NCBI RefSeq assembly: GCF_900258045.1
Contig: NZ_OGVD01000003.1
Location: forward strand, 310,001-374,000
Reading direction: 5' to 3'
From: Sphingorhabdus sp. EL138
GTDB lineage: Bacteria > Pseudomonadota > Alphaproteobacteria > Sphingomonadales > Sphingomonadaceae
Length of the DNA: 64,000 nt
Under the pieces are notes generated by a model that did no database searches, was not told where the DNA came from, and saw only the letters and a program-made list of their open reading frames with translations. The translations under genes and the position numbers were made by a program. The first letter of the stretch is position 1. Every line of letters starts with the position of its first letter. Below, in pieces: positions 1 through 64,000 of the stretch.

Positions 1-852
1 GGGCGGCAATTGGGCCTTTCCATTTTGATGCATGAGGGCGCCCATGGCCTGCTTCACCCCAATCGCAAGATCAATAATTTCGCCGGTCAATGGCTGACTG
101 GTGCAGCAACGGGAAGCGACCTGCACAGTTACAGGGCCTATCACCTGACCCACCACAAGTTCACACAGCAGCCGGAAGACCCCGATCTTGCTCTGTCAAA
201 ACCGTTTCCGACAACGCCCGCGAGCATGAGGCGTAAAGCCTTCCGCGATTTGACCGGGCAAACTTTCTTGAAACAGCGCAGCGGTCAGATGGTCGCGGCA
301 TGGTTGGGCTTGAAGGCAGTGCTGCAAGGCTCGCCGTTAACCGACGGTAATGGCGAGCGAGACACATCAGCAGGCACGGCGTTCAATCGCGGCGGTGCCG
401 CCGGTGTCTCGGCCCCGGTAACAAATTTGGACGGAGCAGTGCGTACCACAAAGACGGTCGGGCGCTTTCTGCTGATCCAGCTTATTGTGCTGGCCGCCAG
501 CCTGCTCACATTGGGCATCATTCCATTTCTGGTCTGGATCATCGCGCTTGCTACAACCTTCCAGCTGGTCCTGCGCATCCGCAATATTGCTGAACATGCC
601 TGCACCACAACCGGCAGCGAAGATCCGTTCACTCATGCCAGAACTACCTACGCGAACCTATGGGAACGCACGACGGTAGCGCCCTATTGGGTGAACTATC
701 ATAGCGAGCATCACCTGTTCATGGGCGTGCCATGCTACAATCTGCCAAAGGCGCATGCGCTGCTATTGGCTGAAGGCATGGACAAGCGGATGACGATTGC
801 CAAAAGCTATCGGGATGTGCTGAAGCAGGTCACCCGACCCGTCGCAGCCTAG
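1..852 (+). CDS. Fatty acid desaturase, N-terminus outside window
   Basis: Membrane di-iron fatty acid desaturase. The frame is open from base 1, so the gene is cut by the window edge; a TTG at base 10 should not be taken as the start. All three histidine boxes are present: HEGAH at the visible N-terminus, HLTHH about 40 residues later, and HSEHH near residue 235 followed by LFMGVPCYNLP. A hydrophobic segment lies near residues 160-185. The stretch between boxes two and three carries a Gly/Thr/Asp-rich, probably loop-forming insert around residues 115-145. By family it introduces double bonds into acyl chains of membrane lipids. Its stop overlaps that of the convergent cupin gene by four bases (CTAG). 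Substrate position cannot be told. Confidence 0.9.
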   Translation, partial: GRQLGLSILMHEGAHGLLHPNRKINNFAGQWLTGAATGSDLHSYRAYHLTHHKFTQQPEDPDLALSKPFPTTPASMRRKAFRDLTGQTFLKQRSGQMVAAWLGLKAVLQGSPLTDGNGERDTSAGTAFNRGGAAGVSAPVTNLDGAVRTTKTVGRFLLIQLIVLAASLLTLGIIPFLVWIIALATTFQLVLRIRNIAEHACTTTGSEDPFTHARTTYANLWERTTVAPYWVNYHSEHHLFMGVPCYNLPKAHALLLAEGMDKRMTIAKSYRDVLKQVTRPVAA

Positions 853-1529
853 GCGGCAAATTTCCCAAGTTTTTCAGGTGTCAAATGGCCCGTTTTTGTC
901 CAGGCTAGACAACCTTCTTTGCTGTAGGGCGTATGCGACCATCCCAGTGGCGTGCGGTCCCACGTCCCGGTCGGGTAATCGCCATGCTCATCGGACAGGC
1001 TGCCTTCCAGTATCAAGGTTTCACTGCCGCCATCATGGATATGCTCTGGATAGCTGCTTCCCGGTTCCCATCTGACGATTTTGACCTCCTCGCCTTCAAA
1101 GCGATGGAGCCACGCGAACTCAACACCTGGCGTGCCGCTGTCTTCAAATTCCAGTGCATTGATATCCAGCGAAAAATGGGCCGTATCCGCCGGATCAATC
1201 TGGTGGAGTTTCACCAGGATGATGCAGCCATCCTGACTATGCGGCTTATGCTTCGTGCCGATCGGGTTGCGCACATAGGTGCCGGCGGGAAAATCACCAT
1301 GCTCGTCAGAGAACACGCCTTCGACAACCAGAAACTCTTCACCGCCGCTATGGACATGCGGATCAAAATAGCTGCCAGGGGCATAGCGCACCAGCGACGT
1401 TGCACGCGCAACCTCTCCGCCCACCCGGTCGAGCATCTTGCGTTCGACACCGGGTAGCGGAGAAGGAACCCATTTCATATCCTCCGGGCGAAGAACCACG
1501 GGCTTATCAAAATCGGCATTGATCCTCAT
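849..1529 (-). CDS. Tandem ChrR-like cupin protein
   Basis: A 226-residue cytosolic protein with two successive cupin modules. Each has a His-rich metal-binding motif, HVHSGGEE then a later KH in the first and HIHDGGSE then a later SH in the second, with near-identical SDEHGDxPxGT segments, so the two halves arose by duplication. They resemble the cupin domain of the anti-sigma factor ChrR, but the N-terminal zinc-finger anti-sigma domain is absent, so it is probably an enzyme or metal-dependent sensor rather than an anti-sigma factor. The ATG at 1529 was chosen because GGAGA precedes it; a longer frame exists to 1586. It follows the GST gene by 14 bases, presumably as one operon. Confidence 0.75.
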   Translation of the reverse strand: MRINADFDKPVVLRPEDMKWVPSPLPGVERKMLDRVGGEVARATSLVRYAPGSYFDPHVHSGGEEFLVVEGVFSDEHGDFPAGTYVRNPIGTKHKPHSQDGCIILVKLHQIDPADTAHFSLDINALEFEDSGTPGVEFAWLHRFEGEEVKIVRWEPGSSYPEHIHDGGSETLILEGSLSDEHGDYPTGTWDRTPLGWSHTPYSKEGCLAWTKTGHLTPEKLGKFAA

Positions 1530-1543
1530 TTGCGAGTCTCCAT

Positions 1544-2164
1544 TCAACCAGCAATGCTCGGGCGAGCTTCCACCTTTGCGCGCCACTGCGCAAGACTTTT
1601 ACAATCTGCAGGGGTTTCGACGCCAGCGAAATCGGCAAAACCAAGGCCGGCAAAAGCCGTAATGTCAGCGACAGAAAAACCGTCTCCTGCTAGATAGGGC
1701 TGCTGCGCCAACACAGTATCAAGATATCGCATGGTGGACACGGCGCGTTCCTTTTGATGATGGCCCCATTCCGCACATTGATAGGTTTCTATCGCCTCAC
1801 CCAGTCCCGGCGTAGCATGGTGAAAATAAGTTCCCACCGCGTCAAGTAGTCCCGCCTCGGCGCGGCGCTGCATCATCGCGATCACACCGCGCTCTTTCGG
1901 CGATTTGCCTGTCAATTCCTGCTCACCCGTCAAATTATCAATATATTCCGTGATCGCGCTACATTCAGAAATGGTGGTTCCGTCATCCAGTTCCAGCACC
2001 GGTACGGCCGCTGATGGATTCTTTTCAACAAATTCAGGTTTCCGATGCTCGCCTTCGGGCACGTTGACGGAAATAAACTCGACCTGATCAAACAGGCCTT
2101 TTTCTTTCAGCGCAATACGAACACGTGCCGGATTGGGGAAACCTTCAAAATCATAAACCTTCAT
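1544..2164 (-). CDS. Glutathione S-transferase family protein
   Basis: A 206-residue two-domain GST. The N-terminal thioredoxin-like half starts MKVYDFEGFPNPARVRIAL and contains the cis-proline AVPVLELDDG and the glutathione-binding ISECSAITEY motif (around residues 50-72). The C-terminal helical half contains FSVADITAFAGL, the N-capping region typical of GSTs. By family it conjugates glutathione to electrophiles or reduces them. It is first in a minus-strand pair with the ChrR-like cupin gene, and diverges from a tetR gene across a 107-bp region with two palindromes, which suggests TetR control and a role in detoxification. Substrate unknown. Confidence 0.88.
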   Translation of the reverse strand: MKVYDFEGFPNPARVRIALKEKGLFDQVEFISVNVPEGEHRKPEFVEKNPSAAVPVLELDDGTTISECSAITEYIDNLTGEQELTGKSPKERGVIAMMQRRAEAGLLDAVGTYFHHATPGLGEAIETYQCAEWGHHQKERAVSTMRYLDTVLAQQPYLAGDGFSVADITAFAGLGFADFAGVETPADCKSLAQWRAKVEARPSIAG

Positions 2165-2186
2165 AGTCAGGGTCCTTCTTGTTAAT

Positions 2187-2202
2187 TACCTATCGATAGG
2201 TA
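2187..2202. promoter_or_regulatory. Palindromic operator 1 of divergent tetR/GST region
   Basis: A perfect 16-bp palindrome, TACCTATCGATAGGTA, about 25 bases upstream of the GST start codon. Its half-site ATAGGTA recurs at the second palindrome nearer the tetR gene. The position between divergent genes, one of them a TetR regulator, makes an operator the natural reading. Binding itself is inferred. Confidence 0.6.
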
Positions 2203-2231
2203 GGTATCACTGGAATCTCACTTGATCAACC

Positions 2232-2249
2232 CCTATCTTGTGATAGGTA
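2232..2249. promoter_or_regulatory. Palindromic operator 2 of divergent tetR/GST region
   Basis: The inverted repeat CCTATC-TTGT-GATAGG followed by TA repeats the half-site of the palindrome at 2187-2202 with a four-base spacer. It ends about 22 bases before the tetR start, a suitable place for autoregulation. Confidence 0.55.
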
Positions 2250-2271
2250 AGTAAATTCAGTTGGAGCAAAC

Positions 2272-2814
2272 ATGATCAGCAAGCGCGATCAGATATTGGA
2301 TATTGCCGAACGCGGCTATCGACAGGGCGGTTTTGCGGGACTTAGCTTTCGCGATATTGCCGCTACGCTGGATATGAAAAGCGCGTCCGTGCACTATCAT
2401 TTCCCGCACAAGGAAGATCTCGGCAAGGCCGTGGTCGAACGATATACGGACAATCTGCTGGATAATCTGGGTGCGCCAGATGCTGCGGATGATTCGGTAA
2501 AGATTCGTCTCGCTCGGCTGGTGGAGGCTTATCGTGCGGCCTATGCTGAAGGAGAAAGCAGCTGCCTGTGCGCAGTCCTGGGGTCGGTCAGTCCGCAACT
2601 ACCTCCCGCTGTGCAAGAGGCGGTGAACAGCTATTTCACGCGGCTGATGACATGGACAGAAACAGCTTTGGCGGAAGCTGGACCGTCCGCCAATCTCAAC
2701 GCCTCTCACATCATTTCCGCATTGCAAGGTGCGATGATCCTTTCTGTCGCCATGGGAGATGCGCGCTATCTCGATCAGGTTGCAGAGGATCTCGCCGTGA
2801 AGAGTGGCATTTAA
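2272..2814 (+). CDS. TetR/AcrR family transcriptional regulator
   Basis: A 180-residue regulator with an N-terminal helix-turn-helix (residues about 5-52, including LSFRDIAATLDMKSASVHYHFPHKEDL) and a TetR-type C-terminal ligand domain. Two cysteines lie close together at residues 98 and 100 (SSCLCAVLG), where NemR-like TetR proteins carry a redox- or electrophile-sensing cysteine, so reactive-electrophile sensing is a reasonable guess. GGAG precedes the ATG. It diverges from GST-cupin and its stop abuts the start of the YeeE/YedE-like transporter, implying co-transcription. The palindromes at 2187 and 2232 are its likely operators. Confidence 0.85.
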   Translation: MISKRDQILDIAERGYRQGGFAGLSFRDIAATLDMKSASVHYHFPHKEDLGKAVVERYTDNLLDNLGAPDAADDSVKIRLARLVEAYRAAYAEGESSCLCAVLGSVSPQLPPAVQEAVNSYFTRLMTWTETALAEAGPSANLNASHIISALQGAMILSVAMGDARYLDQVAEDLAVKSGI

Positions 2815-3771
2815 ATGACGTCCTTCCTGATCATTCCGCTTGCCTTCATTCTGGGCTTTGCTCTCGTTCGCGTCGCGACATGTACAGTTGCCGCCACGAT
2901 GCGCTGGGTGAATCAGGGTAAAATGGACTGGTTATTCGGCTTGCTTATAGTTGCTTCCTGGGCCGGACTGGTGCTGTTCTTGCTGCTGCAATATTCCGGA
3001 CGCGCCCATATTCCGGTCGATATCGAAATCGGTTGGCAGCTGTTTTTCGGGGCGGCGATCATGGGGGTTGGCGCACTCATCAATCGCGGCTGTTTTGTTG
3101 GCACAGTTGGTTATATTGGGGCAGGAAAGTTCAGCTATCTGCTGACCTTTGTCGGCTTGGCCCTCGCGATGCTGCTGCTGCGCATCGACGCGCTCAACCC
3201 CTTTGGTCCAGTGGTTGTGACCGGGCGAACCGCAATCGAAGATGATATCATTAAACAGGGCGTGCTACTCGGTTTTGCGGGCCTGTCTCTGCTCAGTCTC
3301 TGGCTGATCATCGTTAAGCGTAACATGGCGATGCTGGCCTTGCTCACCATCGGGATCACCGCGGCTCTGATCTATGGCACGCGACCGGAATGGTCCTATG
3401 CCGCAGTACTCAACAGTTTGCTGGCTGGGCAAGGCCTTTCCGTTGGGATGACCGTGGAGATAGCCGTCATCGCTTTATTCGCCGGTGCAGTTTTCAGCAG
3501 CTGGCTCAAAAACAAATTTCATCCTCAATTCGGTACGTGGAAGCTGGCCGTCGCCAATCTGTCCGGGGGGTTCCTAATGGGTATTGGCGCTGCGACCGTG
3601 CCGGGCGGAAATGATGTCTTGCTAATGTGGACCGCACCGGGATTAACGCTTTATGGCGCCGTGGCTTATCTGGTGATGATCGCAACCATTGCGGTCATGC
3701 TGGTAGCTATGCCCTATGCCACAAAAGCTGTTACTCAGAGTCAGTGGTTCAAAAAACCTACGCACGAATGA
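2815..3771 (+). CDS. YeeE/YedE family membrane transporter
   Basis: A 318-residue polytopic inner-membrane protein with about nine hydrophobic segments. It has the signature GALINRGCFVGTVGYIGAGK near residue 85 and a second related motif, GGFLMGIGAATVPGGND, near residue 250, as in the YeeE/YedE (TsuA-like) family, which moves thiosulfate or other sulfur compounds; the conserved cysteine of the first motif is present. It begins directly after the tetR stop codon, so the two are translationally linked. Next to a GST and a TetR with paired cysteines, a role in sulfur or thiol stress is plausible. The exact substrate is not shown by the sequence. Confidence 0.75.
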   Translation: MTSFLIIPLAFILGFALVRVATCTVAATMRWVNQGKMDWLFGLLIVASWAGLVLFLLLQYSGRAHIPVDIEIGWQLFFGAAIMGVGALINRGCFVGTVGYIGAGKFSYLLTFVGLALAMLLLRIDALNPFGPVVVTGRTAIEDDIIKQGVLLGFAGLSLLSLWLIIVKRNMAMLALLTIGITAALIYGTRPEWSYAAVLNSLLAGQGLSVGMTVEIAVIALFAGAVFSSWLKNKFHPQFGTWKLAVANLSGGFLMGIGAATVPGGNDVLLMWTAPGLTLYGAVAYLVMIATIAVMLVAMPYATKAVTQSQWFKKPTHE

Positions 3772-4237
3772 AGCGGTGCGCATCACGATCCTTCCTGGCA
3801 GTCGCCGGATCGAACACTTCACCGTTCATCGCGATATACACCCCGTGCGGCAATGTCTGAGTCGCGGCTAGAGCAAAGCCGACATTAAATTCGGCATCGC
3901 TATTGCGCAAAGTTGCCGGCTGCATTGCACCGGTTAGTACAATGGTTTTGTCCGTTATGTCTGCCAGAACCTTGCCGGTTTGCACCATCGTATCGGTGCC
4001 ATGGGTCACGAGTATCTTGTCGGCATCGCTAGCCGCCACGGCGTCATGGATCATCTGCCGATCATCGTCAGTCAGTTCGAGGCTGTCCTTGCGCATCAAC
4101 TGTGTCACGCGGTGGGGAACATAGACATTATTTTCCGCCAATATATCGGGCAAAGGGGTCGGGCCGATATGATATTCCGATAGGGCATCAAAATAGATCT
4201 TGTCGATCGTCCCGCCGGTCGTGAAAATATCGATCAT
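3758..4237 (-). CDS. Single-domain asparaginase-like protein
   Basis: A 159-residue protein equal to the N-terminal catalytic domain of type I/II asparaginases and lacking the C-terminal domain (the usual enzyme is about 330 residues). Catalytic motifs are present: FTTGGTID at the N-terminus, THGTDTM near residue 78, and a lysine in ARKDRDAHRF near the C-terminus. Start chosen at ATG 4237 because homologues begin MIxIFTTGGTID and it overlaps the upstream stop as TGATG; an ATG three codons earlier (4246) is possible. It is third in the LysRS-DUF3291 operon and its 3' end overlaps the convergent YeeE/YedE gene by 14 bases. Whether it hydrolyses asparagine is uncertain. Confidence 0.75.
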   Translation of the reverse strand: MIDIFTTGGTIDKIYFDALSEYHIGPTPLPDILAENNVYVPHRVTQLMRKDSLELTDDDRQMIHDAVAASDADKILVTHGTDTMVQTGKVLADITDKTIVLTGAMQPATLRNSDAEFNVGFALAATQTLPHGVYIAMNGEVFDPATARKDRDAHRFIRA

Positions 4238-4737
4238 CAGGCGCATTCATCCAGTACGGGTATGGCAGGCGTCCCATCAGGCGCATCAAATGGCTGGCGG
4301 AAAGTGAAGACGTCAGCCGAAACACCTTGTTGCTCAAGCATGTCAATTTTCCCCAAACCTTCTTCCACCGAAGGAATATGGCCAATCGGAATCCACCATA
4401 ATGCTTGATAAACCTCCATGTGCTCCGCCCATTCCTTGCGGCGGCGCATGATCGCCAGATGTTCGGGATTTTTGTAAACAAAGTCTCCCAGTGATTGGAC
4501 ATCTTCCCAAACCGACATGTTCACGGCCAGCCGCGGGTCGTCCGGAACCGGGTCAATATCGACAGCGTCATTGCCCTCGCCTACTAACCGCCAGACAAAT
4601 CCCGGCGCCTTGTCGGCCAGTGCATTTACCGGGTCGAGAGCATCCATAAAGTCACCATTGGCGGGATCATCTTTCGGCCTTTTAAAGCGCAGTATATTAA
4701 TCTGCGCGAGATGGTAACCACTCACACCGCTATTCAT
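4237..4737 (-). CDS. DUF3291 domain protein
   Basis: A 166-residue protein that matches the DUF3291 family by its N-terminal HLAQINILRFK, the central NMSVWEDVQSLGDFVY and the tryptophan-rich YQALWWIPIGHIPSVEEG. This is a dimeric alpha/beta-barrel-like fold related to antibiotic-biosynthesis monooxygenases or heme-binding ferredoxin-like proteins; no biochemical function is established that I can name. No signal peptide is seen. Its start overlaps the LysRS stop (ATGA), and its stop overlaps the start of the asparaginase-like gene, so the three genes are translationally coupled. Confidence 0.78.
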   Translation of the reverse strand: MNSGVSGYHLAQINILRFKRPKDDPANGDFMDALDPVNALADKAPGFVWRLVGEGNDAVDIDPVPDDPRLAVNMSVWEDVQSLGDFVYKNPEHLAIMRRRKEWAEHMEVYQALWWIPIGHIPSVEEGLGKIDMLEQQGVSADVFTFRQPFDAPDGTPAIPVLDECA

Positions 4738-6329
4738 GACAGGGCCTCCACGATCAGTTTGCGCGTGTTGTCGATACCATAGAGCGCAATGAAGCTACCC
4801 ATGCGCGGTCCTTGCGGGCTGCCCAGCAAGGTCTCGTACAGAGCCTTGAACCAGTCGCGCAGATTATCGAAACCGCCTTCTTTACCGATGGAATAAACAA
4901 TCGTCTGGATATCTTCGGCGGCTGCATCATTGGGTAAAGCACTCAGCTCGCTGTCCAGTCGTTCCAGCGCGGCCACTTCCACGCCTTCCGGTTTACGACG
5001 GTACAATGTCGGTGCGATAAAATCCTTGTGATAAGCCATCGCATTGCCGATCAGCTCATCCAGATCAGGATATTTCTCCGGCGTGGCATCCGGTGCATAT
5101 TGGCGCAAATAGCCCCAGATTTGTTCGCGGTCCGCATCGCCCATCACGCCAACCAGATTAAGCAGCAATCCAAAGGTCACCGGAATCGTATCGGATGGGA
5201 CGTCACCGCCATGGACATGATGCACAGCGTTGCCCAGCTGCTTGTCAGCAGCCTGCTCATGCCAATTGGCGCGGAACTGAAAATATTCGTCCACGGCTTT
5301 GGGGATCACGCCCATGTGCAGCTGCTTGGCTGATTTGGGTTCGCGGTAGATGTAGAAAGCGAGACTGTTTTCCGAGCCATAGCGTAACCACTCGTCGAGG
5401 CTCAGGCCATTGCCTTTGGATTTTGAAATCTTCTCGCCTTTTTCATCGAGGAACATTTCATAGATCAGGCCATCCGGCTTGCGTGCACCCAGCACCTTGG
5501 CAATCTTGCCGGACTGCACACCGCTGTCGGTCAAATCCTTGCCATACATTTCATAGTCGACACCCAAAGCGACCCAGCGCATCGCCCAGTCAACTTTCCA
5601 CTGCAGCTTGGCACCGCCGGTGAGCGCATTATGTTCAATCATTTCCCCATCATCTTCAAAGCGGACAATGCCGGCTTCCGCATCGACAATCTCGACCGGA
5701 ACCTGCAGGACGTGGCCGGTTTTCGGACTGATCGGCAAGATGGGTGAATAGGTCGCCTGCCGTTCCTTGCCGAGCGTCGGCAGCATGATGTCCAATATCT
5801 GCTGATTGCGCGCGAGCACCAGCTTCAGCGTCTCGTCAAAGGCGCCGGATGTATATTGCTCGGTTGAGGACATAAACTCATAATCAAAACCAAAGCGATC
5901 GAGAAATTCACGCAGCATCGCATTATTATGCGCCGCAAAGCTTTCATATTCGGTGTCAAAGGGGTTGGGCACCTGCGTCAATGGCTTGTGCAGATGCTCG
6001 GCCAACATATCCTGATTGGGCACATTGGTCGGCACTTTGCGAAAGCCGTCCATATCGTCGGAAAAGGCAATCAGCCGCGTCGGGTTGCCGGTTAGCGTCT
6101 CATAAGCGCGCCGTACCATGGTCGTGCGCAGCACTTCGTTAAAGGTGCCAATATGCGGCAGGCCGGATGGACCATAGCCGGTTTCGAACAACATCGGCTC
6201 TATCTCACCATCTGGGCCGGTTTTCGGCGCAGGCGCGCCGCGCTCGCCGCGATAGCGTTTGAGCAATTTGCGGGCCTCTTCAAAAGGCCATGCTTTGGAT
6301 TGCTGTGCGGCTTCACGATAATCGGTCAC
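4734..6329 (-). CDS. lysS: Class I lysyl-tRNA synthetase
   Basis: Charges tRNA-Lys in the cytosol. This is the class I (archaeal/alphaproteobacterial) form, not the class II enzyme of most bacteria. The HIGH-type motif is GYGPSGLPHIGT near residue 50 and the KMSKS-type motif is EKISKSKGNG near residue 290. Length (531) is normal. Start set at GTG 6329, where the protein begins (M)TDYREAAQQSKAWPFEEAR as in homologues and AGGA lies ten bases upstream; an upstream TTG at 6353 lacks a ribosome site. It heads an operon with the DUF3291 and asparaginase-like genes. Confidence 0.95.
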   Translation of the reverse strand: MTDYREAAQQSKAWPFEEARKLLKRYRGERGAPAPKTGPDGEIEPMLFETGYGPSGLPHIGTFNEVLRTTMVRRAYETLTGNPTRLIAFSDDMDGFRKVPTNVPNQDMLAEHLHKPLTQVPNPFDTEYESFAAHNNAMLREFLDRFGFDYEFMSSTEQYTSGAFDETLKLVLARNQQILDIMLPTLGKERQATYSPILPISPKTGHVLQVPVEIVDAEAGIVRFEDDGEMIEHNALTGGAKLQWKVDWAMRWVALGVDYEMYGKDLTDSGVQSGKIAKVLGARKPDGLIYEMFLDEKGEKISKSKGNGLSLDEWLRYGSENSLAFYIYREPKSAKQLHMGVIPKAVDEYFQFRANWHEQAADKQLGNAVHHVHGGDVPSDTIPVTFGLLLNLVGVMGDADREQIWGYLRQYAPDATPEKYPDLDELIGNAMAYHKDFIAPTLYRRKPEGVEVAALERLDSELSALPNDAAAEDIQTIVYSIGKEGGFDNLRDWFKALYETLLGSPQGPRMGSFIALYGIDNTRKLIVEALS

Positions 6330-6441
6330 GATGAGATAGTCCTGTTCAATCAATTAGGTCGTTTATTTTTCTTGGTTCTGCGCCAATAGTAGCATTACCG
6401 TCTATAGCAAGTTAGAACAGCACAAAAGCAGGAGATTTCAA

Positions 6442-7029
6442 ATGGGTGCATTGATCGCGGGCGTGTTGCTCTGGAGCATCGTTCATCTCGTCAAATCGGT
6501 GGCTCCGGGTCTTAGAACCAACATAAGAGCGAAGATCGGCGAAGGGCCGCATCAGGGGTTAGTGGCCTTACTGATCATCGCGGCTATAGCATTGATGGTT
6601 TATGGCTGGCGAACCGCACAATATGAATTCGTCTATGATCCCCCGACATGGGGCCGGCATTTGAACATGTTACTGATGGTCTTTGCGATTTTCCTGTTCG
6701 GGGCCGCGCAAGGCAAGTCACAGATCAAACAGTTTATCCGCCATCCGATGCTGACCGGCATGCTCATCTGGGCCGCCGGGCATTTGCTCGCCAATGGTGA
6801 CAGTCGGTCGGTCGTATTGTTCGGCGGGCTGGGGCTATGGGCCTTGATTTCAATCTTTACTGTTTCCCGCAATGAAGGTGCCTGGGAGAAGCCAACCGAA
6901 ACAGCCACGGTCCGCCGTGAGATATTGGGCTTTGTCATCGCGCTGGTGCTCTACGCCATATTGTTCGGCATGCATCGCTTCTATGCAGGTGTCGCCCTGG
7001 CCGGTCCAAACGCGCCCGGATTTTCGTAA
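6442..7029 (+). CDS. NnrU family membrane protein
   Basis: A 195-residue inner-membrane protein with about five or six transmembrane segments and the NnrU-type motifs LWSIVHL, a conserved HxGL, IRHPMLTGMLIWAAGHLLANGD and FGMHRFYAGV. NnrU was named for denitrification gene clusters, but the family is widespread and its function unclear; no denitrification gene is nearby. GGAG lies nine bases before the ATG. The helicase gene starts two bases after its stop, so the two are probably one transcript. Confidence 0.85.
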   Translation: MGALIAGVLLWSIVHLVKSVAPGLRTNIRAKIGEGPHQGLVALLIIAAIALMVYGWRTAQYEFVYDPPTWGRHLNMLLMVFAIFLFGAAQGKSQIKQFIRHPMLTGMLIWAAGHLLANGDSRSVVLFGGLGLWALISIFTVSRNEGAWEKPTETATVRREILGFVIALVLYAILFGMHRFYAGVALAGPNAPGFS

Positions 7030-7031
7030 AT

Positions 7032-9818
7032 TTGACTGACGGCACATCCCCCTATCCTCCGCTGGCCTATCCCGCGCTCCATGCCAGTCATAGCGGCATC
7101 TGGATTTGCGGCAGCGATGGTGTCTCCCGCGCAATTGGCAAGGGTGAGGCGATTGGCTGTGTTGCGGAAACCCCGCATATCCTGCTCAACGCGCCGCTTA
7201 TGGGTCAGCGATTGGGCTATCCCGATCTGTCGGGTCTCGATTTGCTGGAACTGTTCGCCTTCATCCACCCGGCGCAATTTGTCGTTCCCACGCCAGCCGG
7301 TTTGGCCAAGACCCTTGGTCTCGAACCGCCCGATCAGGAAGCCGATATCGCGTCCTTATACCGGGAGGCCGCCAGCCACTTGTTGGCGGGACTGGAAGCG
7401 CCCTATTGGAGGGAACGCGAAGGCGCGTGGAGCAGCGCGCAGGCTCTCTATCGACTGCGCTGGCCCTGGGCAGGCGAAGTGTCCAAACGGCTGACCAAGC
7501 CCGCCGACGGAGAGCGCTGGCTTTTTTCGAAACTCGAAGAATGGGAAGAAGAGACACCGCGCCCGGCCCCACGTGCAGTAACGATGGACGAAGATGCTAC
7601 GTTGACTCAACTCGGTACCTTGACCGGCAAGGGATCAGAGGAACGTGAAGGTCAGAAAAGCTATGCTGCCGCTGTTGCAAAAATTTTCAATCCCCGCCGC
7701 GTCAAAGGAGCGCCCAACATGCTGCTCGCCGAGGCAGGCACCGGCATCGGCAAAACCCTCGGCTATCTGGCACCGGCATCGCTGTGGTCAGCAGAGGCAG
7801 GTGGCGCGGTCTGGATTTCGACCTTTACCAAGGCTCTGCAACGCCAACTCGACCGTGAAACCCGGCGTATCTATCCGGACGAAGAGGTTTTTCGCAAAAA
7901 AGTCGTCGTCCGCAAAGGTCGCGAAAACTATCTCTGCCTGCTCAATCTGGAAGATGCTCTGCAAGGCGGTTTTGCCGGACGGGCCGCGATACTCGCCCAT
8001 CTCGTGGCGCGCTGGGCCGCCTATAGCAAGGACGGCGATATGGTCGGCGGTGACTTGCCAGGCTGGCTAGCAACATTGTTCCGGCGCAACGGGTCCACGG
8101 CATTGACCGACCGGCGCGGAGAATGCGTTTATGCCGGTTGCCCCCACTACCGCAAATGCTTCATCGAAAAAGCCGCGCGCGCGAGCCAGCAGGCCGATAT
8201 CGTTATCGCCAATCACGCGCTGGTCATGGTCAACGCTGCGCGTGGTCGGGAGCAGAAAAATGCGCCGACGCGGCTGATTTTCGACGAGGGCCATCATCTG
8301 TTTGACGCGGCTGATTCGATGTTTGCGGCACGCCTCTCGGGGCAGGAAGCGATCGAGATACGCCGCTGGGTCATCGGTCCGGAAAGCAAGAACCGCGGAC
8401 GCCGCCGGGGCCTTGCAGCGCGGCTTGCTGACCTTGCTTCCTATGACGACGAGGGCGGCCGCGCGATTGAAAGCGCCCGCCATGCCGCCGAAGCCTTGCC
8501 AAGCGACGGCTGGCTGCAACGCTTGTCGGAAAGCGAACCGTTCGGGCCGGTCGAAGCGCTGCTCGGCGAAGTCCGTCACATGGTCTTTGCCCGTGACGAG
8601 AGCCAGAGCGCGGATGCCGGCTATGGTCTGGAAACCGAGCTTACCGATGTCGAAGGCCCGATGATCGATGCGGTCGCCAATGCCGCCGAAGCGATTGATG
8701 CTTTGCTCAAACCTCTGGTCCGGCTTGGTCAGCGGATCGAGCATCTGATCGAGGAAGGCCCGGACTGGATGGATGCCCCGGCAAGGGCCCGGATGGAAGG
8801 GGCGTTATCAAGCCTTGGTTGGCGTTGTGACACCCTGTCCGGATGGCTCGCCTTGTTGTCGCGCATCGGCGGTCCGGCTGATCCCGATTTTGTCGACTGG
8901 CTGATGATCGACCGGTTTGAAGGCCGCGAATATGATATCGGCATCTGCCGCCACTGGCTCGACCCGACGATTCCGGTAACCGAGGTGGTCACGAAGCCCG
9001 CCCACGGCCTGATGATCACATCGGCGACACTGAAAGGCGGAGGCGACTGGGAAACAGCCCGTGCGCGCAGCGGCGCGGTGCATCTGGATCAGGCAGTACA
9101 GGAATTTGAGGTGCCGAGCCCGTTCAACTATGCAGAACAAGCCAAGGTCATCATTGTCACCGATGTGAAGCGCGGTGACATGGCAGGACTAGCCGGTGCT
9201 TATGCGCAGCTGATCGAGGCGTCCGGAGGCGGCACATTGGGCCTGTTCACGGCGATCCGGCGGCTCCGCACCGTTTACGCACGCATTGCCGACCGCATGG
9301 CGCAAAGCGGATTACCGATCTACGCGCAACATGTTGATCCCATCGATACCGGTACGTTGGTGGACATTTTCCGCGACGATCCCAAAGCCAGCCTGCTTGG
9401 TACCGATGCCTTGCGTGACGGCGTGGACGTACCCGGTCGCAGCCTGCGCCTTGTCGTCATGGAATCCGTGCCATGGCCGCGCCCGGACATATTACACAAA
9501 GCCCGGCGTCTGGCGGGCGGCGGCAGCGCCTATGATGACCGGATCATCCGCGCGCGTTTGGCACAAGCCTTTGGCCGGATCATCCGCCGCGCCGATGATC
9601 ATGGACATTTTGTAATCCTGTCATCCGCTTTCCCGTCCCGCCTGTTGACCGCTTTTCCGGAAGGAACACCGATTGAACGCATGCCGCTCACACAGGCATT
9701 GGCGGAAATAAAAGCGGCTAAATCCAAAACTGTGCAATCCAGTCTTTCCCCTGACATATCTTTCGGGCATGACGCTGGGCAAACGGATATTCCGGGGAAT
9801 AAATCGGGCGGTATATGA
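7032..9818 (+). CDS. dinG: ATP-dependent DNA helicase, DinG/XPD-like
   Basis: A 928-residue superfamily 2 helicase of the iron-sulfur DinG/YoaA/XPD group, which unwinds 5' overhang or repair/replication intermediates. Walker A is AEAGTGIGKTLG near residue 235, Walker B is IFDEGHH near 417, and motif III is ITSATLKGGG near 660. A cysteine set in ECVYAGCPHYRKC (about 360-372) plus one upstream in NYLCLL suggests the 4Fe-4S cluster. Motif VI is AQAFGRIIRRADDHG near 850. Start is TTG at 7032, two bases after the nnrU stop. An N-terminal extension of about 200 residues precedes the ATPase. The stop overlaps the start of the SixA-like gene (ATGA). Confidence 0.9.
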   Translation: MTDGTSPYPPLAYPALHASHSGIWICGSDGVSRAIGKGEAIGCVAETPHILLNAPLMGQRLGYPDLSGLDLLELFAFIHPAQFVVPTPAGLAKTLGLEPPDQEADIASLYREAASHLLAGLEAPYWREREGAWSSAQALYRLRWPWAGEVSKRLTKPADGERWLFSKLEEWEEETPRPAPRAVTMDEDATLTQLGTLTGKGSEEREGQKSYAAAVAKIFNPRRVKGAPNMLLAEAGTGIGKTLGYLAPASLWSAEAGGAVWISTFTKALQRQLDRETRRIYPDEEVFRKKVVVRKGRENYLCLLNLEDALQGGFAGRAAILAHLVARWAAYSKDGDMVGGDLPGWLATLFRRNGSTALTDRRGECVYAGCPHYRKCFIEKAARASQQADIVIANHALVMVNAARGREQKNAPTRLIFDEGHHLFDAADSMFAARLSGQEAIEIRRWVIGPESKNRGRRRGLAARLADLASYDDEGGRAIESARHAAEALPSDGWLQRLSESEPFGPVEALLGEVRHMVFARDESQSADAGYGLETELTDVEGPMIDAVANAAEAIDALLKPLVRLGQRIEHLIEEGPDWMDAPARARMEGALSSLGWRCDTLSGWLALLSRIGGPADPDFVDWLMIDRFEGREYDIGICRHWLDPTIPVTEVVTKPAHGLMITSATLKGGGDWETARARSGAVHLDQAVQEFEVPSPFNYAEQAKVIIVTDVKRGDMAGLAGAYAQLIEASGGGTLGLFTAIRRLRTVYARIADRMAQSGLPIYAQHVDPIDTGTLVDIFRDDPKASLLGTDALRDGVDVPGRSLRLVVMESVPWPRPDILHKARRLAGGGSAYDDRIIRARLAQAFGRIIRRADDHGHFVILSSAFPSRLLTAFPEGTPIERMPLTQALAEIKAAKSKTVQSSLSPDISFGHDAGQTDIPGNKSGGI

Positions 9819-10357
9819 AAAGACTGACACTTTTGCGGCACGCCAAATCCAGCTGGGATGACCCCGTAGCCAGAGATTTCGACCGACCGCTAAATGACAA
9901 GGGCAAACGCGCCGCTGCGATCATGGGCAAGTTTATCAAGCGGAATAATCTCGTCTTCGATCAAATCCTCGCCTCTCCTGCAGTGCGGGTCATCGAAACA
10001 CTGGAACATGTCGAACCCGCCAGCGGCTTGTCTTTTGAGCCGAAATGGGACCGCAAAATCTATCTGGCATCCTCGGTCACATTGATGGACGTTTTGCGCG
10101 GTGCCAGTGCGGATGCCGATCATGTGCTGATGGTCGGGCATAATCCTGGCCTGGAAGACCTTATTTTTGATCTGGTTCCTGACGATGGTTCATCCGAAGC
10201 TCGGGGCGCAGTGGAAATAAAATATCCAACAGCAGCATTGGCCGAGCTCAGCCTGAACATAAAAAGCTGGGCCGATATCGAAGACAATTGCGCAACTCTG
10301 GATCGCTTCACGCGTCCACGCGATCTCGATCCGGAACTGGGTCCTGACTATAACTAA
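9815..10357 (+). CDS. sixA: SixA-like histidine phosphatase family protein
   Basis: A 180-residue cytosolic phosphatase. The N-terminal LTLLRHAKSSW is the RHG/RHA catalytic signature with the phospho-accepting histidine; a second arginine is in SPAVRVIET and the second histidine in MVGHNPGLEDL near residue 110. The short, insertion-poor form matches SixA-type phosphohistidine phosphatases. Its start codon overlaps the helicase stop by four bases, so it is the third gene of the nnrU-dinG operon. The partner phosphoprotein is not evident. Confidence 0.85.
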   Translation: MKRLTLLRHAKSSWDDPVARDFDRPLNDKGKRAAAIMGKFIKRNNLVFDQILASPAVRVIETLEHVEPASGLSFEPKWDRKIYLASSVTLMDVLRGASADADHVLMVGHNPGLEDLIFDLVPDDGSSEARGAVEIKYPTAALAELSLNIKSWADIEDNCATLDRFTRPRDLDPELGPDYN

Positions 10358-10374
10358 CTGCTTTATAAAGAAAC

Positions 10375-10463
10375 TGGTGCGGTCGAGAAGACTCGAACTT
10401 CCACGGGAGATTAATCCCACAGCGACCTCAACGCTGCGCGTCTACCAATTCCGCCACGACCGC
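10375..10463 (-). tRNA. tRNA-Leu (anticodon GAG)
   Basis: On the minus strand the sequence folds as a class II tRNA with a 7-bp acceptor stem (GCGGTCG pairing with CGACCGC), a D-arm with GGAATTGGTAGACG, an anticodon stem CAGCG/CGCTG around the loop TTGAGGT (anticodon GAG, leucine CUC/CUU), a long variable arm, and the T-loop TTCGAGT. The 3' CCA is encoded. Length is 89 bases including CCA. Confidence 0.95.
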
Positions 10464-10708
10464 ACTGTCATCCGAACCAGGCCATAAGCCCTTGGTAGGC
10501 GCGTGCCCTTAGCAAAGGGTGGATAGGCTCGCAACAGATATTGTGATTTGCCTGGACCTTACCCAGCCCGCCGTTAACGCGACCGCGAAACATGTCCCCA
10601 TCTCATACAGTTTGGCTCGCTTCGTCCGTTTTATAGGTGAAGAGACCGGATAATCTGGCTGTTAACCTTTTATTTACCTTGTCAGTCGCCGGTTTTGCGG
10701 GCTTTTCT

Positions 10709-10987
10709 ATGCTTATGCGAGACATTTTGTATCTCTTGATGGTGATGACCCTGGCCATGACGGCTAACGCACCCGTCATGGCTGAACAGACGGCACAGTC
10801 AGGTACGCGGGTACAGGTTCGTGTTTCTGCGCATATTGTTAGCGGGGAAACCGTCCGTCTTGATTCGGGAATCACATCATACGGCTCGTCACCGCGATTG
10901 AATAAGGCACAAGCACCTCTGGTTCGAACACGCGGAATGATCATGCGGGATGGTCGCCAAAATGTGCGGCTCACCGAATTCCACTAA
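10709..10987 (+). CDS. Small predicted secreted protein
   Basis: Not a family I recognise. From the ATG at 10709 the 92-residue product has a good Sec signal peptide: a short basic start (MLMRD), a hydrophobic core and an Ala-x-Ala-like cleavage site at about residue 25 (PVMA-EQ). The mature part is about 67 residues, basic and rich in Ser/Arg/Val, with no cysteines. The frame continues upstream to a GTG at 10637, which would add a second hydrophobic stretch. The gene lies alone between the tRNA and the convergent zinc-ribbon gene. A periplasmic protein is the simplest reading. Confidence 0.5.
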   Translation: MLMRDILYLLMVMTLAMTANAPVMAEQTAQSGTRVQVRVSAHIVSGETVRLDSGITSYGSSPRLNKAQAPLVRTRGMIMRDGRQNVRLTEFH

Positions 10988-11007
10988 TGGCAGGATAGAA
11001 ATAGCAG

Positions 11008-11760
11008 CTATTGGCGTGTTATATCAGCCCAGCCGACCTCTAGCTGACTTGCGGCGCGGGGCACGTCGAGCTTGGCTTCGTTGAAGTTGATTCTCGCACC
11101 GGGGGCCAGCTCTTTTGTAGGTGCCTTCATTTTCCAGCTATAGACAATCCGGCCGCTGGCATCCCGCAGGATCACCAGCATTGGCGGCACGGATTGTTCG
11201 CTATCGGTCGGATTGATTATGGTCCCGCTCGCCGCAAAATATTCAGTACCGTCCGGCAATGTCCGGCGATCCTGTTTCTGGCTGAGTTCAATCAGCAATG
11301 GCGTGTCATCAACCGATGCCATCTGATAGCTCTGTAACCAGTTTGGCGTACCGAACGCATAGAGCGCACCGCCAATCAAGATGATCAGGCTGGCAAAAGC
11401 AATCGCGGCAATGGTCCATAGCTTTGCAGGATTCCGGCGCGGCTTAAATGGCGGCTCGTGGGCAAAGCTGCTGGTTTCGGATACAAAAGGCGGCGTAACC
11501 GCTGATGCGGATGCTGCCGGTGGCGCTGCCGCCATTGCCGCACCATCCGGTTCAGGATCCGACCGCTTTGTTGGCGGCGCCGACGGCGCATCAGGCGTCG
11601 GCTGCCCTGCTTGTTCTGCCGTTTTGGCAGGTTCTGGCGGAGCTGGCTCCTGAAACCAGTTATGGCGGCATGATGCACAGCGCACGGACCGGCCGGTAGG
11701 GCCGATTGCACTGTCGGGGACGAGATAACGTGTCTTGCAGGCCGGGCAATTCAATATCAT
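11008..11760 (-). CDS. MJ0042-type zinc-ribbon / DUF3426 membrane protein
   Basis: A 250-residue protein with three parts. An N-terminal zinc ribbon has CPAC and CASC pairs (residues 5-34, MJ0042 family). A long Pro/Ala-rich linker of about 80 residues follows. One transmembrane helix near residues 130-150 leads to a C-terminal periplasmic DUF3426 domain ([26 protein letters not shown]). This architecture is common next to ftsE in sphingomonads and other alphaproteobacteria; its function is unknown, perhaps sensing or scaffolding at the envelope. It is transcribed away from ftsE across a 200-bp gap. Confidence 0.85.
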
Positions 11761-11889
11761 GACATTCTTCTAAACACGCCATTCCATGAAACTGCAAGTC
11801 TGCGGTTCATGCTTTTGAGACAAGTGCCTTTTTTTCAACGTTTTCACGTCCATCCCGCGAGCGGACGGGCACGCAGCAGTTGATTTCAG

Positions 11890-11904
11890 AGGACGTAACG
11901 TCCT
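11890..11904. promoter_or_regulatory. Palindrome upstream of ftsE
   Basis: AGGACGTAACGTCCT is a perfect 15-base palindrome with a central A, 56 bases before the ftsE ATG, in the divergent gap shared with the zinc-ribbon gene. A regulatory role is suggested only by its place and symmetry. Confidence 0.3.
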
Positions 11905-11960
11905 ATTGATGCGGTCAGTTGTATAGCGTCCCAACCTGATCAAGCGATTTGAAAATCCAG

Positions 11961-12671
11961 ATGAATGAAATTGTTCAATTTGAAAATGTTGGCCTGCGCT
12001 ATGGTGCTGGCATTGAGACGCTATCTGACCTTACATTTACGCTGTATCCAGGCAGTTTCTATTTCCTGACGGGCGCATCAGGCGCCGGCAAGACCTCGCT
12101 TCTGAAACTACTCTATCTTGCTCAGCGGCCCAGTCGCGGTTTGATCCGGTTGTTTGGCGAAGATGCTGTTACCATGCCCCGAGAACGCCTGCCCGGCTTC
12201 CGCCGGCGCATCGGCGTCGTGTTTCAGGATTTCAGGTTGGTGCCGCATCTCTCGGCTTTTGACAATATCGCGCTGCCGCTGCGCGTCGCGGGCGTAAAAG
12301 AAAAAGATTTGACAACACCGGTGACCGAGATGCTCGACTGGGTTGGTCTTGGCGACCGCGCCGAGGCCAGACCGGCAACCTTGTCGGGCGGAGAACAGCA
12401 ACGCGTTGCCATTGCCCGTGCTGTGATTGGTCGTCCGGAAATATTGGTGGCGGATGAGCCGACCGGAAATGTCGACCCGGAAATGGCCATACGTTTGCTG
12501 CAGCTGTTCGAGGCGCTTAATACCCTGGGCACTACAATCGTCGTCGCCACCCATGATATTCATTTGCTCAGCAAAGTGCCCGGTGCGCAAATGATGAAGC
12601 TCGAAAAGGGTGGACTATCTGATCCAACCGGTTCTTTGCGCAATCCCCCCTTGCCGCGTGACAGAGCATAG
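11961..12671 (+). CDS. ftsE: Cell division ATP-binding protein FtsE
   Basis: ABC-type ATPase that, with FtsX, controls septal peptidoglycan hydrolysis at the divisome. It is 236 residues from ATG 11961; a TTG four codons upstream is also in frame. Walker A is GASGAGKTS (about residue 38), the Q-loop FQDFRLVPHL, the signature LSGGEQQRVAIARA, and Walker B ILVADEPTGNVD. ftsX starts 11 bases after the stop, and ydcF and plsC follow in the same direction, the usual arrangement in this order of bacteria. Confidence 0.95.
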   Translation: MNEIVQFENVGLRYGAGIETLSDLTFTLYPGSFYFLTGASGAGKTSLLKLLYLAQRPSRGLIRLFGEDAVTMPRERLPGFRRRIGVVFQDFRLVPHLSAFDNIALPLRVAGVKEKDLTTPVTEMLDWVGLGDRAEARPATLSGGEQQRVAIARAVIGRPEILVADEPTGNVDPEMAIRLLQLFEALNTLGTTIVVATHDIHLLSKVPGAQMMKLEKGGLSDPTGSLRNPPLPRDRA

Positions 12672-12682
12672 GTAGCGGTCTG

Positions 12683-13603
12683 ATGCTCAGTCTGTTTGTC
12701 ATTCCCGGCCATGACCGCCGACTGATACCCGAAGGGCGCCTGTCAGGGCCGATGCCCTGGGTCATTGCGATCATGATTTTTTTAATGGTGCTGGCGACGG
12801 CCATAGGTCTTGCCTTTACCGAAGCCGGACAAAATGTGTCGGATCAACTCTCCAGCCGAGCGACGGTTCAAATTATCGAAGCCAATCCCGATCTAAAAGC
12901 CCAACAGACAAGTGACGCCGCAGCCCGCTTGCGCGGCATGGAACTGGTAGAAGAGGTAAGAATCCTGCCCTCCAAGGAAATTGAAGACCTAATCGCGCCA
13001 TGGCTGGGCCAGTCCGCAGACGGGGGACAGGACACCGGTGGCCTGCTGGAAGATATTCCTCTGCCGGCTCTTATCGACTTGAAATTGGCGCAGCCCATTA
13101 GTGAGAAAGAGCTCGAAGCTTTGCGCACCGGTATCAGACCATTAGCCGCCAGTGCCCGCATTGAACCCAGCAGCGCCCTGATAGCGCCAGTGATCGCCTT
13201 GGTCCGGTCGCTGCAATGGATTGCTTTTGGTCTGGTGATATTGCTTGCAATCGCGACGGCTGCAGCAGTGATCATCTCCGCCCGGGCCGCGCTCAATACA
13301 CACAAGGAAACGATCGGCGTCATTCATTTGCTCGGCGGGACCGATCGGCAGATCAGCCGCCTGTTTCAAAGGCGGATCGCGCTCGATGCGCTGTTGGGCG
13401 GGGTACTGGGTTTGATCTGCGGCGCCGCAATCATCCTCCTGCTGGGCATGCAGCTTTCCGCTCTTGGTTCGGGATTGGTGCAATCGCTAGACCTCTCCTG
13501 GTATAGCTGGTTGATTATCGGGGCCATTCCGATATTGGGAATGATCCTTGCGATGGTGACTGCGCGAATGACGGTCATGGGCGCGCTCAAGAAAATATTG
13601 TAG
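12683..13603 (+). CDS. ftsX: Cell division protein FtsX
   Basis: Inner-membrane partner of FtsE, 306 residues with four transmembrane segments: one near residues 25-48, then three in the C-terminal half around 175-200, 225-255 and 270-295. The region between the first two (about 50-170) is the periplasmic loop that in the family contacts murein hydrolase regulators. The FtsX/MacB permease part contains KETIGVIHLLGGTDRQISRLFQRR, the coupling helix to FtsE (positions about 208-231). Assigned by these features and by the directly preceding ftsE. Confidence 0.93.
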   Translation: MLSLFVIPGHDRRLIPEGRLSGPMPWVIAIMIFLMVLATAIGLAFTEAGQNVSDQLSSRATVQIIEANPDLKAQQTSDAAARLRGMELVEEVRILPSKEIEDLIAPWLGQSADGGQDTGGLLEDIPLPALIDLKLAQPISEKELEALRTGIRPLAASARIEPSSALIAPVIALVRSLQWIAFGLVILLAIATAAAVIISARAALNTHKETIGVIHLLGGTDRQISRLFQRRIALDALLGGVLGLICGAAIILLLGMQLSALGSGLVQSLDLSWYSWLIIGAIPILGMILAMVTARMTVMGALKKIL

Positions 13604-13612
13604 TCACCTTTC

Positions 13613-14146
13613 ATGATCTTACGTTTCTTCTGTTTTCTGCTGCTTCTCTGGATGATCGGGTTCGCCTGGTTTGCGATAGATTTGCCGCGTACTGCGGCGG
13701 ATGATGTGCAGACGGATTCCATTGTGGTCCTGACAGGCGGCCCGCAGCGTATTGAACATGCTTTGCAACTGCTGGAGGCAAATAAAGCGAAAAATCTGCT
13801 GATATCCGGTGTGGACCGGGATGTGAAACCGGGGGAACTGGCCGCGGCTTATAATCGTGACGAGACACTGTTTAACTGTTGTATTGATCTGGGTTTTCAA
13901 GCGGTGGACACGCGTTCAAATGCTTTGGAAACAGCACGCTGGGCCGCGGGACGAAAAGACACATCGATCCGGCTGGTGACGTCTGACTGGCATATGCGGC
14001 GGGCACGGCTGGAACTGGAACGCGCCGTACCATCGGATATCGCAATCATATCCGATGCAGTTGCGACCGCACCGTCCCTGGGCACTTTATTCAAAGAGTA
14101 TAATAAATTCCTGATGCGCCGCACCGCGGCCTTGGCGGGTATCTAG
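13613..14146 (+). CDS. YdcF/SanA (DUF218) family protein
   Basis: A 177-residue protein with an N-terminal hydrophobic anchor (residues 1-22) and a DUF218 domain. The motif SIVVLTGGPQRIEHAL opens the Rossmann-like fold, NLLISGVD and DTRSNALETARWA follow, and LVTSDWHMRRARLELER is the conserved C-terminal signature. The family includes SanA and ElyC, which act in envelope integrity and peptidoglycan or lipid-carrier metabolism. It starts nine bases after ftsX and ends two bases before plsC, so it belongs to the same operon. Confidence 0.87.
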   Translation: MILRFFCFLLLLWMIGFAWFAIDLPRTAADDVQTDSIVVLTGGPQRIEHALQLLEANKAKNLLISGVDRDVKPGELAAAYNRDETLFNCCIDLGFQAVDTRSNALETARWAAGRKDTSIRLVTSDWHMRRARLELERAVPSDIAIISDAVATAPSLGTLFKEYNKFLMRRTAALAGI

Positions 14147-14148
14147 AT

Positions 14149-14838
14149 ATGTTGGCAAAAGTCCGATCACTCCTGTTCATCCCGCTATTCTATGGCGGAT
14201 CAACACCGATCATCATTTTATCGTTTATCGTCGCGCTATTTTCGGTGCCCGGCACACACTATATGGCTCAGCTATGGAGCCGTTATCATTATCTATGCGC
14301 CCGGATCATTCTCGGCATCCGGGTCGAGATAAAGGGCGAAATTCGCAACGAACCCCTGCTCTACGTCTTCAAACATGAAAGCATGTTTGAAACGATTGAT
14401 CTGCTACGTATTTTTGACAAGCCGGTGGTGATCGCCAAAAAGGAACTGCTCGTCATCCCGCTCTGGGGCTGGATCGCCAAAAAACACGGACTGTTGGGCA
14501 TAGATCGGAACGGCGGGGGCGCGGCGATGCGCCAAATTATCAAACAAGCCAAAAAAGCGGTCACCGAAGGTCGCCCGATTGTCATTTTTGCAGAAGGAAG
14601 CCGTGCCCATCATGGCGAGCGACCGGAATTGCAAACGGGCTTTGCCGGTATCTACAAACTGATGGGGCTGCCTTTGGTACCGGTAGCGCTCGACAGCGGT
14701 ATCATCTCGCCGCGCGATACATTCGTGCAGAAAAGCGGCGTGATAACTTATGCTGTGCAGGACGAGATTGAACCAGGGCTCGATCGCGATGATATTCGTG
14801 ACCGGGTCCATGCCGCAATTAACGTGCTGAACGATTGA
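14149..14838 (+). CDS. plsC: 1-acyl-sn-glycerol-3-phosphate acyltransferase
   Basis: Adds the second acyl chain to lysophosphatidic acid in phospholipid synthesis. It is 229 residues, with an N-terminal membrane segment (about residues 15-38) and the LPLAT catalytic motif as KHESMFET, where the usual aspartate of HX4D is glutamate, a variant also found in alphaproteobacterial members. Further motifs are GIDRNGGG, VIFAEGSRA and PLVPVALDSG. It closes the ftsE-ftsX-ydcF cluster and starts two bases after ydcF. Assignment of the reaction rests on family membership. Confidence 0.88.
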   Translation: MLAKVRSLLFIPLFYGGSTPIIILSFIVALFSVPGTHYMAQLWSRYHYLCARIILGIRVEIKGEIRNEPLLYVFKHESMFETIDLLRIFDKPVVIAKKELLVIPLWGWIAKKHGLLGIDRNGGGAAMRQIIKQAKKAVTEGRPIVIFAEGSRAHHGERPELQTGFAGIYKLMGLPLVPVALDSGIISPRDTFVQKSGVITYAVQDEIEPGLDRDDIRDRVHAAINVLND

Positions 14839-14879
14839 CCGTCATATCGTGAGCGCGCCCGCTTCTAACCTGAAGCAAA

Positions 14880-16058
14880 TCACCCTTGGCTGAGAAACTT
14901 CTTCATATTCCGTGCAGCTTGCCGGATGCGCTGCTCATTTTCGACTAGCGCAAGACGAACATAGCCCTCGCCCTCGTCGCCAAAGCCCGTACCCGGAGCC
15001 ACGGCAACACCCGCTTCGGCGAGCAGCCGTTTGGCAAATTCCATCGAGCCGAGTTCGCGAAACTGCTCCGGGACCGGCGCCCAGGCGAACATGCTGGCTT
15101 CTGGTGGCGGAATGTCCCAGCCGGCGCGGCCAAAGCTTTCGACCATCACGTCGCGGCGCTTTTTATAAAGTGCACGGTTTTCATCAATAATGTCTTGCGG
15201 GCCGTTGAGCGCTGCGGTGGCCGCAACCTGTATCGGTGTAAAGGCACCATAGTCGAGATAGGATTTGACCCTTGTCAGCGCACCGATCAGCTTTTGATTG
15301 CCAACCGCAAAGCCCATGCGCCAGCCCGGCATCGAATAGGTTTTGGACATGCTGGTAAATTCAACCACACAATCCTTCGCGCCATCAATCTGCAACATGG
15401 ATGGTGTTGGTACGTCGCCATAATAAATTTCAGCATAGGCAAGATCACTGATCACCCACAGCTTATGCTCACGCGCAAAATCGACGACCTTTTGGTAAAA
15501 ATCGAGATCGGCGACATAGGCGGTCGGGTTGGACGGATAGCCCATCACCAGCACTGATGGTTTCGGCACGCTGTAGCTCATCGCATATTCAAGCCGGGTG
15601 AAGAAATCCGGACCGGGTGCTGCAGGAATAGAGCGGATCGCCGCGCCGGCAATGATGAAACCGAAAGTGTGAATCGGATAGGAAGGGTTGGGCGCGAGCA
15701 CCACATCACCAGGAGCCGTGATCGCCTGCGCCAGATTGGCAAGGCCTTCCTTGGAACCCAGGGTCACGATCACTTCGCTTTCCGGATCCAGATCCACATC
15801 AAAGCGGCGCTTGTAATAGTTGGACTGGGCCAGACGCAGACCCTTGATGCCTTTCGACGCGCTATAGCGGTGCGCGGTCGGATCGTTGGCCGTATCGCAC
15901 AGCTTGTCGATTACATGCTGCGCCGGCGCACCATCAGGATTGCCCATTCCGAGGTCGATAATATCCTCACCGCGGGCGCGCGCTTCCGCCTTCATCGCGT
16001 TCACTTCAGCGAACACATAAGGCGGCAGACGTTTGATGCGGTAGAATTCTTCAGACAT
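14880..16058 (-). CDS. alaC: AlaC-type class I aminotransferase
   Basis: PLP-dependent transaminase of 392 residues in the AlaC/LL-diaminopimelate-aminotransferase-like group, most likely glutamate-pyruvate transaminase. Fold-type I features are seen: IDLGMGNPDG at the N-terminus, YPSNPTAYVAD with the substrate-binding NP, SDLAYAEIYY with the PLP-binding aspartate, SMSKTYSMPGWRMG with the Schiff-base lysine (about residue 240), and the C-terminal arginine in YVRLALVEN. It stands alone, with plsC convergent. Alanine specificity is inferred from resemblance. Confidence 0.88.
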   Translation of the reverse strand: MSEEFYRIKRLPPYVFAEVNAMKAEARARGEDIIDLGMGNPDGAPAQHVIDKLCDTANDPTAHRYSASKGIKGLRLAQSNYYKRRFDVDLDPESEVIVTLGSKEGLANLAQAITAPGDVVLAPNPSYPIHTFGFIIAGAAIRSIPAAPGPDFFTRLEYAMSYSVPKPSVLVMGYPSNPTAYVADLDFYQKVVDFAREHKLWVISDLAYAEIYYGDVPTPSMLQIDGAKDCVVEFTSMSKTYSMPGWRMGFAVGNQKLIGALTRVKSYLDYGAFTPIQVAATAALNGPQDIIDENRALYKKRRDVMVESFGRAGWDIPPPEASMFAWAPVPEQFRELGSMEFAKRLLAEAGVAVAPGTGFGDEGEGYVRLALVENEQRIRQAARNMKKFLSQG

Positions 16059-16158
16059 GGTTTCTCTAATTCCGGTGTTTCATTTTACGCAGCCGCTGCT
16101 TTGCGCAACTTTGATAGGAATGTCGAGGGGGTCAGGACAAATTGTTGTTGAGCCGCAC

Positions 16159-17796
16159 CTAAACCGCCAAACTCCGCTGCCCCCGCATAACGGAGCGGCT
16201 TTCGCTGCCCTTCATCGTGGTAGACTTGGCCCGGATGGTATCAAGGAAATGCCAGGTAGAAGTTGCTTTTTCCGGCGTCAGCGAAACGGTCATATATCCG
16301 CGATTGGATGTATCACACCATTGCAGTTGATCATTGGTTTCCCGAACCGCACGTGCTGCCGTCAGTGGGTCTGCACCGGAAAGATAGGATTCCAGTCCGG
16401 GTGAGGTCACGCTATGGCCGCCAAATTCAACACCCGCCGCGCCGCCGCTGGTTTCCAGATTAAACGCCCAGCCATTATGACTGTCACCCGACAATACGAT
16501 CAGATCAGCATCAGCCTCCTGCGCACCCATCAACGCGCGTTCCCGCGCTTTGGGATAACCATCCCAACTGTCGAGATTAATCGGCAGGCCAACTTTGGAT
16601 GCAAGTGCGCCAATCGCCACCCGCGCTTTCGCGAAAGCCGGCGCATCATCGGCAAGCCAGTTCACGGCCTCTTGCGGCAGGCGCAATTCGCCCATCACGC
16701 ATTGTTGACCCCAAACCTGCCACTTGGTGCCGGATGTCCGCGATTTGCCCATTGCTTCGGCGAGCCACGCCTCTTGCACGGCCCCCAGCATCTGCCGTTC
16801 GGAATCTTGCCAGGTGGTGTCGCGAAATGTCTCGAGAGCCGTCTGGATATTCTCCTGCCCCTGCAAAGCAGCTGCCAAATCTGCCGGTTCACTGCGCCCG
16901 CCAATCCGGCTTTCTGTCATGAACAAGGTCGCAAGATCGCCAATCTGGTACTCGCTCCAGAGAGGTCCGCCCTCATCACGGTCACGCACCGGCATCCATT
17001 CCCGATAAACCTGTTCAGCGATACGCTTGCGCACTTGCCAGTCGCCTTCCGTTTTGGGCTGGTGGTTTTGCGCGCCGTTCATATGGGCATCATTGGTGAA
17101 TTCATGATCGTCCCACATGGCGACCATCGGATAAAGCTGATGGATTCGCTGCAAATCGGGGTCGCTGCGATAGGCGGCGTAGCGCAGCCGGTAATCCGCC
17201 AACTGAACAATCTCATGCCCCGGATCAATCGCCCGACCTTCCAGCATTTGCTTTTCGGAGGGGTAAGTGCCGACCGGATACTCATAAAGATAATCACCGC
17301 TATGCATCACCATATCGAGATCGCTGCGCTGAGCGGCATGGGCATAAGCGTTAAAATAGCCGAATGGCAGATTGGAGCAGCCGAATACGCCTAGGTTGAA
17401 TTTCTGGGTCGGTCCCTGTGGCAACGTCCGGGTGCGACCGGCCATCGACTTGGTCCCATCAGGCGCAACAAAGCGATAGAAATACCATTGGCCCGGCACC
17501 AGATCCGAAACGACAAATTTTGCAATATGATCCCGGCTCGCAGACGCAGTCACTTCGCCAACCATTTTCGCACCGGAAAAATCGACATCTTGCGCCATTT
17601 CAACGGTCAGCTTGCTGTCGCCTCCGCCGACAAAACGGGTCCACAGCAATACCGAATTTTGCGACGGCTCGCCACTTGCCACACCATGAGTAAATCCGCG
17701 CGCCTTGGCCATAGCAGCATATGCAGGTGCAGACATTGCACCGAGGCCAAATGTGCCCAGAGCCATTAACTGGCGACGATCAATTTTTATGGTCAT
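16159..17796 (-). CDS. phoD: PhoD-like alkaline phosphatase, Tat-exported
   Basis: Secreted metallophosphatase of 545 residues that releases phosphate from phosphodiesters or monoesters. The N-terminus IDRRQLMALG with a hydrophobic run ending in APAYA is a twin-arginine signal. The PhoD N-terminal beta domain (FTHGVASGEP) is followed by the metallophosphatase core: FGCSN, HSGDYLYEY, WDDHEFTNDAH and LSGDSHNGWAF, which provide the Fe/Ca ligands. It starts three bases after the stop of the DUF3667 gene. No Pho box was recognised upstream. A second phosphatase, PhoX, lies at 46765-48132. Confidence 0.9.
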   Translation of the reverse strand: MTIKIDRRQLMALGTFGLGAMSAPAYAAMAKARGFTHGVASGEPSQNSVLLWTRFVGGGDSKLTVEMAQDVDFSGAKMVGEVTASASRDHIAKFVVSDLVPGQWYFYRFVAPDGTKSMAGRTRTLPQGPTQKFNLGVFGCSNLPFGYFNAYAHAAQRSDLDMVMHSGDYLYEYPVGTYPSEKQMLEGRAIDPGHEIVQLADYRLRYAAYRSDPDLQRIHQLYPMVAMWDDHEFTNDAHMNGAQNHQPKTEGDWQVRKRIAEQVYREWMPVRDRDEGGPLWSEYQIGDLATLFMTESRIGGRSEPADLAAALQGQENIQTALETFRDTTWQDSERQMLGAVQEAWLAEAMGKSRTSGTKWQVWGQQCVMGELRLPQEAVNWLADDAPAFAKARVAIGALASKVGLPINLDSWDGYPKARERALMGAQEADADLIVLSGDSHNGWAFNLETSGGAAGVEFGGHSVTSPGLESYLSGADPLTAARAVRETNDQLQWCDTSNRGYMTVSLTPEKATSTWHFLDTIRAKSTTMKGSESRSVMRGQRSLAV

Positions 17797-17799
17797 AAT

Positions 17800-18975
17800 T
17801 TATCCCAGAATCCCAACTGCAAACAGAATGGCGAAAAACAATGTCATGCTGATGACAGTGAAGAGAAGCAAGGCAGAAAGTCTAAGCAGCGCTTCGATCC
17901 TGGAGAGCTTATAGGCATGCCGCAACTGTCGGTACATGTGAAATGGGGGATAGAAGACAAGCAAAATAACCCATATTTCTTGCGAAACACCGAGTGCCGC
18001 CAGCGCTGCACAAGTAATAAACAGCAACGACATGAAGCTGATCGAATAGGTCGTAAAAACGGCGTGATCATAGAAATGATAACCACGACGACCGATGAGA
18101 GTCAGCCAAACGAATGGCAGCGAGATCGGGATCAACAACCATGCAAATTTATAGCCATTGGCCTTAAGTTTGTAGAGCAACAGGTCCGGATTTTCGTTCA
18201 CTTTCCTGAACCCGTCCATGATCGTCTTGTCGAGTTCCTTTGATCCCGTGGTCACACTGCTATCGTCGTTCAGCACGTTACCCTCTTGAATATCTTCCAA
18301 CCCGGTTTGCAATTGGTCGATATCTTCATCGGTGAAATTGCCCAGTTTAACATCACCGTCGCCCAACTTGACCTCAGGATAGGGTGTTTTTTCCCCGGTC
18401 ATCGTCGCCAAGAGATTTCGGCCTTTCTTCAGATCCAGGACTTCCTGACGCAATTTCGCCTGATCTACGGTGTCACCCGCCTCCAGTTTGGCTTCCTTCT
18501 CTGCAATCTGTCTTTCGATATCGGCAGTTTGCATCACAACGCCCATGTTGACGTCTTCGTCGGTCTCGACCGCACTACCTCCCGAAAAAGGACCGCCAAG
18601 GAAGGAAAAGACCGCGAACATCATGAACACGGAAAACAAAAACAACGCCATGGGAGAGATAAACCGAGCGCGCTGACCGTGAATATAACGCCGGGTCAGG
18701 TCTCCCGGTTTCCAGGCCAAGAGCGGCAGGGTTCGCCAGAATTTCCCTTCGAAATGTAGAACCCCATGCAAGATATCATGCCAAAACGCACCGATCGAAC
18801 GGTGAATATGCAGCGGCTGTCCGCAATTGTTGCAATAATTGCCAGTAACCGGCGCGTCGCAATTCAGGCACTTGCCGGAATTACCTCCAGTCGCATCGCC
18901 ACTCTCGCTCTCAACCGCTTTCGCAATCAAGGCGCCTTCAATGGCTGTTCCGGCTGCTTCAAATTCCCCTGACAT
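17800..18975 (-). CDS. DUF3667 zinc-ribbon membrane protein
   Basis: A 391-residue protein with a zinc ribbon (CLNCDAPVTGNYCNNCGQ, residues about 36-55) followed by the DUF3667 region (HRSIGAFWHDI, FEGKFWRTLPLLAWKPGDLTRRYI) and about five transmembrane helices, one near 105-125 and four in the C-terminal part. Between them lies a charged, probably coiled region (residues 150-215, with repeated AEKEAKLEAGDTVDQAKLRQ). Function is unknown. It is directly upstream of phoD with a three-base gap, so they are likely co-transcribed. Confidence 0.82.
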   Translation of the reverse strand: MSGEFEAAGTAIEGALIAKAVESESGDATGGNSGKCLNCDAPVTGNYCNNCGQPLHIHRSIGAFWHDILHGVLHFEGKFWRTLPLLAWKPGDLTRRYIHGQRARFISPMALFLFSVFMMFAVFSFLGGPFSGGSAVETDEDVNMGVVMQTADIERQIAEKEAKLEAGDTVDQAKLRQEVLDLKKGRNLLATMTGEKTPYPEVKLGDGDVKLGNFTDEDIDQLQTGLEDIQEGNVLNDDSSVTTGSKELDKTIMDGFRKVNENPDLLLYKLKANGYKFAWLLIPISLPFVWLTLIGRRGYHFYDHAVFTTYSISFMSLLFITCAALAALGVSQEIWVILLVFYPPFHMYRQLRHAYKLSRIEALLRLSALLLFTVISMTLFFAILFAVGILG

Positions 18976-19086
18976 ATATCAAGTTTTCGCCAATTTGATC
19001 AATAAGGCAAGTAGCTTTTCAGCAACAGCCGATTGACCAAATCACTTTCCAGCAATGCCGCGACCATGAAACCGCGGCCATAGCCG

Positions 19087-19728
19087 CTATCGCGCCAAAA
19101 TCCCGGCCATGATCAGGTCGACTGTCTGCTCGCGATAGGCATCGCGCATCTTCTCGTGGAAATCATCGCGGCCATAACAATATTTCCATACCAGTTTGCC
19201 GGTAAAGAACCGGTCCGCTGCGCCCGTCACCGCGGAATAAAATAGCTGCGGGTCAAGATCACGGAAAACGCCGGTCTTGATGCCGTCACCGACAAAAATG
19301 CTATAGGCCTCGGACAGGGGCTTGAGATATTTCTCGGCAATATCCCGCGCGCCTTCGGGTGGCAGATCGCGGATCAGGCGCATGGTCAGGCGGTGGATAT
19401 AGGGATATTGATAATAGGTATCGATCACCGCGCCGATATGGTGGCGCAGCTTGTCCTCCGGCGGCATATCTTTTGCGATCAAAAGCCCGACATCCTCGAC
19501 AATCTTGGTCATGTCACGTTCTAGAATCGCCTCAAGCAAGCCATCCTTGTTGCCGAAATAATATTTGACCAGCGCGCTGTTCAGGCCGGAACGCACCGAT
19601 AGCTCGCTGAAGGAAATATCGATGGTATCGCCCTCGCGCATGATCTGGCTGGCTGTTTCAATCAGCTTGCCGCGCGCGCTTGCCCCATCGATTTCCCCGT
19701 TTTTTTCGGCCTGTTTGTCGGCACTCAT
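19087..19728 (-). CDS. TetR family regulator, likely of acyl-CoA catabolism
   Basis: A 213-residue regulator with a helix-turn-helix near residues 18-65 (ISFSELSVRSGLNSALVKYYFGNKDGLLEAI) and a C-terminal ligand domain (YIHRLTMRLIRDLPPEGARDI, FFTGKLVWKY). ATG 19728 is preceded by AGGGGAAGAG, preferred to an in-frame upstream start at 19770. It is last in a minus-strand series thiolase-SDR-crotonase-tetR. By context it probably binds an acyl-CoA and represses the surrounding genes, and it is the best local candidate to bind the 18-bp motif at 22858, 27415, 35193 and 43372. That link is inference. Confidence 0.85.
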   Translation of the reverse strand: MSADKQAEKNGEIDGASARGKLIETASQIMREGDTIDISFSELSVRSGLNSALVKYYFGNKDGLLEAILERDMTKIVEDVGLLIAKDMPPEDKLRHHIGAVIDTYYQYPYIHRLTMRLIRDLPPEGARDIAEKYLKPLSEAYSIFVGDGIKTGVFRDLDPQLFYSAVTGAADRFFTGKLVWKYCYGRDDFHEKMRDAYREQTVDLIMAGILAR

Positions 19729-19779
19729 AACTCTTCCCCTCACTCGGCGGGCCTTACTCCATGGCCCCAACTCAAGTGA

Positions 19780-20649
19780 TTACTTATAAACAGGTTCTTC
19801 CCACCAAGGGAAGGTGTCTGGCATATCTGTCGACACTTTGTCAGGATAGACCGGATCGCGCTTTTCGAGGAAACTGGCAATACCCTCTGCCGCGTCACCG
19901 GATTTTGCGCGATTATAGATGATCCGGCTGTCAATTTTGTGCGCTTCCATCGGATGATCCGCGCAAGGTATTTGCCACAGCATCTGCCGGGTGAGGGCAA
20001 TCGAAACCGGGGCCGTGTTGTCGACAATTTCCCGTGCCAAGGCATAGGCTGCCGGTAGCAATTCATCGGGCTTGTGGATCGAGCGGATCAGTCCGCCGTC
20101 GAGGGCTTCCTGCGCCTTGAACACGCGCCCGGTCATGCACCATTCGATCGCCTGCGGCCGCCCGACAATATGCGGCAGAAACCAGCTCGCCGCACCATCG
20201 GGGGCAATGCCGCGCCGGGCGAAGACAAATCCAAAACGAGCCGTCTCGCTGGCCAGACGAAAATCCATCGGCAATTGTAAGGTAGCGCCAACCCCAACCG
20301 CTGCGCCATTAACCGCCGCAATCACGGGTTTCAGGCATTGATAGATACGCAAAGTCAGCTTGCCGCCGCCGTCGCGGACCCGCGGATCGGAATAATCGTC
20401 CACCGGGTCGCTGCTGGCAAAGGGCTTTGCCCCGCCTTCGGGTGTCAGGTCGGCACCGGCGCAAAAGGCGCGATCTCCCGACCCGGTCACGACCACTGCG
20501 CGGACATCGTCATCCGCATCAATTTGATCAAATGCGTCGCACATTTCCTTCAACATGGTGTTCGTGAAGGCATTCATTTTTTCCGGGCGGTTGATGGTGA
20601 TGGTCGCGATATTGTCGGCAACATCGTATTTGATCTGGGTGTAGGTCAT
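19780..20649 (-). CDS. Crotonase-fold enoyl-CoA hydratase/isomerase family protein
   Basis: A 289-residue crotonase-superfamily enzyme: NIATITINRPEKMNAF at the start, GDRAFCAGADL for the oxyanion hole, and GVGATLQLPMDFRLAS. The two glutamates of classical enoyl-CoA hydratase are not conserved (GATLQL and FGFVFARRGIAPDGAASWFLP), a pattern of a crotonase subgroup whose reaction is unclear, so isomerase, hydratase or hydrolase activity is open. ATG 20649 gives the conserved N-terminus; the frame runs further upstream through a repeat. It sits between an SDR gene and a tetR. The preceding intergenic space holds a 161-bp palindromic element. Confidence 0.85.
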   Translation of the reverse strand: MTYTQIKYDVADNIATITINRPEKMNAFTNTMLKEMCDAFDQIDADDDVRAVVVTGSGDRAFCAGADLTPEGGAKPFASSDPVDDYSDPRVRDGGGKLTLRIYQCLKPVIAAVNGAAVGVGATLQLPMDFRLASETARFGFVFARRGIAPDGAASWFLPHIVGRPQAIEWCMTGRVFKAQEALDGGLIRSIHKPDELLPAAYALAREIVDNTAPVSIALTRQMLWQIPCADHPMEAHKIDSRIIYNRAKSGDAAEGIASFLEKRDPVYPDKVSTDMPDTFPWWEEPVYK

Positions 20650-20672
20650 GGGGAGGATCCTCTCCTTCAAAA

Positions 20673-20833
20673 CTCCTCTCCCCTTTGAGGGAGAGGAAAC
20701 GAAAGCTTGGCAGCTTGCCTGCCTAGCGAAGTTGGAGAGGGGGCTGGCTTGGCGCTTCCTCTCACCCCTCTCCAAGATTTTCTAGCGAGCAAGCTCACAA
20801 GCAAATCTGTCCTCTCCCTCAAGGGGAGAGGAG
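20673..20833. repeat. 161-bp palindromic intergenic element
   Basis: The gap between two catabolic genes is almost filled by an imperfect palindrome. The outer arms at 20673-20697 and 20810-20833 match as inverted repeats except for one extra T. Inside each arm is itself a hairpin (CTCTCCC...GGGAGAG). A second inner pair, 20711-20742 against 20765-20796, is also inverted and mostly matching, with TTGGAGAGGGG pairing exactly with CCCCTCTCCAA. It has no coding capacity. It resembles MITE-like or REP/BIME-type repeats found between genes in proteobacteria. No clear target-site duplication was seen. Confidence 0.75.
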
Positions 20834-20841
20834 ATTATATA

Positions 20842-21627
20842 TTACCGTGGCGCCATACGGATCGCACCGTCGAGCCGCACATCTTCACCGTTGAAATAAC
20901 CGGTTTCGATCATGCACAGCGCAAGCTTCGCATATTCGTCAGGCTGACCGAGACGTTTCGGGAAAGGTACGGATGCAGACAATGCATCGCGCACTTTATC
21001 AGGCGCGCCAGCGAGCAACGGCGTGTCGAAAATGCCTGGCAAGATCGTATTGACTCGAATGCCTTCGGCCATCAGATCGCGCGCGATGGGCAGGGTCATG
21101 CCAACCACGCCGCCTTTGGAAGCGGAATAGGCGGCCTGGCCCATTTGGCCATCTTCAGCGGCAACCGAAGCGGTGTTGACCATCGCGCCGCGTTCGCCAT
21201 TGTCGTCAAGCGGATCAAGCGTCAGCATGCCAGCTGCAGATTTCGCGATGCAGCGGAATGTGCCGACCAGATTGACCTGAATCACAAAGTTAAACGCATC
21301 CAAGGGGAAATGGCTGATCGAGCCATCTTCACGGCTGCGTTTCGCGGTCTTGATCGCGTTGCCGATACCGGCACAGTTGACCAAGATGCGCTCCTGACCA
21401 ATGGCCGCGCGCGCTTTTTCAAAGCCGGCATCGACGCTCTCTTCTTCGGTCACATTGACCTTGCAGAAAACGCCGCCAAGCTCAGCGGCCAGCGCCTCGC
21501 CTTTTTCTTCGTTCAGGTCGAACAAGGCGACTTTCACACCTTTTTCAGCCAAGCGCCGCGCAGTCGCTGCACCGAGACCAGAGGCACCGCCCGTTACGAC
21601 GGCCGACATTGTGTTGTTGAGTTCCAT
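20842..21627 (-). CDS. SDR dehydrogenase, 3-hydroxyacyl-CoA dehydrogenase type II-like
   Basis: Classical short-chain dehydrogenase of 261 residues. The NAD-binding motif TGGASGLG is near residue 13, with an Asp (LFDLNEE) that favours NAD over NADP. The NAG motif is changed to NCAGIG, the active-site serine is in VNTASVAAEDG, and YSASK carries the catalytic Tyr and Lys. Overall form (FPLDAFNFVIQVNLVGTF, LPGIFDTPLLAG) resembles human HSD17B10/type II 3-hydroxyacyl-CoA dehydrogenase. It lies between thiolase and crotonase genes in one minus-strand operon, which supports a beta-oxidation step. Confidence 0.88.
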   Translation of the reverse strand: MELNNTMSAVVTGGASGLGAATARRLAEKGVKVALFDLNEEKGEALAAELGGVFCKVNVTEEESVDAGFEKARAAIGQERILVNCAGIGNAIKTAKRSREDGSISHFPLDAFNFVIQVNLVGTFRCIAKSAAGMLTLDPLDDNGERGAMVNTASVAAEDGQMGQAAYSASKGGVVGMTLPIARDLMAEGIRVNTILPGIFDTPLLAGAPDKVRDALSASVPFPKRLGQPDEYAKLALCMIETGYFNGEDVRLDGAIRMAPR

Positions 21628-21649
21628 GAGTTTTCTTTCTGTTTTAAAC

Positions 21650-22822
21650 TTAATTCAAACGTTCGATGATGGTGACATTGGCCTGACCGCCGCCTTCGCA
21701 CATGGTCTGCAGACCATATTTGGAACCGCGGTTTTCCATCGCGTTGAGCAAGGTCGCCATCAGCTTCGTGCCAGATGCGCCAAGCGGGTGGCCCAAGGCG
21801 ATCGCACCGCCATGGACGTTGATCTTGCTGCGGTCTGCACCGGTATGCTTCAGCCATGCGAGCGGCACGGGCGCGAATGCTTCGTTAACCTCATAAAGAT
21901 CAATATCGCCAATATTCATGCCTGCACGCTGCAACGCACGATCCGTGGCAAATAACGGCTCCTCGAGCATGATCACCGGATCACCGGCGGTCACGGTAAG
22001 ATTCACAATCTTCGCACGGGGCGTCAGGCCGTGGTCTTTGAGGGCCTGTTCCGAACAGACCAGAACGGCACTGGAACCATCACAAATCTGACTGGCATTG
22101 GCTGCGGTAATCGCGCCGCCTTCCTGCAGGACTTTTACGCCGCCGATGCTTTCCATGCTGGCGTCGAAGCGAATGCCTTCGTCGACCTTGTGCATTTCTT
22201 CGCCTTCTGGTGTTTCCACTTTCACGGCGACGATTTCATTTTCAAACGCACCGGATTCGGTCGCAGCAATCGCCTTCTGATGGCTCTCCAACGCAAAGGC
22301 GTCGAGATCATCTCGGTTAAAGCCATGTTTTTTGACCAGCATTTCCGCGCCCATGAACTGGCTGAACTGAACGCCGGGATAGGCTTCTTCAAGCCGTTCA
22401 CTCTTGTTGGTGCCCAAGCCTGCGTCCTTGAACAGCTTAAAGGTCGAACCCATTGGCACGCGCGTCATGCTTTCAATACCATGCGCCAGCACCATATCCT
22501 GTGTGCCGGACATGATGCCCTGTGCAGCGAACTGGATCGACTGCTGCGATGACCCGCACTGACGGTCAATCGAAACGGAAGGAATACTGTCAGGCAGCTT
22601 CGATGCCAAGACGCTGTTGCGGCCAACATCGCCGGATTGCTCGCCGCCCTGCATCACGCAGCCGGTGATCACGTCCTCGATAGCCGCTGCATCAAAATCA
22701 TTGCGGTCGGCGATTGCGTCGAGTGTTGCCGCGCCAAGATCAACCGGGTGTACGCCCGCCAACCGGCCGCCACGGCGCCCACCTGCGGTCCGTACTGCAT
22801 CTACAATATAAGCTTCTGCCAT
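21650..22822 (-). CDS. Acetyl-CoA C-acyltransferase (thiolase)
   Basis: Degradative thiolase of 390 residues that cleaves 3-ketoacyl-CoA to acetyl- or propionyl-CoA. The nucleophilic cysteine is in DRQCGSSQQS (near residue 88), the histidine in GGAIALGHPLGASG (about 345), and the second cysteine in MCEGGGQANV near the C-terminus. The N-terminal RTAGGRRGGRLAGVHPVDL is typical of FadA5/FadA-like thiolases that also act on bulky acyl chains. First gene of the thiolase-SDR-crotonase-tetR run; the shared 18-bp palindrome (22858-22876) lies 36 bases upstream of its ATG. Confidence 0.92.
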   Translation of the reverse strand: MAEAYIVDAVRTAGGRRGGRLAGVHPVDLGAATLDAIADRNDFDAAAIEDVITGCVMQGGEQSGDVGRNSVLASKLPDSIPSVSIDRQCGSSQQSIQFAAQGIMSGTQDMVLAHGIESMTRVPMGSTFKLFKDAGLGTNKSERLEEAYPGVQFSQFMGAEMLVKKHGFNRDDLDAFALESHQKAIAATESGAFENEIVAVKVETPEGEEMHKVDEGIRFDASMESIGGVKVLQEGGAITAANASQICDGSSAVLVCSEQALKDHGLTPRAKIVNLTVTAGDPVIMLEEPLFATDRALQRAGMNIGDIDLYEVNEAFAPVPLAWLKHTGADRSKINVHGGAIALGHPLGASGTKLMATLLNAMENRGSKYGLQTMCEGGGQANVTIIERLN

Positions 22823-22857
22823 CTTCCTGCTCCTTAAAACTGTTTGAGAATCCGAAA

Positions 22858-22876
22858 TTTAACTGAACGATTAAAC
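22858..22876. promoter_or_regulatory. Shared 18-bp operator-like motif, copy 1
   Basis: TTTAACTGAACGATTAAAC, a near-palindrome (TTTAACTG against CGATTAAA), lies upstream of the thiolase operon and downstream of the aldehyde dehydrogenase terminator. Three more copies in this window sit at the edges of other acyl-CoA catabolic units, which argues for a common regulator. Confidence 0.55.
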
Positions 22877-22899
22877 CTGCGTCACCCTAGCGTCAAATG

Positions 22900-22932
22900 A
22901 AAAAGCCGATCATCACAATAGTGATAACCGGC
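22900..22932 (-). terminator. Rho-independent terminator of aldehyde dehydrogenase operon
   Basis: On the minus strand a 12-bp stem (GCCGGTTATCAC with GTGATGATCGGC, two wobble pairs in RNA) around a four-base loop is followed by five T. It lies 24 bases after the aldehyde dehydrogenase stop codon. Confidence 0.8.
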
Positions 22933-22956
22933 CTCTTTCAATCGCAACCTGTGTTT

Positions 22957-24384
22957 TTAAGCAGGCACGTTATCTTTCTTGACCGTGATCACCTGTGGAT
23001 AGGTGAATTCCAGAAGGCCTTCCTTGCCATATTCCGCACCAAAGCCGGATTGCTTGTGCCCGCCAAAGGGAGCGAAGGGCGACAGGTGCAGGAATTCGTT
23101 GACCCAAACAGTGCCGGTTTCCAACTGCTCGGCCACTTCAACACCCTTGTCAGGATCAGCGGTCCAGACCGCGCCAGCCAGACCATATTCGCTATCATTC
23201 GCACGCTGGATGGCTTCTTCCTCGGTGCTGAATTTCATCAGTGGCATGACCGGACCAAATTGTTCTTCGGCCACGATCCGCGCATCTTCCGGCGGATTAT
23301 CGAGGATCGTAATCGGCATATAATAGCCCGGCACATCGGGATCATGGTCCCCGCCGACGAGGAATTTATAGCCATTATCCTTGGCATCCTGAACCAGTTC
23401 CAGAACCCGATCATATTGCTTCTTGTTCTGAATTGGTCCGACCGCTGTACCCTGCTGCGCGCCGTCGCCAACTTTCACATGTTTGGCATATTCGGCAATT
23501 GCCGCGCTTAGCTCGTCATAAATATCTTCGTGGATATATATGCGCTTCGCCGCAACACAAATCTGGCCGGCATTGGTGAAGCTTGACCAGAATAACTGCT
23601 CTGCGACTTTCTCGACATTGGCATCAGGCAGAACGATGGACGCATCATTGCCGCCCAGCTCCAAAGTGATCCGTTTGAGATCCTTGGAAGCGCCTTCCAT
23701 GATCTTCTTGCCGGTCGCGGTGGAGCCGGTGAAGGTGATCTTGTCGATATCGGGATGGCCGGTAATGAGCGGACCAAGGCTATCTTCGCCGGTCAGAATG
23801 TTGACCACGCCAGCCGGCGCGACATCTTTAATCAGTTCCGCCAGCCGCAAGGTGGTCAGCGGCGTGAACGGTGATGGTTTCAGAACGATGGTGCAACCGG
23901 ACAAAAGCGCAGGCGCGATCTTCTGTACCGCCATCATGACCGGGAAATTCCACGGCACGATGCCGCCAACCACACCAACCGGAACCCGCCGGGTGCGGCT
24001 GAGGCGTTCTTCGCTATCTTCGTTGATTTCGTCATCGAGGTCGAGTGTGGACTGCGCGCCGGCCATCATTGACGCGCCGATAATTTCGCCCTGTGCCTGT
24101 GCATGCGGCTTGCCCTGCTCTGCGGTCAGCAGACGGAACAGCTCGTCACTATTTTCCTTGATGGTGGCGGAAATCGCCTGCACCACAGCGCGGCGTTCAT
24201 CGATCGATTTCTTGCTCCACGCCGGGAAAGCGGCGCGCGCTGCGGCGACCGCCTCGTTCAGCTCTGCCTCGCCGCATGACGGCACCTGACCAATCACTTC
24301 TTCATTGGCGGGATTGACCACGTCCAGCATGGTGTCTGTGCTGATCATCTGACCGTTGATGAGATTCTTATATTGGGTAATCAT
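22957..24384 (-). CDS. NAD(P)-dependent aldehyde dehydrogenase
   Basis: Oxidises an aldehyde to the acid; 475 residues, the usual length. Motifs: VPWNFPVMM (catalytic Asn), FTGSTATGKKIM for cofactor binding, ITLELGGNDASIVL with the general-base Glu, and NAGQICVAAKR with the nucleophilic Cys (near residue 280), then EEQFGPVMPL. GGAGAG precedes the ATG. It follows the P450 gene by 114 bases on the same strand, so P450 hydroxylation of a terminal carbon, oxidation of the aldehyde and CoA ligation could be successive steps. An intrinsic terminator follows at 22900-22932. Confidence 0.93.
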   Translation of the reverse strand: MITQYKNLINGQMISTDTMLDVVNPANEEVIGQVPSCGEAELNEAVAAARAAFPAWSKKSIDERRAVVQAISATIKENSDELFRLLTAEQGKPHAQAQGEIIGASMMAGAQSTLDLDDEINEDSEERLSRTRRVPVGVVGGIVPWNFPVMMAVQKIAPALLSGCTIVLKPSPFTPLTTLRLAELIKDVAPAGVVNILTGEDSLGPLITGHPDIDKITFTGSTATGKKIMEGASKDLKRITLELGGNDASIVLPDANVEKVAEQLFWSSFTNAGQICVAAKRIYIHEDIYDELSAAIAEYAKHVKVGDGAQQGTAVGPIQNKKQYDRVLELVQDAKDNGYKFLVGGDHDPDVPGYYMPITILDNPPEDARIVAEEQFGPVMPLMKFSTEEEAIQRANDSEYGLAGAVWTADPDKGVEVAEQLETGTVWVNEFLHLSPFAPFGGHKQSGFGAEYGKEGLLEFTYPQVITVKKDNVPA

Positions 24385-24498
24385 GTCGCTCTCCTTTGGA
24401 ATTTCTGCCCGTTCGTTTCTATTTTGGTTTCTTCTAAACTATTACAAGACTAACTGCGCCTGTCATTTTGCGCATAACCATCATTTCGCCCATATCCT

Positions 24499-25791
24499 TC
24501 ATTCAGAAAGCGTGTATCTAAGTGGTAGCGTTTTCAATCCGCCGACAAAACTCGATTTCGCCCGTTTGGGTTCTCCCGCCAGTTCGACCGTTTCGATCCG
24601 GTCGAGCAGTTCATTGAACAATATCTTCATCTCCAACCGCGCCATATGCAGGCCAAGACATTGATGCGCACCGGCACCAAAGGCCAGATGACGGTTCGGC
24701 GAACGGGCTGCATCAAATTTGCGGGGATTTTCAAACACCCGATCATCGTGATTGGCCGCGACATAGTTGATCATCAACCAGTCGCCTTTTTTGACCGACA
24801 CCCCGCCAACTTCGACATCCTCAGCCGCCGTGCGCATGAAATGCTGTACTGGCGAGGTCCAGCGGATGGCTTCCTCGACAATGCCCGGCAGTAACTCGCG
24901 ATCAGCTTTCAGCCGCGCAAACTGTTCGGGATCCTGGGCCAGTGCCATCATCGCACCCGATGTTGAAGCCGATGTCGTATCATGGCCCGCTGATGCGACG
25001 ATGATATAATAGCCCGCCATGTCGCGGTCGCTGAGATATTCGCCATCGACCTTGGCATTGGCTATCACACTGGCGACATCATCGGTCGGATTGGCGCGCT
25101 TTTCTTCAGTTATTTTGGCGAAATAGGTTTCGAAATCGGCGACCGCTCCAATCACCAACTGCGTGATCTGTTCCGCCGTCATATTCGCCATGCCGGTTTT
25201 GTTCAGATCCTCATCCTGGCCGCCAAACATCTGCTGGGTAAGGAACAGCATGCGCTGCTCATCCGCCTCTGGGACGCCCAGAATCTGCATGATCACATGG
25301 AGCGGGTAGGGCGACGCAACCAGCGGAACAAAATCCGCTTCCGGCCCTGCCTCAACCAACCGGTCAACCGTGGTCTTTGCCAGCGCGCTAATCTCCCCTT
25401 CCAGCTGCTTGAGGTTTTTCGGCATGAACCATTCCTGGGTCAGACGGCGATATTTGGGATGAATCGGCGCGTCCAGCGCGACCAGCGAATTGACCAGATG
25501 CGGACTGCCGCCGGTCACGGCTTTGACGATGTCCTCGCCTTCGCGAAATCCGAATACCACGCCGCGCGGACTGTTAAGGAACGTCTTGTTATCCTTGCTG
25601 ATCCGCATGACATCATCATAGCCGGTGACCAGCCAGAATGGATCATGCAGATCGCCATTCTCCACCCGCGTAACCGGCATATTTTCACGCAGCCAGTCAA
25701 ATGTATCGAGCAGACCGTCCCATTCCGCATAGGCGACAGGGTCGATCACTGTTGACGCTACGGAGGCCGGTGCTTGTGGTGCTGCGCTCAT
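24499..25791 (-). CDS. Cytochrome P450
   Basis: Soluble bacterial P450 monooxygenase of 430 residues. The I-helix oxygen-binding motif is AGHDTTS (near residue 265), the K-helix ExxR is in IVEEAIRW, and the heme-thiolate loop is FGAGAHQCLGLHMARLEM with Cys near residue 375. The N-terminal part resembles the CYP125/CYP142/CYP124 and linalool-hydroxylase group that hydroxylates terminal carbons of sterol or isoprenoid chains, but this is resemblance only. It starts 12 bases after the acyl-CoA ligase stop with GGAGG before the ATG, so it is in the same operon. Redox partners are not in the window. Confidence 0.92.
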   Translation of the reverse strand: MSAAPQAPASVASTVIDPVAYAEWDGLLDTFDWLRENMPVTRVENGDLHDPFWLVTGYDDVMRISKDNKTFLNSPRGVVFGFREGEDIVKAVTGGSPHLVNSLVALDAPIHPKYRRLTQEWFMPKNLKQLEGEISALAKTTVDRLVEAGPEADFVPLVASPYPLHVIMQILGVPEADEQRMLFLTQQMFGGQDEDLNKTGMANMTAEQITQLVIGAVADFETYFAKITEEKRANPTDDVASVIANAKVDGEYLSDRDMAGYYIIVASAGHDTTSASTSGAMMALAQDPEQFARLKADRELLPGIVEEAIRWTSPVQHFMRTAAEDVEVGGVSVKKGDWLMINYVAANHDDRVFENPRKFDAARSPNRHLAFGAGAHQCLGLHMARLEMKILFNELLDRIETVELAGEPKRAKSSFVGGLKTLPLRYTLSE

Positions 25792-25803
25792 ATCATCCTC
25801 CGT

Positions 25804-27339
25804 TTAAACGATCCGGCTGCCGGTCTTGCCCCAATATTCATCGCGGAGCAGGCGTTTGTAGAGTTTGCCAGTCGGCACGCGTGGCAATTCCGCGCGGAAA
25901 TCTATCTGGCGCGGTACTTTCACACCGGACAGCGATTGCCGCAAATAGGCTTCCAGCTGTTGTGCAAAATCATCATTGGCGTCAGCCATATCCATCGGCT
26001 GAACCACGGCGACTACCTTCTCCCCCATATCCTCGTCGGGCGCGCCGATCACGGCGGCATCGATTACTTTCGGGTGGGTGACGAGCAGGTTTTCAATCTC
26101 CTGCGGATAGATATTCACACCGCCGGAAATGATCATGAAGCTTTTGCGATCAGTGAGATACAGAAAGCCATCCTCATCGACTTTCCCAACATCTCCCAGC
26201 GAGGTCCAGCCATGTTTGTTATGTGCGGCCTTGGTTTTCTCAGGGTCATTATGATATTTTACCGGGGCACCACCTTCGAAATAAATCTGCCCTTCTTCAC
26301 CGACGGGAACTTCGTCATCATTCTCATCGCAAATATGCACAATGCCCAGAAGCGCTTTGCCTACCGAGCCTTTATGCTCCAACCAATCTTCCGAGTTGAT
26401 GAAGGTAAATCCATTGCCTTCTGAGCCTGCATAATATTCGCGAATTATGGGCCCCCACCATTCGATCATCTTCTCCTTCACCGGAATAGGGCAAGGCGCA
26501 GCTGCATGAACGGCACATGTCAGGCTGGATACATCGTATTTCGCCCTTGTTTCATCCGGAAGCTTGAGCATCCGGCTGAAATGTGTCGGCACCCATTGAC
26601 TGGCATCGACCTTGTATTTTTCAATCAGCGCCAGCGCCTGCTCGGGATCGAATTTTTCCATCACGATCACTGTGCCACCCATCTTGTGGACGGCCATGCA
26701 CCATCGCAGTGGGGCAGCGTGGTAAAGCGGTGCCGGCGATAGATAGGTGCAGCCGGGTTGAATCCCGAAAGCGCCTTGCGCCATCATCACCAGCGCATTG
26801 GGTGCGGCTATATTTTCATCCTCAGGAAACGGGATTCGCACACCCTTGGGCCGACCCGTTGTGCCTGAACTGTAAAGCATATCGGTGCCATGGCGCTCAT
26901 CATCAATCGGCCCGTCCGGCAATGCAGCCAGTACTGGTTCGATCGCGCGGTTGTCTTCCACGCCATAGAGAAATTGTTTCACACCGGGGTTCAGCTTGTC
27001 CAGCTCATCAACAACGCCCTGCTTGCTATCAGAGCTGATCAACAGCGTCGCACCGCTATCGCTTAAAATATAGGATACCTCAGCAGCGGTCAGGCGGCTC
27101 GGGATCGCAACATAATAGAGGCCCGCGCGCTGTGCAGCCCAGGCAAAGTCGAAAAAGTTCGGATGGTTGTCGAGCAGTACCGCCACCGTATCGCCGATTT
27201 GCAGACCCTCTTTACGGAAGAGATGCGCCAGGCGGTTCGATGCCTTGTCAAGCTCAGCATATGTTTCAACGGCTCCGGTGCTGGCCATGATGACCGCTGG
27301 CTTATCGGGATTTTCCTGAGCATGCAGATAAGGATGCAT
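25804..27339 (-). CDS. Acyl-CoA synthetase (AMP-forming)
   Basis: ATP-dependent acid-CoA ligase of 511 residues, activating a carboxylic acid as its CoA thioester. The P-loop is MLYSSGTTGRPKGV (near residue 165), the A5 motif EYYAGSEGNGFT, and the hinge region GDVGKVDEDGFLYLTDRKSFMIISGGVNIYP contains the A7/A8 core; the C-terminal catalytic lysine is in RVPTGKLYKR. It is similar in form to FadD-type ligases of side-chain or ring-fragment degradation. It is first of a minus-strand operon with P450 and aldehyde dehydrogenase; the shared motif is at 27415-27433, 76 bases upstream. Confidence 0.9.
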   Translation of the reverse strand: MHPYLHAQENPDKPAVIMASTGAVETYAELDKASNRLAHLFRKEGLQIGDTVAVLLDNHPNFFDFAWAAQRAGLYYVAIPSRLTAAEVSYILSDSGATLLISSDSKQGVVDELDKLNPGVKQFLYGVEDNRAIEPVLAALPDGPIDDERHGTDMLYSSGTTGRPKGVRIPFPEDENIAAPNALVMMAQGAFGIQPGCTYLSPAPLYHAAPLRWCMAVHKMGGTVIVMEKFDPEQALALIEKYKVDASQWVPTHFSRMLKLPDETRAKYDVSSLTCAVHAAAPCPIPVKEKMIEWWGPIIREYYAGSEGNGFTFINSEDWLEHKGSVGKALLGIVHICDENDDEVPVGEEGQIYFEGGAPVKYHNDPEKTKAAHNKHGWTSLGDVGKVDEDGFLYLTDRKSFMIISGGVNIYPQEIENLLVTHPKVIDAAVIGAPDEDMGEKVVAVVQPMDMADANDDFAQQLEAYLRQSLSGVKVPRQIDFRAELPRVPTGKLYKRLLRDEYWGKTGSRIV

Positions 27340-27414
27340 TGGTGGCTTCTCTCCATTTGGGGGCGACCGCCTTTGCCCTGTTCGAGCTTCGCGATTCGCG
27401 TTTTCCCCATCATG

Positions 27415-27433
27415 GTTTAAGCGCGCAGTTAAA
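27415..27433. promoter_or_regulatory. Shared 18-bp operator-like motif, copy 2
   Basis: Read on the minus strand this is TTTAACTGCGCGCTTAAAC, matching the thiolase-promoter copy at all but three positions. It lies upstream of the acyl-CoA synthetase gene. Confidence 0.5.
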
Positions 27434-27480
27434 TCAATGGATTGTCTCAGCCACTAGTCATAGACAAAGACAATAACTCA

Positions 27481-28218
27481 CTAATTCTCCACATATATAT
27501 CCACAGGCACCGTGAGATCCGCAAACACGCGGCCAATGGAAGCCATGCTGCCAGCGCCTTCGCCAATGGCCTGTTCCAGAAACATTTGTGATCCCGCACC
27601 GTTCAGCAGCACCAGAACCGTCCGCGCTTCACAAATGGCGGCCTTGGTAATGGTCACCAGCGGTGTGTCGCCATTGTCGGGCATGATCCCGGCGGCCCGT
27701 TTTTCCTTGGGACCGTCCAGCGCCTCTTCGAGGTCGGCGCTTTCGACCAGACCGGCGGTGCTGCCATCTTCGCCCATGCCGAGCCAGATCAAATCCGGTG
27801 GCCATTTGGTGTCCTGCAACCGCGCATCGGCGGCACCGCCCGCGAGATGATAGTCCTCATTCTCTGTAGCGATCGGCAGGACCCGGGCGCCGCGGGTCAT
27901 AAATAGCTGCGCCAGTGCTTTCACATGGCTGCGCGGATCATCGACCGGGACCAGATAATCATCGGTCGGAATGATCGTGACATATTTCCATTTAATCTGC
28001 TTTTCGGCGAGCGCCTCAAGCACCGGCATGGCTTCTTCGCTGACCGGAAGCGCCAGCAAAGCTTCACCGCGGGCGTCGAGCGCGCTTTCGATGATGAATT
28101 TGATATCACCAACAACCGCGTCGATCATTTCCGCGCGGTCATCAAAATCCCACCATTCGAGCTGTGAATCCTCGCCTTCCGGCAAATCATCCATATCCCA
28201 AGATTCGTCTTCACTCAT
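27481..28218 (-). CDS. Diverged 6-phosphogluconolactonase-like protein
   Basis: A 245-residue protein of the NagB/6-phosphogluconolactonase fold with an acidic N-terminal extension of about 20 residues. The overall family pattern is clear (WWDFDDRAEM, ALDARGEALLALP, DLIWLGMGEDGSTAGL). However, catalytic hallmarks are altered: the GGxTP phosphate loop is replaced by PVSEEAMP, the DER of the active site by TDDY, and the catalytic histidine of GEDGHTAS by serine. It may therefore be a non-enzymatic or repurposed paralogue. It stands alone, with no zwf or edd gene next to it. Annotation as pgl would be doubtful. Confidence 0.75.
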   Translation of the reverse strand: MSEDESWDMDDLPEGEDSQLEWWDFDDRAEMIDAVVGDIKFIIESALDARGEALLALPVSEEAMPVLEALAEKQIKWKYVTIIPTDDYLVPVDDPRSHVKALAQLFMTRGARVLPIATENEDYHLAGGAADARLQDTKWPPDLIWLGMGEDGSTAGLVESADLEEALDGPKEKRAAGIMPDNGDTPLVTITKAAICEARTVLVLLNGAGSQMFLEQAIGEGAGSMASIGRVFADLTVPVDIYVEN

Positions 28219-28338
28219 ATTGCGTCCTGTCCTTCGGATGTCTTTTGGAGGCTTCTAATCCCTGCAGAAATCAGCACAAGGGTAAATCCCGCTTTTCAAA
28301 ATGCCAAGTTTCGGCCAATTGGAAGCCGAAGAGGCGAT

Positions 28339-29205
28339 ATGCGTATGACGGAAAACTATATTCTCACCCTGACAGCGGAAGACCGGGTTGGTCTGGTGGC
28401 AGCCGTGACCGGCTTTCTCGCAGAGCATGACGGCTTCATTCTCGACAGCCAGCAATATGCCGATCTGGAGCTGGAACGTTTTTTCATGCGCGTCGAGTTC
28501 AAGGGCGCAGGCGACAAGTTTCCGGTCAGTCTCGATACTCTCACCGAGAAATTTTCGGCGGTCGGCACGCGCTATGCGCTGGATTGGACGCTCGTCAGCG
28601 GCACCGAAAAACCCAATATCGTTATCGCTGTCTCAAAAGGCAGTCATTGCCTCAATGACCTGCTGCACCGCTGGAAAACCGGCGGACTGCCGGTCAATAT
28701 TGCGGGCGTGGTCAGCAATCATGACAGCTTGCGGGATCTAACCGAATGGCATGATGTCGCCTTCCACCATCTCCCTGTAACCAATGACAATCGGGCGGAG
28801 CAGGAACAGGCGATATTGGATATCATGAGCGAGCAGCAGGCCGATTATCTGATTCTTGCGCGCTACATGCAGATATTGTCCGACGATCTGAGTACCAAAC
28901 TGGCCGGTCGCTGCATCAACATCCATCACAGTTTTTTGCCCGGTTTCAAAGGCGCCAGACCCTATCACCGCGCACATGAGCGCGGGGTCAAGCTTATCGG
29001 TGCCACCGCGCATTTTGTGAGCGCCGATCTTGATGAAGGGCCGATTATCGAACAAGCGGTAGAACGTGTTGACCACCGGGCGAGCGTCGAGGAGATGATC
29101 CGCATTGGCCGTGATATTGAGGCACAGGTTCTGGCCAAAGCCGTCAAATGGGCTGGTGAACACCGGATATTACTGAACGGTAATCGTACGGTTGTGTTCC
29201 GGTAA
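28339..29205 (+). CDS. purU: Formyltetrahydrofolate deformylase
   Basis: Hydrolyses 10-formyl-tetrahydrofolate to formate and tetrahydrofolate, balancing one-carbon pools and supplying formate for purine synthesis. It is 288 residues: an N-terminal ACT domain (YILTLTAEDRVGLVAAVTGFL, residues 5-80) and a formyl-transferase domain with VVSNHDSLR, LARYMQIL, the catalytic INIHHSFLPGFKGARPYHRAHERG and the aspartate in FVSADLDEGPII. ATG 28339 is preceded by AAGAGG; a second ATG two codons on is possible. Transcribed alone, divergent from the lactonase-like gene and convergent with gspHI. Confidence 0.95.
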   Translation: MRMTENYILTLTAEDRVGLVAAVTGFLAEHDGFILDSQQYADLELERFFMRVEFKGAGDKFPVSLDTLTEKFSAVGTRYALDWTLVSGTEKPNIVIAVSKGSHCLNDLLHRWKTGGLPVNIAGVVSNHDSLRDLTEWHDVAFHHLPVTNDNRAEQEQAILDIMSEQQADYLILARYMQILSDDLSTKLAGRCINIHHSFLPGFKGARPYHRAHERGVKLIGATAHFVSADLDEGPIIEQAVERVDHRASVEEMIRIGRDIEAQVLAKAVKWAGEHRILLNGNRTVVFR

Positions 29206-29207
29206 GT

Positions 29208-29627
29208 CTAGTTTTCGGCAGGTGATACCGGCTGAAGTGCATCGAGCACAATATTCGCCGGACGCAATATGGTCAGAGTCGCTGGTGCGCCGTTGATCTT
29301 TTCCTGTGCGGTAATATCAACCTGGATGAAATTACCCTCTTCCGTCAGCCTCGCGCTTTGCGTCCATGTCCAGCCGAGCCCGCCATTTTCTTCCTCGCCG
29401 CTGCTTTCGCCGAGGCTGGGAGGGCGCGGATCGGTCAATATTTCCACCGCCCGGTTGCGGACAACAGATTGGGCCACGACCCGCAATTCCAGTTCGGCTG
29501 CATTGCGCGTCGTAAAGCCCTGCAGTCTGACCAACGCGAGCGCCGCCAGGCTGAAGACCGAAAGCGCAACCAGCATTTCAATCAGCGTGAAGCCGCGTTC
29601 GCCAGTGGTGTTGCTGAAGACCGTCAT
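29208..29627 (-). CDS. gspI: Type II secretion minor pseudopilin GspI
   Basis: A 139-residue class III prepilin. The N-terminus GERGFTLIEMLVALSVFSLAAL contains the prepilin peptidase site (G-FTLIE, with the conserved Glu at +5) followed by the hydrophobic assembly helix; the rest fits GspI (AAELELRVVAQSVVRNRAVEIL). In the family it starts the GspI-J-K tip of the pseudopilus. Its start overlaps the gspH stop by four bases. No gspJ or gspK follows; purU is convergent two bases away. Confidence 0.8.
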   Translation of the reverse strand: MTVFSNTTGERGFTLIEMLVALSVFSLAALALVRLQGFTTRNAAELELRVVAQSVVRNRAVEILTDPRPPSLGESSGEEENGGLGWTWTQSARLTEEGNFIQVDITAQEKINGAPATLTILRPANIVLDALQPVSPAEN

Positions 29628-30112
29628 GGCGCTTCCTCACCGCCGGCCAATTCGACGTCTCCCATTGGTGCAATGATGATATTGCGTGCAAAATCCTTAT
29701 AGTTGAGCCGCACCTCGGCGCGATCGCTGGGCAATCCCGTACTTTCAAAGCTGATCAGCAACGGTCCCGTTTCACCTACAGAGGCGGTCACCCCACTCGA
29801 CCAGTCGGTGGACCGAAAGGGTTTGTCCTCCATCACCGACCAGGCACCTTTGCGCCGCTCCAGAAAGCTATAGCCGGAAGGCGTGACCTGAACTGCCATC
29901 GGGCGGGATTGCAAAATCGCATTGTCGCGCAGCGCGGCCGTTCGGGCTGCGAATATTTGCGCATCCTGTTCCAGATCGTTGCTACCGTCGGGAAAAGACA
30001 AAACCACAATCGATGCCATCAAGCCCAAAATCACTAGTACAATCATGAGTTCCACCAGCGTGAAGCCGGTTTCATGAGCATTGCGCAAGGTGTTTTGGCG
30101 AGGTGTCATCAT
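29624..30112 (-). CDS. gspH: Type II secretion minor pseudopilin GspH
   Basis: A 162-residue prepilin. Cleavage motif ETGFTLVELMIVLVILGLMASIVV is at residues 14-37, followed by a globular part of GspH type (AQIFAARTAALRDNAILQSRPMAVQV, GYSFLERRKGAW). Minor pseudopilin of the type II secretion pseudopilus, coupled with gspI by a four-base overlap. The other gsp genes are not in the window. Two adjacent ATG codons could serve as start. Confidence 0.82.
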   Translation of the reverse strand: MMTPRQNTLRNAHETGFTLVELMIVLVILGLMASIVVLSFPDGSNDLEQDAQIFAARTAALRDNAILQSRPMAVQVTPSGYSFLERRKGAWSVMEDKPFRSTDWSSGVTASVGETGPLLISFESTGLPSDRAEVRLNYKDFARNIIIAPMGDVELAGGEEAP

Positions 30113-30220
30113 GGCTGCTTATCGGTTCGGTCCGATCCCTCTCTTGCAGAAGCCGGGCGGGCCTGCAATGGATAGAGGCCACAACAAAGTGATTCAAACC
30201 AATATGCAGGTGGGGAAATT

Positions 30221-31018
30221 ATGAGCGACGTCGTTCTCTATGACAAACAGGATCGCGTGGTAACCATTACGCTGAACAAACCGGAGACACGCAACGCGCT
30301 GTCCACCGATCTCTGTGAAGCGCTGGTTGCAGCGATGAAAAAGGCAGATGCCGACGCGAGTGTCAGCTGCGTCGTTCTGGCCGCCAATGGCAAAAGCTTC
30401 TCCTCCGGCGGCAATCTGCATGAAATCAAGGCGATGACCAAGGAGCAGAACATGTCTCCACTGGAAATCGAAAACTGGTATAAAACCGGCATCCAGCAGA
30501 TTCCGCTCGCCATGGCAGAGATTTCGGTTCCAGTCATAGCCGCGGTAAACGGCCATGCCATTGGTGCGGGCAACGATCTCACCACGATGTGTGATATTCG
30601 CATTGCCAGTGAAGATGCGATTTTTGCTGAGAGCTTCCTGCGCGTTGGTATCATTCCGGGAGACGGTGGGGCATGGCTGCTGCCACGCATCATCGGGCAG
30701 GCCCGCGCTAATCAGATGCTGTTCACCGGTGAGTTTATTGATGCGCACAAGGCGCTTGATTACGGTCTGGTGTCCGAAGTTGTGGCCAATGACGAGTTGC
30801 TCAAACGCGCTTACGAACTGGCCGAGCAAGTGGTTGCCCTGCCCCCGCTGGCGATCCGCAAAACCAAGGAACTGGTCCGCACCGCCCAAAGTGTGACGCT
30901 GAAAGAAAATCTCGATCAGGCGGCGCTGTTCCAGGGGGTCCTGCAACAGCTGGACGATCATCAGGAAGCGATTGATGCAATCCTGGAGAAGCGCAAGCCG
31001 GTATTCAAGGGCCAATAA
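30221..31018 (+). CDS. Enoyl-CoA hydratase/isomerase family protein
   Basis: A 265-residue crotonase-fold enzyme with RVVTITLNKPETRNALS, the oxyanion segment GKSFSSGGNLHEI, and IGAGNDLTTMCDIRIAS. Of the two catalytic glutamates the first is Asp (GNDL) and the second is kept in FAESFLRVGIIPGDGG, so hydratase or isomerase activity is possible. It begins a plus-strand run: alkylsulfatase follows 15 bases on, then two acyl-CoA dehydrogenases, a flavoprotein and an SDR. By context a beta-oxidation step. Confidence 0.88.
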   Translation: MSDVVLYDKQDRVVTITLNKPETRNALSTDLCEALVAAMKKADADASVSCVVLAANGKSFSSGGNLHEIKAMTKEQNMSPLEIENWYKTGIQQIPLAMAEISVPVIAAVNGHAIGAGNDLTTMCDIRIASEDAIFAESFLRVGIIPGDGGAWLLPRIIGQARANQMLFTGEFIDAHKALDYGLVSEVVANDELLKRAYELAEQVVALPPLAIRKTKELVRTAQSVTLKENLDQAALFQGVLQQLDDHQEAIDAILEKRKPVFKGQ

Positions 31019-31033
31019 GAGAGGGCAGTGATC

Positions 31034-32980
31034 ATGAGAAAATTTGTTGTTCCGCTTTTAACATTGGCCATCGCAACGACCGCCTATGCCGCGCCGCCTG
31101 AGGGTGTCGCAACTGAGGCCACCAAAAAAGCCAATGCGGACTTTGGTGCCCGCCTTCCCATTGCAGACCAAAATGATTTCGAAAATGCCAATCGTGGTTT
31201 CCTTGCCAAAATCGAAAAACCGATTCTCAATGAAGATGGATCGGTTGCGTGGGACTCGAGCCAGTTTGATTTTGTAAAAGGTGATGCGCCGGACACGGTA
31301 AATCCTTCGCTTTGGCGGCAAGGCAAGCTCAACAGCATCCACGGCCTGTTTGAAGTTGTTCCCGGCATATATCAAATTCGCGGCTATGATCTGGCGCAGA
31401 TGACGTTGATCGCAGGTGAAAAAGGCTGGATCATAGTAGACCCGCTGACCACACCCGCACCGGCCAAGGCTGGCTTGGCTCTGGCCAATAAAACGCTCGG
31501 GAAACGACCCGTCAGTGCAGTCTTGTTTACCCATAGTCACGGTGATCACTATGGCGGTGTCAACGGTGTCTTGGGCAAGCTTGATCTTGCCTATGACGAT
31601 GTCCAGATCATCGCGCCGCACGGATTTGTCAGAGAATCCATCGGCGAAGCAGTTATCGCCGGCACAGCGATGAGCAGGCGGGTGCAGTTTCAATTTGGTA
31701 CCACTTTACCAGCAGGGAAAACAGGTCATATCGGCGGTGGTCTGGGACAAGCGCTGTCGCGCGGCGATGTGGCGCTGGTGCCGCCAACGAAGACTATTGG
31801 CGAAGATGGTGAAAAGCTGGTCATTGATGGCATTACATTCGAATTTATGGATGCCAGTGAAACCGAAGCGCCGGCCGAGTTTGTTTTCTACCTGCCACAA
31901 TTTAAGGCTTTGCATAGCGCCGAAGTGGCAACGCGAACCTTCCATAATGTGCTGACACCGCGCGGAGCATTGGTGCGTGATACGCTAAAGTGGAGCAAGG
32001 TTATCGATGCCATGTATGAAAAATATGGCGCGAAGGCGGAAATATTATTGGCCTCCCATCACTGGCCAACCTGGGGCAGTGAAAATGTGCAAACAGCCCT
32101 GAGAAACCAGCGGGGTCTGTACCGCTATGTCCATGACCAGACGATACGTCAGGCCAATCAGGGTGCAACCATGCATGAATTGGCGGAAAATATCGGCGAG
32201 CCTGATTTTGCCAAAAGCGATTTTGGCGTGCGCGATTATTATGGCACCCTTAATCACAATAGTAAGGCCGTCTATCAGCGCTATTTCGGCTGGTGGGATG
32301 CGGTTCCGGCAACCTATCATCAACTGCCGCCTGCGGAGGCTTCGGAGAAATATGTAGCGGCCATGGGCGGCGCGGAAAAAGCGCTTGCCGTAGGCGAAAA
32401 AGCGTTTGATGCCGGTGAATATCGTTGGGCGGCAACTGTGTTCAATCATATTGTCTTTGCTGATCCAGCCAATGAAACCGCTAAAAAGTGGCTAGCCTCC
32501 AGCTATGAGCAACTCGGCTTTCAGGCGGAAGCAGGCACGTGGCGCAATATCTATCTTGTCGGCGCCAAGGAATTGCGGGAAGGCAACAAGGGCTCTGGTA
32601 CCGTCACCAGCTCCAACGCCAAAGTGCTCAACAGCATAGCGGCTATCGACTTGTTCGACGCCATTGCCACCCGTTTCAATCCGGCAAAAATGCAGGGGGG
32701 AGGCGGTATAATTCAGTTTACTTTTGCCGATCGCAAGGAAGCGATTAATGTTGATTTCGGCAAAAGCGTTATGTTCCCGCGTGCCGGCAAGGCTGAGGCG
32801 GCTACTGCCCAGATCGGGATCAACCGGACCGACTTCACACGGCTGTTGCTGCGGCAGGCCAACCCGTTGGAACTAATCCAATCGGGCGCAATGACGGTCA
32901 GCGGGGATACCGCCCTTATGGCAGCTATGTTTGGCGCACTCGACCCGGTAGACCCGCAATTCAACGTCGTGACACCTTGA
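31034..32980 (+). CDS. Alkylsulfatase of the SdsA1 type (MBL fold)
   Basis: Exported Zn-dependent enzyme of 648 residues that hydrolyses primary or secondary alkyl sulfates. A Sec signal peptide (MRKFVVPLLTLAIATTAYA) leads into a metallo-beta-lactamase domain with THSHGDHYGG (near residue 172) and further His/Asp ligands (ALHSAEVATRTFHN, LASHHWPTWG). An alpha-helical dimerisation domain (about 400-520) and a C-terminal SCP2-like domain complete the family layout. ATG 31034 fits GAGGG upstream better than GTG 31028. It lies between crotonase and acyl-CoA dehydrogenase genes, so the released alcohol may feed the same catabolic route. Confidence 0.9.
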   Translation: MRKFVVPLLTLAIATTAYAAPPEGVATEATKKANADFGARLPIADQNDFENANRGFLAKIEKPILNEDGSVAWDSSQFDFVKGDAPDTVNPSLWRQGKLNSIHGLFEVVPGIYQIRGYDLAQMTLIAGEKGWIIVDPLTTPAPAKAGLALANKTLGKRPVSAVLFTHSHGDHYGGVNGVLGKLDLAYDDVQIIAPHGFVRESIGEAVIAGTAMSRRVQFQFGTTLPAGKTGHIGGGLGQALSRGDVALVPPTKTIGEDGEKLVIDGITFEFMDASETEAPAEFVFYLPQFKALHSAEVATRTFHNVLTPRGALVRDTLKWSKVIDAMYEKYGAKAEILLASHHWPTWGSENVQTALRNQRGLYRYVHDQTIRQANQGATMHELAENIGEPDFAKSDFGVRDYYGTLNHNSKAVYQRYFGWWDAVPATYHQLPPAEASEKYVAAMGGAEKALAVGEKAFDAGEYRWAATVFNHIVFADPANETAKKWLASSYEQLGFQAEAGTWRNIYLVGAKELREGNKGSGTVTSSNAKVLNSIAAIDLFDAIATRFNPAKMQGGGGIIQFTFADRKEAINVDFGKSVMFPRAGKAEAATAQIGINRTDFTRLLLRQANPLELIQSGAMTVSGDTALMAAMFGALDPVDPQFNVVTP

Positions 32981-33005
32981 TCCCAATCAACTCAAAGGCA
33001 TTTTA

Positions 33006-34160
33006 ATGCAGCGTTTCAATTTTCCTGTGGTCCAGCCTGATCCGGCGCTTGAAGAATTGCGTTCTGAATTGCAGGCATTCCTTAAAGAGGAGCGAGAGGC
33101 AGGTAACTTTCGCCCTGAACCGGAATGCTGGATGGCGTCTTCCGACACGGAATTTTCCAAGAAAATGGGAAAGCGCGGCTGGATAGGCCTGACCTGGTCG
33201 AGCCAATATGGCGGCCACGACAAGACGGCGCTTGAACGTTACATTGTGACAGAAGAAACCCTGCGCGCAGGGGCTCCGGTGGGCGCACATTGGATCGCCG
33301 ATCGGCAACATGCGCCCATGCTGCTGCAATATGGAACCGAGGAACAGAAACTCGATATCCTGCCGCGGATTGCTGCTGGAGAATGCTATTTCGCCATCGG
33401 TCTTTCGGAGCCTGGCGCGGGATCGGATCTCGCCAACGTCAAAACAAAGGCCGAAAAAGTCGAAGGTGGCTGGAAAATCAATGGCCAGAAAATCTGGTCA
33501 TCGGGTGCGCATATTTCGCATTATATGGTCGCCATCTTGCGCACCTCACCGGCCGATGGCCGCAACCGGCATGTTGGTCTCTCGCAAATCATGATCGATC
33601 TCAGCCTGCCCGGCGTAACCATAAAGCCGATAACCGACCTGTCCGGCGATGCGCATTTCAACGAAGTCTATTTTGAAGATGTGATTGTACCGGATGACTG
33701 TCTTCTCGGTGAAGAAGGTGGCGGCTGGAAGCAGGTGACTGGCGAGCTGGCCATGGAACGCTCTGGGCCGGAGCGGTTTTTGTCGAGCTACATCACGCTT
33801 GAAACGGCGCTCTATCAATTACGGGGCAAGCTGGGATCGGATTCCCATAGCCGTCTCGGCAAGCTGATTGCCAATCTGCGCACCTTGCGCGGCATGTCCT
33901 GGGGCATCGCCAATCTGCTCCATCAAGGCGTATCACCGGAAACCGAGGCTGCTTTGGTCAAGGATCTCGGCAATCGTTTGGAAAATGACCTGACCCTTCA
34001 AGTACGCGCCTTGCTTAACGATCTGCCAGAAGAAGAATGGAGCGATGAAATGCGGCGCATCCTTAATATCGGCATATTGCGGTCCCCGCCGAACACTTTG
34101 CGAGGCGGTACAACCGAAGTCATGCGCGGCATTACCGCGCGGCAATTGGGCCTGAGATAA
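33006..34160 (+). CDS. Acyl-CoA dehydrogenase, pair 1 subunit with GGT-E motif
   Basis: A 384-residue FAD-dependent acyl-CoA dehydrogenase. Motifs: GWIGLTWSSQYGGHDKT, CYFAIGLSEPGAGSDLANVKTKAEK, WKINGQKIWSSGAH, and the C-terminal RGGTTEVMRGITARQLGLR. At the site of the usual catalytic glutamate (YEGT) is GGT, so the base lies elsewhere. It is followed 11 bases on by a second, shorter dehydrogenase with complementary motifs, and the two probably form a heteromer as in steroid-type FadE pairs. Substrate not shown. Confidence 0.9.
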   Translation: MQRFNFPVVQPDPALEELRSELQAFLKEEREAGNFRPEPECWMASSDTEFSKKMGKRGWIGLTWSSQYGGHDKTALERYIVTEETLRAGAPVGAHWIADRQHAPMLLQYGTEEQKLDILPRIAAGECYFAIGLSEPGAGSDLANVKTKAEKVEGGWKINGQKIWSSGAHISHYMVAILRTSPADGRNRHVGLSQIMIDLSLPGVTIKPITDLSGDAHFNEVYFEDVIVPDDCLLGEEGGGWKQVTGELAMERSGPERFLSSYITLETALYQLRGKLGSDSHSRLGKLIANLRTLRGMSWGIANLLHQGVSPETEAALVKDLGNRLENDLTLQVRALLNDLPEEEWSDEMRRILNIGILRSPPNTLRGGTTEVMRGITARQLGLR

Positions 34161-34171
34161 GGGTAGCGCTG

Positions 34172-35197
34172 ATGATAAATACAGAAGGCATGGTCGCTGA
34201 AACCGCAGCGAAGATTTACACCGATCTGTGCGGGCGCGAAGTGCCGCATGAAGCCGAAGCTGGCCAATATCCGCAAGCCCTATGGGACGCGCTCGCCGAA
34301 AACGGGTTGCCACTCGCTTGGGTGAGCGAAGATAATGGCGGCTTTGGTGCCGATTATGACGAGGTTTTCGGCGCCATCTGGGTGTCCGCAGAGGCAGCCT
34401 CGCCGGTGCCCTTTGCAGAAACATTGATCGCCAACTGGTTGCTCGACCGGGCTGGCGTCGCCATTCCCGACGGCGCTGCCACTTTTGCGCTTGTGGAAGG
34501 TAATGCCGCCAGCGTCCCGTTCGCCGGCACAGCCGGTCATGTGGCCGTCTATGACGCCAGCAAGAACGAAATTGCTCTCTACAAAACCGCCGACGCATCG
34601 GCGGCTGATGGGCAAGCCTTGTCACCCGACAGCGATACGCGTCTGGACTTCTCAGGCGCGACGCCCGTTGCGAGCGCCGCGACCAACCTGTCGCGCCGCG
34701 CAGTCGAGGCGCTGATCCTCACTGTCCGTGCGGTGCAAATGGCCTCGGCTATCGAAGCCGCGCTGAACCTGTCTATCGAATATGTCTCGGACCGCGAGCA
34801 GTTCGGCCGGCCATTATCGAAATTTCAAGCGATCCAACATCAACTGGCCGTTGCTGCATCAGAAAGCGCCGCCGCAACCATGGCCGCGACACAGGCTGCC
34901 AGCGCGCTGGCCCGCCACGCCGATGATCCGGAAAAGGCATGGCATGAAGCGGTTGTTGCCAAGGTTCAGATTGGTCACAGCGTCGAAGCCGTGACCGTGC
35001 CATTCCATCAGGTGCACGGGGCCATGGGCTACACGCAGGAATATGATCTGCATCATTATACCCGTCGTTTATGGGCCTGGCGCGACACGCTGGGTAATGA
35101 GCATCACTGGTCCAAATTGCTCGGCGCTGAGCTTGCCGTAACGTCACCGGACCAGATTTGGAAAGGCGTGACAACCGGCGCCTGGATTGCTAGTTAA
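34172..35197 (+). CDS. Acyl-CoA dehydrogenase, pair 1 partner subunit
   Basis: A shorter (341-residue) member of the acyl-CoA dehydrogenase family. The N-terminal helical part (LWDALAENGLPLAWVSEDNGGFGADYDE) and C-terminal four-helix bundle (EYVSDREQFGRPLSKFQAIQHQLA, HQVHGAMGYTQEYDLHHYTRRLW) are clear, but the central beta domain is reduced and the GGT-E motif is absent. It begins 11 bases after the preceding dehydrogenase. Such unequal pairs are known as alpha2beta2 enzymes in actinobacterial steroid catabolism; the same pairing recurs at 40921-43289. Confidence 0.87.
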   Translation: MINTEGMVAETAAKIYTDLCGREVPHEAEAGQYPQALWDALAENGLPLAWVSEDNGGFGADYDEVFGAIWVSAEAASPVPFAETLIANWLLDRAGVAIPDGAATFALVEGNAASVPFAGTAGHVAVYDASKNEIALYKTADASAADGQALSPDSDTRLDFSGATPVASAATNLSRRAVEALILTVRAVQMASAIEAALNLSIEYVSDREQFGRPLSKFQAIQHQLAVAASESAAATMAATQAASALARHADDPEKAWHEAVVAKVQIGHSVEAVTVPFHQVHGAMGYTQEYDLHHYTRRLWAWRDTLGNEHHWSKLLGAELAVTSPDQIWKGVTTGAWIAS

Positions 35198-35211
35198 CTG
35201 CCCGATTAAAC
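35193..35211. promoter_or_regulatory. Shared 18-bp operator-like motif, copy 3
   Basis: GTTAACTGCCCGATTAAAC overlaps the stop codon of the preceding acyl-CoA dehydrogenase and lies 60 bases before the nitronate-monooxygenase-like gene. It shares the ACTGNNCGATTAAAC core of the thiolase copy. It could mark an internal promoter. Confidence 0.45.
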
Positions 35212-35270
35212 CGATTCTTGAGGCAACGCTTACTGCCTCCAATCACTCCAATGCAAGAGGACCAAATCCC

Positions 35271-36248
35271 ATGAAAACACGCATCACAGAACTTTTCGGC
35301 ATCGAACATCCGATCATTCAGGGCGGGATGCACTATGTGGGATTTGCCGAACTGGCAGCCGCTGTGTCCGAAGCTGGTGGCCTCGGCATCATCACCGGAT
35401 TGACCCAGAAAACACCCGAAGATCTCGACAAGGAAATCAAGAAAGCCAAAGCGCTGACCGACAAGCCTATTGGCGTGAACCTCACCTTCCTGCCAATCGT
35501 CAACACGCCTGACTATCCTGGCTATATCAAGGCGATTATCGACAATGACATCAAGGCAGTGGAAACTGCAGGCAACAATCCGGCACAATATCTCCCGGCC
35601 CTGAAAGAAGCTGGCGTTAAGGTCATTCACAAATGCACCGCGGTGCGTCACGCTTTGAAAGCCCAGAGCATTGGCTGTGATGCCGTATCGGTCGATGGCT
35701 TTGAATGTGGCGGCCATCCCGGTGAGGACGATATCCCCAACATGATTCTGTTGCCACGCGCAGCAGATGAACTCGATATTCCATTCGTCAGCTCCGGCGG
35801 ACAGGCCGATGCGCGGTCATTGGTTGCATCGCTCGCCATGGGCGCGGAAGGCATGAACATGGGCACGCGCTTCATCGCCACGAAGGAAGCGCCCGTGCAT
35901 CAGAATGTTAAGGATGCAATCGTCGCCGCCAGCGAACTCGACACCCGTCTCGTCATGCGCCCGCTGCGCAATACCGAGCGTGTGCTGAACAACGCGGCGG
36001 TTGAACGGCTGCTCGAGATTGAAAAGGAAAAAGGCGGTGATCTGCAATTTACAGATATTATCGAACAGGTTGCAGGCGTCTATCCACAGATCATGATGGA
36101 AGGCACGATGGATGCGGGCGCATGGAGCTGCGGCATGGTCGCCGGCCTGATCAATGACATTCCAACTTGTAAGGAATTGATCGACGGCATCATGAATGAA
36201 GCCGACGCAATTATTCGTGGACGCCTGGAAGGTTTTCTGGCCGCCTGA
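35271..36248 (+). CDS. Nitronate monooxygenase / 2-nitropropane dioxygenase family flavoprotein
   Basis: FMN-dependent TIM-barrel protein of 325 residues. Motifs: HPIIQGGMHYVG at the N-terminus, AGGLGIITGL, VIHKCTAVRHA, DAVSVDGFECGGHPGEDD with the family histidine, and VSSGGQADARSLVASLAMGAEGMNMGTRF for FMN phosphate. ATG 35271 was chosen for AAGAGGA nine bases upstream; the frame is open further 5'. In catabolic clusters members of this family (e.g. IpdC of steroid degraders) act on CoA thioesters, so a reductase or dehydrogenase role is as likely as nitronate oxidation. An SDR gene follows after two bases. Confidence 0.88.
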   Translation: MKTRITELFGIEHPIIQGGMHYVGFAELAAAVSEAGGLGIITGLTQKTPEDLDKEIKKAKALTDKPIGVNLTFLPIVNTPDYPGYIKAIIDNDIKAVETAGNNPAQYLPALKEAGVKVIHKCTAVRHALKAQSIGCDAVSVDGFECGGHPGEDDIPNMILLPRAADELDIPFVSSGGQADARSLVASLAMGAEGMNMGTRFIATKEAPVHQNVKDAIVAASELDTRLVMRPLRNTERVLNNAAVERLLEIEKEKGGDLQFTDIIEQVAGVYPQIMMEGTMDAGAWSCGMVAGLINDIPTCKELIDGIMNEADAIIRGRLEGFLAA

Positions 36249-36250
36249 TC

Positions 36251-37036
36251 GTGGAAGCGTATCAACCGCTCCGCCGCTCCATCGCGGGCAAGAAAGCAAT
36301 CATAACCGGCGCAGCCAGTGGCATGGGCCGGGCCACAGCACATTTGTTCGCCTCCGAAGGCGCGCAGGTTGCAGTGACCGATCTTGATCAGGGCGCATGC
36401 GATGCTGTTGTCGAGGAAATTGCAGCAGCCGGATATGACGGCTCTGCCGAAGCCTGGTCCCTAGATGTCAGCAATCCTGATATAATCAAGGCGGTTGTCG
36501 CCGATATTGCGCAAGCATTTGGCGGTATCGACATTCTCGTCAATAATGCTGGCTTCGCAATTCCTGCGGATATTGCCGAGGAAAGCTACGAGGACAGTTG
36601 GGAGCCGACTCTTGCAGTGATGCTGGCGGCCCACCAGCGGATGATCCGCGCCGCCTTGCCCCATTTGAGAGAGGCCGAACATCCCCGCATCGTCAATATC
36701 GCATCAACTGAGGGCTTGGGCGCATCGCCGGGCAACAGCCCCTATGTTGCAGCCAAACATGGTGTGATCGGTCTGACGAAAGGCTTGGCCGTTGATCTCG
36801 GCCGCGAAGGCATCACCGTCAATTGCATCTGCCCCGGACCGATCCGCACGGGCATTACCGATGCAATTTCGGAGGAGCATAAAACCATCTACGCGAAACG
36901 GCGCGTAGCGCTGCGCCGCTATGCCATCCCGGAAGAGGTCGCGCACATGACCTTGTCCTGCGTGCTGCCATCAGCGAGTTTCCTGACCGGCGCAGTCATC
37001 CCGGTCGATGGTGGCCTCACGATCAAGAACGCTTAA
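36251..37036 (+). CDS. Short-chain dehydrogenase/reductase
   Basis: Classical SDR of 261 residues starting at GTG, two bases after the preceding stop. TGAASGMG (about residue 19) binds the cofactor, TDLD selects NAD, ILVNNAGFA is the NAG motif, VNIASTEG holds the serine, and YVAAK the Tyr-Lys pair. C-terminal ASFLTGAVIPVDGGLT is standard. Probably a hydroxyacyl-CoA or alcohol dehydrogenase in the same pathway as the flavoprotein it follows. Substrate unknown. Confidence 0.88.
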   Translation: MEAYQPLRRSIAGKKAIITGAASGMGRATAHLFASEGAQVAVTDLDQGACDAVVEEIAAAGYDGSAEAWSLDVSNPDIIKAVVADIAQAFGGIDILVNNAGFAIPADIAEESYEDSWEPTLAVMLAAHQRMIRAALPHLREAEHPRIVNIASTEGLGASPGNSPYVAAKHGVIGLTKGLAVDLGREGITVNCICPGPIRTGITDAISEEHKTIYAKRRVALRRYAIPEEVAHMTLSCVLPSASFLTGAVIPVDGGLTIKNA

Positions 37037-37060
37037 CGATTCGGCAATCTGCCAAAAAGG

Positions 37061-37735
37061 TTATTGGCGATATTCATCGTGCCGCTTGTCCCAGTACATC
37101 TCCCCCTTGGGCCAGCCTTCCGGTGTCTCTTCCCACGGTTCCTGGCGCCCATAAGGCGTCAAATCGATCCAGGTCCAGTGGCTACCCAAATGCTCGACAC
37201 CCCGCTGGTCGGTATAATAAGTGCGGTAAATCTGATCACCATCGCGCAAGAAAACACTGGCGACATGGTTTTCGCCGTCTTCATTGGTCGCGTTGAAATC
37301 ATAATTAAAGTCGCTGCCAAAGGATGAAACCCACGGCAGATTCCAACCCATGCGCTGCTTATATTGCATGAGCTTTTCCAAAGGCGCGCGCGATACGAGC
37401 ACGATAGACGTATCCCGGGCATGCAAATGGGCAGGATGAGACATGGCGTCCGTCACCCATGAACAGCCTGGACAACCAGCATCTGCATCCGGGGCGAACA
37501 TGAAATGATAGACGATAAGCTGTTTTCGGCCTTCAAACAGGTCCAACAAGCTGACCTTGCCATCTTCGCCGTCGAATTCGTAGCTTTTCTCTATTTTCAC
37601 CATCGGCAACCGGCGGCGCATGGCATTTAGAGCATCATGCGCCCGGGTCAGTTCTTTTTCTTTCTCGCGTAGCTTTTCGATTGCTGACTGCCATTCTTCA
37701 TGGCTGACAATTTTCGGTTGCGCTTCCTCTCTCAT
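37061..37735 (-). CDS. DUF899 thioredoxin-like protein
   Basis: A 224-residue member of the DUF899 family, a thioredoxin-like fold. It has an N-terminal coiled-coil helix (residues about 8-45), then MVKIEKSYEFDGEDGKVSLLDLFEGRKQLIVYHFMF, the CPGC pair (GCPGCSWVTD, residues near 88), and the C-terminal SHWTWIDLTPYGRQ typical of the family. A redox role is suggested by CxxC, but no reaction is established. ATG 37735 has GGAGGA five bases upstream. It is last and separate (77 bases) from the nitrilase gene on the same strand. Confidence 0.85.
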   Translation of the reverse strand: MREEAQPKIVSHEEWQSAIEKLREKEKELTRAHDALNAMRRRLPMVKIEKSYEFDGEDGKVSLLDLFEGRKQLIVYHFMFAPDADAGCPGCSWVTDAMSHPAHLHARDTSIVLVSRAPLEKLMQYKQRMGWNLPWVSSFGSDFNYDFNATNEDGENHVASVFLRDGDQIYRTYYTDQRGVEHLGSHWTWIDLTPYGRQEPWEETPEGWPKGEMYWDKRHDEYRQ

Positions 37736-37812
37736 CAATTCCTCCCAATGAATCGATCATTTAAGGTGCCAATAATAGCACGTTTGGAGGATCCAGGCGA
37801 TTCCGGGTCGTT

Positions 37813-38760
37813 TTAGTCCTCGCGGACATTCTTCTGCGGTGCCAAATGGGTCCGCAATTCAAAAATATCAGGTCGCGCATAGTGGCCGGCGACATCCATA
37901 TCGAATTTGCCCCGCGTCCGGTCATCGAGATCAATTTCCGCGGTCAGGATTGTTTCTTGACCGAATATTGGTCCTGCGATCACTTCTCCCGATGGGGCAA
38001 TGATGCAGCTGCCACCATTGATCAGGACAGTGTCAGGACCATTGCCTTGAACCGCATCAAATTGATCGCTGTTCAATTCGATCATCCCACGCTCGAGATA
38101 TTGGCAGGCCGACAATACAAAGGCACGGCTTTCCAGCGCAATGGTCTGCATCGTTGGTACCCATACCGGCCGGTCATCGACGGTCGATACGCAATAAAAA
38201 TCGGGCTGGGCGTCATAATAGTAACTTCGCAGCAGCGGCATGTAATTTTCCCAGCAGATCGCGCTGACCAGTCGCCCGACGCTGCTGTCCATCACCGGTA
38301 AGTCGCTGCCGTCGCCTTGTCCCCAGATCAGCCGCTCCATCGCGGTGGGAACCAGTTTACGATGTACGCCGAGCAGCGATCCGTCTCGTTCAAAACTGAA
38401 GGTCGAGCAATAGAGCGTAGCGCCCTTGCGCTCGATGGCCCCGACGACGACCGCCAGGTCGTTAGCGGCAACGGCTTCGCGCATTTCTTCAAATTCAGGT
38501 GAACCCAATTGCACGGCATTATCTGAATAGAGGCGGAACAGCTCCCGCCCAGCATCGTCACGCGACCCTACACGGACACCAAAATCAACACCTTTGGGAT
38601 AGCCGCCAACAAAGGCCTCCGGGAACACAGCCAGATCACTGTTCGCAGCTTTGGCCTCCGACAAAAGATGTGCAAATTTGCGCAGCGTCGTCGGTGTATC
38701 AAAGGGATCGGATCCGGCTTGAACCACCGAAACGATACGAGCCTTGGAATTGCTGCTCAC
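37813..38760 (-). CDS. Carbon-nitrogen hydrolase (nitrilase family)
   Basis: A 315-residue nitrilase-superfamily enzyme that cleaves nitriles or amides. The catalytic triad is visible: Glu in VFPEAFVGGYPKG, Lys in GVHRKLVPT, and Cys in AICWENYMP. These motifs (GYPKG, CWENYMP) match true nitrilases. Start set at GTG 38760 because AGAGG lies seven bases upstream and it follows the alpha/beta hydrolase stop by 19 bases; the frame is open further 5'. It ends the operon that begins with two acyl-CoA dehydrogenases. Confidence 0.88.
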   Translation of the reverse strand: MSSNSKARIVSVVQAGSDPFDTPTTLRKFAHLLSEAKAANSDLAVFPEAFVGGYPKGVDFGVRVGSRDDAGRELFRLYSDNAVQLGSPEFEEMREAVAANDLAVVVGAIERKGATLYCSTFSFERDGSLLGVHRKLVPTAMERLIWGQGDGSDLPVMDSSVGRLVSAICWENYMPLLRSYYYDAQPDFYCVSTVDDRPVWVPTMQTIALESRAFVLSACQYLERGMIELNSDQFDAVQGNGPDTVLINGGSCIIAPSGEVIAGPIFGQETILTAEIDLDDRTRGKFDMDVAGHYARPDIFELRTHLAPQKNVRED

Positions 38761-38779
38761 CACTGGACCTCTTTCTGGT

Positions 38780-39748
38780 TTATGGAACATCCCACAAAGC
38801 CAGAACAGAGCGCAGCGCGGCCACAAATGCAAGCGGCTGATCGAGCATCAAGTGATGTTCCGCCTTGGGCACCGCGATCATCGGAATATGGGCACCTCCC
38901 AACTCACGCAAATAGGTCGCGCTATCGGCATCGAACAATCTGCTATTCTCGCCATAGATAATCGCCAACCGGTGCGACAGATCAACTATCCGTTGCGGAG
39001 CCTGCCGCCACTTTTCTTGATCATTCTCGCTACGATGGAATACTTTCGGATTGAATTTCCAGGTCCAGCCGCCTTTAACCCGGCGCATGCTGTGATAAGC
39101 CATATATTCCAGCAGAAACGGTGTCTGCACATCCTGCGGAGGGGCCAACACAAAACGTCCGCGCGCCGTTTCATAGTCGGGATAGACATTAGTTGGCCGA
39201 TCCGACTTGCCGGAACCCGGAGGCCCTCCTCCGCCTTTGAAATGGGCAGCGAGTTTTTCAGGCCGCATGATCATCAGGTCGCAGATAATCAGACCGCCAA
39301 ACCGCTCCCCGGCCAACTCCATCGCCGTGAGCGCAACGCCTGATCCAAAGCTGTGCGCAATGATTTTGGGTTTCACCGGACCGGAAAAAAGATCCAGCGC
39401 ATCGGCGAGCGCGACCATGTCTTCGGCGCGCCGTGTTCCTTCAAACACTGCTCCAATTTCGCTTTCCCCCATGCCGGCCAGATCATAGACGATAATATCA
39501 TAGTCCTCGGCAAGAAACGGAGCGATAAACGCGAAACAGCGGGCATGGGCAAGAAATCCGTGTGTCAGCAATAGCGGCGGATTGCCACGTTTGCCCCAGC
39601 GGAAATAGTGGACCTTTTGTCCGCCCACTTCGATAAAGGCTTCCTCACGCGGAACGTCCAAGGCTTCGGTAAACCAGGATGGCAGATCTTGGTCGGCAGA
39701 CCAGAGATCAACAATATCTCCGCTGCCCGTCTCTATAGGGTCAGACAA
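38780..39748 (-). CDS. Alpha/beta hydrolase
   Basis: A 322-residue alpha/beta-hydrolase-fold protein. LLTHGFLAHARCFAFIAPFL gives the oxyanion region, AHSFGSGVAL the nucleophile elbow (Ser near residue 127), and PKAEHHLMLDQP the catalytic histidine near the C-terminus. Likely an esterase, lactonase or C-C bond hydrolase. No ATG start is available; TTG 39748 overlaps the RidA stop and has GAGG nine bases upstream, while TTG 39763 is an alternative. It lies in the operon of acyl-CoA dehydrogenases, crotonase, RidA and nitrilase. Confidence 0.82.
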   Translation of the reverse strand: MSDPIETGSGDIVDLWSADQDLPSWFTEALDVPREEAFIEVGGQKVHYFRWGKRGNPPLLLTHGFLAHARCFAFIAPFLAEDYDIIVYDLAGMGESEIGAVFEGTRRAEDMVALADALDLFSGPVKPKIIAHSFGSGVALTAMELAGERFGGLIICDLMIMRPEKLAAHFKGGGGPPGSGKSDRPTNVYPDYETARGRFVLAPPQDVQTPFLLEYMAYHSMRRVKGGWTWKFNPKVFHRSENDQEKWRQAPQRIVDLSHRLAIIYGENSRLFDADSATYLRELGGAHIPMIAVPKAEHHLMLDQPLAFVAALRSVLALWDVP

Positions 39749-40139
39749 CCGCGATCGCCTCAATCTCTATCATCAGATCAGGCGACGCCAGCGCCGCGCA
39801 GCCGATCAAGGTGAAAGCGACCTGATTTCCATCAAGAAACGCGAGTATCTCAGGAAAGGCTTCCGCGCCTTTTCCTTCGGTATAGTCAACGATAAAGGCG
39901 CGGGCAGAAACGATATTCTCCGGCCCGGCTCCAGCCGAAGCCAATGCCTTACCGAGGTTGCTGCTCGCCATCTTCGCCTGTTCGGCCAGATTATCGGGGG
40001 CCGGATCGCCGCCCGGAGTCCAGGCCACCTGGCCAGAGATAAAAATCATCTTCCCCGGCTTACACGTCGTGACCTGCGAATAGCCCATCGAACCGGCATC
40101 CGGCAACGTATCGGGGTTGATCCGCTCGATATCAGACAT
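39741..40139 (-). CDS. RidA/YjgF family protein
   Basis: A 132-residue RidA-superfamily protein. GYSQVTTCKPGKMIFISGQVAWTP and the C-terminal MIEIEAIAVV are typical, but the canonical arginine near the C-terminal CVAR/ARP motif is not obvious (GCAALASPDLMIEIE), so it is probably not a classical imine deaminase of the RidA subfamily. Starts two bases before the crotonase stop region boundary on the same strand, and its end overlaps the alpha/beta hydrolase start, indicating translational coupling. Confidence 0.82.
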   Translation of the reverse strand: MSDIERINPDTLPDAGSMGYSQVTTCKPGKMIFISGQVAWTPGGDPAPDNLAEQAKMASSNLGKALASAGAGPENIVSARAFIVDYTEGKGAEAFPEILAFLDGNQVAFTLIGCAALASPDLMIEIEAIAVV

Positions 40140-40141
40140 GA

Positions 40142-40900
40142 TTATTCACCTTTCCAATCGGGTTTGCGTTTCTCGGCAAAGGCACGTGAGCCTTCCTGTG
40201 CGTCTTTGGACATGAATACCGGGCCGGTAATTTCCGCCTGCTTTTTCCAGGCTTCCTCGCTGGTCCAGTCATAGCTTTCATTTATGATTTTCTTGGTCGC
40301 TTTCAATGCCAGCGGACCATTTGCGGCAACGGTGGCGGCGAGCTCGATCGCCGCATCGAGAGCAGGACCATCGGTCAGGCGATTTACGAAGCCGACGTCA
40401 TAGGCACGCTGGGCAGAGAAGAAATCACCGGTCAATGCCATTTCCATGGCTATGCGTTTGCCGACCAGTTGCTGGAGCTTGATCACGCCGCCCGCTGCCG
40501 CAACGAGGGAGCGTTTTACTTCCGGAATGCCGAACTTCGCATTGCTGTTGGCGACACAAAGGTCGCAAGCCAGCGCCAATTCCAGACCGCCAGCCAGCGC
40601 ATAGCCTTCCACCGCAGCGATGATCGGCTTTTCCGGTCCTTTTTCGGTAATACCGCCAAAGCCGTATCCCTTAACCGCCGGCGTTTCACCGCGAAGGAAG
40701 CCTTTCAGATCCATGCCAGAACAGAATGTGCCGCCTGCGCCGGTAATGATCCCGGCGTTGAGGCTGTTGTCATTGTCAAGCTGCTCCATCGCAGCACGGA
40801 TGCCTTCCGCCGCTGCCTTGGTCATGGCGTTCTTCGCATCGGGCCGGTTGATGGTGACGATGATAAAACCGTCTTGAATATCTGTGAGCACTTCTGACAT
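40142..40900 (-). CDS. Enoyl-CoA hydratase
   Basis: A 252-residue crotonase with both catalytic glutamates kept: ALAGGLELALACDL and KFGIPEVKRSLVAAAGG. FIIVTINRPDAKNAMT starts the fold and GGTFCSGMDLKGFL forms the oxyanion pocket. So of the three crotonases in the window this is the one most likely to be a true hydratase. AAAGGAGAG precedes its ATG. It follows the acyl-CoA dehydrogenase pair 2 by 20 bases and precedes ridA by two. Confidence 0.9.
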   Translation of the reverse strand: MSEVLTDIQDGFIIVTINRPDAKNAMTKAAAEGIRAAMEQLDNDNSLNAGIITGAGGTFCSGMDLKGFLRGETPAVKGYGFGGITEKGPEKPIIAAVEGYALAGGLELALACDLCVANSNAKFGIPEVKRSLVAAAGGVIKLQQLVGKRIAMEMALTGDFFSAQRAYDVGFVNRLTDGPALDAAIELAATVAANGPLALKATKKIINESYDWTSEEAWKKQAEITGPVFMSKDAQEGSRAFAEKRKPDWKGE

Positions 40901-40920
40901 GTTGATCTCTCCTTTAAATC

Positions 40921-42045
40921 CTAATCAAATAGCAAGCCGGCCAGTTTCGACCGTTGGTAAGCAGCGTCGCCAATAAGCGCGCCGTCAAAAATCGCTTTGC
41001 GGCGATGCAGTTGTGCATCGCAATCATGGGTAAAACCAAAACCGCCATGGAACTGGATGGAGCGGTCGGCTGCTCGGCTATAGCTCGAATGCGCCTGAGC
41101 AGCTGCCATGCGAACCGCCACTTCGCCACGCCCCTGTTCGCCCCAACTATGGGCAGCGCTGTAGAGATGCGTGCGCGCCTTTTCATATTCAACATAATTG
41201 TCGACCGTCGGATGTTTCAATGCCTGATAGCTACCGATAATCTTGTCAAACTGCTTACGTGTCTTGAGATATTCGAGCGTGTAGTCGATCACCGCCTGCG
41301 ATCCGCCTGTCATCTCGGCCGCATGAATCAAGCCTGCGGCAAGTTCAATCTTTTCAATCGTTTCACGTGTCCGGTTGCCATCAAACAGGGCATCAGCCGC
41401 TACCGTTACGCCATCAAGCGTCAGTTCATAACTGCGCGCGGTTTCATCGATAATGGCCTCGCGCCGCAATGCCCCGTCCGGCAATGCGCTGCGCTCGATC
41501 ATGGCAAAGCGGACATTCCCGTCCATCTCTATTGAAGCGATAATCAGTTCCGCACTGTCGGCCCAGCACACCAATTGCTTTTTGCCGGACAAGGCAATGC
41601 CGCCTGCTGTTTCTTTACCGGTACTGGCAACATGACCGAGATTCCAGTCACCATGATCTTCCCGAAGGGCCAGCGTTGCCGCAGTGCCCGCAGTAATTTT
41701 AGGCAGCCAGGCGGCTTGCTGTGCTTCGCTCCCGCCCGCAAGCAGAGCCTGCGCTGCTATGGTCGTTGAACCAAAAGGTGTGCTCAGAAGATTGCGCCCC
41801 ATTTGCTCGGCAATGGGAACCACTTCCGCCATGGAAAGGCCAACACCATCATGTGATTCGGGTATGGCTATAGCCAGCCAACCCAGGTCGCCAATTTCTC
41901 TCCAGACGTCCGGATCATAGCCGAGATCATCCTCCATCAACGCGCGAACCTTATCTATAGGAGATTTGTCGCGGCAGAAGTTGGTTGCCACATCCATCAA
42001 TTCAATTTGCTCTTCGGTCGTGCCGATATCGCCTAGGTTATTCAT
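40921..42045 (-). CDS. Acyl-CoA dehydrogenase, pair 2 partner subunit
   Basis: A 374-residue acyl-CoA dehydrogenase-family protein: LGWLAIAIPESHDGVGLSM, then a weakened middle domain, then a C-terminal bundle with LKTRKQFDKIIGSYQALKHPTVDNYVEYEKARTHLY and the motif IQFHGGFGFTHDCDAQLHRRKA. It lacks the GGT-E motif found in its neighbour at 42075-43289, which it follows by 29 bases. The two are thus complementary, like pair 1 at 33006-35197, and likely form one heteromeric FAD enzyme. Confidence 0.87.
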   Translation of the reverse strand: MNNLGDIGTTEEQIELMDVATNFCRDKSPIDKVRALMEDDLGYDPDVWREIGDLGWLAIAIPESHDGVGLSMAEVVPIAEQMGRNLLSTPFGSTTIAAQALLAGGSEAQQAAWLPKITAGTAATLALREDHGDWNLGHVASTGKETAGGIALSGKKQLVCWADSAELIIASIEMDGNVRFAMIERSALPDGALRREAIIDETARSYELTLDGVTVAADALFDGNRTRETIEKIELAAGLIHAAEMTGGSQAVIDYTLEYLKTRKQFDKIIGSYQALKHPTVDNYVEYEKARTHLYSAAHSWGEQGRGEVAVRMAAAQAHSSYSRAADRSIQFHGGFGFTHDCDAQLHRRKAIFDGALIGDAAYQRSKLAGLLFD

Positions 42046-42074
42046 TTATCCGTCCTGATTTGTCTTGTTTAGGC

Positions 42075-43289
42075 TTAGCGTGTCTTTGGCAGACCAAGGG
42101 CATGCTCGGCGACAATATTGCGCTGAATTTCGGAAGTTCCACCACCAATTGTTGCGGAGAAGCTGTTGAGATAGCTGCGGTGCCAATAACCATCATCCAC
42201 CGCATTTTCGTCGCCAACATAATAGCCCGCCTTGGTCCCCTGAAAGCCTAGCGAGAATTCGGTCAGCTCGCGGATCAATTCGGTCCGGGCCAGCTTGTTC
42301 ATCAGCGGCAGTCCCATGGGCTTGTCCTGCATGAGCTGTGGCATCCGGCGGCGCGTATTGTTGAGATTGAGCGCCTGGATATCGATCATATATTGCGTCA
42401 TCTTGTCACGCATCACCGGATCGTCGAGCAGGGGCTTGCCATTGCGCATGGAGTTTTTCGCGAGCTCGACAATCTGCATGACATCCAGTTCCTTGACGAA
42501 ATAGCCGCCCACCGGTTTGACCTTCGCACCGCGTTCATATTCCAGCGTCTTCATCGCCATCGACCAGCCATTGCCTTCCCCGCCAAACAGGCAGTCAGCC
42601 GAAATCCGCGCGTCTGTGAAAAAGGTCTGCACAAAACCATATTCCCCGGTCAGTTTCTTGATCCGGCTGGTGCTGATCCCGTCAATCTTCATTGGATTGA
42701 GGAAGAAGCTGAGGCCCTTATATTTGTTTTCCGCTTCAAAATCGGTCCGCGCGAGCAGGATCATATATTTCGCCCGGTCGCCAAGCGAGGTCCATATCTT
42801 CGACCCGTTGAGGACATATTCATCGCCGTCCTTGACCGCTTTCAGCTGCGCATTGCCAAGGTCGCTGCCATGTTCCGGCTCGGAAAAACCCTGGCACCAG
42901 ATATCCTCGGCATTGAGCATGCCCTTGATATATTTTTGCTTCTGTTCCTCCGATCCGAGATCGAGGATCAGCGGTCCGGCCCAGCCATTGCCAATCGCAT
43001 TGAGCATGATCGGCGCGTCATATTTTTTCATCGCCCGTGTTGCCGCGCGCTGAAAATCCGTGTGCAGGCCGCCGCCGCCATATTCTTTTGGCCAGGCCGC
43101 GCCGAGATAGCCCGCTTCATAAACCTTGCGCTGCCACTCGCGCAGGAAATCAAACTGCTCGTCCGTTGACACTTCCATGAAAGTCAGCGGCAACATGAAG
43201 CCGGGATCACGAACCGTGTTCTCCTTGAACCACGCATCGGCGGCTTCGGTATATTCCTTTAGTTCGGCTGCATCGGGCTTGTCGGCCAT
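42075..43289 (-). CDS. Acyl-CoA dehydrogenase, pair 2 subunit with GGT-E motif
   Basis: A 404-residue FAD-dependent dehydrogenase. GAAWPKEYGGGGLHTDFQ, IWCQGFSEPEHGSDLGNAQLKA, YVLNGSKIWTSLGDRAKY and the C-terminal IGGGTSEIQRNIVAEHALGLP are diagnostic. The YEGT glutamate is again replaced (GGGT). AGGAGC precedes the ATG. First gene of the minus-strand operon dehydrogenase-dehydrogenase-crotonase-ridA-hydrolase-nitrilase; it diverges from the molybdopterin oxidoreductase across 140 bases that contain the shared motif. Confidence 0.9.
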   Translation of the reverse strand: MADKPDAAELKEYTEAADAWFKENTVRDPGFMLPLTFMEVSTDEQFDFLREWQRKVYEAGYLGAAWPKEYGGGGLHTDFQRAATRAMKKYDAPIMLNAIGNGWAGPLILDLGSEEQKQKYIKGMLNAEDIWCQGFSEPEHGSDLGNAQLKAVKDGDEYVLNGSKIWTSLGDRAKYMILLARTDFEAENKYKGLSFFLNPMKIDGISTSRIKKLTGEYGFVQTFFTDARISADCLFGGEGNGWSMAMKTLEYERGAKVKPVGGYFVKELDVMQIVELAKNSMRNGKPLLDDPVMRDKMTQYMIDIQALNLNNTRRRMPQLMQDKPMGLPLMNKLARTELIRELTEFSLGFQGTKAGYYVGDENAVDDGYWHRSYLNSFSATIGGGTSEIQRNIVAEHALGLPKTR

Positions 43290-43371
43290 GGCGCTTTGCT
43301 CCTGAGATTATCTTATCAATACGGTCAGTGGCAGCAAGGACCGCCATGCCCTATTTTTGGAATCGTTGCTG

Positions 43372-43390
43372 ATTAATTGAACGATTAAAT
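43372..43390. promoter_or_regulatory. Shared 18-bp operator-like motif, copy 4
   Basis: ATTAATTGAACGATTAAAT lies between the divergent acyl-CoA dehydrogenase operon and the molybdopterin oxidoreductase gene. It keeps the TGAACGATTAAA core of the thiolase copy and could act on both directions. Confidence 0.5.
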
Positions 43391-43429
43391 TTAAAAAAGC
43401 AATGGTCTGAAATATCAGTCGGGAGAGCG

Positions 43430-45649
43430 ATGATGGCAATTGAACAGAAACATGTGATGTGCCGGGCCTGTCATGCCCATTGCGGCCTGATTGTCGATTT
43501 TGAAGACGGTGTCCCAATCAAGACCCATGGCGACAAGGATAATCCGGAATTTGAAGGTTATAGCTGTATCAAGGGGCGTCAGCTTGCCAATTATCACAAT
43601 TTCGATACGCGTCTGCTGACCAGCTATAAGGGCATGAAACACGGCCAGAAAGAAGCGATAAGCTGGCGCACCGCCGCAGAGGAGATAGCCGAGCGTATAG
43701 AAGCAATAGTTACCGAACATGGTCCCGACAGCGTGGCATCCTATGTTGGCACGTTCGGCTATAATAATCTCAACGGCCATGCGTTCATCCTCGCGCTGAT
43801 GGATGCGATTGGATCAACGTCGGTTTACGACAGTGTCACGATTGACCAGCCTGGCAAGGGCATTGCCCGGGCGCTGGTCGGTCCATGGCTGGCCGGTGCG
43901 CCGCGTGTCGGTGATTGGGACGGGCTGATGCTGGTCGGCACCAATCCGATTGTCTCGATGAACGGCGGGCTTGGCATGAATCCGGCCAAAAAACTGCATG
44001 ATGCCAAAAAGCGCGGGATGCAGCTGATCGTCATCGATCCGCGCAAAACCGACAGCGCGCGTCAGGCCGACCTGCACCTGCAATGCCGCCCCGGTGAAGA
44101 CCCGATCATCCTCGGCGCGATTGCCAAAGTGGTGATTGAAGAAAAGCTTTATGACGAGCAATTCGTCGCCAACGATGTTGATGGGTTCGAAGCCCTGAAA
44201 AAAGCCGTTGCCCCATTTGACCCGGCTCTGACCGCCCAGCGCGCCGATGTGACGGCGGAGGAGATAGTTCAGGCCGCGCGGATGTATGGCAGCTGGAATA
44301 AGGGCAGCATCAGCGTCGGCACCGGACCCAATATGGCGGGCGGTGGCAATATTACCGAATATCTCAACCTGTCGCTGACCTCGATTATGGGGCACTGGCT
44401 CCGCGAAGGCGATATTAACCGGCGCAGCGGTGTGTTTATGAAACCCGCCCCGCCCGTTGCTGCCTCGCCTGGACCGATGGACGCCTGGGGCTTTGGCCGC
44501 AAGCTGCATAGCCGCGATCTCGAGCAAAGTATTTCCGGTATGCCAACCGCGGCGCTGCCCGATGAAATCCTGACGCCTGGTGACAAGCAGGTCAAAGCCC
44601 TCATCTGTCTCGGCGGTAATCCGATGCTCGCTTGGCCGGATCAGCTCAAGACTTTTGAAGCGATGAAAGCGCTCGACCTGCTCGTCTGCCTGGACCCGCG
44701 CATGTCGAAGACGGCAGAGCTGGCGGACTATGTGATTGCGCCCAAACTCCATTATGAAGTGCACGGCAATACCGCTGCGCCGGAGCTGTATGGAGGCTTT
44801 GGCGCAGGCTGGGGTTTTGAGAATAATTATGCGCAGGCGAGCCCGCCGATCATGGAATCTCCGGAAGGGTCCGACCTGTGTGAGGAATATGAATTTCTCC
44901 ACACGCTTGCCAGTGAAATGGACAAGCCGCTGACAATCAAATCCTGGGCGCTGGTTTCCCATCCCGATGAGCGGGAGGAAAAAGCCACGACCTTTGAGCC
45001 CGGCGAAACCCCTGATCCGATTACTGCATGGAGTGCCGCACTCAATGGATCGCCGGTGCCGGTCGCCGATGTCTATGCCGACCCGGATGCGCACAAGGGC
45101 AAGATCATGGACGCGCAGGCGCTGATGGTGCAGCCCAAGCCTGCCGATTGGGAAGGAAAACTGTCAGTCGGCAATGCGGCGATGATGGAAGAACTGGCGG
45201 GTTATGCGCGGCGTCTCGGCCAGCCAGTGGAAGAAACTGCCTTCCCGATGCGAATGATTGGTCGGCGGATGACCGAAATTCACAACAGCAACTGGCATGA
45301 AGACCCGGTGCAACGCAAACGCGTGCCGCATCATCCAGCCTTTATGAATCCGGAAGACATGGAGGCACTGGGCCTAAGCGAAAATCAACCGGTAGAAGTG
45401 GAATCCGCACGGGCCTTTATCAGCTGCGTGGCCAAGGCGGACAAGACGGTCAAACCGGGCTGTGTGTCGCTCCCCCATAGCTGGGGCACCAATCCGGATG
45501 AGAAAGAAGACCCCTTGGGCGAAGGCGGAAATACCGGACGCCTGTCGTTCAACGACCGCGATTATGACAAGCGCACAGGCATTCCGCTGATGAGCAGCAT
45601 TCCGATCCGCGTGCGGGCGAAGCAAGAAGCACTAGAAGCCGCCGAATAA
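43430..45649 (+). CDS. Molybdopterin-dependent oxidoreductase
   Basis: A 739-residue catalytic subunit of the DMSO-reductase superfamily. The N-terminal CRACHAHC with a fourth Cys in GYSCIKG (C-x2-C-x3-C-x27-C, residues 11-46) binds a 4Fe-4S cluster. Bis-MGD regions are GTNPIVSMNGG, VIDPRKTDSARQADLHLQCRPGED and the C-terminal molydopterin-dinucleotide-binding domain (MIGRRMTEIHNSNW to SLPHSWGTNP, about 605-710). There is no Tat signal, so it is probably cytosolic. No electron-transfer subunit is adjacent. GGGAGAG precedes the ATG. An SDR gene follows after 18 bases. In the catabolic setting it may hydroxylate or oxidise a ring or side chain; the reaction is not determined. Confidence 0.88.
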   Translation: MMAIEQKHVMCRACHAHCGLIVDFEDGVPIKTHGDKDNPEFEGYSCIKGRQLANYHNFDTRLLTSYKGMKHGQKEAISWRTAAEEIAERIEAIVTEHGPDSVASYVGTFGYNNLNGHAFILALMDAIGSTSVYDSVTIDQPGKGIARALVGPWLAGAPRVGDWDGLMLVGTNPIVSMNGGLGMNPAKKLHDAKKRGMQLIVIDPRKTDSARQADLHLQCRPGEDPIILGAIAKVVIEEKLYDEQFVANDVDGFEALKKAVAPFDPALTAQRADVTAEEIVQAARMYGSWNKGSISVGTGPNMAGGGNITEYLNLSLTSIMGHWLREGDINRRSGVFMKPAPPVAASPGPMDAWGFGRKLHSRDLEQSISGMPTAALPDEILTPGDKQVKALICLGGNPMLAWPDQLKTFEAMKALDLLVCLDPRMSKTAELADYVIAPKLHYEVHGNTAAPELYGGFGAGWGFENNYAQASPPIMESPEGSDLCEEYEFLHTLASEMDKPLTIKSWALVSHPDEREEKATTFEPGETPDPITAWSAALNGSPVPVADVYADPDAHKGKIMDAQALMVQPKPADWEGKLSVGNAAMMEELAGYARRLGQPVEETAFPMRMIGRRMTEIHNSNWHEDPVQRKRVPHHPAFMNPEDMEALGLSENQPVEVESARAFISCVAKADKTVKPGCVSLPHSWGTNPDEKEDPLGEGGNTGRLSFNDRDYDKRTGIPLMSSIPIRVRAKQEALEAAE

Positions 45650-45667
45650 TCCCATAAAGGAACCTTC

Positions 45668-46432
45668 ATGACCAATCCGCTATTCGATCTCACCGGCGAA
45701 GTCGCCGTCATCACTGGCGCCGGTCGCGGCATTGGCGAAGGCATGGCAAAGACACTCGCTGACGCCGGTTGCAACGTGGTTTGCGCCTCACGCAGCATGG
45801 ACGAAATCCAGTCCGTCGCTGACGAGATCAACGCCAGCAATTCGGGCGGGCGCGCCATTGCGCAGGTCACCGATGTCACCAGCCGCAAAGATATGGAGGC
45901 GCTTGCGCAGCGTGCGGTCGATGAATTTGGCAGGCTCGACATCTGGGTCAATAATGCGGGCGGTTCGCTGGTTTCCGCGCCGCTGACCGAGCTTGATGAA
46001 GCCGAATGGGACAAGACCATGGCGGTCAACCTGACCTCGGTCTTTCACGGCGTGCGCGCCGCGTGCAAACATTTTGGCGAAGGCAGCCGGATCGTCAACA
46101 CCAGCTCGATGGCTGGCCAGGACCCCTTTCCCGGAAGTGGTCATTATAGCGCCGCCAAGGCAGGCGTGCTGATGCTGACAAAAACGCTCGCCCACGAACT
46201 TGGTCCCAAAACACGGGTGAACGCGATCCTGCCCGGCTTTGTCCCCACCGAGACGGTCAAAAAAGCGCTCAGCATGAAGGACGAGGATTTTATCGGCTTC
46301 GAAGATACACTCGGCCTCCCCGCTGGCCGGTTGGGCACACCGCAGGATATCGGTGCGCTAACACTTTACCTGTGCGCACCCGCATCGGAATGGGTAACCG
46401 GGCAGTGTATCCGGATTGCCGGGACGCCTTGA
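45668..46432 (+). CDS. Short-chain dehydrogenase/reductase
   Basis: Classical SDR of 254 residues. TGAGRGIG binds NAD(P), an Arg/Ser after beta-2 (CASRSMDEI) favours NADP, IWVNNAGGS is the NAG motif, VNTSSMAGQD holds the serine, and YSAAK the Tyr-Lys pair. It follows the molybdopterin oxidoreductase and was probably transcribed with it, acting on the same alcohol or ketone intermediate. Substrate unknown. Confidence 0.88.
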   Translation: MTNPLFDLTGEVAVITGAGRGIGEGMAKTLADAGCNVVCASRSMDEIQSVADEINASNSGGRAIAQVTDVTSRKDMEALAQRAVDEFGRLDIWVNNAGGSLVSAPLTELDEAEWDKTMAVNLTSVFHGVRAACKHFGEGSRIVNTSSMAGQDPFPGSGHYSAAKAGVLMLTKTLAHELGPKTRVNAILPGFVPTETVKKALSMKDEDFIGFEDTLGLPAGRLGTPQDIGALTLYLCAPASEWVTGQCIRIAGTP

Positions 46433-46764
46433 CCGGTCACTCAGTTGCGAAAAGGCGGTTCGGCCTGCTTCCATCATTCACACCCAAAGCCGGGCTTGTT
46501 TTTGGTATTGGTCAATGAAAAACATTTAGTATCAGTCCACTAACGACAATTTGACGCCAGCGAGTGTGACCTTTCGGCGGCGATCTCGCCTGAGCGTCAC
46601 ATCATCGCATATTTTCGAATGTCAAAGAGCCGGCGTAAACATAACCCATGAAAGGGACTGTAGGAAAGCGATGGGTCAACCGCTTCATCACGAAAGCGGA
46701 CGGCTCTATATGATAAAACATGTCAGCCAAACTCTCTCGATGATTTCTGGCAGGCTCGCTTTTG
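46433..46764. other. 332-bp gene-free gap between convergent genes
   Basis: No convincing coding frame. A 75-codon frame (46551-46775) lacks a ribosome site and any recognisable protein. Two secondary-structure signals are visible: a nested hairpin at 46565-46601 (TGTGAC/GTCACA enclosing GGCGA/TCGCC), and the three-way-junction candidate at 46626-46707. No T-rich terminator was seen for either flanking gene. Confidence 0.6.
46626..46707. ncRNA. Candidate structured RNA with a three-way junction
   Basis: An 82-base stretch folds with three exact stems. P1 is a 7-bp stem joining 46626-46632 (AGAGCCG) and 46701-46707 (CGGCTCT). P2 is 6 bp, ACCCAT at 46644-46649 with ATGGGT at 46671-46676, around a 21-base loop. 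P3 is 6 bp, CCGCTT at 46680-46685 with AAGCGG at 46694-46699, around an 8-base loop. Linkers are 11, 3 and 1 bases. It matches no riboswitch, ribozyme or tRNA I can recognise, and strand cannot be decided; on the minus strand it would be in the 3' region after phoX, with a TTGACA-like element just upstream (46619-46624). Confidence 0.35.
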
Positions 46765-48132
46765 TTAAGTGCTGATCACCTTGTCCCAAGGGCCGGTGAT
46801 CGCGAAGGTTGTTGATGGTGAATAGAGATTTACAAACATCGTCGATCCATCTGGAGAGAAGCATGCACCTGCAAATTCAGTTTGGATACGGGTTCTGCCA
46901 AACATGTAGGTTTTGCCATCCGGTGTGACCCCGCGCAGGTGATTATTGGTGATATCGGTATATTGATCTTCCGACACCATCAGATGACCCGACGGCATGA
47001 CGCAAATATTGTCGCCCAAATTATAGATTGTGGGATCTTCGCTTTCCAGAAAAAGAGAAAGCTTGCCCTGTTTGCCTTTGCGCCCTTCCGCCCTGCTCGG
47101 TTTGTAACGGAAAATCTGACCAAATTTCTTTGCGCCGCCGCTGGTCGAAGTAAAGAAAAGCTGCTCTTCCTTTTCGTCCCAGAAAATCCCCTCTCCCCGC
47201 GCAAATAGGGTCGCACCCAGTTTTGCTCCGCGCTCGCGCAATTCTCCGGCGCTTCTCTCTGGATTGCCAAGAGTTATCCAGCTCGCGCGGTGACTATCCC
47301 CTAAATCAATCTGCTTGCCATCCCAGTTACGCGTATCTGAAATGTCTTCAAGCGCGAGAGCCTGGAGTATGCCGCCTTCGGCCAACTTGCCTTTTACATG
47401 GGGAATAAAACGATAAAAGAGGCCGTCACCGCGATCTTCGGTCATATAGGCAATGCCTGTACGCGGATCGATGCAGACAGCTTCATGGACGAAGCAGCCC
47501 ATGGCTTTCAGCGGTACGGGGTCGACAAGACCTTTGTGATCCGCCGGAACTTCAAAAATATAGCCATGATTTTTATCAACACCTTCACCCGCTTCCAGCG
47601 CGCTTTCTTCACAAGTCAGCCAGCTACCCCAGGGGGTGATCCCGCCCGAACAGTTACGAACCGTGCCCGCCAGGCTAAGATATTCATCAACGACAATACC
47701 CTTTTTCATATCATAGATCAGCGTGGTGGTACCGCCAGGAATGGGCATTTTCGACTCGTTGCTCAGCCTGTCATAGGCTTTAAAATCTTCACCAACCTTG
47801 CTGCGAAAAGGGCCTTCGCGCAATTGCCGGTGGTCCAGTTCGTGATTGCGGATCAGGGCAACCTTGCCATCCCCCATATCGATGCAGCCCATTCCATCTG
47901 CAGCATTGGGTACAACCATTCCATCACTCATCAGATTGCCCATCCGGGAAATCACTTTGTAAGAAAAGCCTTCCGGCAAATCGAGCAGACGGCCCGGATC
48001 AGGAAGCAGCTCACCATATCCGGCAACTTCATTCTTTCCTGTGAAAGGCAGGTTTGCATAAGCACGTGTTGCAAGGCCGACAAAGGCCGCACCGAGCATG
48101 GTTGCTCCAAACTGACGACGGGTAAAAATCAT
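46765..48132 (-). CDS. phoX: PhoX family phosphatase (DUF839), Tat-exported
   Basis: Secreted alkaline phosphatase-like enzyme of 455 residues. A twin-arginine signal (FTRRQFGATMLGAAFVGLATRAYA) precedes a beta-propeller of the PhoX/DUF839 family with NHELDHR, GTVRNCSGGITPWGSWLTCEES (metal-binding region), GCFVHEAVCIDPRTGIAYMTEDRGDGLFYRF and the C-terminal CFSPDGSTMFVNLYSPSTT. PhoX uses Ca and Fe and helps phosphate scavenging. It is slightly shorter than canonical PhoX and may be a relative with other ester substrates. Isolated gene; GGAG precedes the ATG. Confidence 0.85.
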   Translation of the reverse strand: MIFTRRQFGATMLGAAFVGLATRAYANLPFTGKNEVAGYGELLPDPGRLLDLPEGFSYKVISRMGNLMSDGMVVPNAADGMGCIDMGDGKVALIRNHELDHRQLREGPFRSKVGEDFKAYDRLSNESKMPIPGGTTTLIYDMKKGIVVDEYLSLAGTVRNCSGGITPWGSWLTCEESALEAGEGVDKNHGYIFEVPADHKGLVDPVPLKAMGCFVHEAVCIDPRTGIAYMTEDRGDGLFYRFIPHVKGKLAEGGILQALALEDISDTRNWDGKQIDLGDSHRASWITLGNPERSAGELRERGAKLGATLFARGEGIFWDEKEEQLFFTSTSGGAKKFGQIFRYKPSRAEGRKGKQGKLSLFLESEDPTIYNLGDNICVMPSGHLMVSEDQYTDITNNHLRGVTPDGKTYMFGRTRIQTEFAGACFSPDGSTMFVNLYSPSTTFAITGPWDKVIST

Positions 48133-48255
48133 ATCGGCCCTACTCCTTCAAAAAAAACCCTAGCTGTCCAGATATCTGTGTAACAGATAGGATGTGCGGC
48201 ACGAGCTTGCAAATATTCTATCGGCGATGGTTCCCGGAACGGAGGCCGCTATCAG

Positions 48256-48287
48256 AAAAAAGGACCCCGGAGATAACCCCGGAGCCC
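48256..48287 (-). terminator. Rho-independent terminator after MaoC-like gene
   Basis: On the minus strand an 11-bp GC-rich stem (GGGCTCCGGGG with CTCCGGGGTCC, G-U pairs included) around loop TTAT is followed by six T. It lies 26 bases after the MaoC-like stop codon. Confidence 0.85.
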
Positions 48288-48312
48288 TTCATGAAATAAC
48301 AGACTGCTGCGC

Positions 48313-48771
48313 TTAGCCCACCACAATCATCGCCAGTGATCGTGCAATGAGTGCAGGTGTTTCAATACCATCGATTTCCACCGTGACATCGTAGGTCATC
48401 AACCAGCGGCCCGGTTGTTTTTCGACCGCATCTACCAGCACATGGCGCGCGCGGACTTTTGATCCGGCGCGGACGGGGTTGAGGAAGCGGACTTTGTCAT
48501 AGCCATAGTTGATACCCATGACCGTGCCTTCGAGACCCAGGGTGCAGCCATAGGACATGGCTGGCAACAGCGAGAGCGTCAGCAAGCCGTGAGCGATGGT
48601 ACCGCCAAAAGGCGTGGCCTTTGCTTTTTCCTCGTCAATATGGATGAACTGGTGATCTTCGGTGCAATCGGCAAATTTGTTGATCCGGTCCTGACTGGCT
48701 TCAAACCATTCGGACACGCCGACTTCCTTGCCTTTCCAGTCGTCGAGTTCGCTTGCATTAATTACTGGCAT
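48313..48771 (-). CDS. MaoC family (R)-enoyl-CoA hydratase
   Basis: A 152-residue hot-dog-fold protein that hydrates enoyl-CoA to (R)-3-hydroxyacyl-CoA. The hydratase-2 motif is seen as FADCTEDHQFIHID with the catalytic Asp and His, followed by GGTIAHGLLTLSLLP. It is the single-domain form. AGGAGA precedes the ATG. Next to the HSD17B4-like dehydrogenase (25 bases apart), it recreates as separate genes the dehydrogenase and hydratase domains of the eukaryotic multifunctional enzyme 2, so the two likely work in succession. An intrinsic terminator follows. Confidence 0.93.
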   Translation of the reverse strand: MPVINASELDDWKGKEVGVSEWFEASQDRINKFADCTEDHQFIHIDEEKAKATPFGGTIAHGLLTLSLLPAMSYGCTLGLEGTVMGINYGYDKVRFLNPVRAGSKVRARHVLVDAVEKQPGRWLMTYDVTVEIDGIETPALIARSLAMIVVG

Positions 48772-48796
48772 GTTCTTTCTCCTGATTGGGGGTCTT

Positions 48797-49711
48797 TTAA
48801 CCCTTCATGACTTCCTGCATCCGGCGGAAGAATTTTCCGCCCTGACCGCCGCCATTGGCATATTCCTGCATCCCGGTTTCATCGAGAATCTGGTCGATAT
48901 TTGCGGCAATGGCTTCAGCGTTTCGATCAGCTTCGGGAAGCCAGATACCCTCGGTCTCGAGGATTTTTGCGGCTGCGAAACCGCCGGCACCGGCCGTCAA
49001 TATCGTCTTGGATGGCGCGCCATCGCTGCACAGATAGACCACCGCTGGCGTCACCGCTTCGGGGACCAGCAATTTCAAGGCTTCTTCCGGCATTATGTCT
49101 TCGGTCATGCGGGTAGCCGCGACCGGAGAGATACAGTTGGTGTGAATACCCTTGCCCGCGCCTTCCTGATGCAGGCTGTTCATCATGCCGACCAAAGCGA
49201 GTTTCGCGGCACCATAATTGACCTGCCCGAAATTCCCGTACAGTCCGGTGGAAGACGTGGTCATCACGATGCGGCCATATTGACGCTCGCGCATGTGGTC
49301 CCAGACCGCCTTGGTGCAATTGGCACTTCCGGTGAGATGGACATCCATCACAAACTGGAAATCTTCCATACCCATTTTGTGGAAACTCTTGTCGCGCAGC
49401 ACGCCGGCATTGTTGACGAGAATATCAACATGGCCCCATTTGGCGATCGCATCGGCAACCATTTTCTCGACCGCCGGCATATCGGTAACGCTGCACCCGG
49501 CTGCCATGGCTTCACCGCCTTCGGCTTCGATCTCTGCAACAACCTGCTCCGCCACGGTGGCGGAACCGCCGGTACCGTCACGCGCGCCGCCGAAATCATT
49601 GACGACAACCTTTACGCCGCGCCGTGCGAGTTCCATCGCATGCTGCTTGCCAAGCCCGGCACCGGCGCCGGTCACTATGGCTACGCGGTCATTAAATTCT
49701 ACTGTGCTCAT
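48797..49711 (-). CDS. HSD17B4-like 3-hydroxyacyl-CoA dehydrogenase (SDR)
   Basis: A 304-residue SDR resembling the N-terminal dehydrogenase domain of peroxisomal multifunctional enzyme 2. RVAIVTGAGAGLGKQHAMELARRGVKVVVNDFGG is strongly characteristic, with Asp selecting NAD. ILVNNAGVLRDKSFHKM, TTSSTGLYGNFGQVNYGAAK (Ser, Tyr, Lys) and ISPVAATRMTEDIMP also match. The C-terminal region (about 255-304) extends beyond the SDR fold. It precedes the MaoC hydratase gene in one operon. It would oxidise (R)-3-hydroxyacyl-CoA. Confidence 0.92.
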   Translation of the reverse strand: MSTVEFNDRVAIVTGAGAGLGKQHAMELARRGVKVVVNDFGGARDGTGGSATVAEQVVAEIEAEGGEAMAAGCSVTDMPAVEKMVADAIAKWGHVDILVNNAGVLRDKSFHKMGMEDFQFVMDVHLTGSANCTKAVWDHMRERQYGRIVMTTSSTGLYGNFGQVNYGAAKLALVGMMNSLHQEGAGKGIHTNCISPVAATRMTEDIMPEEALKLLVPEAVTPAVVYLCSDGAPSKTILTAGAGGFAAAKILETEGIWLPEADRNAEAIAANIDQILDETGMQEYANGGGQGGKFFRRMQEVMKG

Positions 49712-49826
49712 GGGAGTTTCGCCTCTCGCTTTTTCATAGGAATGGATGTTGGCGCCGATGGATGCGCAATCAATCCAGGGGAGTCAAGCGAAGGCGTGCA
49801 GATTCACGCCCCCAATTACCGGACGA

Positions 49827-51362
49827 TTATTTGGCGGTTTTCCTGCGACCCTTGCCTGCCGTAGCGGCACGCGAAGTCAGGCGCTTTTTCGGTTTTTTTG
49901 CTGCAGCCTTTTTCGCTTTGGGTTTTTTGGGCGCGGCCGCACTCGCTTTCTTCGCCGCCGCCAACAAAGCCTTGAAGCTCTTCTCAGCGAAATCAACATA
50001 GGCTGCAGGGTCCGGAAGCATCTCACGGTCCGCTGTAATCGTCAGCATGACCTCTCCATGATAGCTGGTGACGATATGGAAAACACCCATACCGTCCGTC
50101 GGCAATCCCATGCCAAAGCTGCGTTTCAGCTCGGCCCCGGCAAAATACATCGAGACCGGCGGTCCCGGTACATTGGTAACAACCGTATTCATCTGAGGCG
50201 CAACGGTCTGCCCCAGCCCCATGCGCGCAGCCAGCTTCGTAGCCGCTGCTGTCAGGCCCGCTGGCATTGCACCGCTTAACTCCATCAACGTCCGCGCACC
50301 GACCGCCTCGACCATATGCTTGGAACGGTTTGTCTCCTTCGCAACGAATTCCAACCGTTTTGCAGCGTCAGCAATATGAGTGCCGAGACCGACCGTCATC
50401 ATCGACACCTGGTTCCCGCCAGCCGCTTCGCCATTGTCATCGCGCACCGAAATTGGCGCGCCCGCTTTTAAGGTATTATCCGGCAGCTCGCCTTTGCTTT
50501 CCAGATAGGCGCGCATCGTGCCGCCAACCACGGTCAACATAACATCATTGACCGTTACACCGGGAAAGGCGGCGCGGATTGCCTTGATATCAGAGAGCGG
50601 AAATATCTTACCGTCAAATACACGGTGCGGTGTCAATCGGTCACCAAAGCGGGTCTTGGGAATGCCGGTTGCGGCGTCCTTTTGCTGCTTATTCTCTCTC
50701 GCGAAATCAAACATCCGCTTCGGTACGGGAAGAAGCTTGCCTAGATTTTGCAAACCGCGCACCGGATTCGCGATATTATTGACCTGCGCCCGCACCAGCA
50801 GGTTCAGATCATTCGGCTTCGTTTCTGGTCGCCATTGCCTGTCCCATTTGCGCGGTTTCATTTTGGCATCAAGATCATGCAACGCCAAAGTCATTTGCAG
50901 TCCGGATTGCCCGTCCACCGCCGCATGGTGGAATTTGTGCACTAGGGCGAAGCTGCCCTTGGGAATGCCCTCTACATTGTCGAGACCTTCAATGACGGTG
51001 AACTCCCATAAAGGGCGATCCATATCCAACGGGCGCGCATAAATCCGTGCCGCCTGAATACAAAGCTGTCGCCAGTCGCCCGGTTGCGGCAAGGCAATAT
51101 GACGGACATGATATTCGAGATCGAAATTGTCATCCTCAATCCAGTAGGGATGATCCAGATCGAGCGGCACTCGCACCAGTTTCTGACGGAAAATCCGCGC
51201 GCCATCCAGGCGACCTTCAATATAGCGCAAAATGTCCTTGAACCCGACCTTGCCGCCGGGAGCGGTGGAGGGGTCATAGATAAGCAGCTGGCCGATATGC
51301 ATCGGCGTATTGCGTGTTTCCGTATAGGCAAACATCGCATCAAGTGCGCCTAATTGTTCCAT
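49827..51362 (-). CDS. Wax ester synthase/diacylglycerol acyltransferase with basic tail
   Basis: Bifunctional WS/DGAT acyltransferase of 511 residues, which esterifies acyl-CoA with fatty alcohol or diacylglycerol to make storage lipids. The catalytic HHxxxDG is in VHKFHHAAVDGQSG (near residue 130), PLWEFTVIEGL precedes it, and the NPLWR-type and ND motifs follow (TVNDVMLTVVGGTMRAYL, NTVVTNVPGPP). The C-terminal 50 residues are Lys/Ala/Pro-rich (KKPKAKKAAAKKPKKR), histone H1- or AlgP-like, which is not part of the usual enzyme. ATG 51362 gives the family start MEQLGALDAMF; 51368 is an alternative. Confidence 0.9.
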   Translation of the reverse strand: MEQLGALDAMFAYTETRNTPMHIGQLLIYDPSTAPGGKVGFKDILRYIEGRLDGARIFRQKLVRVPLDLDHPYWIEDDNFDLEYHVRHIALPQPGDWRQLCIQAARIYARPLDMDRPLWEFTVIEGLDNVEGIPKGSFALVHKFHHAAVDGQSGLQMTLALHDLDAKMKPRKWDRQWRPETKPNDLNLLVRAQVNNIANPVRGLQNLGKLLPVPKRMFDFARENKQQKDAATGIPKTRFGDRLTPHRVFDGKIFPLSDIKAIRAAFPGVTVNDVMLTVVGGTMRAYLESKGELPDNTLKAGAPISVRDDNGEAAGGNQVSMMTVGLGTHIADAAKRLEFVAKETNRSKHMVEAVGARTLMELSGAMPAGLTAAATKLAARMGLGQTVAPQMNTVVTNVPGPPVSMYFAGAELKRSFGMGLPTDGMGVFHIVTSYHGEVMLTITADREMLPDPAAYVDFAEKSFKALLAAAKKASAAAPKKPKAKKAAAKKPKKRLTSRAATAGKGRRKTAK

Positions 51363-51457
51363 GGACATCCCCCTCGTGATTCTTGCTGGGACAAGCATAA
51401 ATCAGATTGGTTAAAGAAGCGAATCGGTTAAGCAATCGGGAGAAGCGCAAGACCAGG

Positions 51458-53608
51458 CTAATTGGTCAGGGAGGCTTCACTTCTGAACAGGCGTGTCACT
51501 TTATCGAGCAAGCCGCCGGCGACCGATCGACCGGTCGCAGCAATTTCAACACTACCCGGGGTCAGCTGCAACGCCTCACCATCCTCATAGGTTTTTTTCG
51601 AGGCGATCAGGCGAACGCGGTAAAGCGCCGTTCGCGGGCGCAAGATATTCTCGTCCTTGTCGGATGCGATGGGACCGCCATTGACGGAGGCCAATATCGG
51701 TTGATCGATCCTTTCAACCGCGTTTGTTGATTTTTCGACCAGCTTGGCCGCCCGGGATGCCTGTACCGGATCATCCGGAACAAAGCGGCCGCGCGCGTCC
51801 TTGGAAATGCGCCAGATATCGTCTTCGCTAACATAGGCCTGAATATCATAGTCATCGGATGTGACGACATAGGCAATGGCTTCCGCCCCGCCGAGCCAGC
51901 GCCCGCTGTGAATATCCGGCGACAGGTCGGTCACAATCCCGGCAATTGGTGCGCGCAGGACGAGCCGTTCGCTGCGCAGTTCGAGGCCGCTGAGCTGATC
52001 CTGTTCCTGCTTGAGTTCCCGTTCGAGAACCATGCGGTTGGACAGATCAATCTCGTCCGCCGCACCGCGACCAAATTGCAGTTGCAGATTGGCTATTCTC
52101 ACCTTGGTGGCCGCGATGGATTGTTCCAGCTCGGGAGCCGAGAGTTGAACCAGTGGCGCGCCGGCCGCAACTCTCTGGCCATTCTCGACAAACAGCTTTT
52201 CCACCTTGCCCGGGTCACCAGCGACAATCGGAGACGCCCCAATCGGGGTGAGCACGGCTGGCGCGCTGATATGGCGATCGAGTGGCAACAGGCAAAGCAG
52301 CAGGGCGACGCCGCCGCCAATCAACAGCAACCGCGTCCGCGACGTGGCCAAAATCCGGTCCTTCATACTTGCCCAGACCTTGAATTCCGAGACCACAGGC
52401 CGGGCTATGAACACGGCAATCTCAACAACAAACAGGATTACCCCGAGCAATTTAAAAAACAGCGTGTAGACCAACAGCGCGATACCGATGAACAGGAACA
52501 GGCGGTAGATCCAGGTCATCCACGCATAAACGATCATCCCGCGGCGCAATCGGCCGGGTACCTGTTCGGGTGCGTCATCACCCAAAGCGAATAGCATCTC
52601 ACGCAGCCGCCAGCGGCCCAGTGCGAAGGCGCGCGGTTGCAGATTGGGCACACCGAGCCAGTCGGACAGGACATAATAGCCGTCAAAGCGCATGAACGGA
52701 TTGAGATTGATCGCCAGACTCATCACCCAGCTGGTGGTCGCAAGAATGAAGGCGACACTGCGCAGCATGCCATCTGGCAACAGCACCCAGGCCATGGTCG
52801 CAAGCCCGGCGATCATTAGCTCGACCGTGACACCGGCACAATCAATCATCAGCCGCTGCTTGCGCGAGGTCAGCCGCCAGGCGCCGGATGTATCGGTATA
52901 GAGGACCGGCATCATCACCAGAAAGCTGACGCCCATGCTCGGCACACGGCAGCCAAAGCGCGTGGCCGTATAGGCATGGCCCAGCTCATGGAGGATCTTG
53001 ATGACAAACAGGCCGAGACCATAAGCGATCAGCCCTTGCCAGCTGAAGAAATAGAGGAAGGATGCGAGGAAGCTGTCCCATTGCCGCGAAACAAGAAACA
53101 GACCGGTGAGCGCCAGCAAAGCAAAGAAGGTCAGGGCCGGATAGGACCAGAGTGGCGCAACCTTGTCGATCGTCCGTTCCAGAAAAGCCGCCGGCTTGAC
53201 GATCGGGATGCGGATAAAGAGATAATTGTCCAGCGTCCATTTCCACCACGCCTTTTTGGCCGTTTCCCGCTGTTCCGTGAAGCTGGCAACGGCGTCGCCC
53301 ATTGGCGTTACGGTGAGGCTGTTCGACAGGGAAAAGTCGACCACTTGACCAAAGGCGGTGTTGATTTCTTCCTCGTCCAGCCCTTCTGCGACCAGATCAT
53401 CATTGACCTTCGCCAGATCGCCGGATGCCCAGCGGGAAAGGATGCGATATTCAATCTGGCCCAGTTGAAAGAACAGGTGCCGCACCGGATCAAACAGGGT
53501 CCAGCTGGGTGCGCCTGTAACTAGGGCTGCGCCCGGCTCAATCCGCAGTTCTTGCCGCAGTGGAGGCAACAAGGGCCGTTCCGGTTCGACAGGCGCAGCA
53601 GCAGTCAT
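51458..53608 (-). CDS. PqqD-like / M50 metalloprotease / HlyD adaptor fusion
   Basis: A 716-residue multidomain membrane protein. Residues about 17-100 look like a PqqD-type winged helix (PSWTLFDPVRHLFFQLGQIE, then ILSRWASGD). Residues about 150-405 are a site-2-type (M50) intramembrane protease with HELGH at 207-211 and the second zinc/catalytic motif NPFMRFDGYY at 303-312. A further membrane helix near 420-437 leads to a lipoyl/HlyD adaptor (about 440-620) with a beta-barrel tail. Start ATG 53608 overlaps the stop of the preceding gene (ATGA). Last of the export-cluster genes after the giant repeat protein. Probably a secretion or maturation component in the inner membrane; the role is inferred. 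Confidence 0.85.
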   Translation of the reverse strand: MTAAAPVEPERPLLPPLRQELRIEPGAALVTGAPSWTLFDPVRHLFFQLGQIEYRILSRWASGDLAKVNDDLVAEGLDEEEINTAFGQVVDFSLSNSLTVTPMGDAVASFTEQRETAKKAWWKWTLDNYLFIRIPIVKPAAFLERTIDKVAPLWSYPALTFFALLALTGLFLVSRQWDSFLASFLYFFSWQGLIAYGLGLFVIKILHELGHAYTATRFGCRVPSMGVSFLVMMPVLYTDTSGAWRLTSRKQRLMIDCAGVTVELMIAGLATMAWVLLPDGMLRSVAFILATTSWVMSLAINLNPFMRFDGYYVLSDWLGVPNLQPRAFALGRWRLREMLFALGDDAPEQVPGRLRRGMIVYAWMTWIYRLFLFIGIALLVYTLFFKLLGVILFVVEIAVFIARPVVSEFKVWASMKDRILATSRTRLLLIGGGVALLLCLLPLDRHISAPAVLTPIGASPIVAGDPGKVEKLFVENGQRVAAGAPLVQLSAPELEQSIAATKVRIANLQLQFGRGAADEIDLSNRMVLERELKQEQDQLSGLELRSERLVLRAPIAGIVTDLSPDIHSGRWLGGAEAIAYVVTSDDYDIQAYVSEDDIWRISKDARGRFVPDDPVQASRAAKLVEKSTNAVERIDQPILASVNGGPIASDKDENILRPRTALYRVRLIASKKTYEDGEALQLTPGSVEIAATGRSVAGGLLDKVTRLFRSEASLTN

Positions 53609-54999
53609 AGGCCGATAGTTTGTCTGAAGCTCGCTATCGGACGCTTGAGCAGCGAATAGATGAGCGGCACCCACTCGCCATAAAGCTTGGCCGTGCCGCG
53701 CGAGCCGATGCGCGGATTGCCCGACGTCGGCTTGGCCGTCACGGCGAAAGCCAATATGCCTTCCGCCGTCTGCCGCGCCTGATAGCTGGCATGTTCCACC
53801 TTGCCTTCAATCGCCCAGAGCGGCTGCGCATCGAGCCAGACTTTCACGCGCGATCCGCGTTCCAGCGCCATCTGCTCGGCCGCGGGCAAATCGATGCGCA
53901 GCGCGATCTGACCCGGATCGGCGACCTGCAATATCGGATCGCCGACATTGACGGCCCGCCCTTCCCAGTCGCGGCGGTCACTATAGATTGCCATCCCGCC
54001 ACGTGGAGCCTTGATCTGCGACAACCCCATGATATCATTGGCGAAATTATAGTCCGCCTGGGCCAGTTCATATTCTGCGCGCAGGGTGGCAATCTCGCGG
54101 GTCTCGTCATCCTCGCCAAAGGCGGTGCTGGTGGACCGGTCCACCCGCGCCTTGGCCACGGCCAGTTTTTCCTGCGCCAGTTTCAGTTCGTTGGACAGCT
54201 TCACATCATCAAAGGACACGAGCAGCGCGCCTTCTTCCACCGCCGCATTGGGCGCCACATGGATACGTGAAATCACGCCTGAAAAGGGAGCCGCAACCAT
54301 GAATGGACGCTCGGCAACGACCTCCACGGGTGCAAGCGCCGTCATCCGGACCGGAAAGAGCGCAATGACCAACAGCGCGACCAATATGCCGATTTTCTCC
54401 TTGCGGCCAAAGCGGCCGATGCGTTTGACCGGCTTGTCTCCGGTCAATGCCCGCCAGCTATGCGACACCGTCTCAGACAATCGCGTCAACCGATAACCCT
54501 CGCCTTCGCGAAACGGCGCTTCGCGCATGACCAATAGTCCGCCAAACACCTTTTCCTCGCTGTCCAACAGGGGTTGCCAGCGGCATTCGTTATAAGGATA
54601 TTCCGTCAACGCGGCGTCATCACTCATCGCACCCAGGGTGAAATCATGTGGCCGGTCCAGCCCATCATTTTTCGCCAGTTTCGCAATCAGCTTTTCCATC
54701 GCCTGAATCAGCGGCGCGTTGCGATCGACCGATGATATGCTGGAGGCGCAGACGATATGGAAATCGTCACCAATGCGCGGCTGGCGGGCAATGAACATCT
54801 GCTCATAAGGCAAGATCCGCCGCATTTCATTGGCGACATGATAATGCAGCTCCGCCACGCCCGGCTGGCGACGCACTTCTGCTTCAAACTGCAGCAGGCT
54901 GGCGAGCATGTTTGCATCGCCGGACAGCGGTGCTGCTCCCGTGGCTACGGGTAATATCGCAATCGGTGCAGGGTCGGAATCAGGAGGGCTGGCGGCCAT
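53605..54999 (-). CDS. GAF-like / HlyD periplasmic adaptor hybrid
   Basis: A 464-residue protein. The N-terminal 35-185 region resembles a cytosolic GAF-type sensor domain (LHYHVANEMRRIL, FGGLLVMREAPFREGEGYRLTRLSETV). A single membrane helix at 201-219 follows, then a biotinyl-lipoyl/HlyD adaptor (VVAERPFMVAAPFSGVISRIHV, coiled coil about 262-320, then IKAPRGGMAIYSDRR and a barrel domain). This puts a potential sensor inside and an adaptor outside the membrane. It overlaps the M50-HlyD gene by four bases. Between it and the next upstream gene is a 129-bp gap with a double-hairpin repeat. Confidence 0.82.
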   Translation of the reverse strand: MAASPPDSDPAPIAILPVATGAAPLSGDANMLASLLQFEAEVRRQPGVAELHYHVANEMRRILPYEQMFIARQPRIGDDFHIVCASSISSVDRNAPLIQAMEKLIAKLAKNDGLDRPHDFTLGAMSDDAALTEYPYNECRWQPLLDSEEKVFGGLLVMREAPFREGEGYRLTRLSETVSHSWRALTGDKPVKRIGRFGRKEKIGILVALLVIALFPVRMTALAPVEVVAERPFMVAAPFSGVISRIHVAPNAAVEEGALLVSFDDVKLSNELKLAQEKLAVAKARVDRSTSTAFGEDDETREIATLRAEYELAQADYNFANDIMGLSQIKAPRGGMAIYSDRRDWEGRAVNVGDPILQVADPGQIALRIDLPAAEQMALERGSRVKVWLDAQPLWAIEGKVEHASYQARQTAEGILAFAVTAKPTSGNPRIGSRGTAKLYGEWVPLIYSLLKRPIASFRQTIGL

Positions 55000-55045
55000 C
55001 GGTTTTCCTGTCCTTCAGCATTTTATGCTCCCATTTTCAAATTTG

Positions 55046-55122
55046 GTGCTCCGCACTTGATGCGGAGCCTAGGGTGGCTGTCACGCCCGTCTAACCTGGG
55101 CTCCGCATCAAGTGCGGAGCAC
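55046..55122. repeat. 77-bp double-hairpin repeat
   Basis: Two arms, 55046-55069 and 55099-55122, are perfect inverted repeats of each other over 24 bp, extending to 28 bp with one mismatch. Each arm is itself a hairpin, CTCCGCA-cttga-TGCGGAG. This REP/BIME-like layout interrupts the export operon between the adaptor and the GAF-HlyD genes. Confidence 0.8.
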
Positions 55123-55128
55123 GTTGCT

Positions 55129-56082
55129 CTATTCCTCAATCTGTTGTTTCGATGTTTTTTGCGGCGCTGTTTGTCTGGTAGCATTCGAAGCAACCTTAGC
55201 ATCCGGCTTCACAAACACGCCAGTACCGCTCATCCCCGGCAGGACAAGGCTTTCGGTTTTGTCGACATTGCCTGTCACACGGATAGTCTTGCTCACCGGA
55301 TCGACCGATGCTCCCAGCCGCGTAATCTGGCCGGTCACGTCAGCGCCGGTTTCGTCAATCTTGAACGTGAAGTCGGCTCCGGGCCGCAGCCATGTCAGCC
55401 AGTTGCTCGGTACGATCAGCTCAACCTCTAAATCACCGCCGCTCTGGATCGTTAGCAGCGGCTGCCCGCTCGCCGCAATCTCACCGCGACCTGCAATTTC
55501 TTCAACAACGGTGCCGGAAAAGGGCGCATAGACTGCGCAGTCGGTCAGATTGGCCTTGATCGCATTGGCCTCGGCATTGGCCTTGCCCAGATTGGCTTTG
55601 GCTACGGCGACTTCATTCTTACCGATCGCTTCATATTGGTCGAGCTCGACGTTGGTTTTATACGTCACATTATAGGCATTGGCCGCTGCCTGCGCGGCTC
55701 TCAGCTCTGCCCGGATCGCCGAACAATCAAATTGCGCGAGCAGAGCGCCTTTGCGGAAACTTTGTCCCTTGCCAAAGGGCATGGACGTAATCCGCGCGGT
55801 CATTCGCGATGCAACGGTTGATTCTTGCTTGGGCTTGATCACCCCGCGCACGTCGGGGTCAGACTTCGGTTCCGGCTTTTGCGCCTGTGCCTCCGTCGTT
55901 TCTGTCGCTTTTTCTTCCGCGGCGCTCATTGCCGCTTCATTGCTTGACCAATTGGGGCCATCACCGCTGCTGGCAATGCCCACACCTATGATCGCGGCCA
56001 GCGCAATACCGCCACCCCATAGCCATGGAGCCTTGGATTTTTCCTCTATGTCCGGAATCCCGTCTCCGGTTTCGTCGCTCAT
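55129..56082 (-). CDS. HlyD/RND-type periplasmic adaptor protein
   Basis: A 317-residue membrane-fusion protein. One N-terminal transmembrane helix (about 20-40, PWLWGGGIALAAIIGVGIAS), a linker rich in Glu/Lys, then a split lipoyl domain (IKPKQESTVASRMTARITSM and YAPFSGTVVEEIAGRGEIAASGQPLLTIQ), a hairpin helical region (residues 125-180) and a beta-barrel (VELIVPSNWLTWLRPG). It joins an inner-membrane exporter to TolC. It follows the TolC gene by nine bases. The C-terminus is short. Confidence 0.88.
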   Translation of the reverse strand: MSDETGDGIPDIEEKSKAPWLWGGGIALAAIIGVGIASSGDGPNWSSNEAAMSAAEEKATETTEAQAQKPEPKSDPDVRGVIKPKQESTVASRMTARITSMPFGKGQSFRKGALLAQFDCSAIRAELRAAQAAANAYNVTYKTNVELDQYEAIGKNEVAVAKANLGKANAEANAIKANLTDCAVYAPFSGTVVEEIAGRGEIAASGQPLLTIQSGGDLEVELIVPSNWLTWLRPGADFTFKIDETGADVTGQITRLGASVDPVSKTIRVTGNVDKTESLVLPGMSGTGVFVKPDAKVASNATRQTAPQKTSKQQIEE

Positions 56083-56091
56083 CAGGGCTTC

Positions 56092-57585
56092 CTATTGATC
56101 CAGCTTCATCGCCGCTTCACGTTCCTGCCACAGGCTGGTCAAGGATGTGGTCAAGGTTCCGACATCTTCTCGCCCGGTCAGGTCCGGCGCGAAATCATCT
56201 ATGCCCATGGATGCAAAGAGATTGGCGTAGGCATTTTGCGCCTCCGCATAGGCTATATCATATTTCACCTCGGCCACGAGAGTGTTCATTTCTTCGCGTA
56301 GCAAGGTTTGCTGGCTCATCGCACCCGCCTTGTGGCCAGCGCGGATCTGGTAGAGGATCTTGTCCTGCACCCGGTGCTGATGTTCGGCGGTCTGCAATTC
56401 TTCCTGCAAATGGCCAAAGCGCGCCCGCGATACGTGGACCTGTGTCATCACCGCCATGGTCAGCGCCAGCTCGCGTTGCCGGAGCAGGTCATCCTGCGCC
56501 CGCACCGCCTTTTTCTTGGGGCCGAGTTTGAACAGGTTAAGCACGTTCCAGCTCGCCTGCGCGCCATATTGGAACCAGTTATTGTTGAACAGGAAGTCAT
56601 TGGAATCGACATTCACGCCCAATATGCCGCGGAAACTGGGGAGAGCCGATAAGAGTGTCGCGTCCAGTTCCTTGGCATTGATCCGTTGACGATAGCTGAC
56701 TTCGCGTAGCTCGGCGCGGTTTTTCAGCGCGGTCATCATCATGTCCTCGCCCGAATATTGGACCGCAGGCAAAGTCTCTGTCCGGTCGGGCAGGACCAGC
56801 GCAAATTCAGTGCCGGGGCGCAGGTTCATCAGCGCAGCAAGCTGTGCTTTCGCGACCACCAGTTCGCGCTGCAGTTTGCGGATTTCCGCCTGAATCTGGA
56901 CCAGTTCCCGCTGGTAGGTCAGCGCGGTGAGCGGCGCCGACAGGCGGCGTTCGGCCAGTCTTTCGCTATTGTCGAGCGTGGTGCTGACATTGCCTTCCAG
57001 CTCTTTCAGCTTGGTCAAAAGTCGCTCGGCACTGACAGCACGCCAATAAGACGTGCGGACATCCTCGATAATCCGGTTGGCCACCTTGCGCCGACGTTCC
57101 TGCGAAATCAGGAATCCATCTGCCTTTTGCTGCGCACGAACATAGGATAGGCCAAAGTCGAGCACGTCCCAGCTCAGCGACAGATCAGCGGTAAAAATAT
57201 CGCGCTCGGCCGAGGTGGAGGGTTCCAGCGATTGCCGCCGGGTAATCAGCGAGAGCGAACTGGCACCAGAAAAATTATTCCGTCCGGCATAGCCCGCATT
57301 GGCGACCAGTTGCGGCAACATGTCATAGCGTGACACATTCAGCTCCCGCATCTTGAGCGCCGCTTCCATCAGCTCGACCTTGTAATCGAGATTATATTTG
57401 AGCGCCCGGGCCATCGCCTCATAAAGATTGATCGGTGCGGTCACCGGTTCCTGATCAGCATCCACCGCAACGATATTTTCCCGCGCCGTGGTATCAATTT
57501 GTGATGGTGTGAGCGGTTTGGGATTCACCGCGCAACCAGCCAGCAAGGCCAGTGCCGAAATACTCAGAGTGTGTTTCATGTGCAT
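56092..57585 (-). CDS. TolC family outer-membrane lipoprotein
   Basis: Outer-membrane channel of 497 residues. A lipoprotein signal with lipobox LAGC places the acylated Cys at residue 18 (17 if the second Met is used). The rest has the two tandem OEP repeats of long alpha-helices (RELNVSRYDMLPQLVANAGY, SYWRAVSAERLLTKLKELEGN, then KAQLAALMNLRPGTEF and KKKAVRAQDDLLRQRELALTMAVMTQVH). By family it forms the exit duct for type I secretion or efflux. It starts 15 bases after the giant repeat gene ends, on the same strand. Confidence 0.9.
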   Translation of the reverse strand: MHMKHTLSISALALLAGCAVNPKPLTPSQIDTTARENIVAVDADQEPVTAPINLYEAMARALKYNLDYKVELMEAALKMRELNVSRYDMLPQLVANAGYAGRNNFSGASSLSLITRRQSLEPSTSAERDIFTADLSLSWDVLDFGLSYVRAQQKADGFLISQERRRKVANRIIEDVRTSYWRAVSAERLLTKLKELEGNVSTTLDNSERLAERRLSAPLTALTYQRELVQIQAEIRKLQRELVVAKAQLAALMNLRPGTEFALVLPDRTETLPAVQYSGEDMMMTALKNRAELREVSYRQRINAKELDATLLSALPSFRGILGVNVDSNDFLFNNNWFQYGAQASWNVLNLFKLGPKKKAVRAQDDLLRQRELALTMAVMTQVHVSRARFGHLQEELQTAEHQHRVQDKILYQIRAGHKAGAMSQQTLLREEMNTLVAEVKYDIAYAEAQNAYANLFASMGIDDFAPDLTGREDVGTLTTSLTSLWQEREAAMKLDQ

Positions 57586-57600
57586 ATTCTGCTTCCCTAT

Positions 57601-60600
57601 CTAGGCCTTGAACGCAGCGAGAAGCTGCGCTGTTTCATCTGCGACACTGGCGTCTGCCATTGCCATGGCACTGCCCAGGGGAGCAGCACCGTTCATGTTC
57701 CGAGAAAGCTCGCGCTCCTCATCAATCTGGATTTCACCGGTCGCCCCTTGAACGATAACCGGAATTTCAATGACCTGACCATCTGCGCGGATCGCCCGCA
57801 CGATCAGGCGAACGGTTTCCGCGTCCACTGGTCGTTCGATAATCGCAAGACCGCGGGCATCCATACGGATCCAGCCAGGCAGCGGGCTGCCGTCGCGGGT
57901 GCGTAGCTGATATTCGACGATGCGCGGATCGCTCTCGGCCCCGATATCGCGGACTTCCATGTAGATGACCCGGTCACGAACAATCGATTCAATCATCACC
58001 TGGTCGCTGCCGGTCGATAGCTGGCGCACCGAGAAGCCGGTCAGGCCTTCGACAAGGAAATCGCCAAAGCGCGGATCGAACAGGCGGTCGGTGCCAAAAC
58101 GCAGGTCTCGGATATGGTCAAGCTGGCGGACAAGATCATTAATCGGATTACCATCGACATCCAGCTCGCCCATTCCATTCAACCAGCGCAGGCCGTTGAC
58201 TGCAGTGAGAAGCGGCCGATCGCCACCCAAGTCTGGCGTGTTATTAAGCGACCGGAAACTGTTCACCGTGTCGTCGATGATCAGCGGCGTCGTGATAAAT
58301 TCGGTGATCGGATCCAGACTTGTATTAAGCTGTTCGCTATCGGGAAAACCGATGCCGGGATTGCCGAGCAATTCATTCACATTGGCATTGGCCTGCGTGA
58401 CGATAACGGTCGCAGTGGATTCCACAAATCCGCCCTGCCCATCGCTGACAATATAAGTGATCGTGGCGACACCTTGAAATTCTGGGTCAGCAAAATGGGA
58501 AATTGTGCCATCCGCGTTGATCACAACGGTTCCGATATCGACCTTGGCGGTGAAAACGCTCAGTGGATCACCATCAGGATCGCTGCCATTAGCCAGCACA
58601 TCGATAATCGTTTCTGCGCCACCAATGCCGAAGACTTCTTCATCGCCATCGACCGGCACTTCATTGACGTTGCGGACGGTGACCGCGACGGTTGCCGTGG
58701 ACGTACCGCCGTTGCCATCACTGATCGTATAAGTGATTGTGTCCGTACCAAAAAAGTCGAGATTTGGTGTATAAGTGATCGTACCGTCCGGGTTGATCAC
58801 TACGGCACCGTTAGCGGCGCTGACATTGGTTATTGTCAGCGGATCGCCGTCCAGATCAACATCATTGGCCAGCACCGGAATAACCACAGGCCGCTCTTCA
58901 TCGGTATCGGCAATATCATTGGCCGCCACCGGTGGATCGTTGACCGGGCTGACCGTGACGGTAATTGTCGCAGTGGTAAAGCCGCCATTGCCGTCACTGA
59001 CCTGATAGGTGATCACATCGGTGCCGTTGAAATTCGGATCGGGCGTATAGGTGATTGTGCCGTCGGGATTGATCGTTACCGTACCATTGGGCGCGTTTGC
59101 ACTGGAGATGACCAGCGGATCGCCATCAACATCCGTCGCATTATCCAGCGGCGACAAATTGATCGGCGTGTCTTCCGGCGTGGCGGCAACATCCGGTGTC
59201 ACTGCAGGCGGATCGTTGATGGGTGTTACATCGACCGTCACCGTGGCGGTCGATGTTCCGCCATTGCCGTCACTGACTGTATAGGTGATCGTTGTCGGCC
59301 CATTGAAATCGGGATCGGGCGTAAAGGTAACCGTACCGTCTGGATTGATAACCACCGTACCATTGGGCGAGGTTGCTTCGGTCACGGTTAAAGGATCGCC
59401 GTCAGCATCGGTATCATTACCCAGAACCGGTATCGTAACCGGCGCATCTTCCGGCGTTGAAACCGTATCATCAACAGCAACCGGAATATCATTGACCGGA
59501 TTGACGGTGACGGTTGCGGTGGTCGTGGCAAAACCGCCATTGCCGTCAGAGATAGTGTAGGTGATCGTATCGACACCGTTGAAATTCGGGTCCGGAGTAT
59601 AGGTGACCGTGCCATCGGCATTGATCACCACTGTGCCGTTAGGCGCGCTGGCCGCTGTAACGGTCAAAGGATCGCCATCAACATCATTGTCATTGCCGAG
59701 GACGGAAACAGTCACCGGCGTGTCTTCGTTCGTCTGGGCAACATCCGGTGTTGCAACCGGCGGATCATTGACCGGATCAACGGTCAGCGTCACAGTGGCC
59801 GTCGCGGTGCCGCCATTGCCGTCACTGATTGTATAGGTCACCGTCGTGGTGCCATTGAAATCCGGATCAGGCGTGAAGGTCACCGTGCCATCGGGATTGA
59901 TCGTCACCTGACCATCAGGCGAGGTCGCACCGGTCACGATCAGCGGATCGCCATCGACATCACTGTCATTGCTGAGCACGTTGAGCGTGATTGGCGTGTC
60001 TTCCGGCGTCGTCGCCACATCATCGACAGCGACCGGCGCGTCATTGACCGGATTGACGGTCACGTTGACAATTGCGGTGTCCGTGCCGCCCTGACCATCG
60101 CTGATCACATAGGTGATGGTATCGTTGCCGTTAAAGTCCGGATCAGGCGTATAGGTTACCGTACCATCGGCGTTGATCACGACAGTACCGTTGGGCGCGC
60201 TTGCGCTGGCAACGATCAGCGGATCACCGTCCACATCGCTGTCATTGGCGAGCACCGGAATCGTAACCGGCACCTCTTCATCGGTCACTGTTGCATCATC
60301 AACCGCAACCGGTGGATCATTGACCGCGCTCACGGTGACAGTCACCGTCGCGGTCGAGGTGCCGCCATTGCCGTCGCTGATCGTATAGGTGATCGTGTCG
60401 GTGCCGTTGAAATCCTGATCAGGGGTATAGTCAATTGTACCGTCAGGCTGAATCACGACCACGCCATTGGCCGCGCTCGCCGTGGTGACGGTCAGCATAT
60501 CGCCATCGGGATCATTGTCATTGGCAAGGACCGGAATGTTCACCGGCAAGTCTTCAGACGTTGAGGCACTGTCATTCACAGCCACGGGCGGCGGGTTGGT

Positions 60601-63600
60601 GATCGTCCAGGTGAAGTCCTGATCGACCGTACCGCCATTGCCATCATCGGCGGTAATCGTGACGGTATAGACACCGCCATTTGCCTGGCTCGCGCTGCTA
60701 TCGATTGTGCCGGTGATCAGACCATTGGCGTCAATCGACAAACCGGCAGGCAGGCCGCTGGCGGTAAAGGTCAGACCATCACCGTCAACATCAGAGAAGT
60801 TGGCTGCCACCGATGTGGATATTATTGCACTATCGACATCGTTCCGGGGTGCAATCGGGCTTGCGACCGGGTCGTCATTGACCGCACCAACATTGATTTC
60901 GACCGTCGCCGTGGATGTTCCGCCATTGCCGTCACTGATTGTATAAGTGATCGTATCAGGGCCGTTATAATCCGCATCGGGCGCATAGTTCAGTGTGCCA
61001 TCGGGATTGATGGTCACTGTTCCATTGCCGGCCGTGGCCAGAGTCACGGTCAGCGTATCGCCATCGGGATCATTATCATTGGAGAGTACGTCAATATCCA
61101 GCGGCGTGTCTTCGGTCACCGCGATCGGGCCATCATCACTGGCCACTGGCGGTGGGTTGGTGACCGTCCAGCTGAAGGTGCTGGAGACTGTGCCGCCATT
61201 GCTGTCATCGGCCGTGATGGTGACGCTATAAATACCGTCGCCATTGGGGCCACCCTGCGAAGCCGAGGGATCAATCGTACCGGTTATGTTGCCCGCGGCG
61301 TCAATGGACAGGCCGGGCGGCAGGCCGGTCTCGGTAAAGGTCAGCATATCGCCGTCGAGATCATCAAAGCTGCCACTGACATCAATCGCGATCACATCTG
61401 CATCGGCATTGCCCAATGCCGCCAGCGGCGTCACCGTCGGATCATCATTTTCGGCACCCACTGTCACCGTCACGGTGGAAGTGGAGCTTCCGCCCTGACC
61501 ATCACTGATCACATAGGTGATAGTATCGGTGCCATTGAAATTAGCGTCCGGCGTGTAGGTCAGTGTGCCGTCCGCATTGATCACCACTGCGCCATTGTCC
61601 GCGCTGGCCGTCGTCACAGTCAGCGTGTCGCCATCCGGATCATTGTCATTGGCCAGAACATCAATCGGCGCGGTCGGCGTGTCTTCGGTCGTTGAAGCCG
61701 TGTCCGTATTGGCCGTTGGTCCGGGGTTGGTTATCGTCCAGATAAAGCTTTGTGTCGTTTCCAGATCGCCGTCGGAGGCGGTCACTTCCACCTGATAGAC
61801 ACCGCCATTCACCTGACTGGCGTTCGGATCGATTGTGCCCGTAATCTCTCCGGTCATCATGTCGATAGACAGGCCGGCGGGCAGATTGGACGCGCTGAAG
61901 GTCAGCGTGTCGCCTTCAGGGTCGCTGAACAGTGACCCGAAATCGACGCTGACGGCATCGCCATCCTGACTGTCACGGTCCGGAATGATCGTACCATCCG
62001 GCGCATCATTGACCGGATCAATGACGATAGTCGCAACGGCCGTTGCAAACTCACCATTGGCATCCTCAATCGTATAGGTGACGGTCGCAGTGCCGTTAAA
62101 ATCCGGGTCAGGCGTAAAGTCGATTGTGCCGTCCGCCAATATAACCGCCGTGCCGTTGGTTGCAATGGCCGAGACAATCACAATTGGCGTACCGGGATCG
62201 CCATCCGGATCAGTATCATTAGCCAGCACATCGAGATTGATCAGCGTGTCTTCCGTGCCGACAAAGTTGTCATTTATCGCCCGGGGCGGTTCGTTGGTGA
62301 TGGTCCATGTGAAGGTCGTGCTGACATTCAGCCCGGCCGCATCCGTTGCGGTCACGGTAACCGTATATTCCCCGTTCGGCACATCCGAAGAGGCTGTCGC
62401 ACCGGTCGTTCCCGTCACCAGACCGGTTGCCGGGTCAAAACTCAGGCCGGTCGGCAAGCCGGTGACATTGTAAGTCAGCGTTGCATCATCGGCATCGCTA
62501 AAGGCCGATCCCAAGGGGACCGTGATTGCTTCGTTGTTCGAATCAAACAGGTCGGGCAGACCGACTGTTTCCGGTGCATCATTCACCGGTGTCACGGTCA
62601 CTTCAACGGTTGCGGTAGCCGTGCCACCATTGCCGTCGCTGATCGTATAGACAATGGTATCGGTGCCATTGAAATCCGGATCAGGCTGGTAAGTGAGCGT
62701 GCCATCGGCTTCGATCACGATAGTGCCATTGCTGCTGTCGGCCGAAATGACGGTCAGTGCATCACCATCAGGATCGCTATCATTGGTCAGCACCGCTATG
62801 TTGACCGATGTATCTTCGGGGGTGGTTGCTGTGTCATTGGTGGCAACGGGCGGCGGGTTGTTCACGGTCCAGGTGAAGACGGAATCCACCGTGCCGCCGT
62901 TGCCATCGTCCGCGGTAACGGTGACCGTATAGACGCCGCCATTCACCTGACTGGCATCCGGATCAATCGTACCCGTGATCAGACCGTTGGCGTCAATCGA
63001 CAGGCCTGCGGGCAAGCCGGTCGCGGTGAAGGTTAGTGTATCACCGTCAAGATCTTCAAAGCTACCGCTGACATCAACCGACACCATATCGGCATCGTCA
63101 TTGGTCTGGTTGTTGAGCGGCGGGTCCGCTGTCGGTGCGTCATTCACTGGCGTTACCGTCACTTCGACCGTTGCGGTGGAGGTGCCGCCATTGCCGTCGC
63201 TAATCTGATAGGTGATGATATCCGTGCCGTTGAAATTGGTCGCCGGCGTATAAATCAATGTGCCATCCGGATTGATCACGACCGTGCCATTGGGCGCGGT
63301 CGCGCTGACGACAGTCAGGCTATCGCCATCGGGATCATTGTCATTGGCCAGCACCGCAATCGGCGCGCTCGGCGTATCTTCATCGGTGGTGGCTGCGTCG
63401 TTCACAGCTGTCGGAGCCGGGTTGGTGATCGTCCAGGTGAAACTGCCTTCGACAGTGCCGCCATTGCCATCATCCGCGGTGATCGTGACCGTATAGACGC
63501 CGCCATTGACCTGGCTGGCCTGGTTATCAATCGTGCCGGTGACCACCCCATTGGCATCAATCGACAATCCAGCAGGCAGACCGGTTGCAGTGAAGGTCAG

Positions 63601-64000
63601 TGTATCACCATCAAGATCGCTGAACTTGTCGCTGATATCGACCGAGATGACATCGGCATCTTCGTTATTGAGGTCTGCAATCGGAATATCAACTTCCGGC
63701 GCATCATTGACCGGCGCAACAGTCACTTCAACCGTCGCGGTAGAGGTGCCACCATTGCCATCGCTGATCGTATAGGTGATCGTGTCGGTGCCGTTGAAAT
63801 CCTGATTGGGCGTATAGGTGACCGTGCCGTCAGGGTTGATCACAACCGTACCATTGGGCGCGCTTGCCACTGTAACCGTGAGATCATCTCCATCGGGGTC
63901 ATTATCATTGGCCAGAACATCGATGATCACCGGCGTGTCTTCGTCGGTGGCTGCCGTGTCATCGGTTGCTGTCGGCGCCGGATTGGTCACGGTGTAGGTG
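57601..64000 (-). CDS. Giant cadherin/Ig-repeat surface protein, N-terminus outside window
   Basis: The frame stays open to the right edge, so at least 2,132 residues of the C-terminal part are seen. From the visible N-terminal side there are six alternating pairs (about 190 residues each) of a cadherin-like tandem-95-type module (EDTP...VLANDNDPDGD...NGTVVINPDGTVTYTP...NDAP) and a dystroglycan/He_PIG Ig-like module (FSDLDGD...GLPAGLSIDANG). Eight cadherin-type modules (about 92 residues) in tandem follow. The Asp-rich DPDGD loops suggest calcium binding. The last 260 or so residues (57601-58380) are unique and end in a mixed hydrophobic/charged tail (DETAQLLAAFKA). No RTX nonapeptides or LPXTG are seen. 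It is probably a secreted or surface adhesin. Confidence 0.88.
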   Translation of the reverse strand, partial: TYTVTNPAPTATDDTAATDEDTPVIIDVLANDNDPDGDDLTVTVASAPNGTVVINPDGTVTYTPNQDFNGTDTITYTISDGNGGTSTATVEVTVAPVNDAPEVDIPIADLNNEDADVISVDISDKFSDLDGDTLTFTATGLPAGLSIDANGVVTGTIDNQASQVNGGVYTVTITADDGNGGTVEGSFTWTITNPAPTAVNDAATTDEDTPSAPIAVLANDNDPDGDSLTVVSATAPNGTVVINPDGTLIYTPATNFNGTDIITYQISDGNGGTSTATVEVTVTPVNDAPTADPPLNNQTNDDADMVSVDVSGSFEDLDGDTLTFTATGLPAGLSIDANGLITGTIDPDASQVNGGVYTVTVTADDGNGGTVDSVFTWTVNNPPPVATNDTATTPEDTSVNIAVLTNDSDPDGDALTVISADSSNGTIVIEADGTLTYQPDPDFNGTDTIVYTISDGNGGTATATVEVTVTPVNDAPETVGLPDLFDSNNEAITVPLGSAFSDADDATLTYNVTGLPTGLSFDPATGLVTGTTGATASSDVPNGEYTVTVTATDAAGLNVSTTFTWTITNEPPRAINDNFVGTEDTLINLDVLANDTDPDGDPGTPIVIVSAIATNGTAVILADGTIDFTPDPDFNGTATVTYTIEDANGEFATAVATIVIDPVNDAPDGTIIPDRDSQDGDAVSVDFGSLFSDPEGDTLTFSASNLPAGLSIDMMTGEITGTIDPNASQVNGGVYQVEVTASDGDLETTQSFIWTITNPGPTANTDTASTTEDTPTAPIDVLANDNDPDGDTLTVTTASADNGAVVINADGTLTYTPDANFNGTDTITYVISDGQGGSSTSTVTVTVGAENDDPTVTPLAALGNADADVIAIDVSGSFDDLDGDMLTFTETGLPPGLSIDAAGNITGTIDPSASQGGPNGDGIYSVTITADDSNGGTVSSTFSWTVTNPPPVASDDGPIAVTEDTPLDIDVLSNDNDPDGDTLTVTLATAGNGTVTINPDGTLNYAPDADYNGPDTITYTISDGNGGTSTATVEINVGAVNDDPVASPIAPRNDVDSAIISTSVAANFSDVDGDGLTFTASGLPAGLSIDANGLITGTIDSSASQANGGVYTVTITADDGNGGTVDQDFTWTITNPPPVAVNDSASTSEDLPVNIPVLANDNDPDGDMLTVTTASAANGVVVIQPDGTIDYTPDQDFNGTDTITYTISDGNGGTSTATVTVTVSAVNDPPVAVDDATVTDEEVPVTIPVLANDSDVDGDPLIVASASAPNGTVVINADGTVTYTPDPDFNGNDTITYVISDGQGGTDTAIVNVTVNPVNDAPVAVDDVATTPEDTPITLNVLSNDSDVDGDPLIVTGATSPDGQVTINPDGTVTFTPDPDFNGTTTVTYTISDGNGGTATATVTLTVDPVNDPPVATPDVAQTNEDTPVTVSVLGNDNDVDGDPLTVTAASAPNGTVVINADGTVTYTPDPNFNGVDTITYTISDGNGGFATTTATVTVNPVNDIPVAVDDTVSTPEDAPVTIPVLGNDTDADGDPLTVTEATSPNGTVVINPDGTVTFTPDPDFNGPTTITYTVSDGNGGTSTATVTVDVTPINDPPAVTPDVAATPEDTPINLSPLDNATDVDGDPLVISSANAPNGTVTINPDGTITYTPDPNFNGTDVITYQVSDGNGGFTTATITVTVSPVNDPPVAANDIADTDEERPVVIPVLANDVDLDGDPLTITNVSAANGAVVINPDGTITYTPNLDFFGTDTITYTISDGNGGTSTATVAVTVRNVNEVPVDGDEEVFGIGGAETIIDVLANGSDPDGDPLSVFTAKVDIGTVVINADGTISHFADPEFQGVATITYIVSDGQGGFVESTATVIVTQANANVNELLGNPGIGFPDSEQLNTSLDPITEFITTPLIIDDTVNSFRSLNNTPDLGGDRPLLTAVNGLRWLNGMGELDVDGNPINDLVRQLDHIRDLRFGTDRLFDPRFGDFLVEGLTGFSVRQLSTGSDQVMIESIVRDRVIYMEVRDIGAESDPRIVEYQLRTRDGSPLPGWIRMDARGLAIIERPVDAETVRLIVRAIRADGQVIEIPVIVQGATGEIQIDEERELSRNMNGAAPLGSAMAMADASVADETAQLLAAFKA
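58380..64000. repeat. Coding tandem repeats of the giant surface protein
   Basis: Imperfect tandem repeats at the DNA level, about 280 bp per unit from 58380 to about 60600 and about 570 bp per composite unit from there to the right edge. They correspond to protein modules, not to a separate element. Because of them, assembly of this locus from short reads is prone to collapse or expansion. Confidence 0.8.

Follow-up and report, generated by a model that had tools for sequence, protein, structure and literature searches.

A PqqD-M50-HlyD cassette beside giant LEPR-leader proteins: a candidate ABC-free export route

How would a bacterium export a giant repeat protein when the genes beside it encode periplasmic adaptors and an outer-membrane channel but no ABC pump? 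This question is raised by a locus at one end of the window, as we call the whole 64,000-nucleotide stretch that was analysed. The type I systems of giant adhesins (LapA/LapBCE, SiiE, BapA) resemble it in combining a TolC-family channel and an HlyD-type adaptor with a giant Ig/cadherin-repeat substrate encoded alongside. In contrast to these systems, the cassette described here lacks an ABC ATPase and contains three adaptors, one fused to an M50 protease and a PqqD-like domain and another to a GAF domain, while its giants carry a conserved N-terminal LEPR leader.

Composition and conservation of the locus

The five minus-strand genes described in the earlier note were all found at the positions that it gave (Table 1), and the Pfam domains agreed with its description: HlyD_3/HlyD_D23 were matched in three genes and Peptidase_M50 in the last gene, with domain folds assigned from sequence profiles. 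The TolC-family protein begins with a lipobox-like LLAGC signal. For the M50-HlyD gene, the start is probably the ATG at 53608 (716 aa), whose ATGA overlaps the stop of the GAF-HlyD gene, rather than the GTG at 53674. The giant gene continues outside the window: its start lies at C2:382048 on the contig (window-equivalent 72048), and it encodes 4,815 aa.

Table 1. Genes of the locus, with positions in the window
Feature	Position	Strand	Evidence
Giant LEPR-leader protein, C-terminal 2,132 aa in window	57601..64000	-	Big_9/Cadherin/He_PIG repeats (Pfam)
TolC-family outer-membrane factor with lipoprotein signal	56092..57585	-	OEP 4.4e-34 (Pfam)
HlyD/RND-type periplasmic adaptor, hydrophobic N-terminal segment	55129..56082	-	RND_mfp 1.1e-31, over cut-off
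GAF-HlyD hybrid: GAF-type domain, one hydrophobic segment, then HlyD	53605..54999	-	HlyD (Pfam), GAF in homologues
PqqD-like / M50 intramembrane metalloprotease / HlyD fusion (predicted)	51458..53608	-	M50 daptide_HExxH 3.9e-44, below model cut-off

The earlier note saw no ABC ATPase in the cassette, and this held beyond position 64000. No ABC signature motif was present in any of the six frames of the 34 kb from window position 51000 to window-equivalent 85000, which contained two lone Walker-A-like strings, and no ABC ATPase was found among the ORFs scanned with Pfam within and beyond the window. Thus, the possibility that an ATPase gene lay just outside the window was not borne out upstream, as far as window-equivalent 85000. 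HlyD-type adaptors and a TolC-type channel, as in type I systems, are present at the locus and in its relatives. The inner-membrane transporter (RND, MFS or ABC) of a tripartite efflux pump was not found in the operons inspected. One related locus has an MFS gene nearby, on the opposite strand.

Related loci were compared using the best 80 of at least 584 M50-HlyD relatives in one genome collection. Among the 63 loci with room upstream, at least one gene was not found in 9; the order TolC-HlyD-GAF/HlyD-M50/HlyD was kept in all 54 relatives in which the four genes were found. An ABC-like ORF occurred in 6 of the 80 loci and never inside the cassette. Of the four such ORFs that were looked at, one, in locus L104, encodes a type I exporter; another, in L109, is followed by ORFs resembling an importer's substrate-binding protein and permease. 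M50-HlyD genes were also found on plasmids of Escherichia and Citrobacter.

Giant LEPR-leader proteins and their association with the cassette

The giant begins with MTKQTRIPQAHLIALEPRMMFDGAA, an LEPR-XLL-type leader (NCBI) that is followed by DUF4347 (1.5e-16). Its 4,815-aa frame scored 19.3 bits with the LEPR-8K model (NF012209; cut-off 17) and 16.8 bits by hmmscan. With an N-terminal motif over the NCBIfam cut-off and a very long frame, the giant is an LEPR-XLL (LEPR-8K) protein, and relatives carry the same leader; examples of great length include a frame of 12,632 aa and, in a second relative, a giant of 12,918 aa. No RTX family was among the Pfam matches of the in-window part.

The leader consists of a basic stretch followed by A-L-E-P-R-x-M-F-D-[A/G]-A-A-V-A-T-A. 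In 47 distinct sequence windows, P was conserved in 39, A(-1) in 32, M in 35, A in 45 and T in 37, while L, E, R and D were imposed by the search pattern, so that their conservation carries no weight. The median best 12-residue hydrophobicity mean was 1.45 for the leaders (range 1.0-2.3, n=48) versus 2.38 for TolC signal peptides (0.65-3.3, n=47). Because it is on average less hydrophobic and has conserved charged residues, the leader differs from a normal Sec signal, which counts against the Sec-dependent reading that we favor below. The shared leader lies beyond the part of the giant visible to the earlier note and is probably the address of these proteins.

DUF4347 was found in 22 of 51 distinct giants, within the stretches covered. 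Its H...C pattern and weak C80/CHAT matches provide a lead toward a caspase-type (clan CD) peptidase, in sequences that had been preselected by that pattern. At the other end of the giants, a common C-terminal tail was tested using leave-group-out HMMs. In 11 of 15 groups, the tail outscored all internal pieces, with a margin above 1 bit; the margin was 0.5 bit in two groups (L080, L115), one of two Klebsiella/Pantoea loci was positive, and the tail was weak in the window's own group (4 of 12 loci). Five loci (L058, L063, L065, L081, L086) were set aside because shadow ORFs are merged by the ORF caller where GC content is high; of the 42 loci left, 6 belonged to no test group. Such a tail in giants of many groups recalls type I signals and also counts against our preferred reading.

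The leader and the cassette co-occur across genomes. LEPR-8K was matched in 38 of 45 genomes with M50-HlyD, comprising 13 genomes of the class and 32 from the set that carries the 80 loci; the seven without a match count against our preferred reading. The 24-position model is noisy: of 14 control genomes, 3 gave a match at E<=0.3 (one over the cut-off) and 7 at E<=1. For this reason, only LEPR frames of at least 1,000 aa were counted (41, shorter rows being dropped), and 32 of these 41 lay within 5 kb of an M50-HlyD gene. Among 289 genomes of the class, such frames occurred in 7 of 13 with M50-HlyD versus 4 of 276 others (p = 1.7e-8), and in none of those four M50-negative genomes was the motif within the first 260 residues of the matched frame. 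These comparisons, of a kind that the earlier note had proposed, tie the cassette to giant repeat proteins and not to an efflux pump.

No other partner emerged when neighboring ORFs of 120-900 aa from 93 loci were clustered, ORFs under 120 aa, which may include a short precursor, being left out: apart from giant fragments (11 loci), no family occurred in more than 9. We judged the remaining families to be common genes (SDR enzymes, 9 loci; a receptor with a secretin/TonB-type start, 8; sensor-like proteins, 7; ABC ATPases, 6). DUF3467 was observed among the neighbors in four Nitrospira loci; it was considered as a SecB-like candidate, for which a PDB search gave no support.

Power source and protease fusion

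An ABC ATPase encoded elsewhere might dock on the adaptors and TolC and export the giant from the cytoplasm in one step, leaving the M50 domain only to trim the leader. We consider such a concealed type I system unlikely, although several observations suit it. The window genome contains a single LapB-like, type I-like ATPase (727 aa, C1:1362331), which lies beside its own HlyD gene and scores 581 bits, below the LssB cut-off of 693. LssB-type and PrtD-type ATPases exceeded their cut-offs in 16 and 22 of the 45 M50-HlyD genomes, respectively. In the Serratia locus L104, HlyD and a C39-containing ABC exporter of 704 aa form a complete type I pair, which adjoins the cassette about 0.8 kb beyond M50-HlyD on the opposite strand, and this pair, like the C-terminal tail, weighs against our reading. 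However, three close sisters (G289, G322, G324) lack the 727-aa ATPase, their best matches showing 34% identity from residue 161 or later, and nevertheless keep the cassette and the giant. Similarly, type I ATPase scores in Marinobacterium jannaschii (G313), G070 and G109 only reached the level seen in 13 of 14 control genomes; for G289, G322, G324 and G313, an incomplete assembly may account for the absence. The location of the few ABC-like ORFs in related loci, always outside the cassette, also speaks against a concealed type I system. A MacB-like or other housekeeping ABC ATPase may still contribute, which would count against an ABC-free route.

A different power source is suggested by a sister clade, type B, three giants of which carry LEPR-XLL as their annotated name. 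In 12 of 13 type-B plasmid records, a truncated SecA-like ATPase gene (638-674 aa in annotated CDSs) adjoins M50-HlyD. All four of these genes that were scanned matched PF07517 (2.5e-90 to 1e-103), P-loop_SecA and SecA_PP_bind, and in the 12 copies read we found TGEGKT in 11, [VI]DE[AV]DS in 12, NMAGRG in 11 and GRxxRQG in 9. With DEAD-like, preprotein-binding and P-loop domains and a Walker A motif, the product is predicted to be a SecA ATPase. Among 58 genomes searched, extra SecA matches occurred only in G317 and G304, each next to a type-B M50-HlyD gene; these are the only two of the 45 tested genomes with the type-B form. Accessory SecA systems are known from Gram-positive bacteria as SecA2/SecY2. 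Type B is like them in linking a second SecA to large proteins, but it is Gram-negative, its SecA is truncated and tied to HlyD, TolC and M50, and no second SecY was found among the annotated neighbors inspected. These type-B genes make SecA a likely energy source. Two results count against this proposal: no SecA paralogue was found in any type-A genome searched, with a single SecA match in each that lacks a type-B copy (in the window genome a 920-aa frame at C1:774421), and type-B Thalassospira marina has no SecA beside its cassette. In type A, the window's branch, housekeeping SecA is a possible power source.

The single SecA match in type-A genomes would also suit a two-step route without a special motor. 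In such a route, ordinary Sec would deliver the giant to the periplasm, and M50-HlyD would serve in quality control or release. The adaptors and TolC, which adjoin the giants, would do no more than draw the chain across the outer membrane, with calcium-dependent folding outside as a possible driving force. Cadherin and Ig repeats, which the giant has, often bind calcium. This route seems to us improbable, because the leader is unlike a signal peptide and because the PqqD domain and the dedicated type-B SecA would be left unexplained.

The fusion described in the earlier note was confirmed for its M50 and HlyD parts by Pfam and for its PqqD-like part by profile comparison. Pfam did not find PqqD in the window protein; it gave weak matches, the best with E 0.13, in 3 of 23 members, below the cut-off in type A, and one over the cut-off in the sole type-B homologue scanned (L182:11623-13770; 28.7 vs 23.4 bits). 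In hhalign, the N-terminal domain scored 83.7% against 15 PqqD domains, while none of eight control regions exceeded 0.6%, and we regard the domain as PqqD/RRE-type by this similarity. The window protein has the HExxH (H229, E230, H233) and N323-P326-D331 residues, numbered from GTG 53674, and none of the six varied among 37 proteins from the two clades; the motifs were likewise invariant in 23 of 23 proteins of another alignment. These are the motifs of M50 (site-2-type) intramembrane proteases, enzymes that act on membrane-embedded substrates. The GAF-like/HlyD hybrid fared similarly: its HlyD part was found by Pfam, whereas GAF was undetected in the window protein itself; 4 of the 22 proteins aligned with it showed the domain, as did, above the cut-off, both type-B proteins scanned.

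The closest M50 relatives are RiPP-maturation proteases, as daptide_HExxH (NF041824) matched 23 of 23 homologues and RiPP_HExxH_LiaK (YydH/LiaK, NF058609) matched 19 of 23; the window protein scores under both cut-offs, and for the daptide model this counts against our reading. RiPP proteases share the M50 motifs and PqqD-type recognition, but the cassette M50 is fused to an HlyD adaptor and its partner is a giant protein rather than a short peptide. It is very improbable that the M50/PqqD module instead processes a small RiPP-like product with the giant as a mere neighbor, since the LEPR giant is the steady partner and the neighbor clustering yielded no comparable 120-900 aa family.

A proposed export route

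We estimate at about 50% the probability that the locus is a dedicated exporter together with its giant substrate. In this proposal, the LEPR leader would serve as the address and be bound on the cytoplasmic side by the PqqD-like domain, as PqqD-type domains bind RiPP leaders. The M50 site would then clip the leader in or at the membrane; the daptide and epipeptide maturation proteases, after which the NCBIfam relatives of this domain are named, are thought to clip leaders. The polypeptide would cross the inner membrane through Sec, powered by housekeeping SecA in type A and by the truncated SecA of the operon in type B. TolC would build the periplasmic and outer-membrane conduit to the surface together with the three HlyD-type adaptors, and the GAF domain might relay a cytoplasmic small-molecule signal to this conduit. 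A leader protease, predicted here, is likewise built into the export complex of peptidase-containing ABC exporters with C39 domains, but here it would be a metalloprotease in the membrane, with no ABC part. The earlier suggestion that a protease replaces or assists the inner-membrane pump is retained insofar as M50-HlyD stands in the place of the ABC pump, with the giant linked to it; a protease cannot be the motor.

More tentatively, the two clades, one with a minimal SecA, may represent a separate Gram-negative, Sec-powered and ABC-free pathway for giant surface proteins, in which PqqD-M50-HlyD recognizes and cleaves the LEPR leader ahead of a GAF-gated HlyD/TolC conduit. It would extend across Proteobacteria and Nitrospirota, including a copy in a SAR11 genome and the enterobacterial plasmids. 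In the open PMC literature (subscription papers and preprints being outside its scope), none of the titles and abstracts listed dealt with an M50-HlyD exporter or described an export system for LEPR-XLL proteins. The cassette and its type-B SecA neighbor hint at a secretion route that the searched literature does not yet describe.

If the proposal is true, HlyD/TolC conduits can take an intramembrane protease as partner, joined in one clade by a dedicated SecA, in place of an ABC, RND or MFS pump. LEPR-XLL, an NCBI motif to which the literature found assigns no role, would become, with DUF4347 and DUF3467, part of one testable system. M50-HlyD proteins are common, and for very long bacterial proteins the proposal would define an address, a protease and a way out of the cell.

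The window locus and its giant gene

The five minus-strand genes that the earlier note had described as an export cluster were all recovered at the coordinates it gave, in a 3.66 Mb genome of four contigs: a giant Ig/cadherin-repeat gene and, behind it, a cassette for a TolC lipoprotein, an HlyD adaptor, a GAF-HlyD hybrid and a PqqD-like/M50/HlyD fusion (M50-HlyD). The TolC, HlyD, M50 and repeat assignments were backed by Pfam. The giant gene, which begins past the window edge, is intact and encodes 4,815 aa. Its N-terminus matched the NCBIfam LEPR-XLL leader model, scoring 16.8 bits with hmmscan and, when the genome was searched, 19.3 bits against a cut-off of 17, and a DUF4347 domain follows the leader directly (1.5e-16). 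The genes farther upstream are unrelated; they include a TrbI-like gene of conjugation and one for a PadR regulator. The earlier note had seen no ABC ATPase up to position 64000, and this observation extends beyond it: a motif search of 34 kb around the locus, DNA past the window edge included, detected no ABC signature motif, and the same 34 kb held two Walker-A-like strings, each alone.

A perfect 24-base inverted repeat, possibly a REP-like element, sits between the HlyD gene and the GAF-HlyD gene. The DUF4347 domain of the window giant and 19 relatives, sequences that had been chosen by this very pattern, show an HG...YGC arrangement resembling caspase-type peptidases. The DUF4347 domains of giants gave weak Peptidase_C80/CHAT matches, and a DUF4347 protein is present in PDB entry 9QPE.

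The window M50-HlyD matched Peptidase_M50 in Pfam; its matches to the NCBIfam models of the daptide intramembrane metalloprotease (3.9e-44) and of YydH/LiaK were far stronger, both below the model cut-offs. Among M50-HlyD homologues, 23 of 23 matched the daptide model and 19 of 23 the YydH/LiaK model, and the HExxH and N-P-D motifs were invariant. By Pfam, PqqD was weak in the window's clade (type A), appearing in 3 of 23 members, and exceeded the cut-off in the single homologue scanned from the sister clade, in which a SecA-like gene usually lies nearby (type B). When the N-terminal PqqD-like region was compared by hhalign with 15 PqqD domains of other genomes, it reached 83.7%, as against 0.6% or less for all eight control regions. 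GAF was detected in 4 of 22 type-A members and, over the cut-off, in both type-B homologues scanned.

Locations of features (L, extracted locus, L009 being that of the window genome; G, genome, G000 being that of the window; C, contig)
Feature	Location	Sequence
Window locus	C2:310001-374000	
Giant gene, start and first residues	C2:382048	MTKQTRIPQAHLIALEPRMMFDGAAVVTAA
Inverted repeat	window 54999-55129	GTGCTCCGCACTTGATGCGGAGCC + complement
DUF4347 of window giant, just past leader (C2)	L009:337-771	
LapB-like exporter with own HlyD (L023)	G000:C1:1358000-1369000	
Serratia marcescens type I pair	L104:13776-17215	
Type-B DUF3467 gene	L201:12705-12998	
Type-B DUF3467 gene	L194:4135-4446	
Plasmid giant and cassette (L175)	NZ_CP022155.1:118682-138427	
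Plasmid giant and cassette (L176)	NZ_CP142906.1:267964-287728	
Second M50-HlyD copy, Pseudomonas cichorii	G305:C8:88372-90468	
Second M50-HlyD copy, Pseudomonas cichorii	G320:C54:4119-6215	

Conservation of the cassette and its association with LEPR giants

A profile search of genome contigs with the M50-HlyD alignment returned at least 584 relatives, of which the best 80 were kept; among these 80 were Sphingomonadales, Azospirillum, Hyphomicrobium, Nitrospirota, Pectobacterium, Pseudomonas cichorii, Klebsiella, Serratia, Pantoea, Pelagibacteraceae and others. Upstream partners in these best 80 of at least 584 loci, which are of unequal length, were GAF-HlyD in 76, HlyD in 67 and TolC in 61. 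All four cassette genes were found in 54 of the 63 loci with room upstream, every time in the order TolC-HlyD-GAF/HlyD-M50/HlyD; at least one gene, most often TolC, was not found in the other nine.

Plasmid-borne relatives of M50-HlyD occurred in 18 Escherichia and eight Citrobacter records. Both of the plasmid records that were read carry a giant Ig-like protein and then the entire cassette, and the Citrobacter one of this pair has its GAF-HlyD gene annotated as two CDSs. Both Pseudomonas cichorii genomes hold a second M50-HlyD copy with one internal stop codon. In a Pelagibacteraceae single-cell genome, a 2,372-aa LEPR protein is directly followed by HlyD, GAF-HlyD and M50-HlyD, with no TolC gene between giant and HlyD and a partial TolC-like ORF ahead of the giant on the other strand.

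The proposed link between cassette and giant repeat protein held well beyond the window. In 289 genomes of the window's class, M50-HlyD (E<=1e-20) was present in 13, LEPR-8K (E<=0.1) in 29 and both in nine. LEPR frames of at least 1,000 aa were found in 7 of 13 genomes with M50-HlyD versus 4 of 276 others (p = 1.7e-8), and in none of those four exceptions did the first 260 residues of the matching frame contain a LEPR motif. Eleven of the 20 M50-negative, LEPR-positive genomes were inspected; LEALEQRGLL occurred in a 631-aa ORF of one of them (G280), and in G169 a different ORF contained an IERRVV string that is unrelated. Overall, 38 of 45 genomes carrying M50-HlyD gave a LEPR match, 35 of them over the cut-off, and in two of the remaining seven (G302, G318) a pattern search located LESRIMFDGA or LEKRLMLDAS in the locus. 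Moreover, 32 of 41 LEPR frames of at least 1,000 aa lay within 5 kb of M50-HlyD on the same contig; eight of the other nine were on contigs without M50-HlyD, and in the ninth case (G291) the two occupied opposite ends of one record.

The consensus of 47 distinct leaders was A-L-E-P-R-[IM]-M-F-D-[AG]-A-A-V-A-T-A, preceded by an often basic stretch, the residues L, E, R and D being preset by the search pattern and hence not informative on conservation. A shared C-terminal tail, recognised with a profile trained on other groups, was clear in 11 of 15 groups of giants and weak in the window's group. Giant C-termini upstream of TolC (e.g. loci L069, L095 and L102) end in a short tail, roughly h-[ST]-x-Q-[LV] ... 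LLxxL.

ABC ATPases inside and outside the cassette

Type I secretion is defined by an ABC ATPase in the locus, which the window cassette lacks, and the defining feature of tripartite efflux pumps is likewise missing from it. ORFs matching ABC profiles occurred in six of the 80 loci and never inside the cassette; four of the six were inspected by Pfam. In Serratia marcescens, an HlyD-sized ORF and a 704-aa C39/ABC exporter form a type I pair about 0.8 kb past the M50-HlyD gene, on the opposite strand. In Amphritea, a 280-aa ATPase encoded on the same strand begins 0.4 kb downstream, and judging from their first residues the ORFs after it look like a nitrate-type importer.

It is conceivable that a type I ATPase encoded elsewhere serves the cassette. 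Of the 45 M50-HlyD genomes, 16 have an LssB-type and 22 a PrtD-type ATPase over the cut-off. The window's genome encodes four PF00664 proteins, one of them type I-like: a 727-aa LapB-like exporter (581 bits to the LssB model, cut-off 693), remote from the cassette and adjoining its own HlyD. Orthologues occur in G321 (91% identity), G290 and G326 (81%) and G302 (57%). In contrast, G289, G322 and G324 lack one, their best matches being 34% identical and aligned from residue 161 or later; G289 retains a 4,814-aa LEPR giant, and G322 and G324 retain the cassette with at least 2,055 aa of giant. In Marinobacterium jannaschii (G313), G070 and G109, type I ATPase scores were no higher than in control genomes. 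Thus, the cassette probably does not need a type I ATPase, with the caveat that no completeness is given for G289, G322, G324 and G313.

A type-B SecA and the proposed export route

A plasmid search with the window M50-HlyD protein reached the type-B relatives, whose nearby gene was annotated as SecA, prepilin peptidase or DEAD/DEAH helicase; all four such neighbours scanned were SecA-like by Pfam, and one aligned with solved SecA chains over most of its length. A SecA gene lay within 1.2 kb of type-B M50-HlyD, on the same strand, in 12 of 13 plasmid records; the Thalassospira marina record had none beside it. Across 12 copies read, TGEGKT was present in 11 (the exception, L179, is a split gene), [VI]DE[AV]DS in 12, NMAGRG in 11 and GRxxRQG in nine. 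A single SecA match was obtained in 56 of 58 whole genomes. Only G317 and G304 had an extra one, and the same two alone carried type-B M50-HlyD among 45 genomes tested: in G317 a 12,632-aa LEPR frame is followed by M50-HlyD and directly by a 689-aa SecA frame, and in G304 the extra SecA is split over two frames. The type-B order, with variations, is LEPR giant, DUF3467, GAF-HlyD, PqqD/M50/HlyD, SecA, HlyD, TolC. In a tree of 37 M50-HlyD proteins, types A and B formed two clades (support 100/100), 17-26% identical with catalytic residues in common.

The small DUF3467 gene adjoins type-B cassettes, and a look-alike stands next to four type-A Nitrospira cassettes (L086, L087, L105 and L112); no solved relative of DUF3467 was found.

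A PqqD-like domain, an M50 protease and a conserved leader are most simply accounted for if the first two recognise and cleave the third. HlyD and TolC would carry the giant through the periplasm and outer membrane, and the shared C-terminal tail may be a second signal. In type B, the operon SecA makes a Sec-powered inner-membrane step the simplest account. For type A, this step would fall to the housekeeping SecA, and here the scheme is at its weakest, because the leader differs from an ordinary signal peptide and a housekeeping ABC protein is another candidate.

The component parts are known families and the leader was already named by NCBI; no description of this putative export system was found in the open literature searched. 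We file the cassette as a new variant form of HlyD/TolC export. The bolder reading, that it constitutes a separate secretion pathway, is tentative, with a chance that we put slightly below even.
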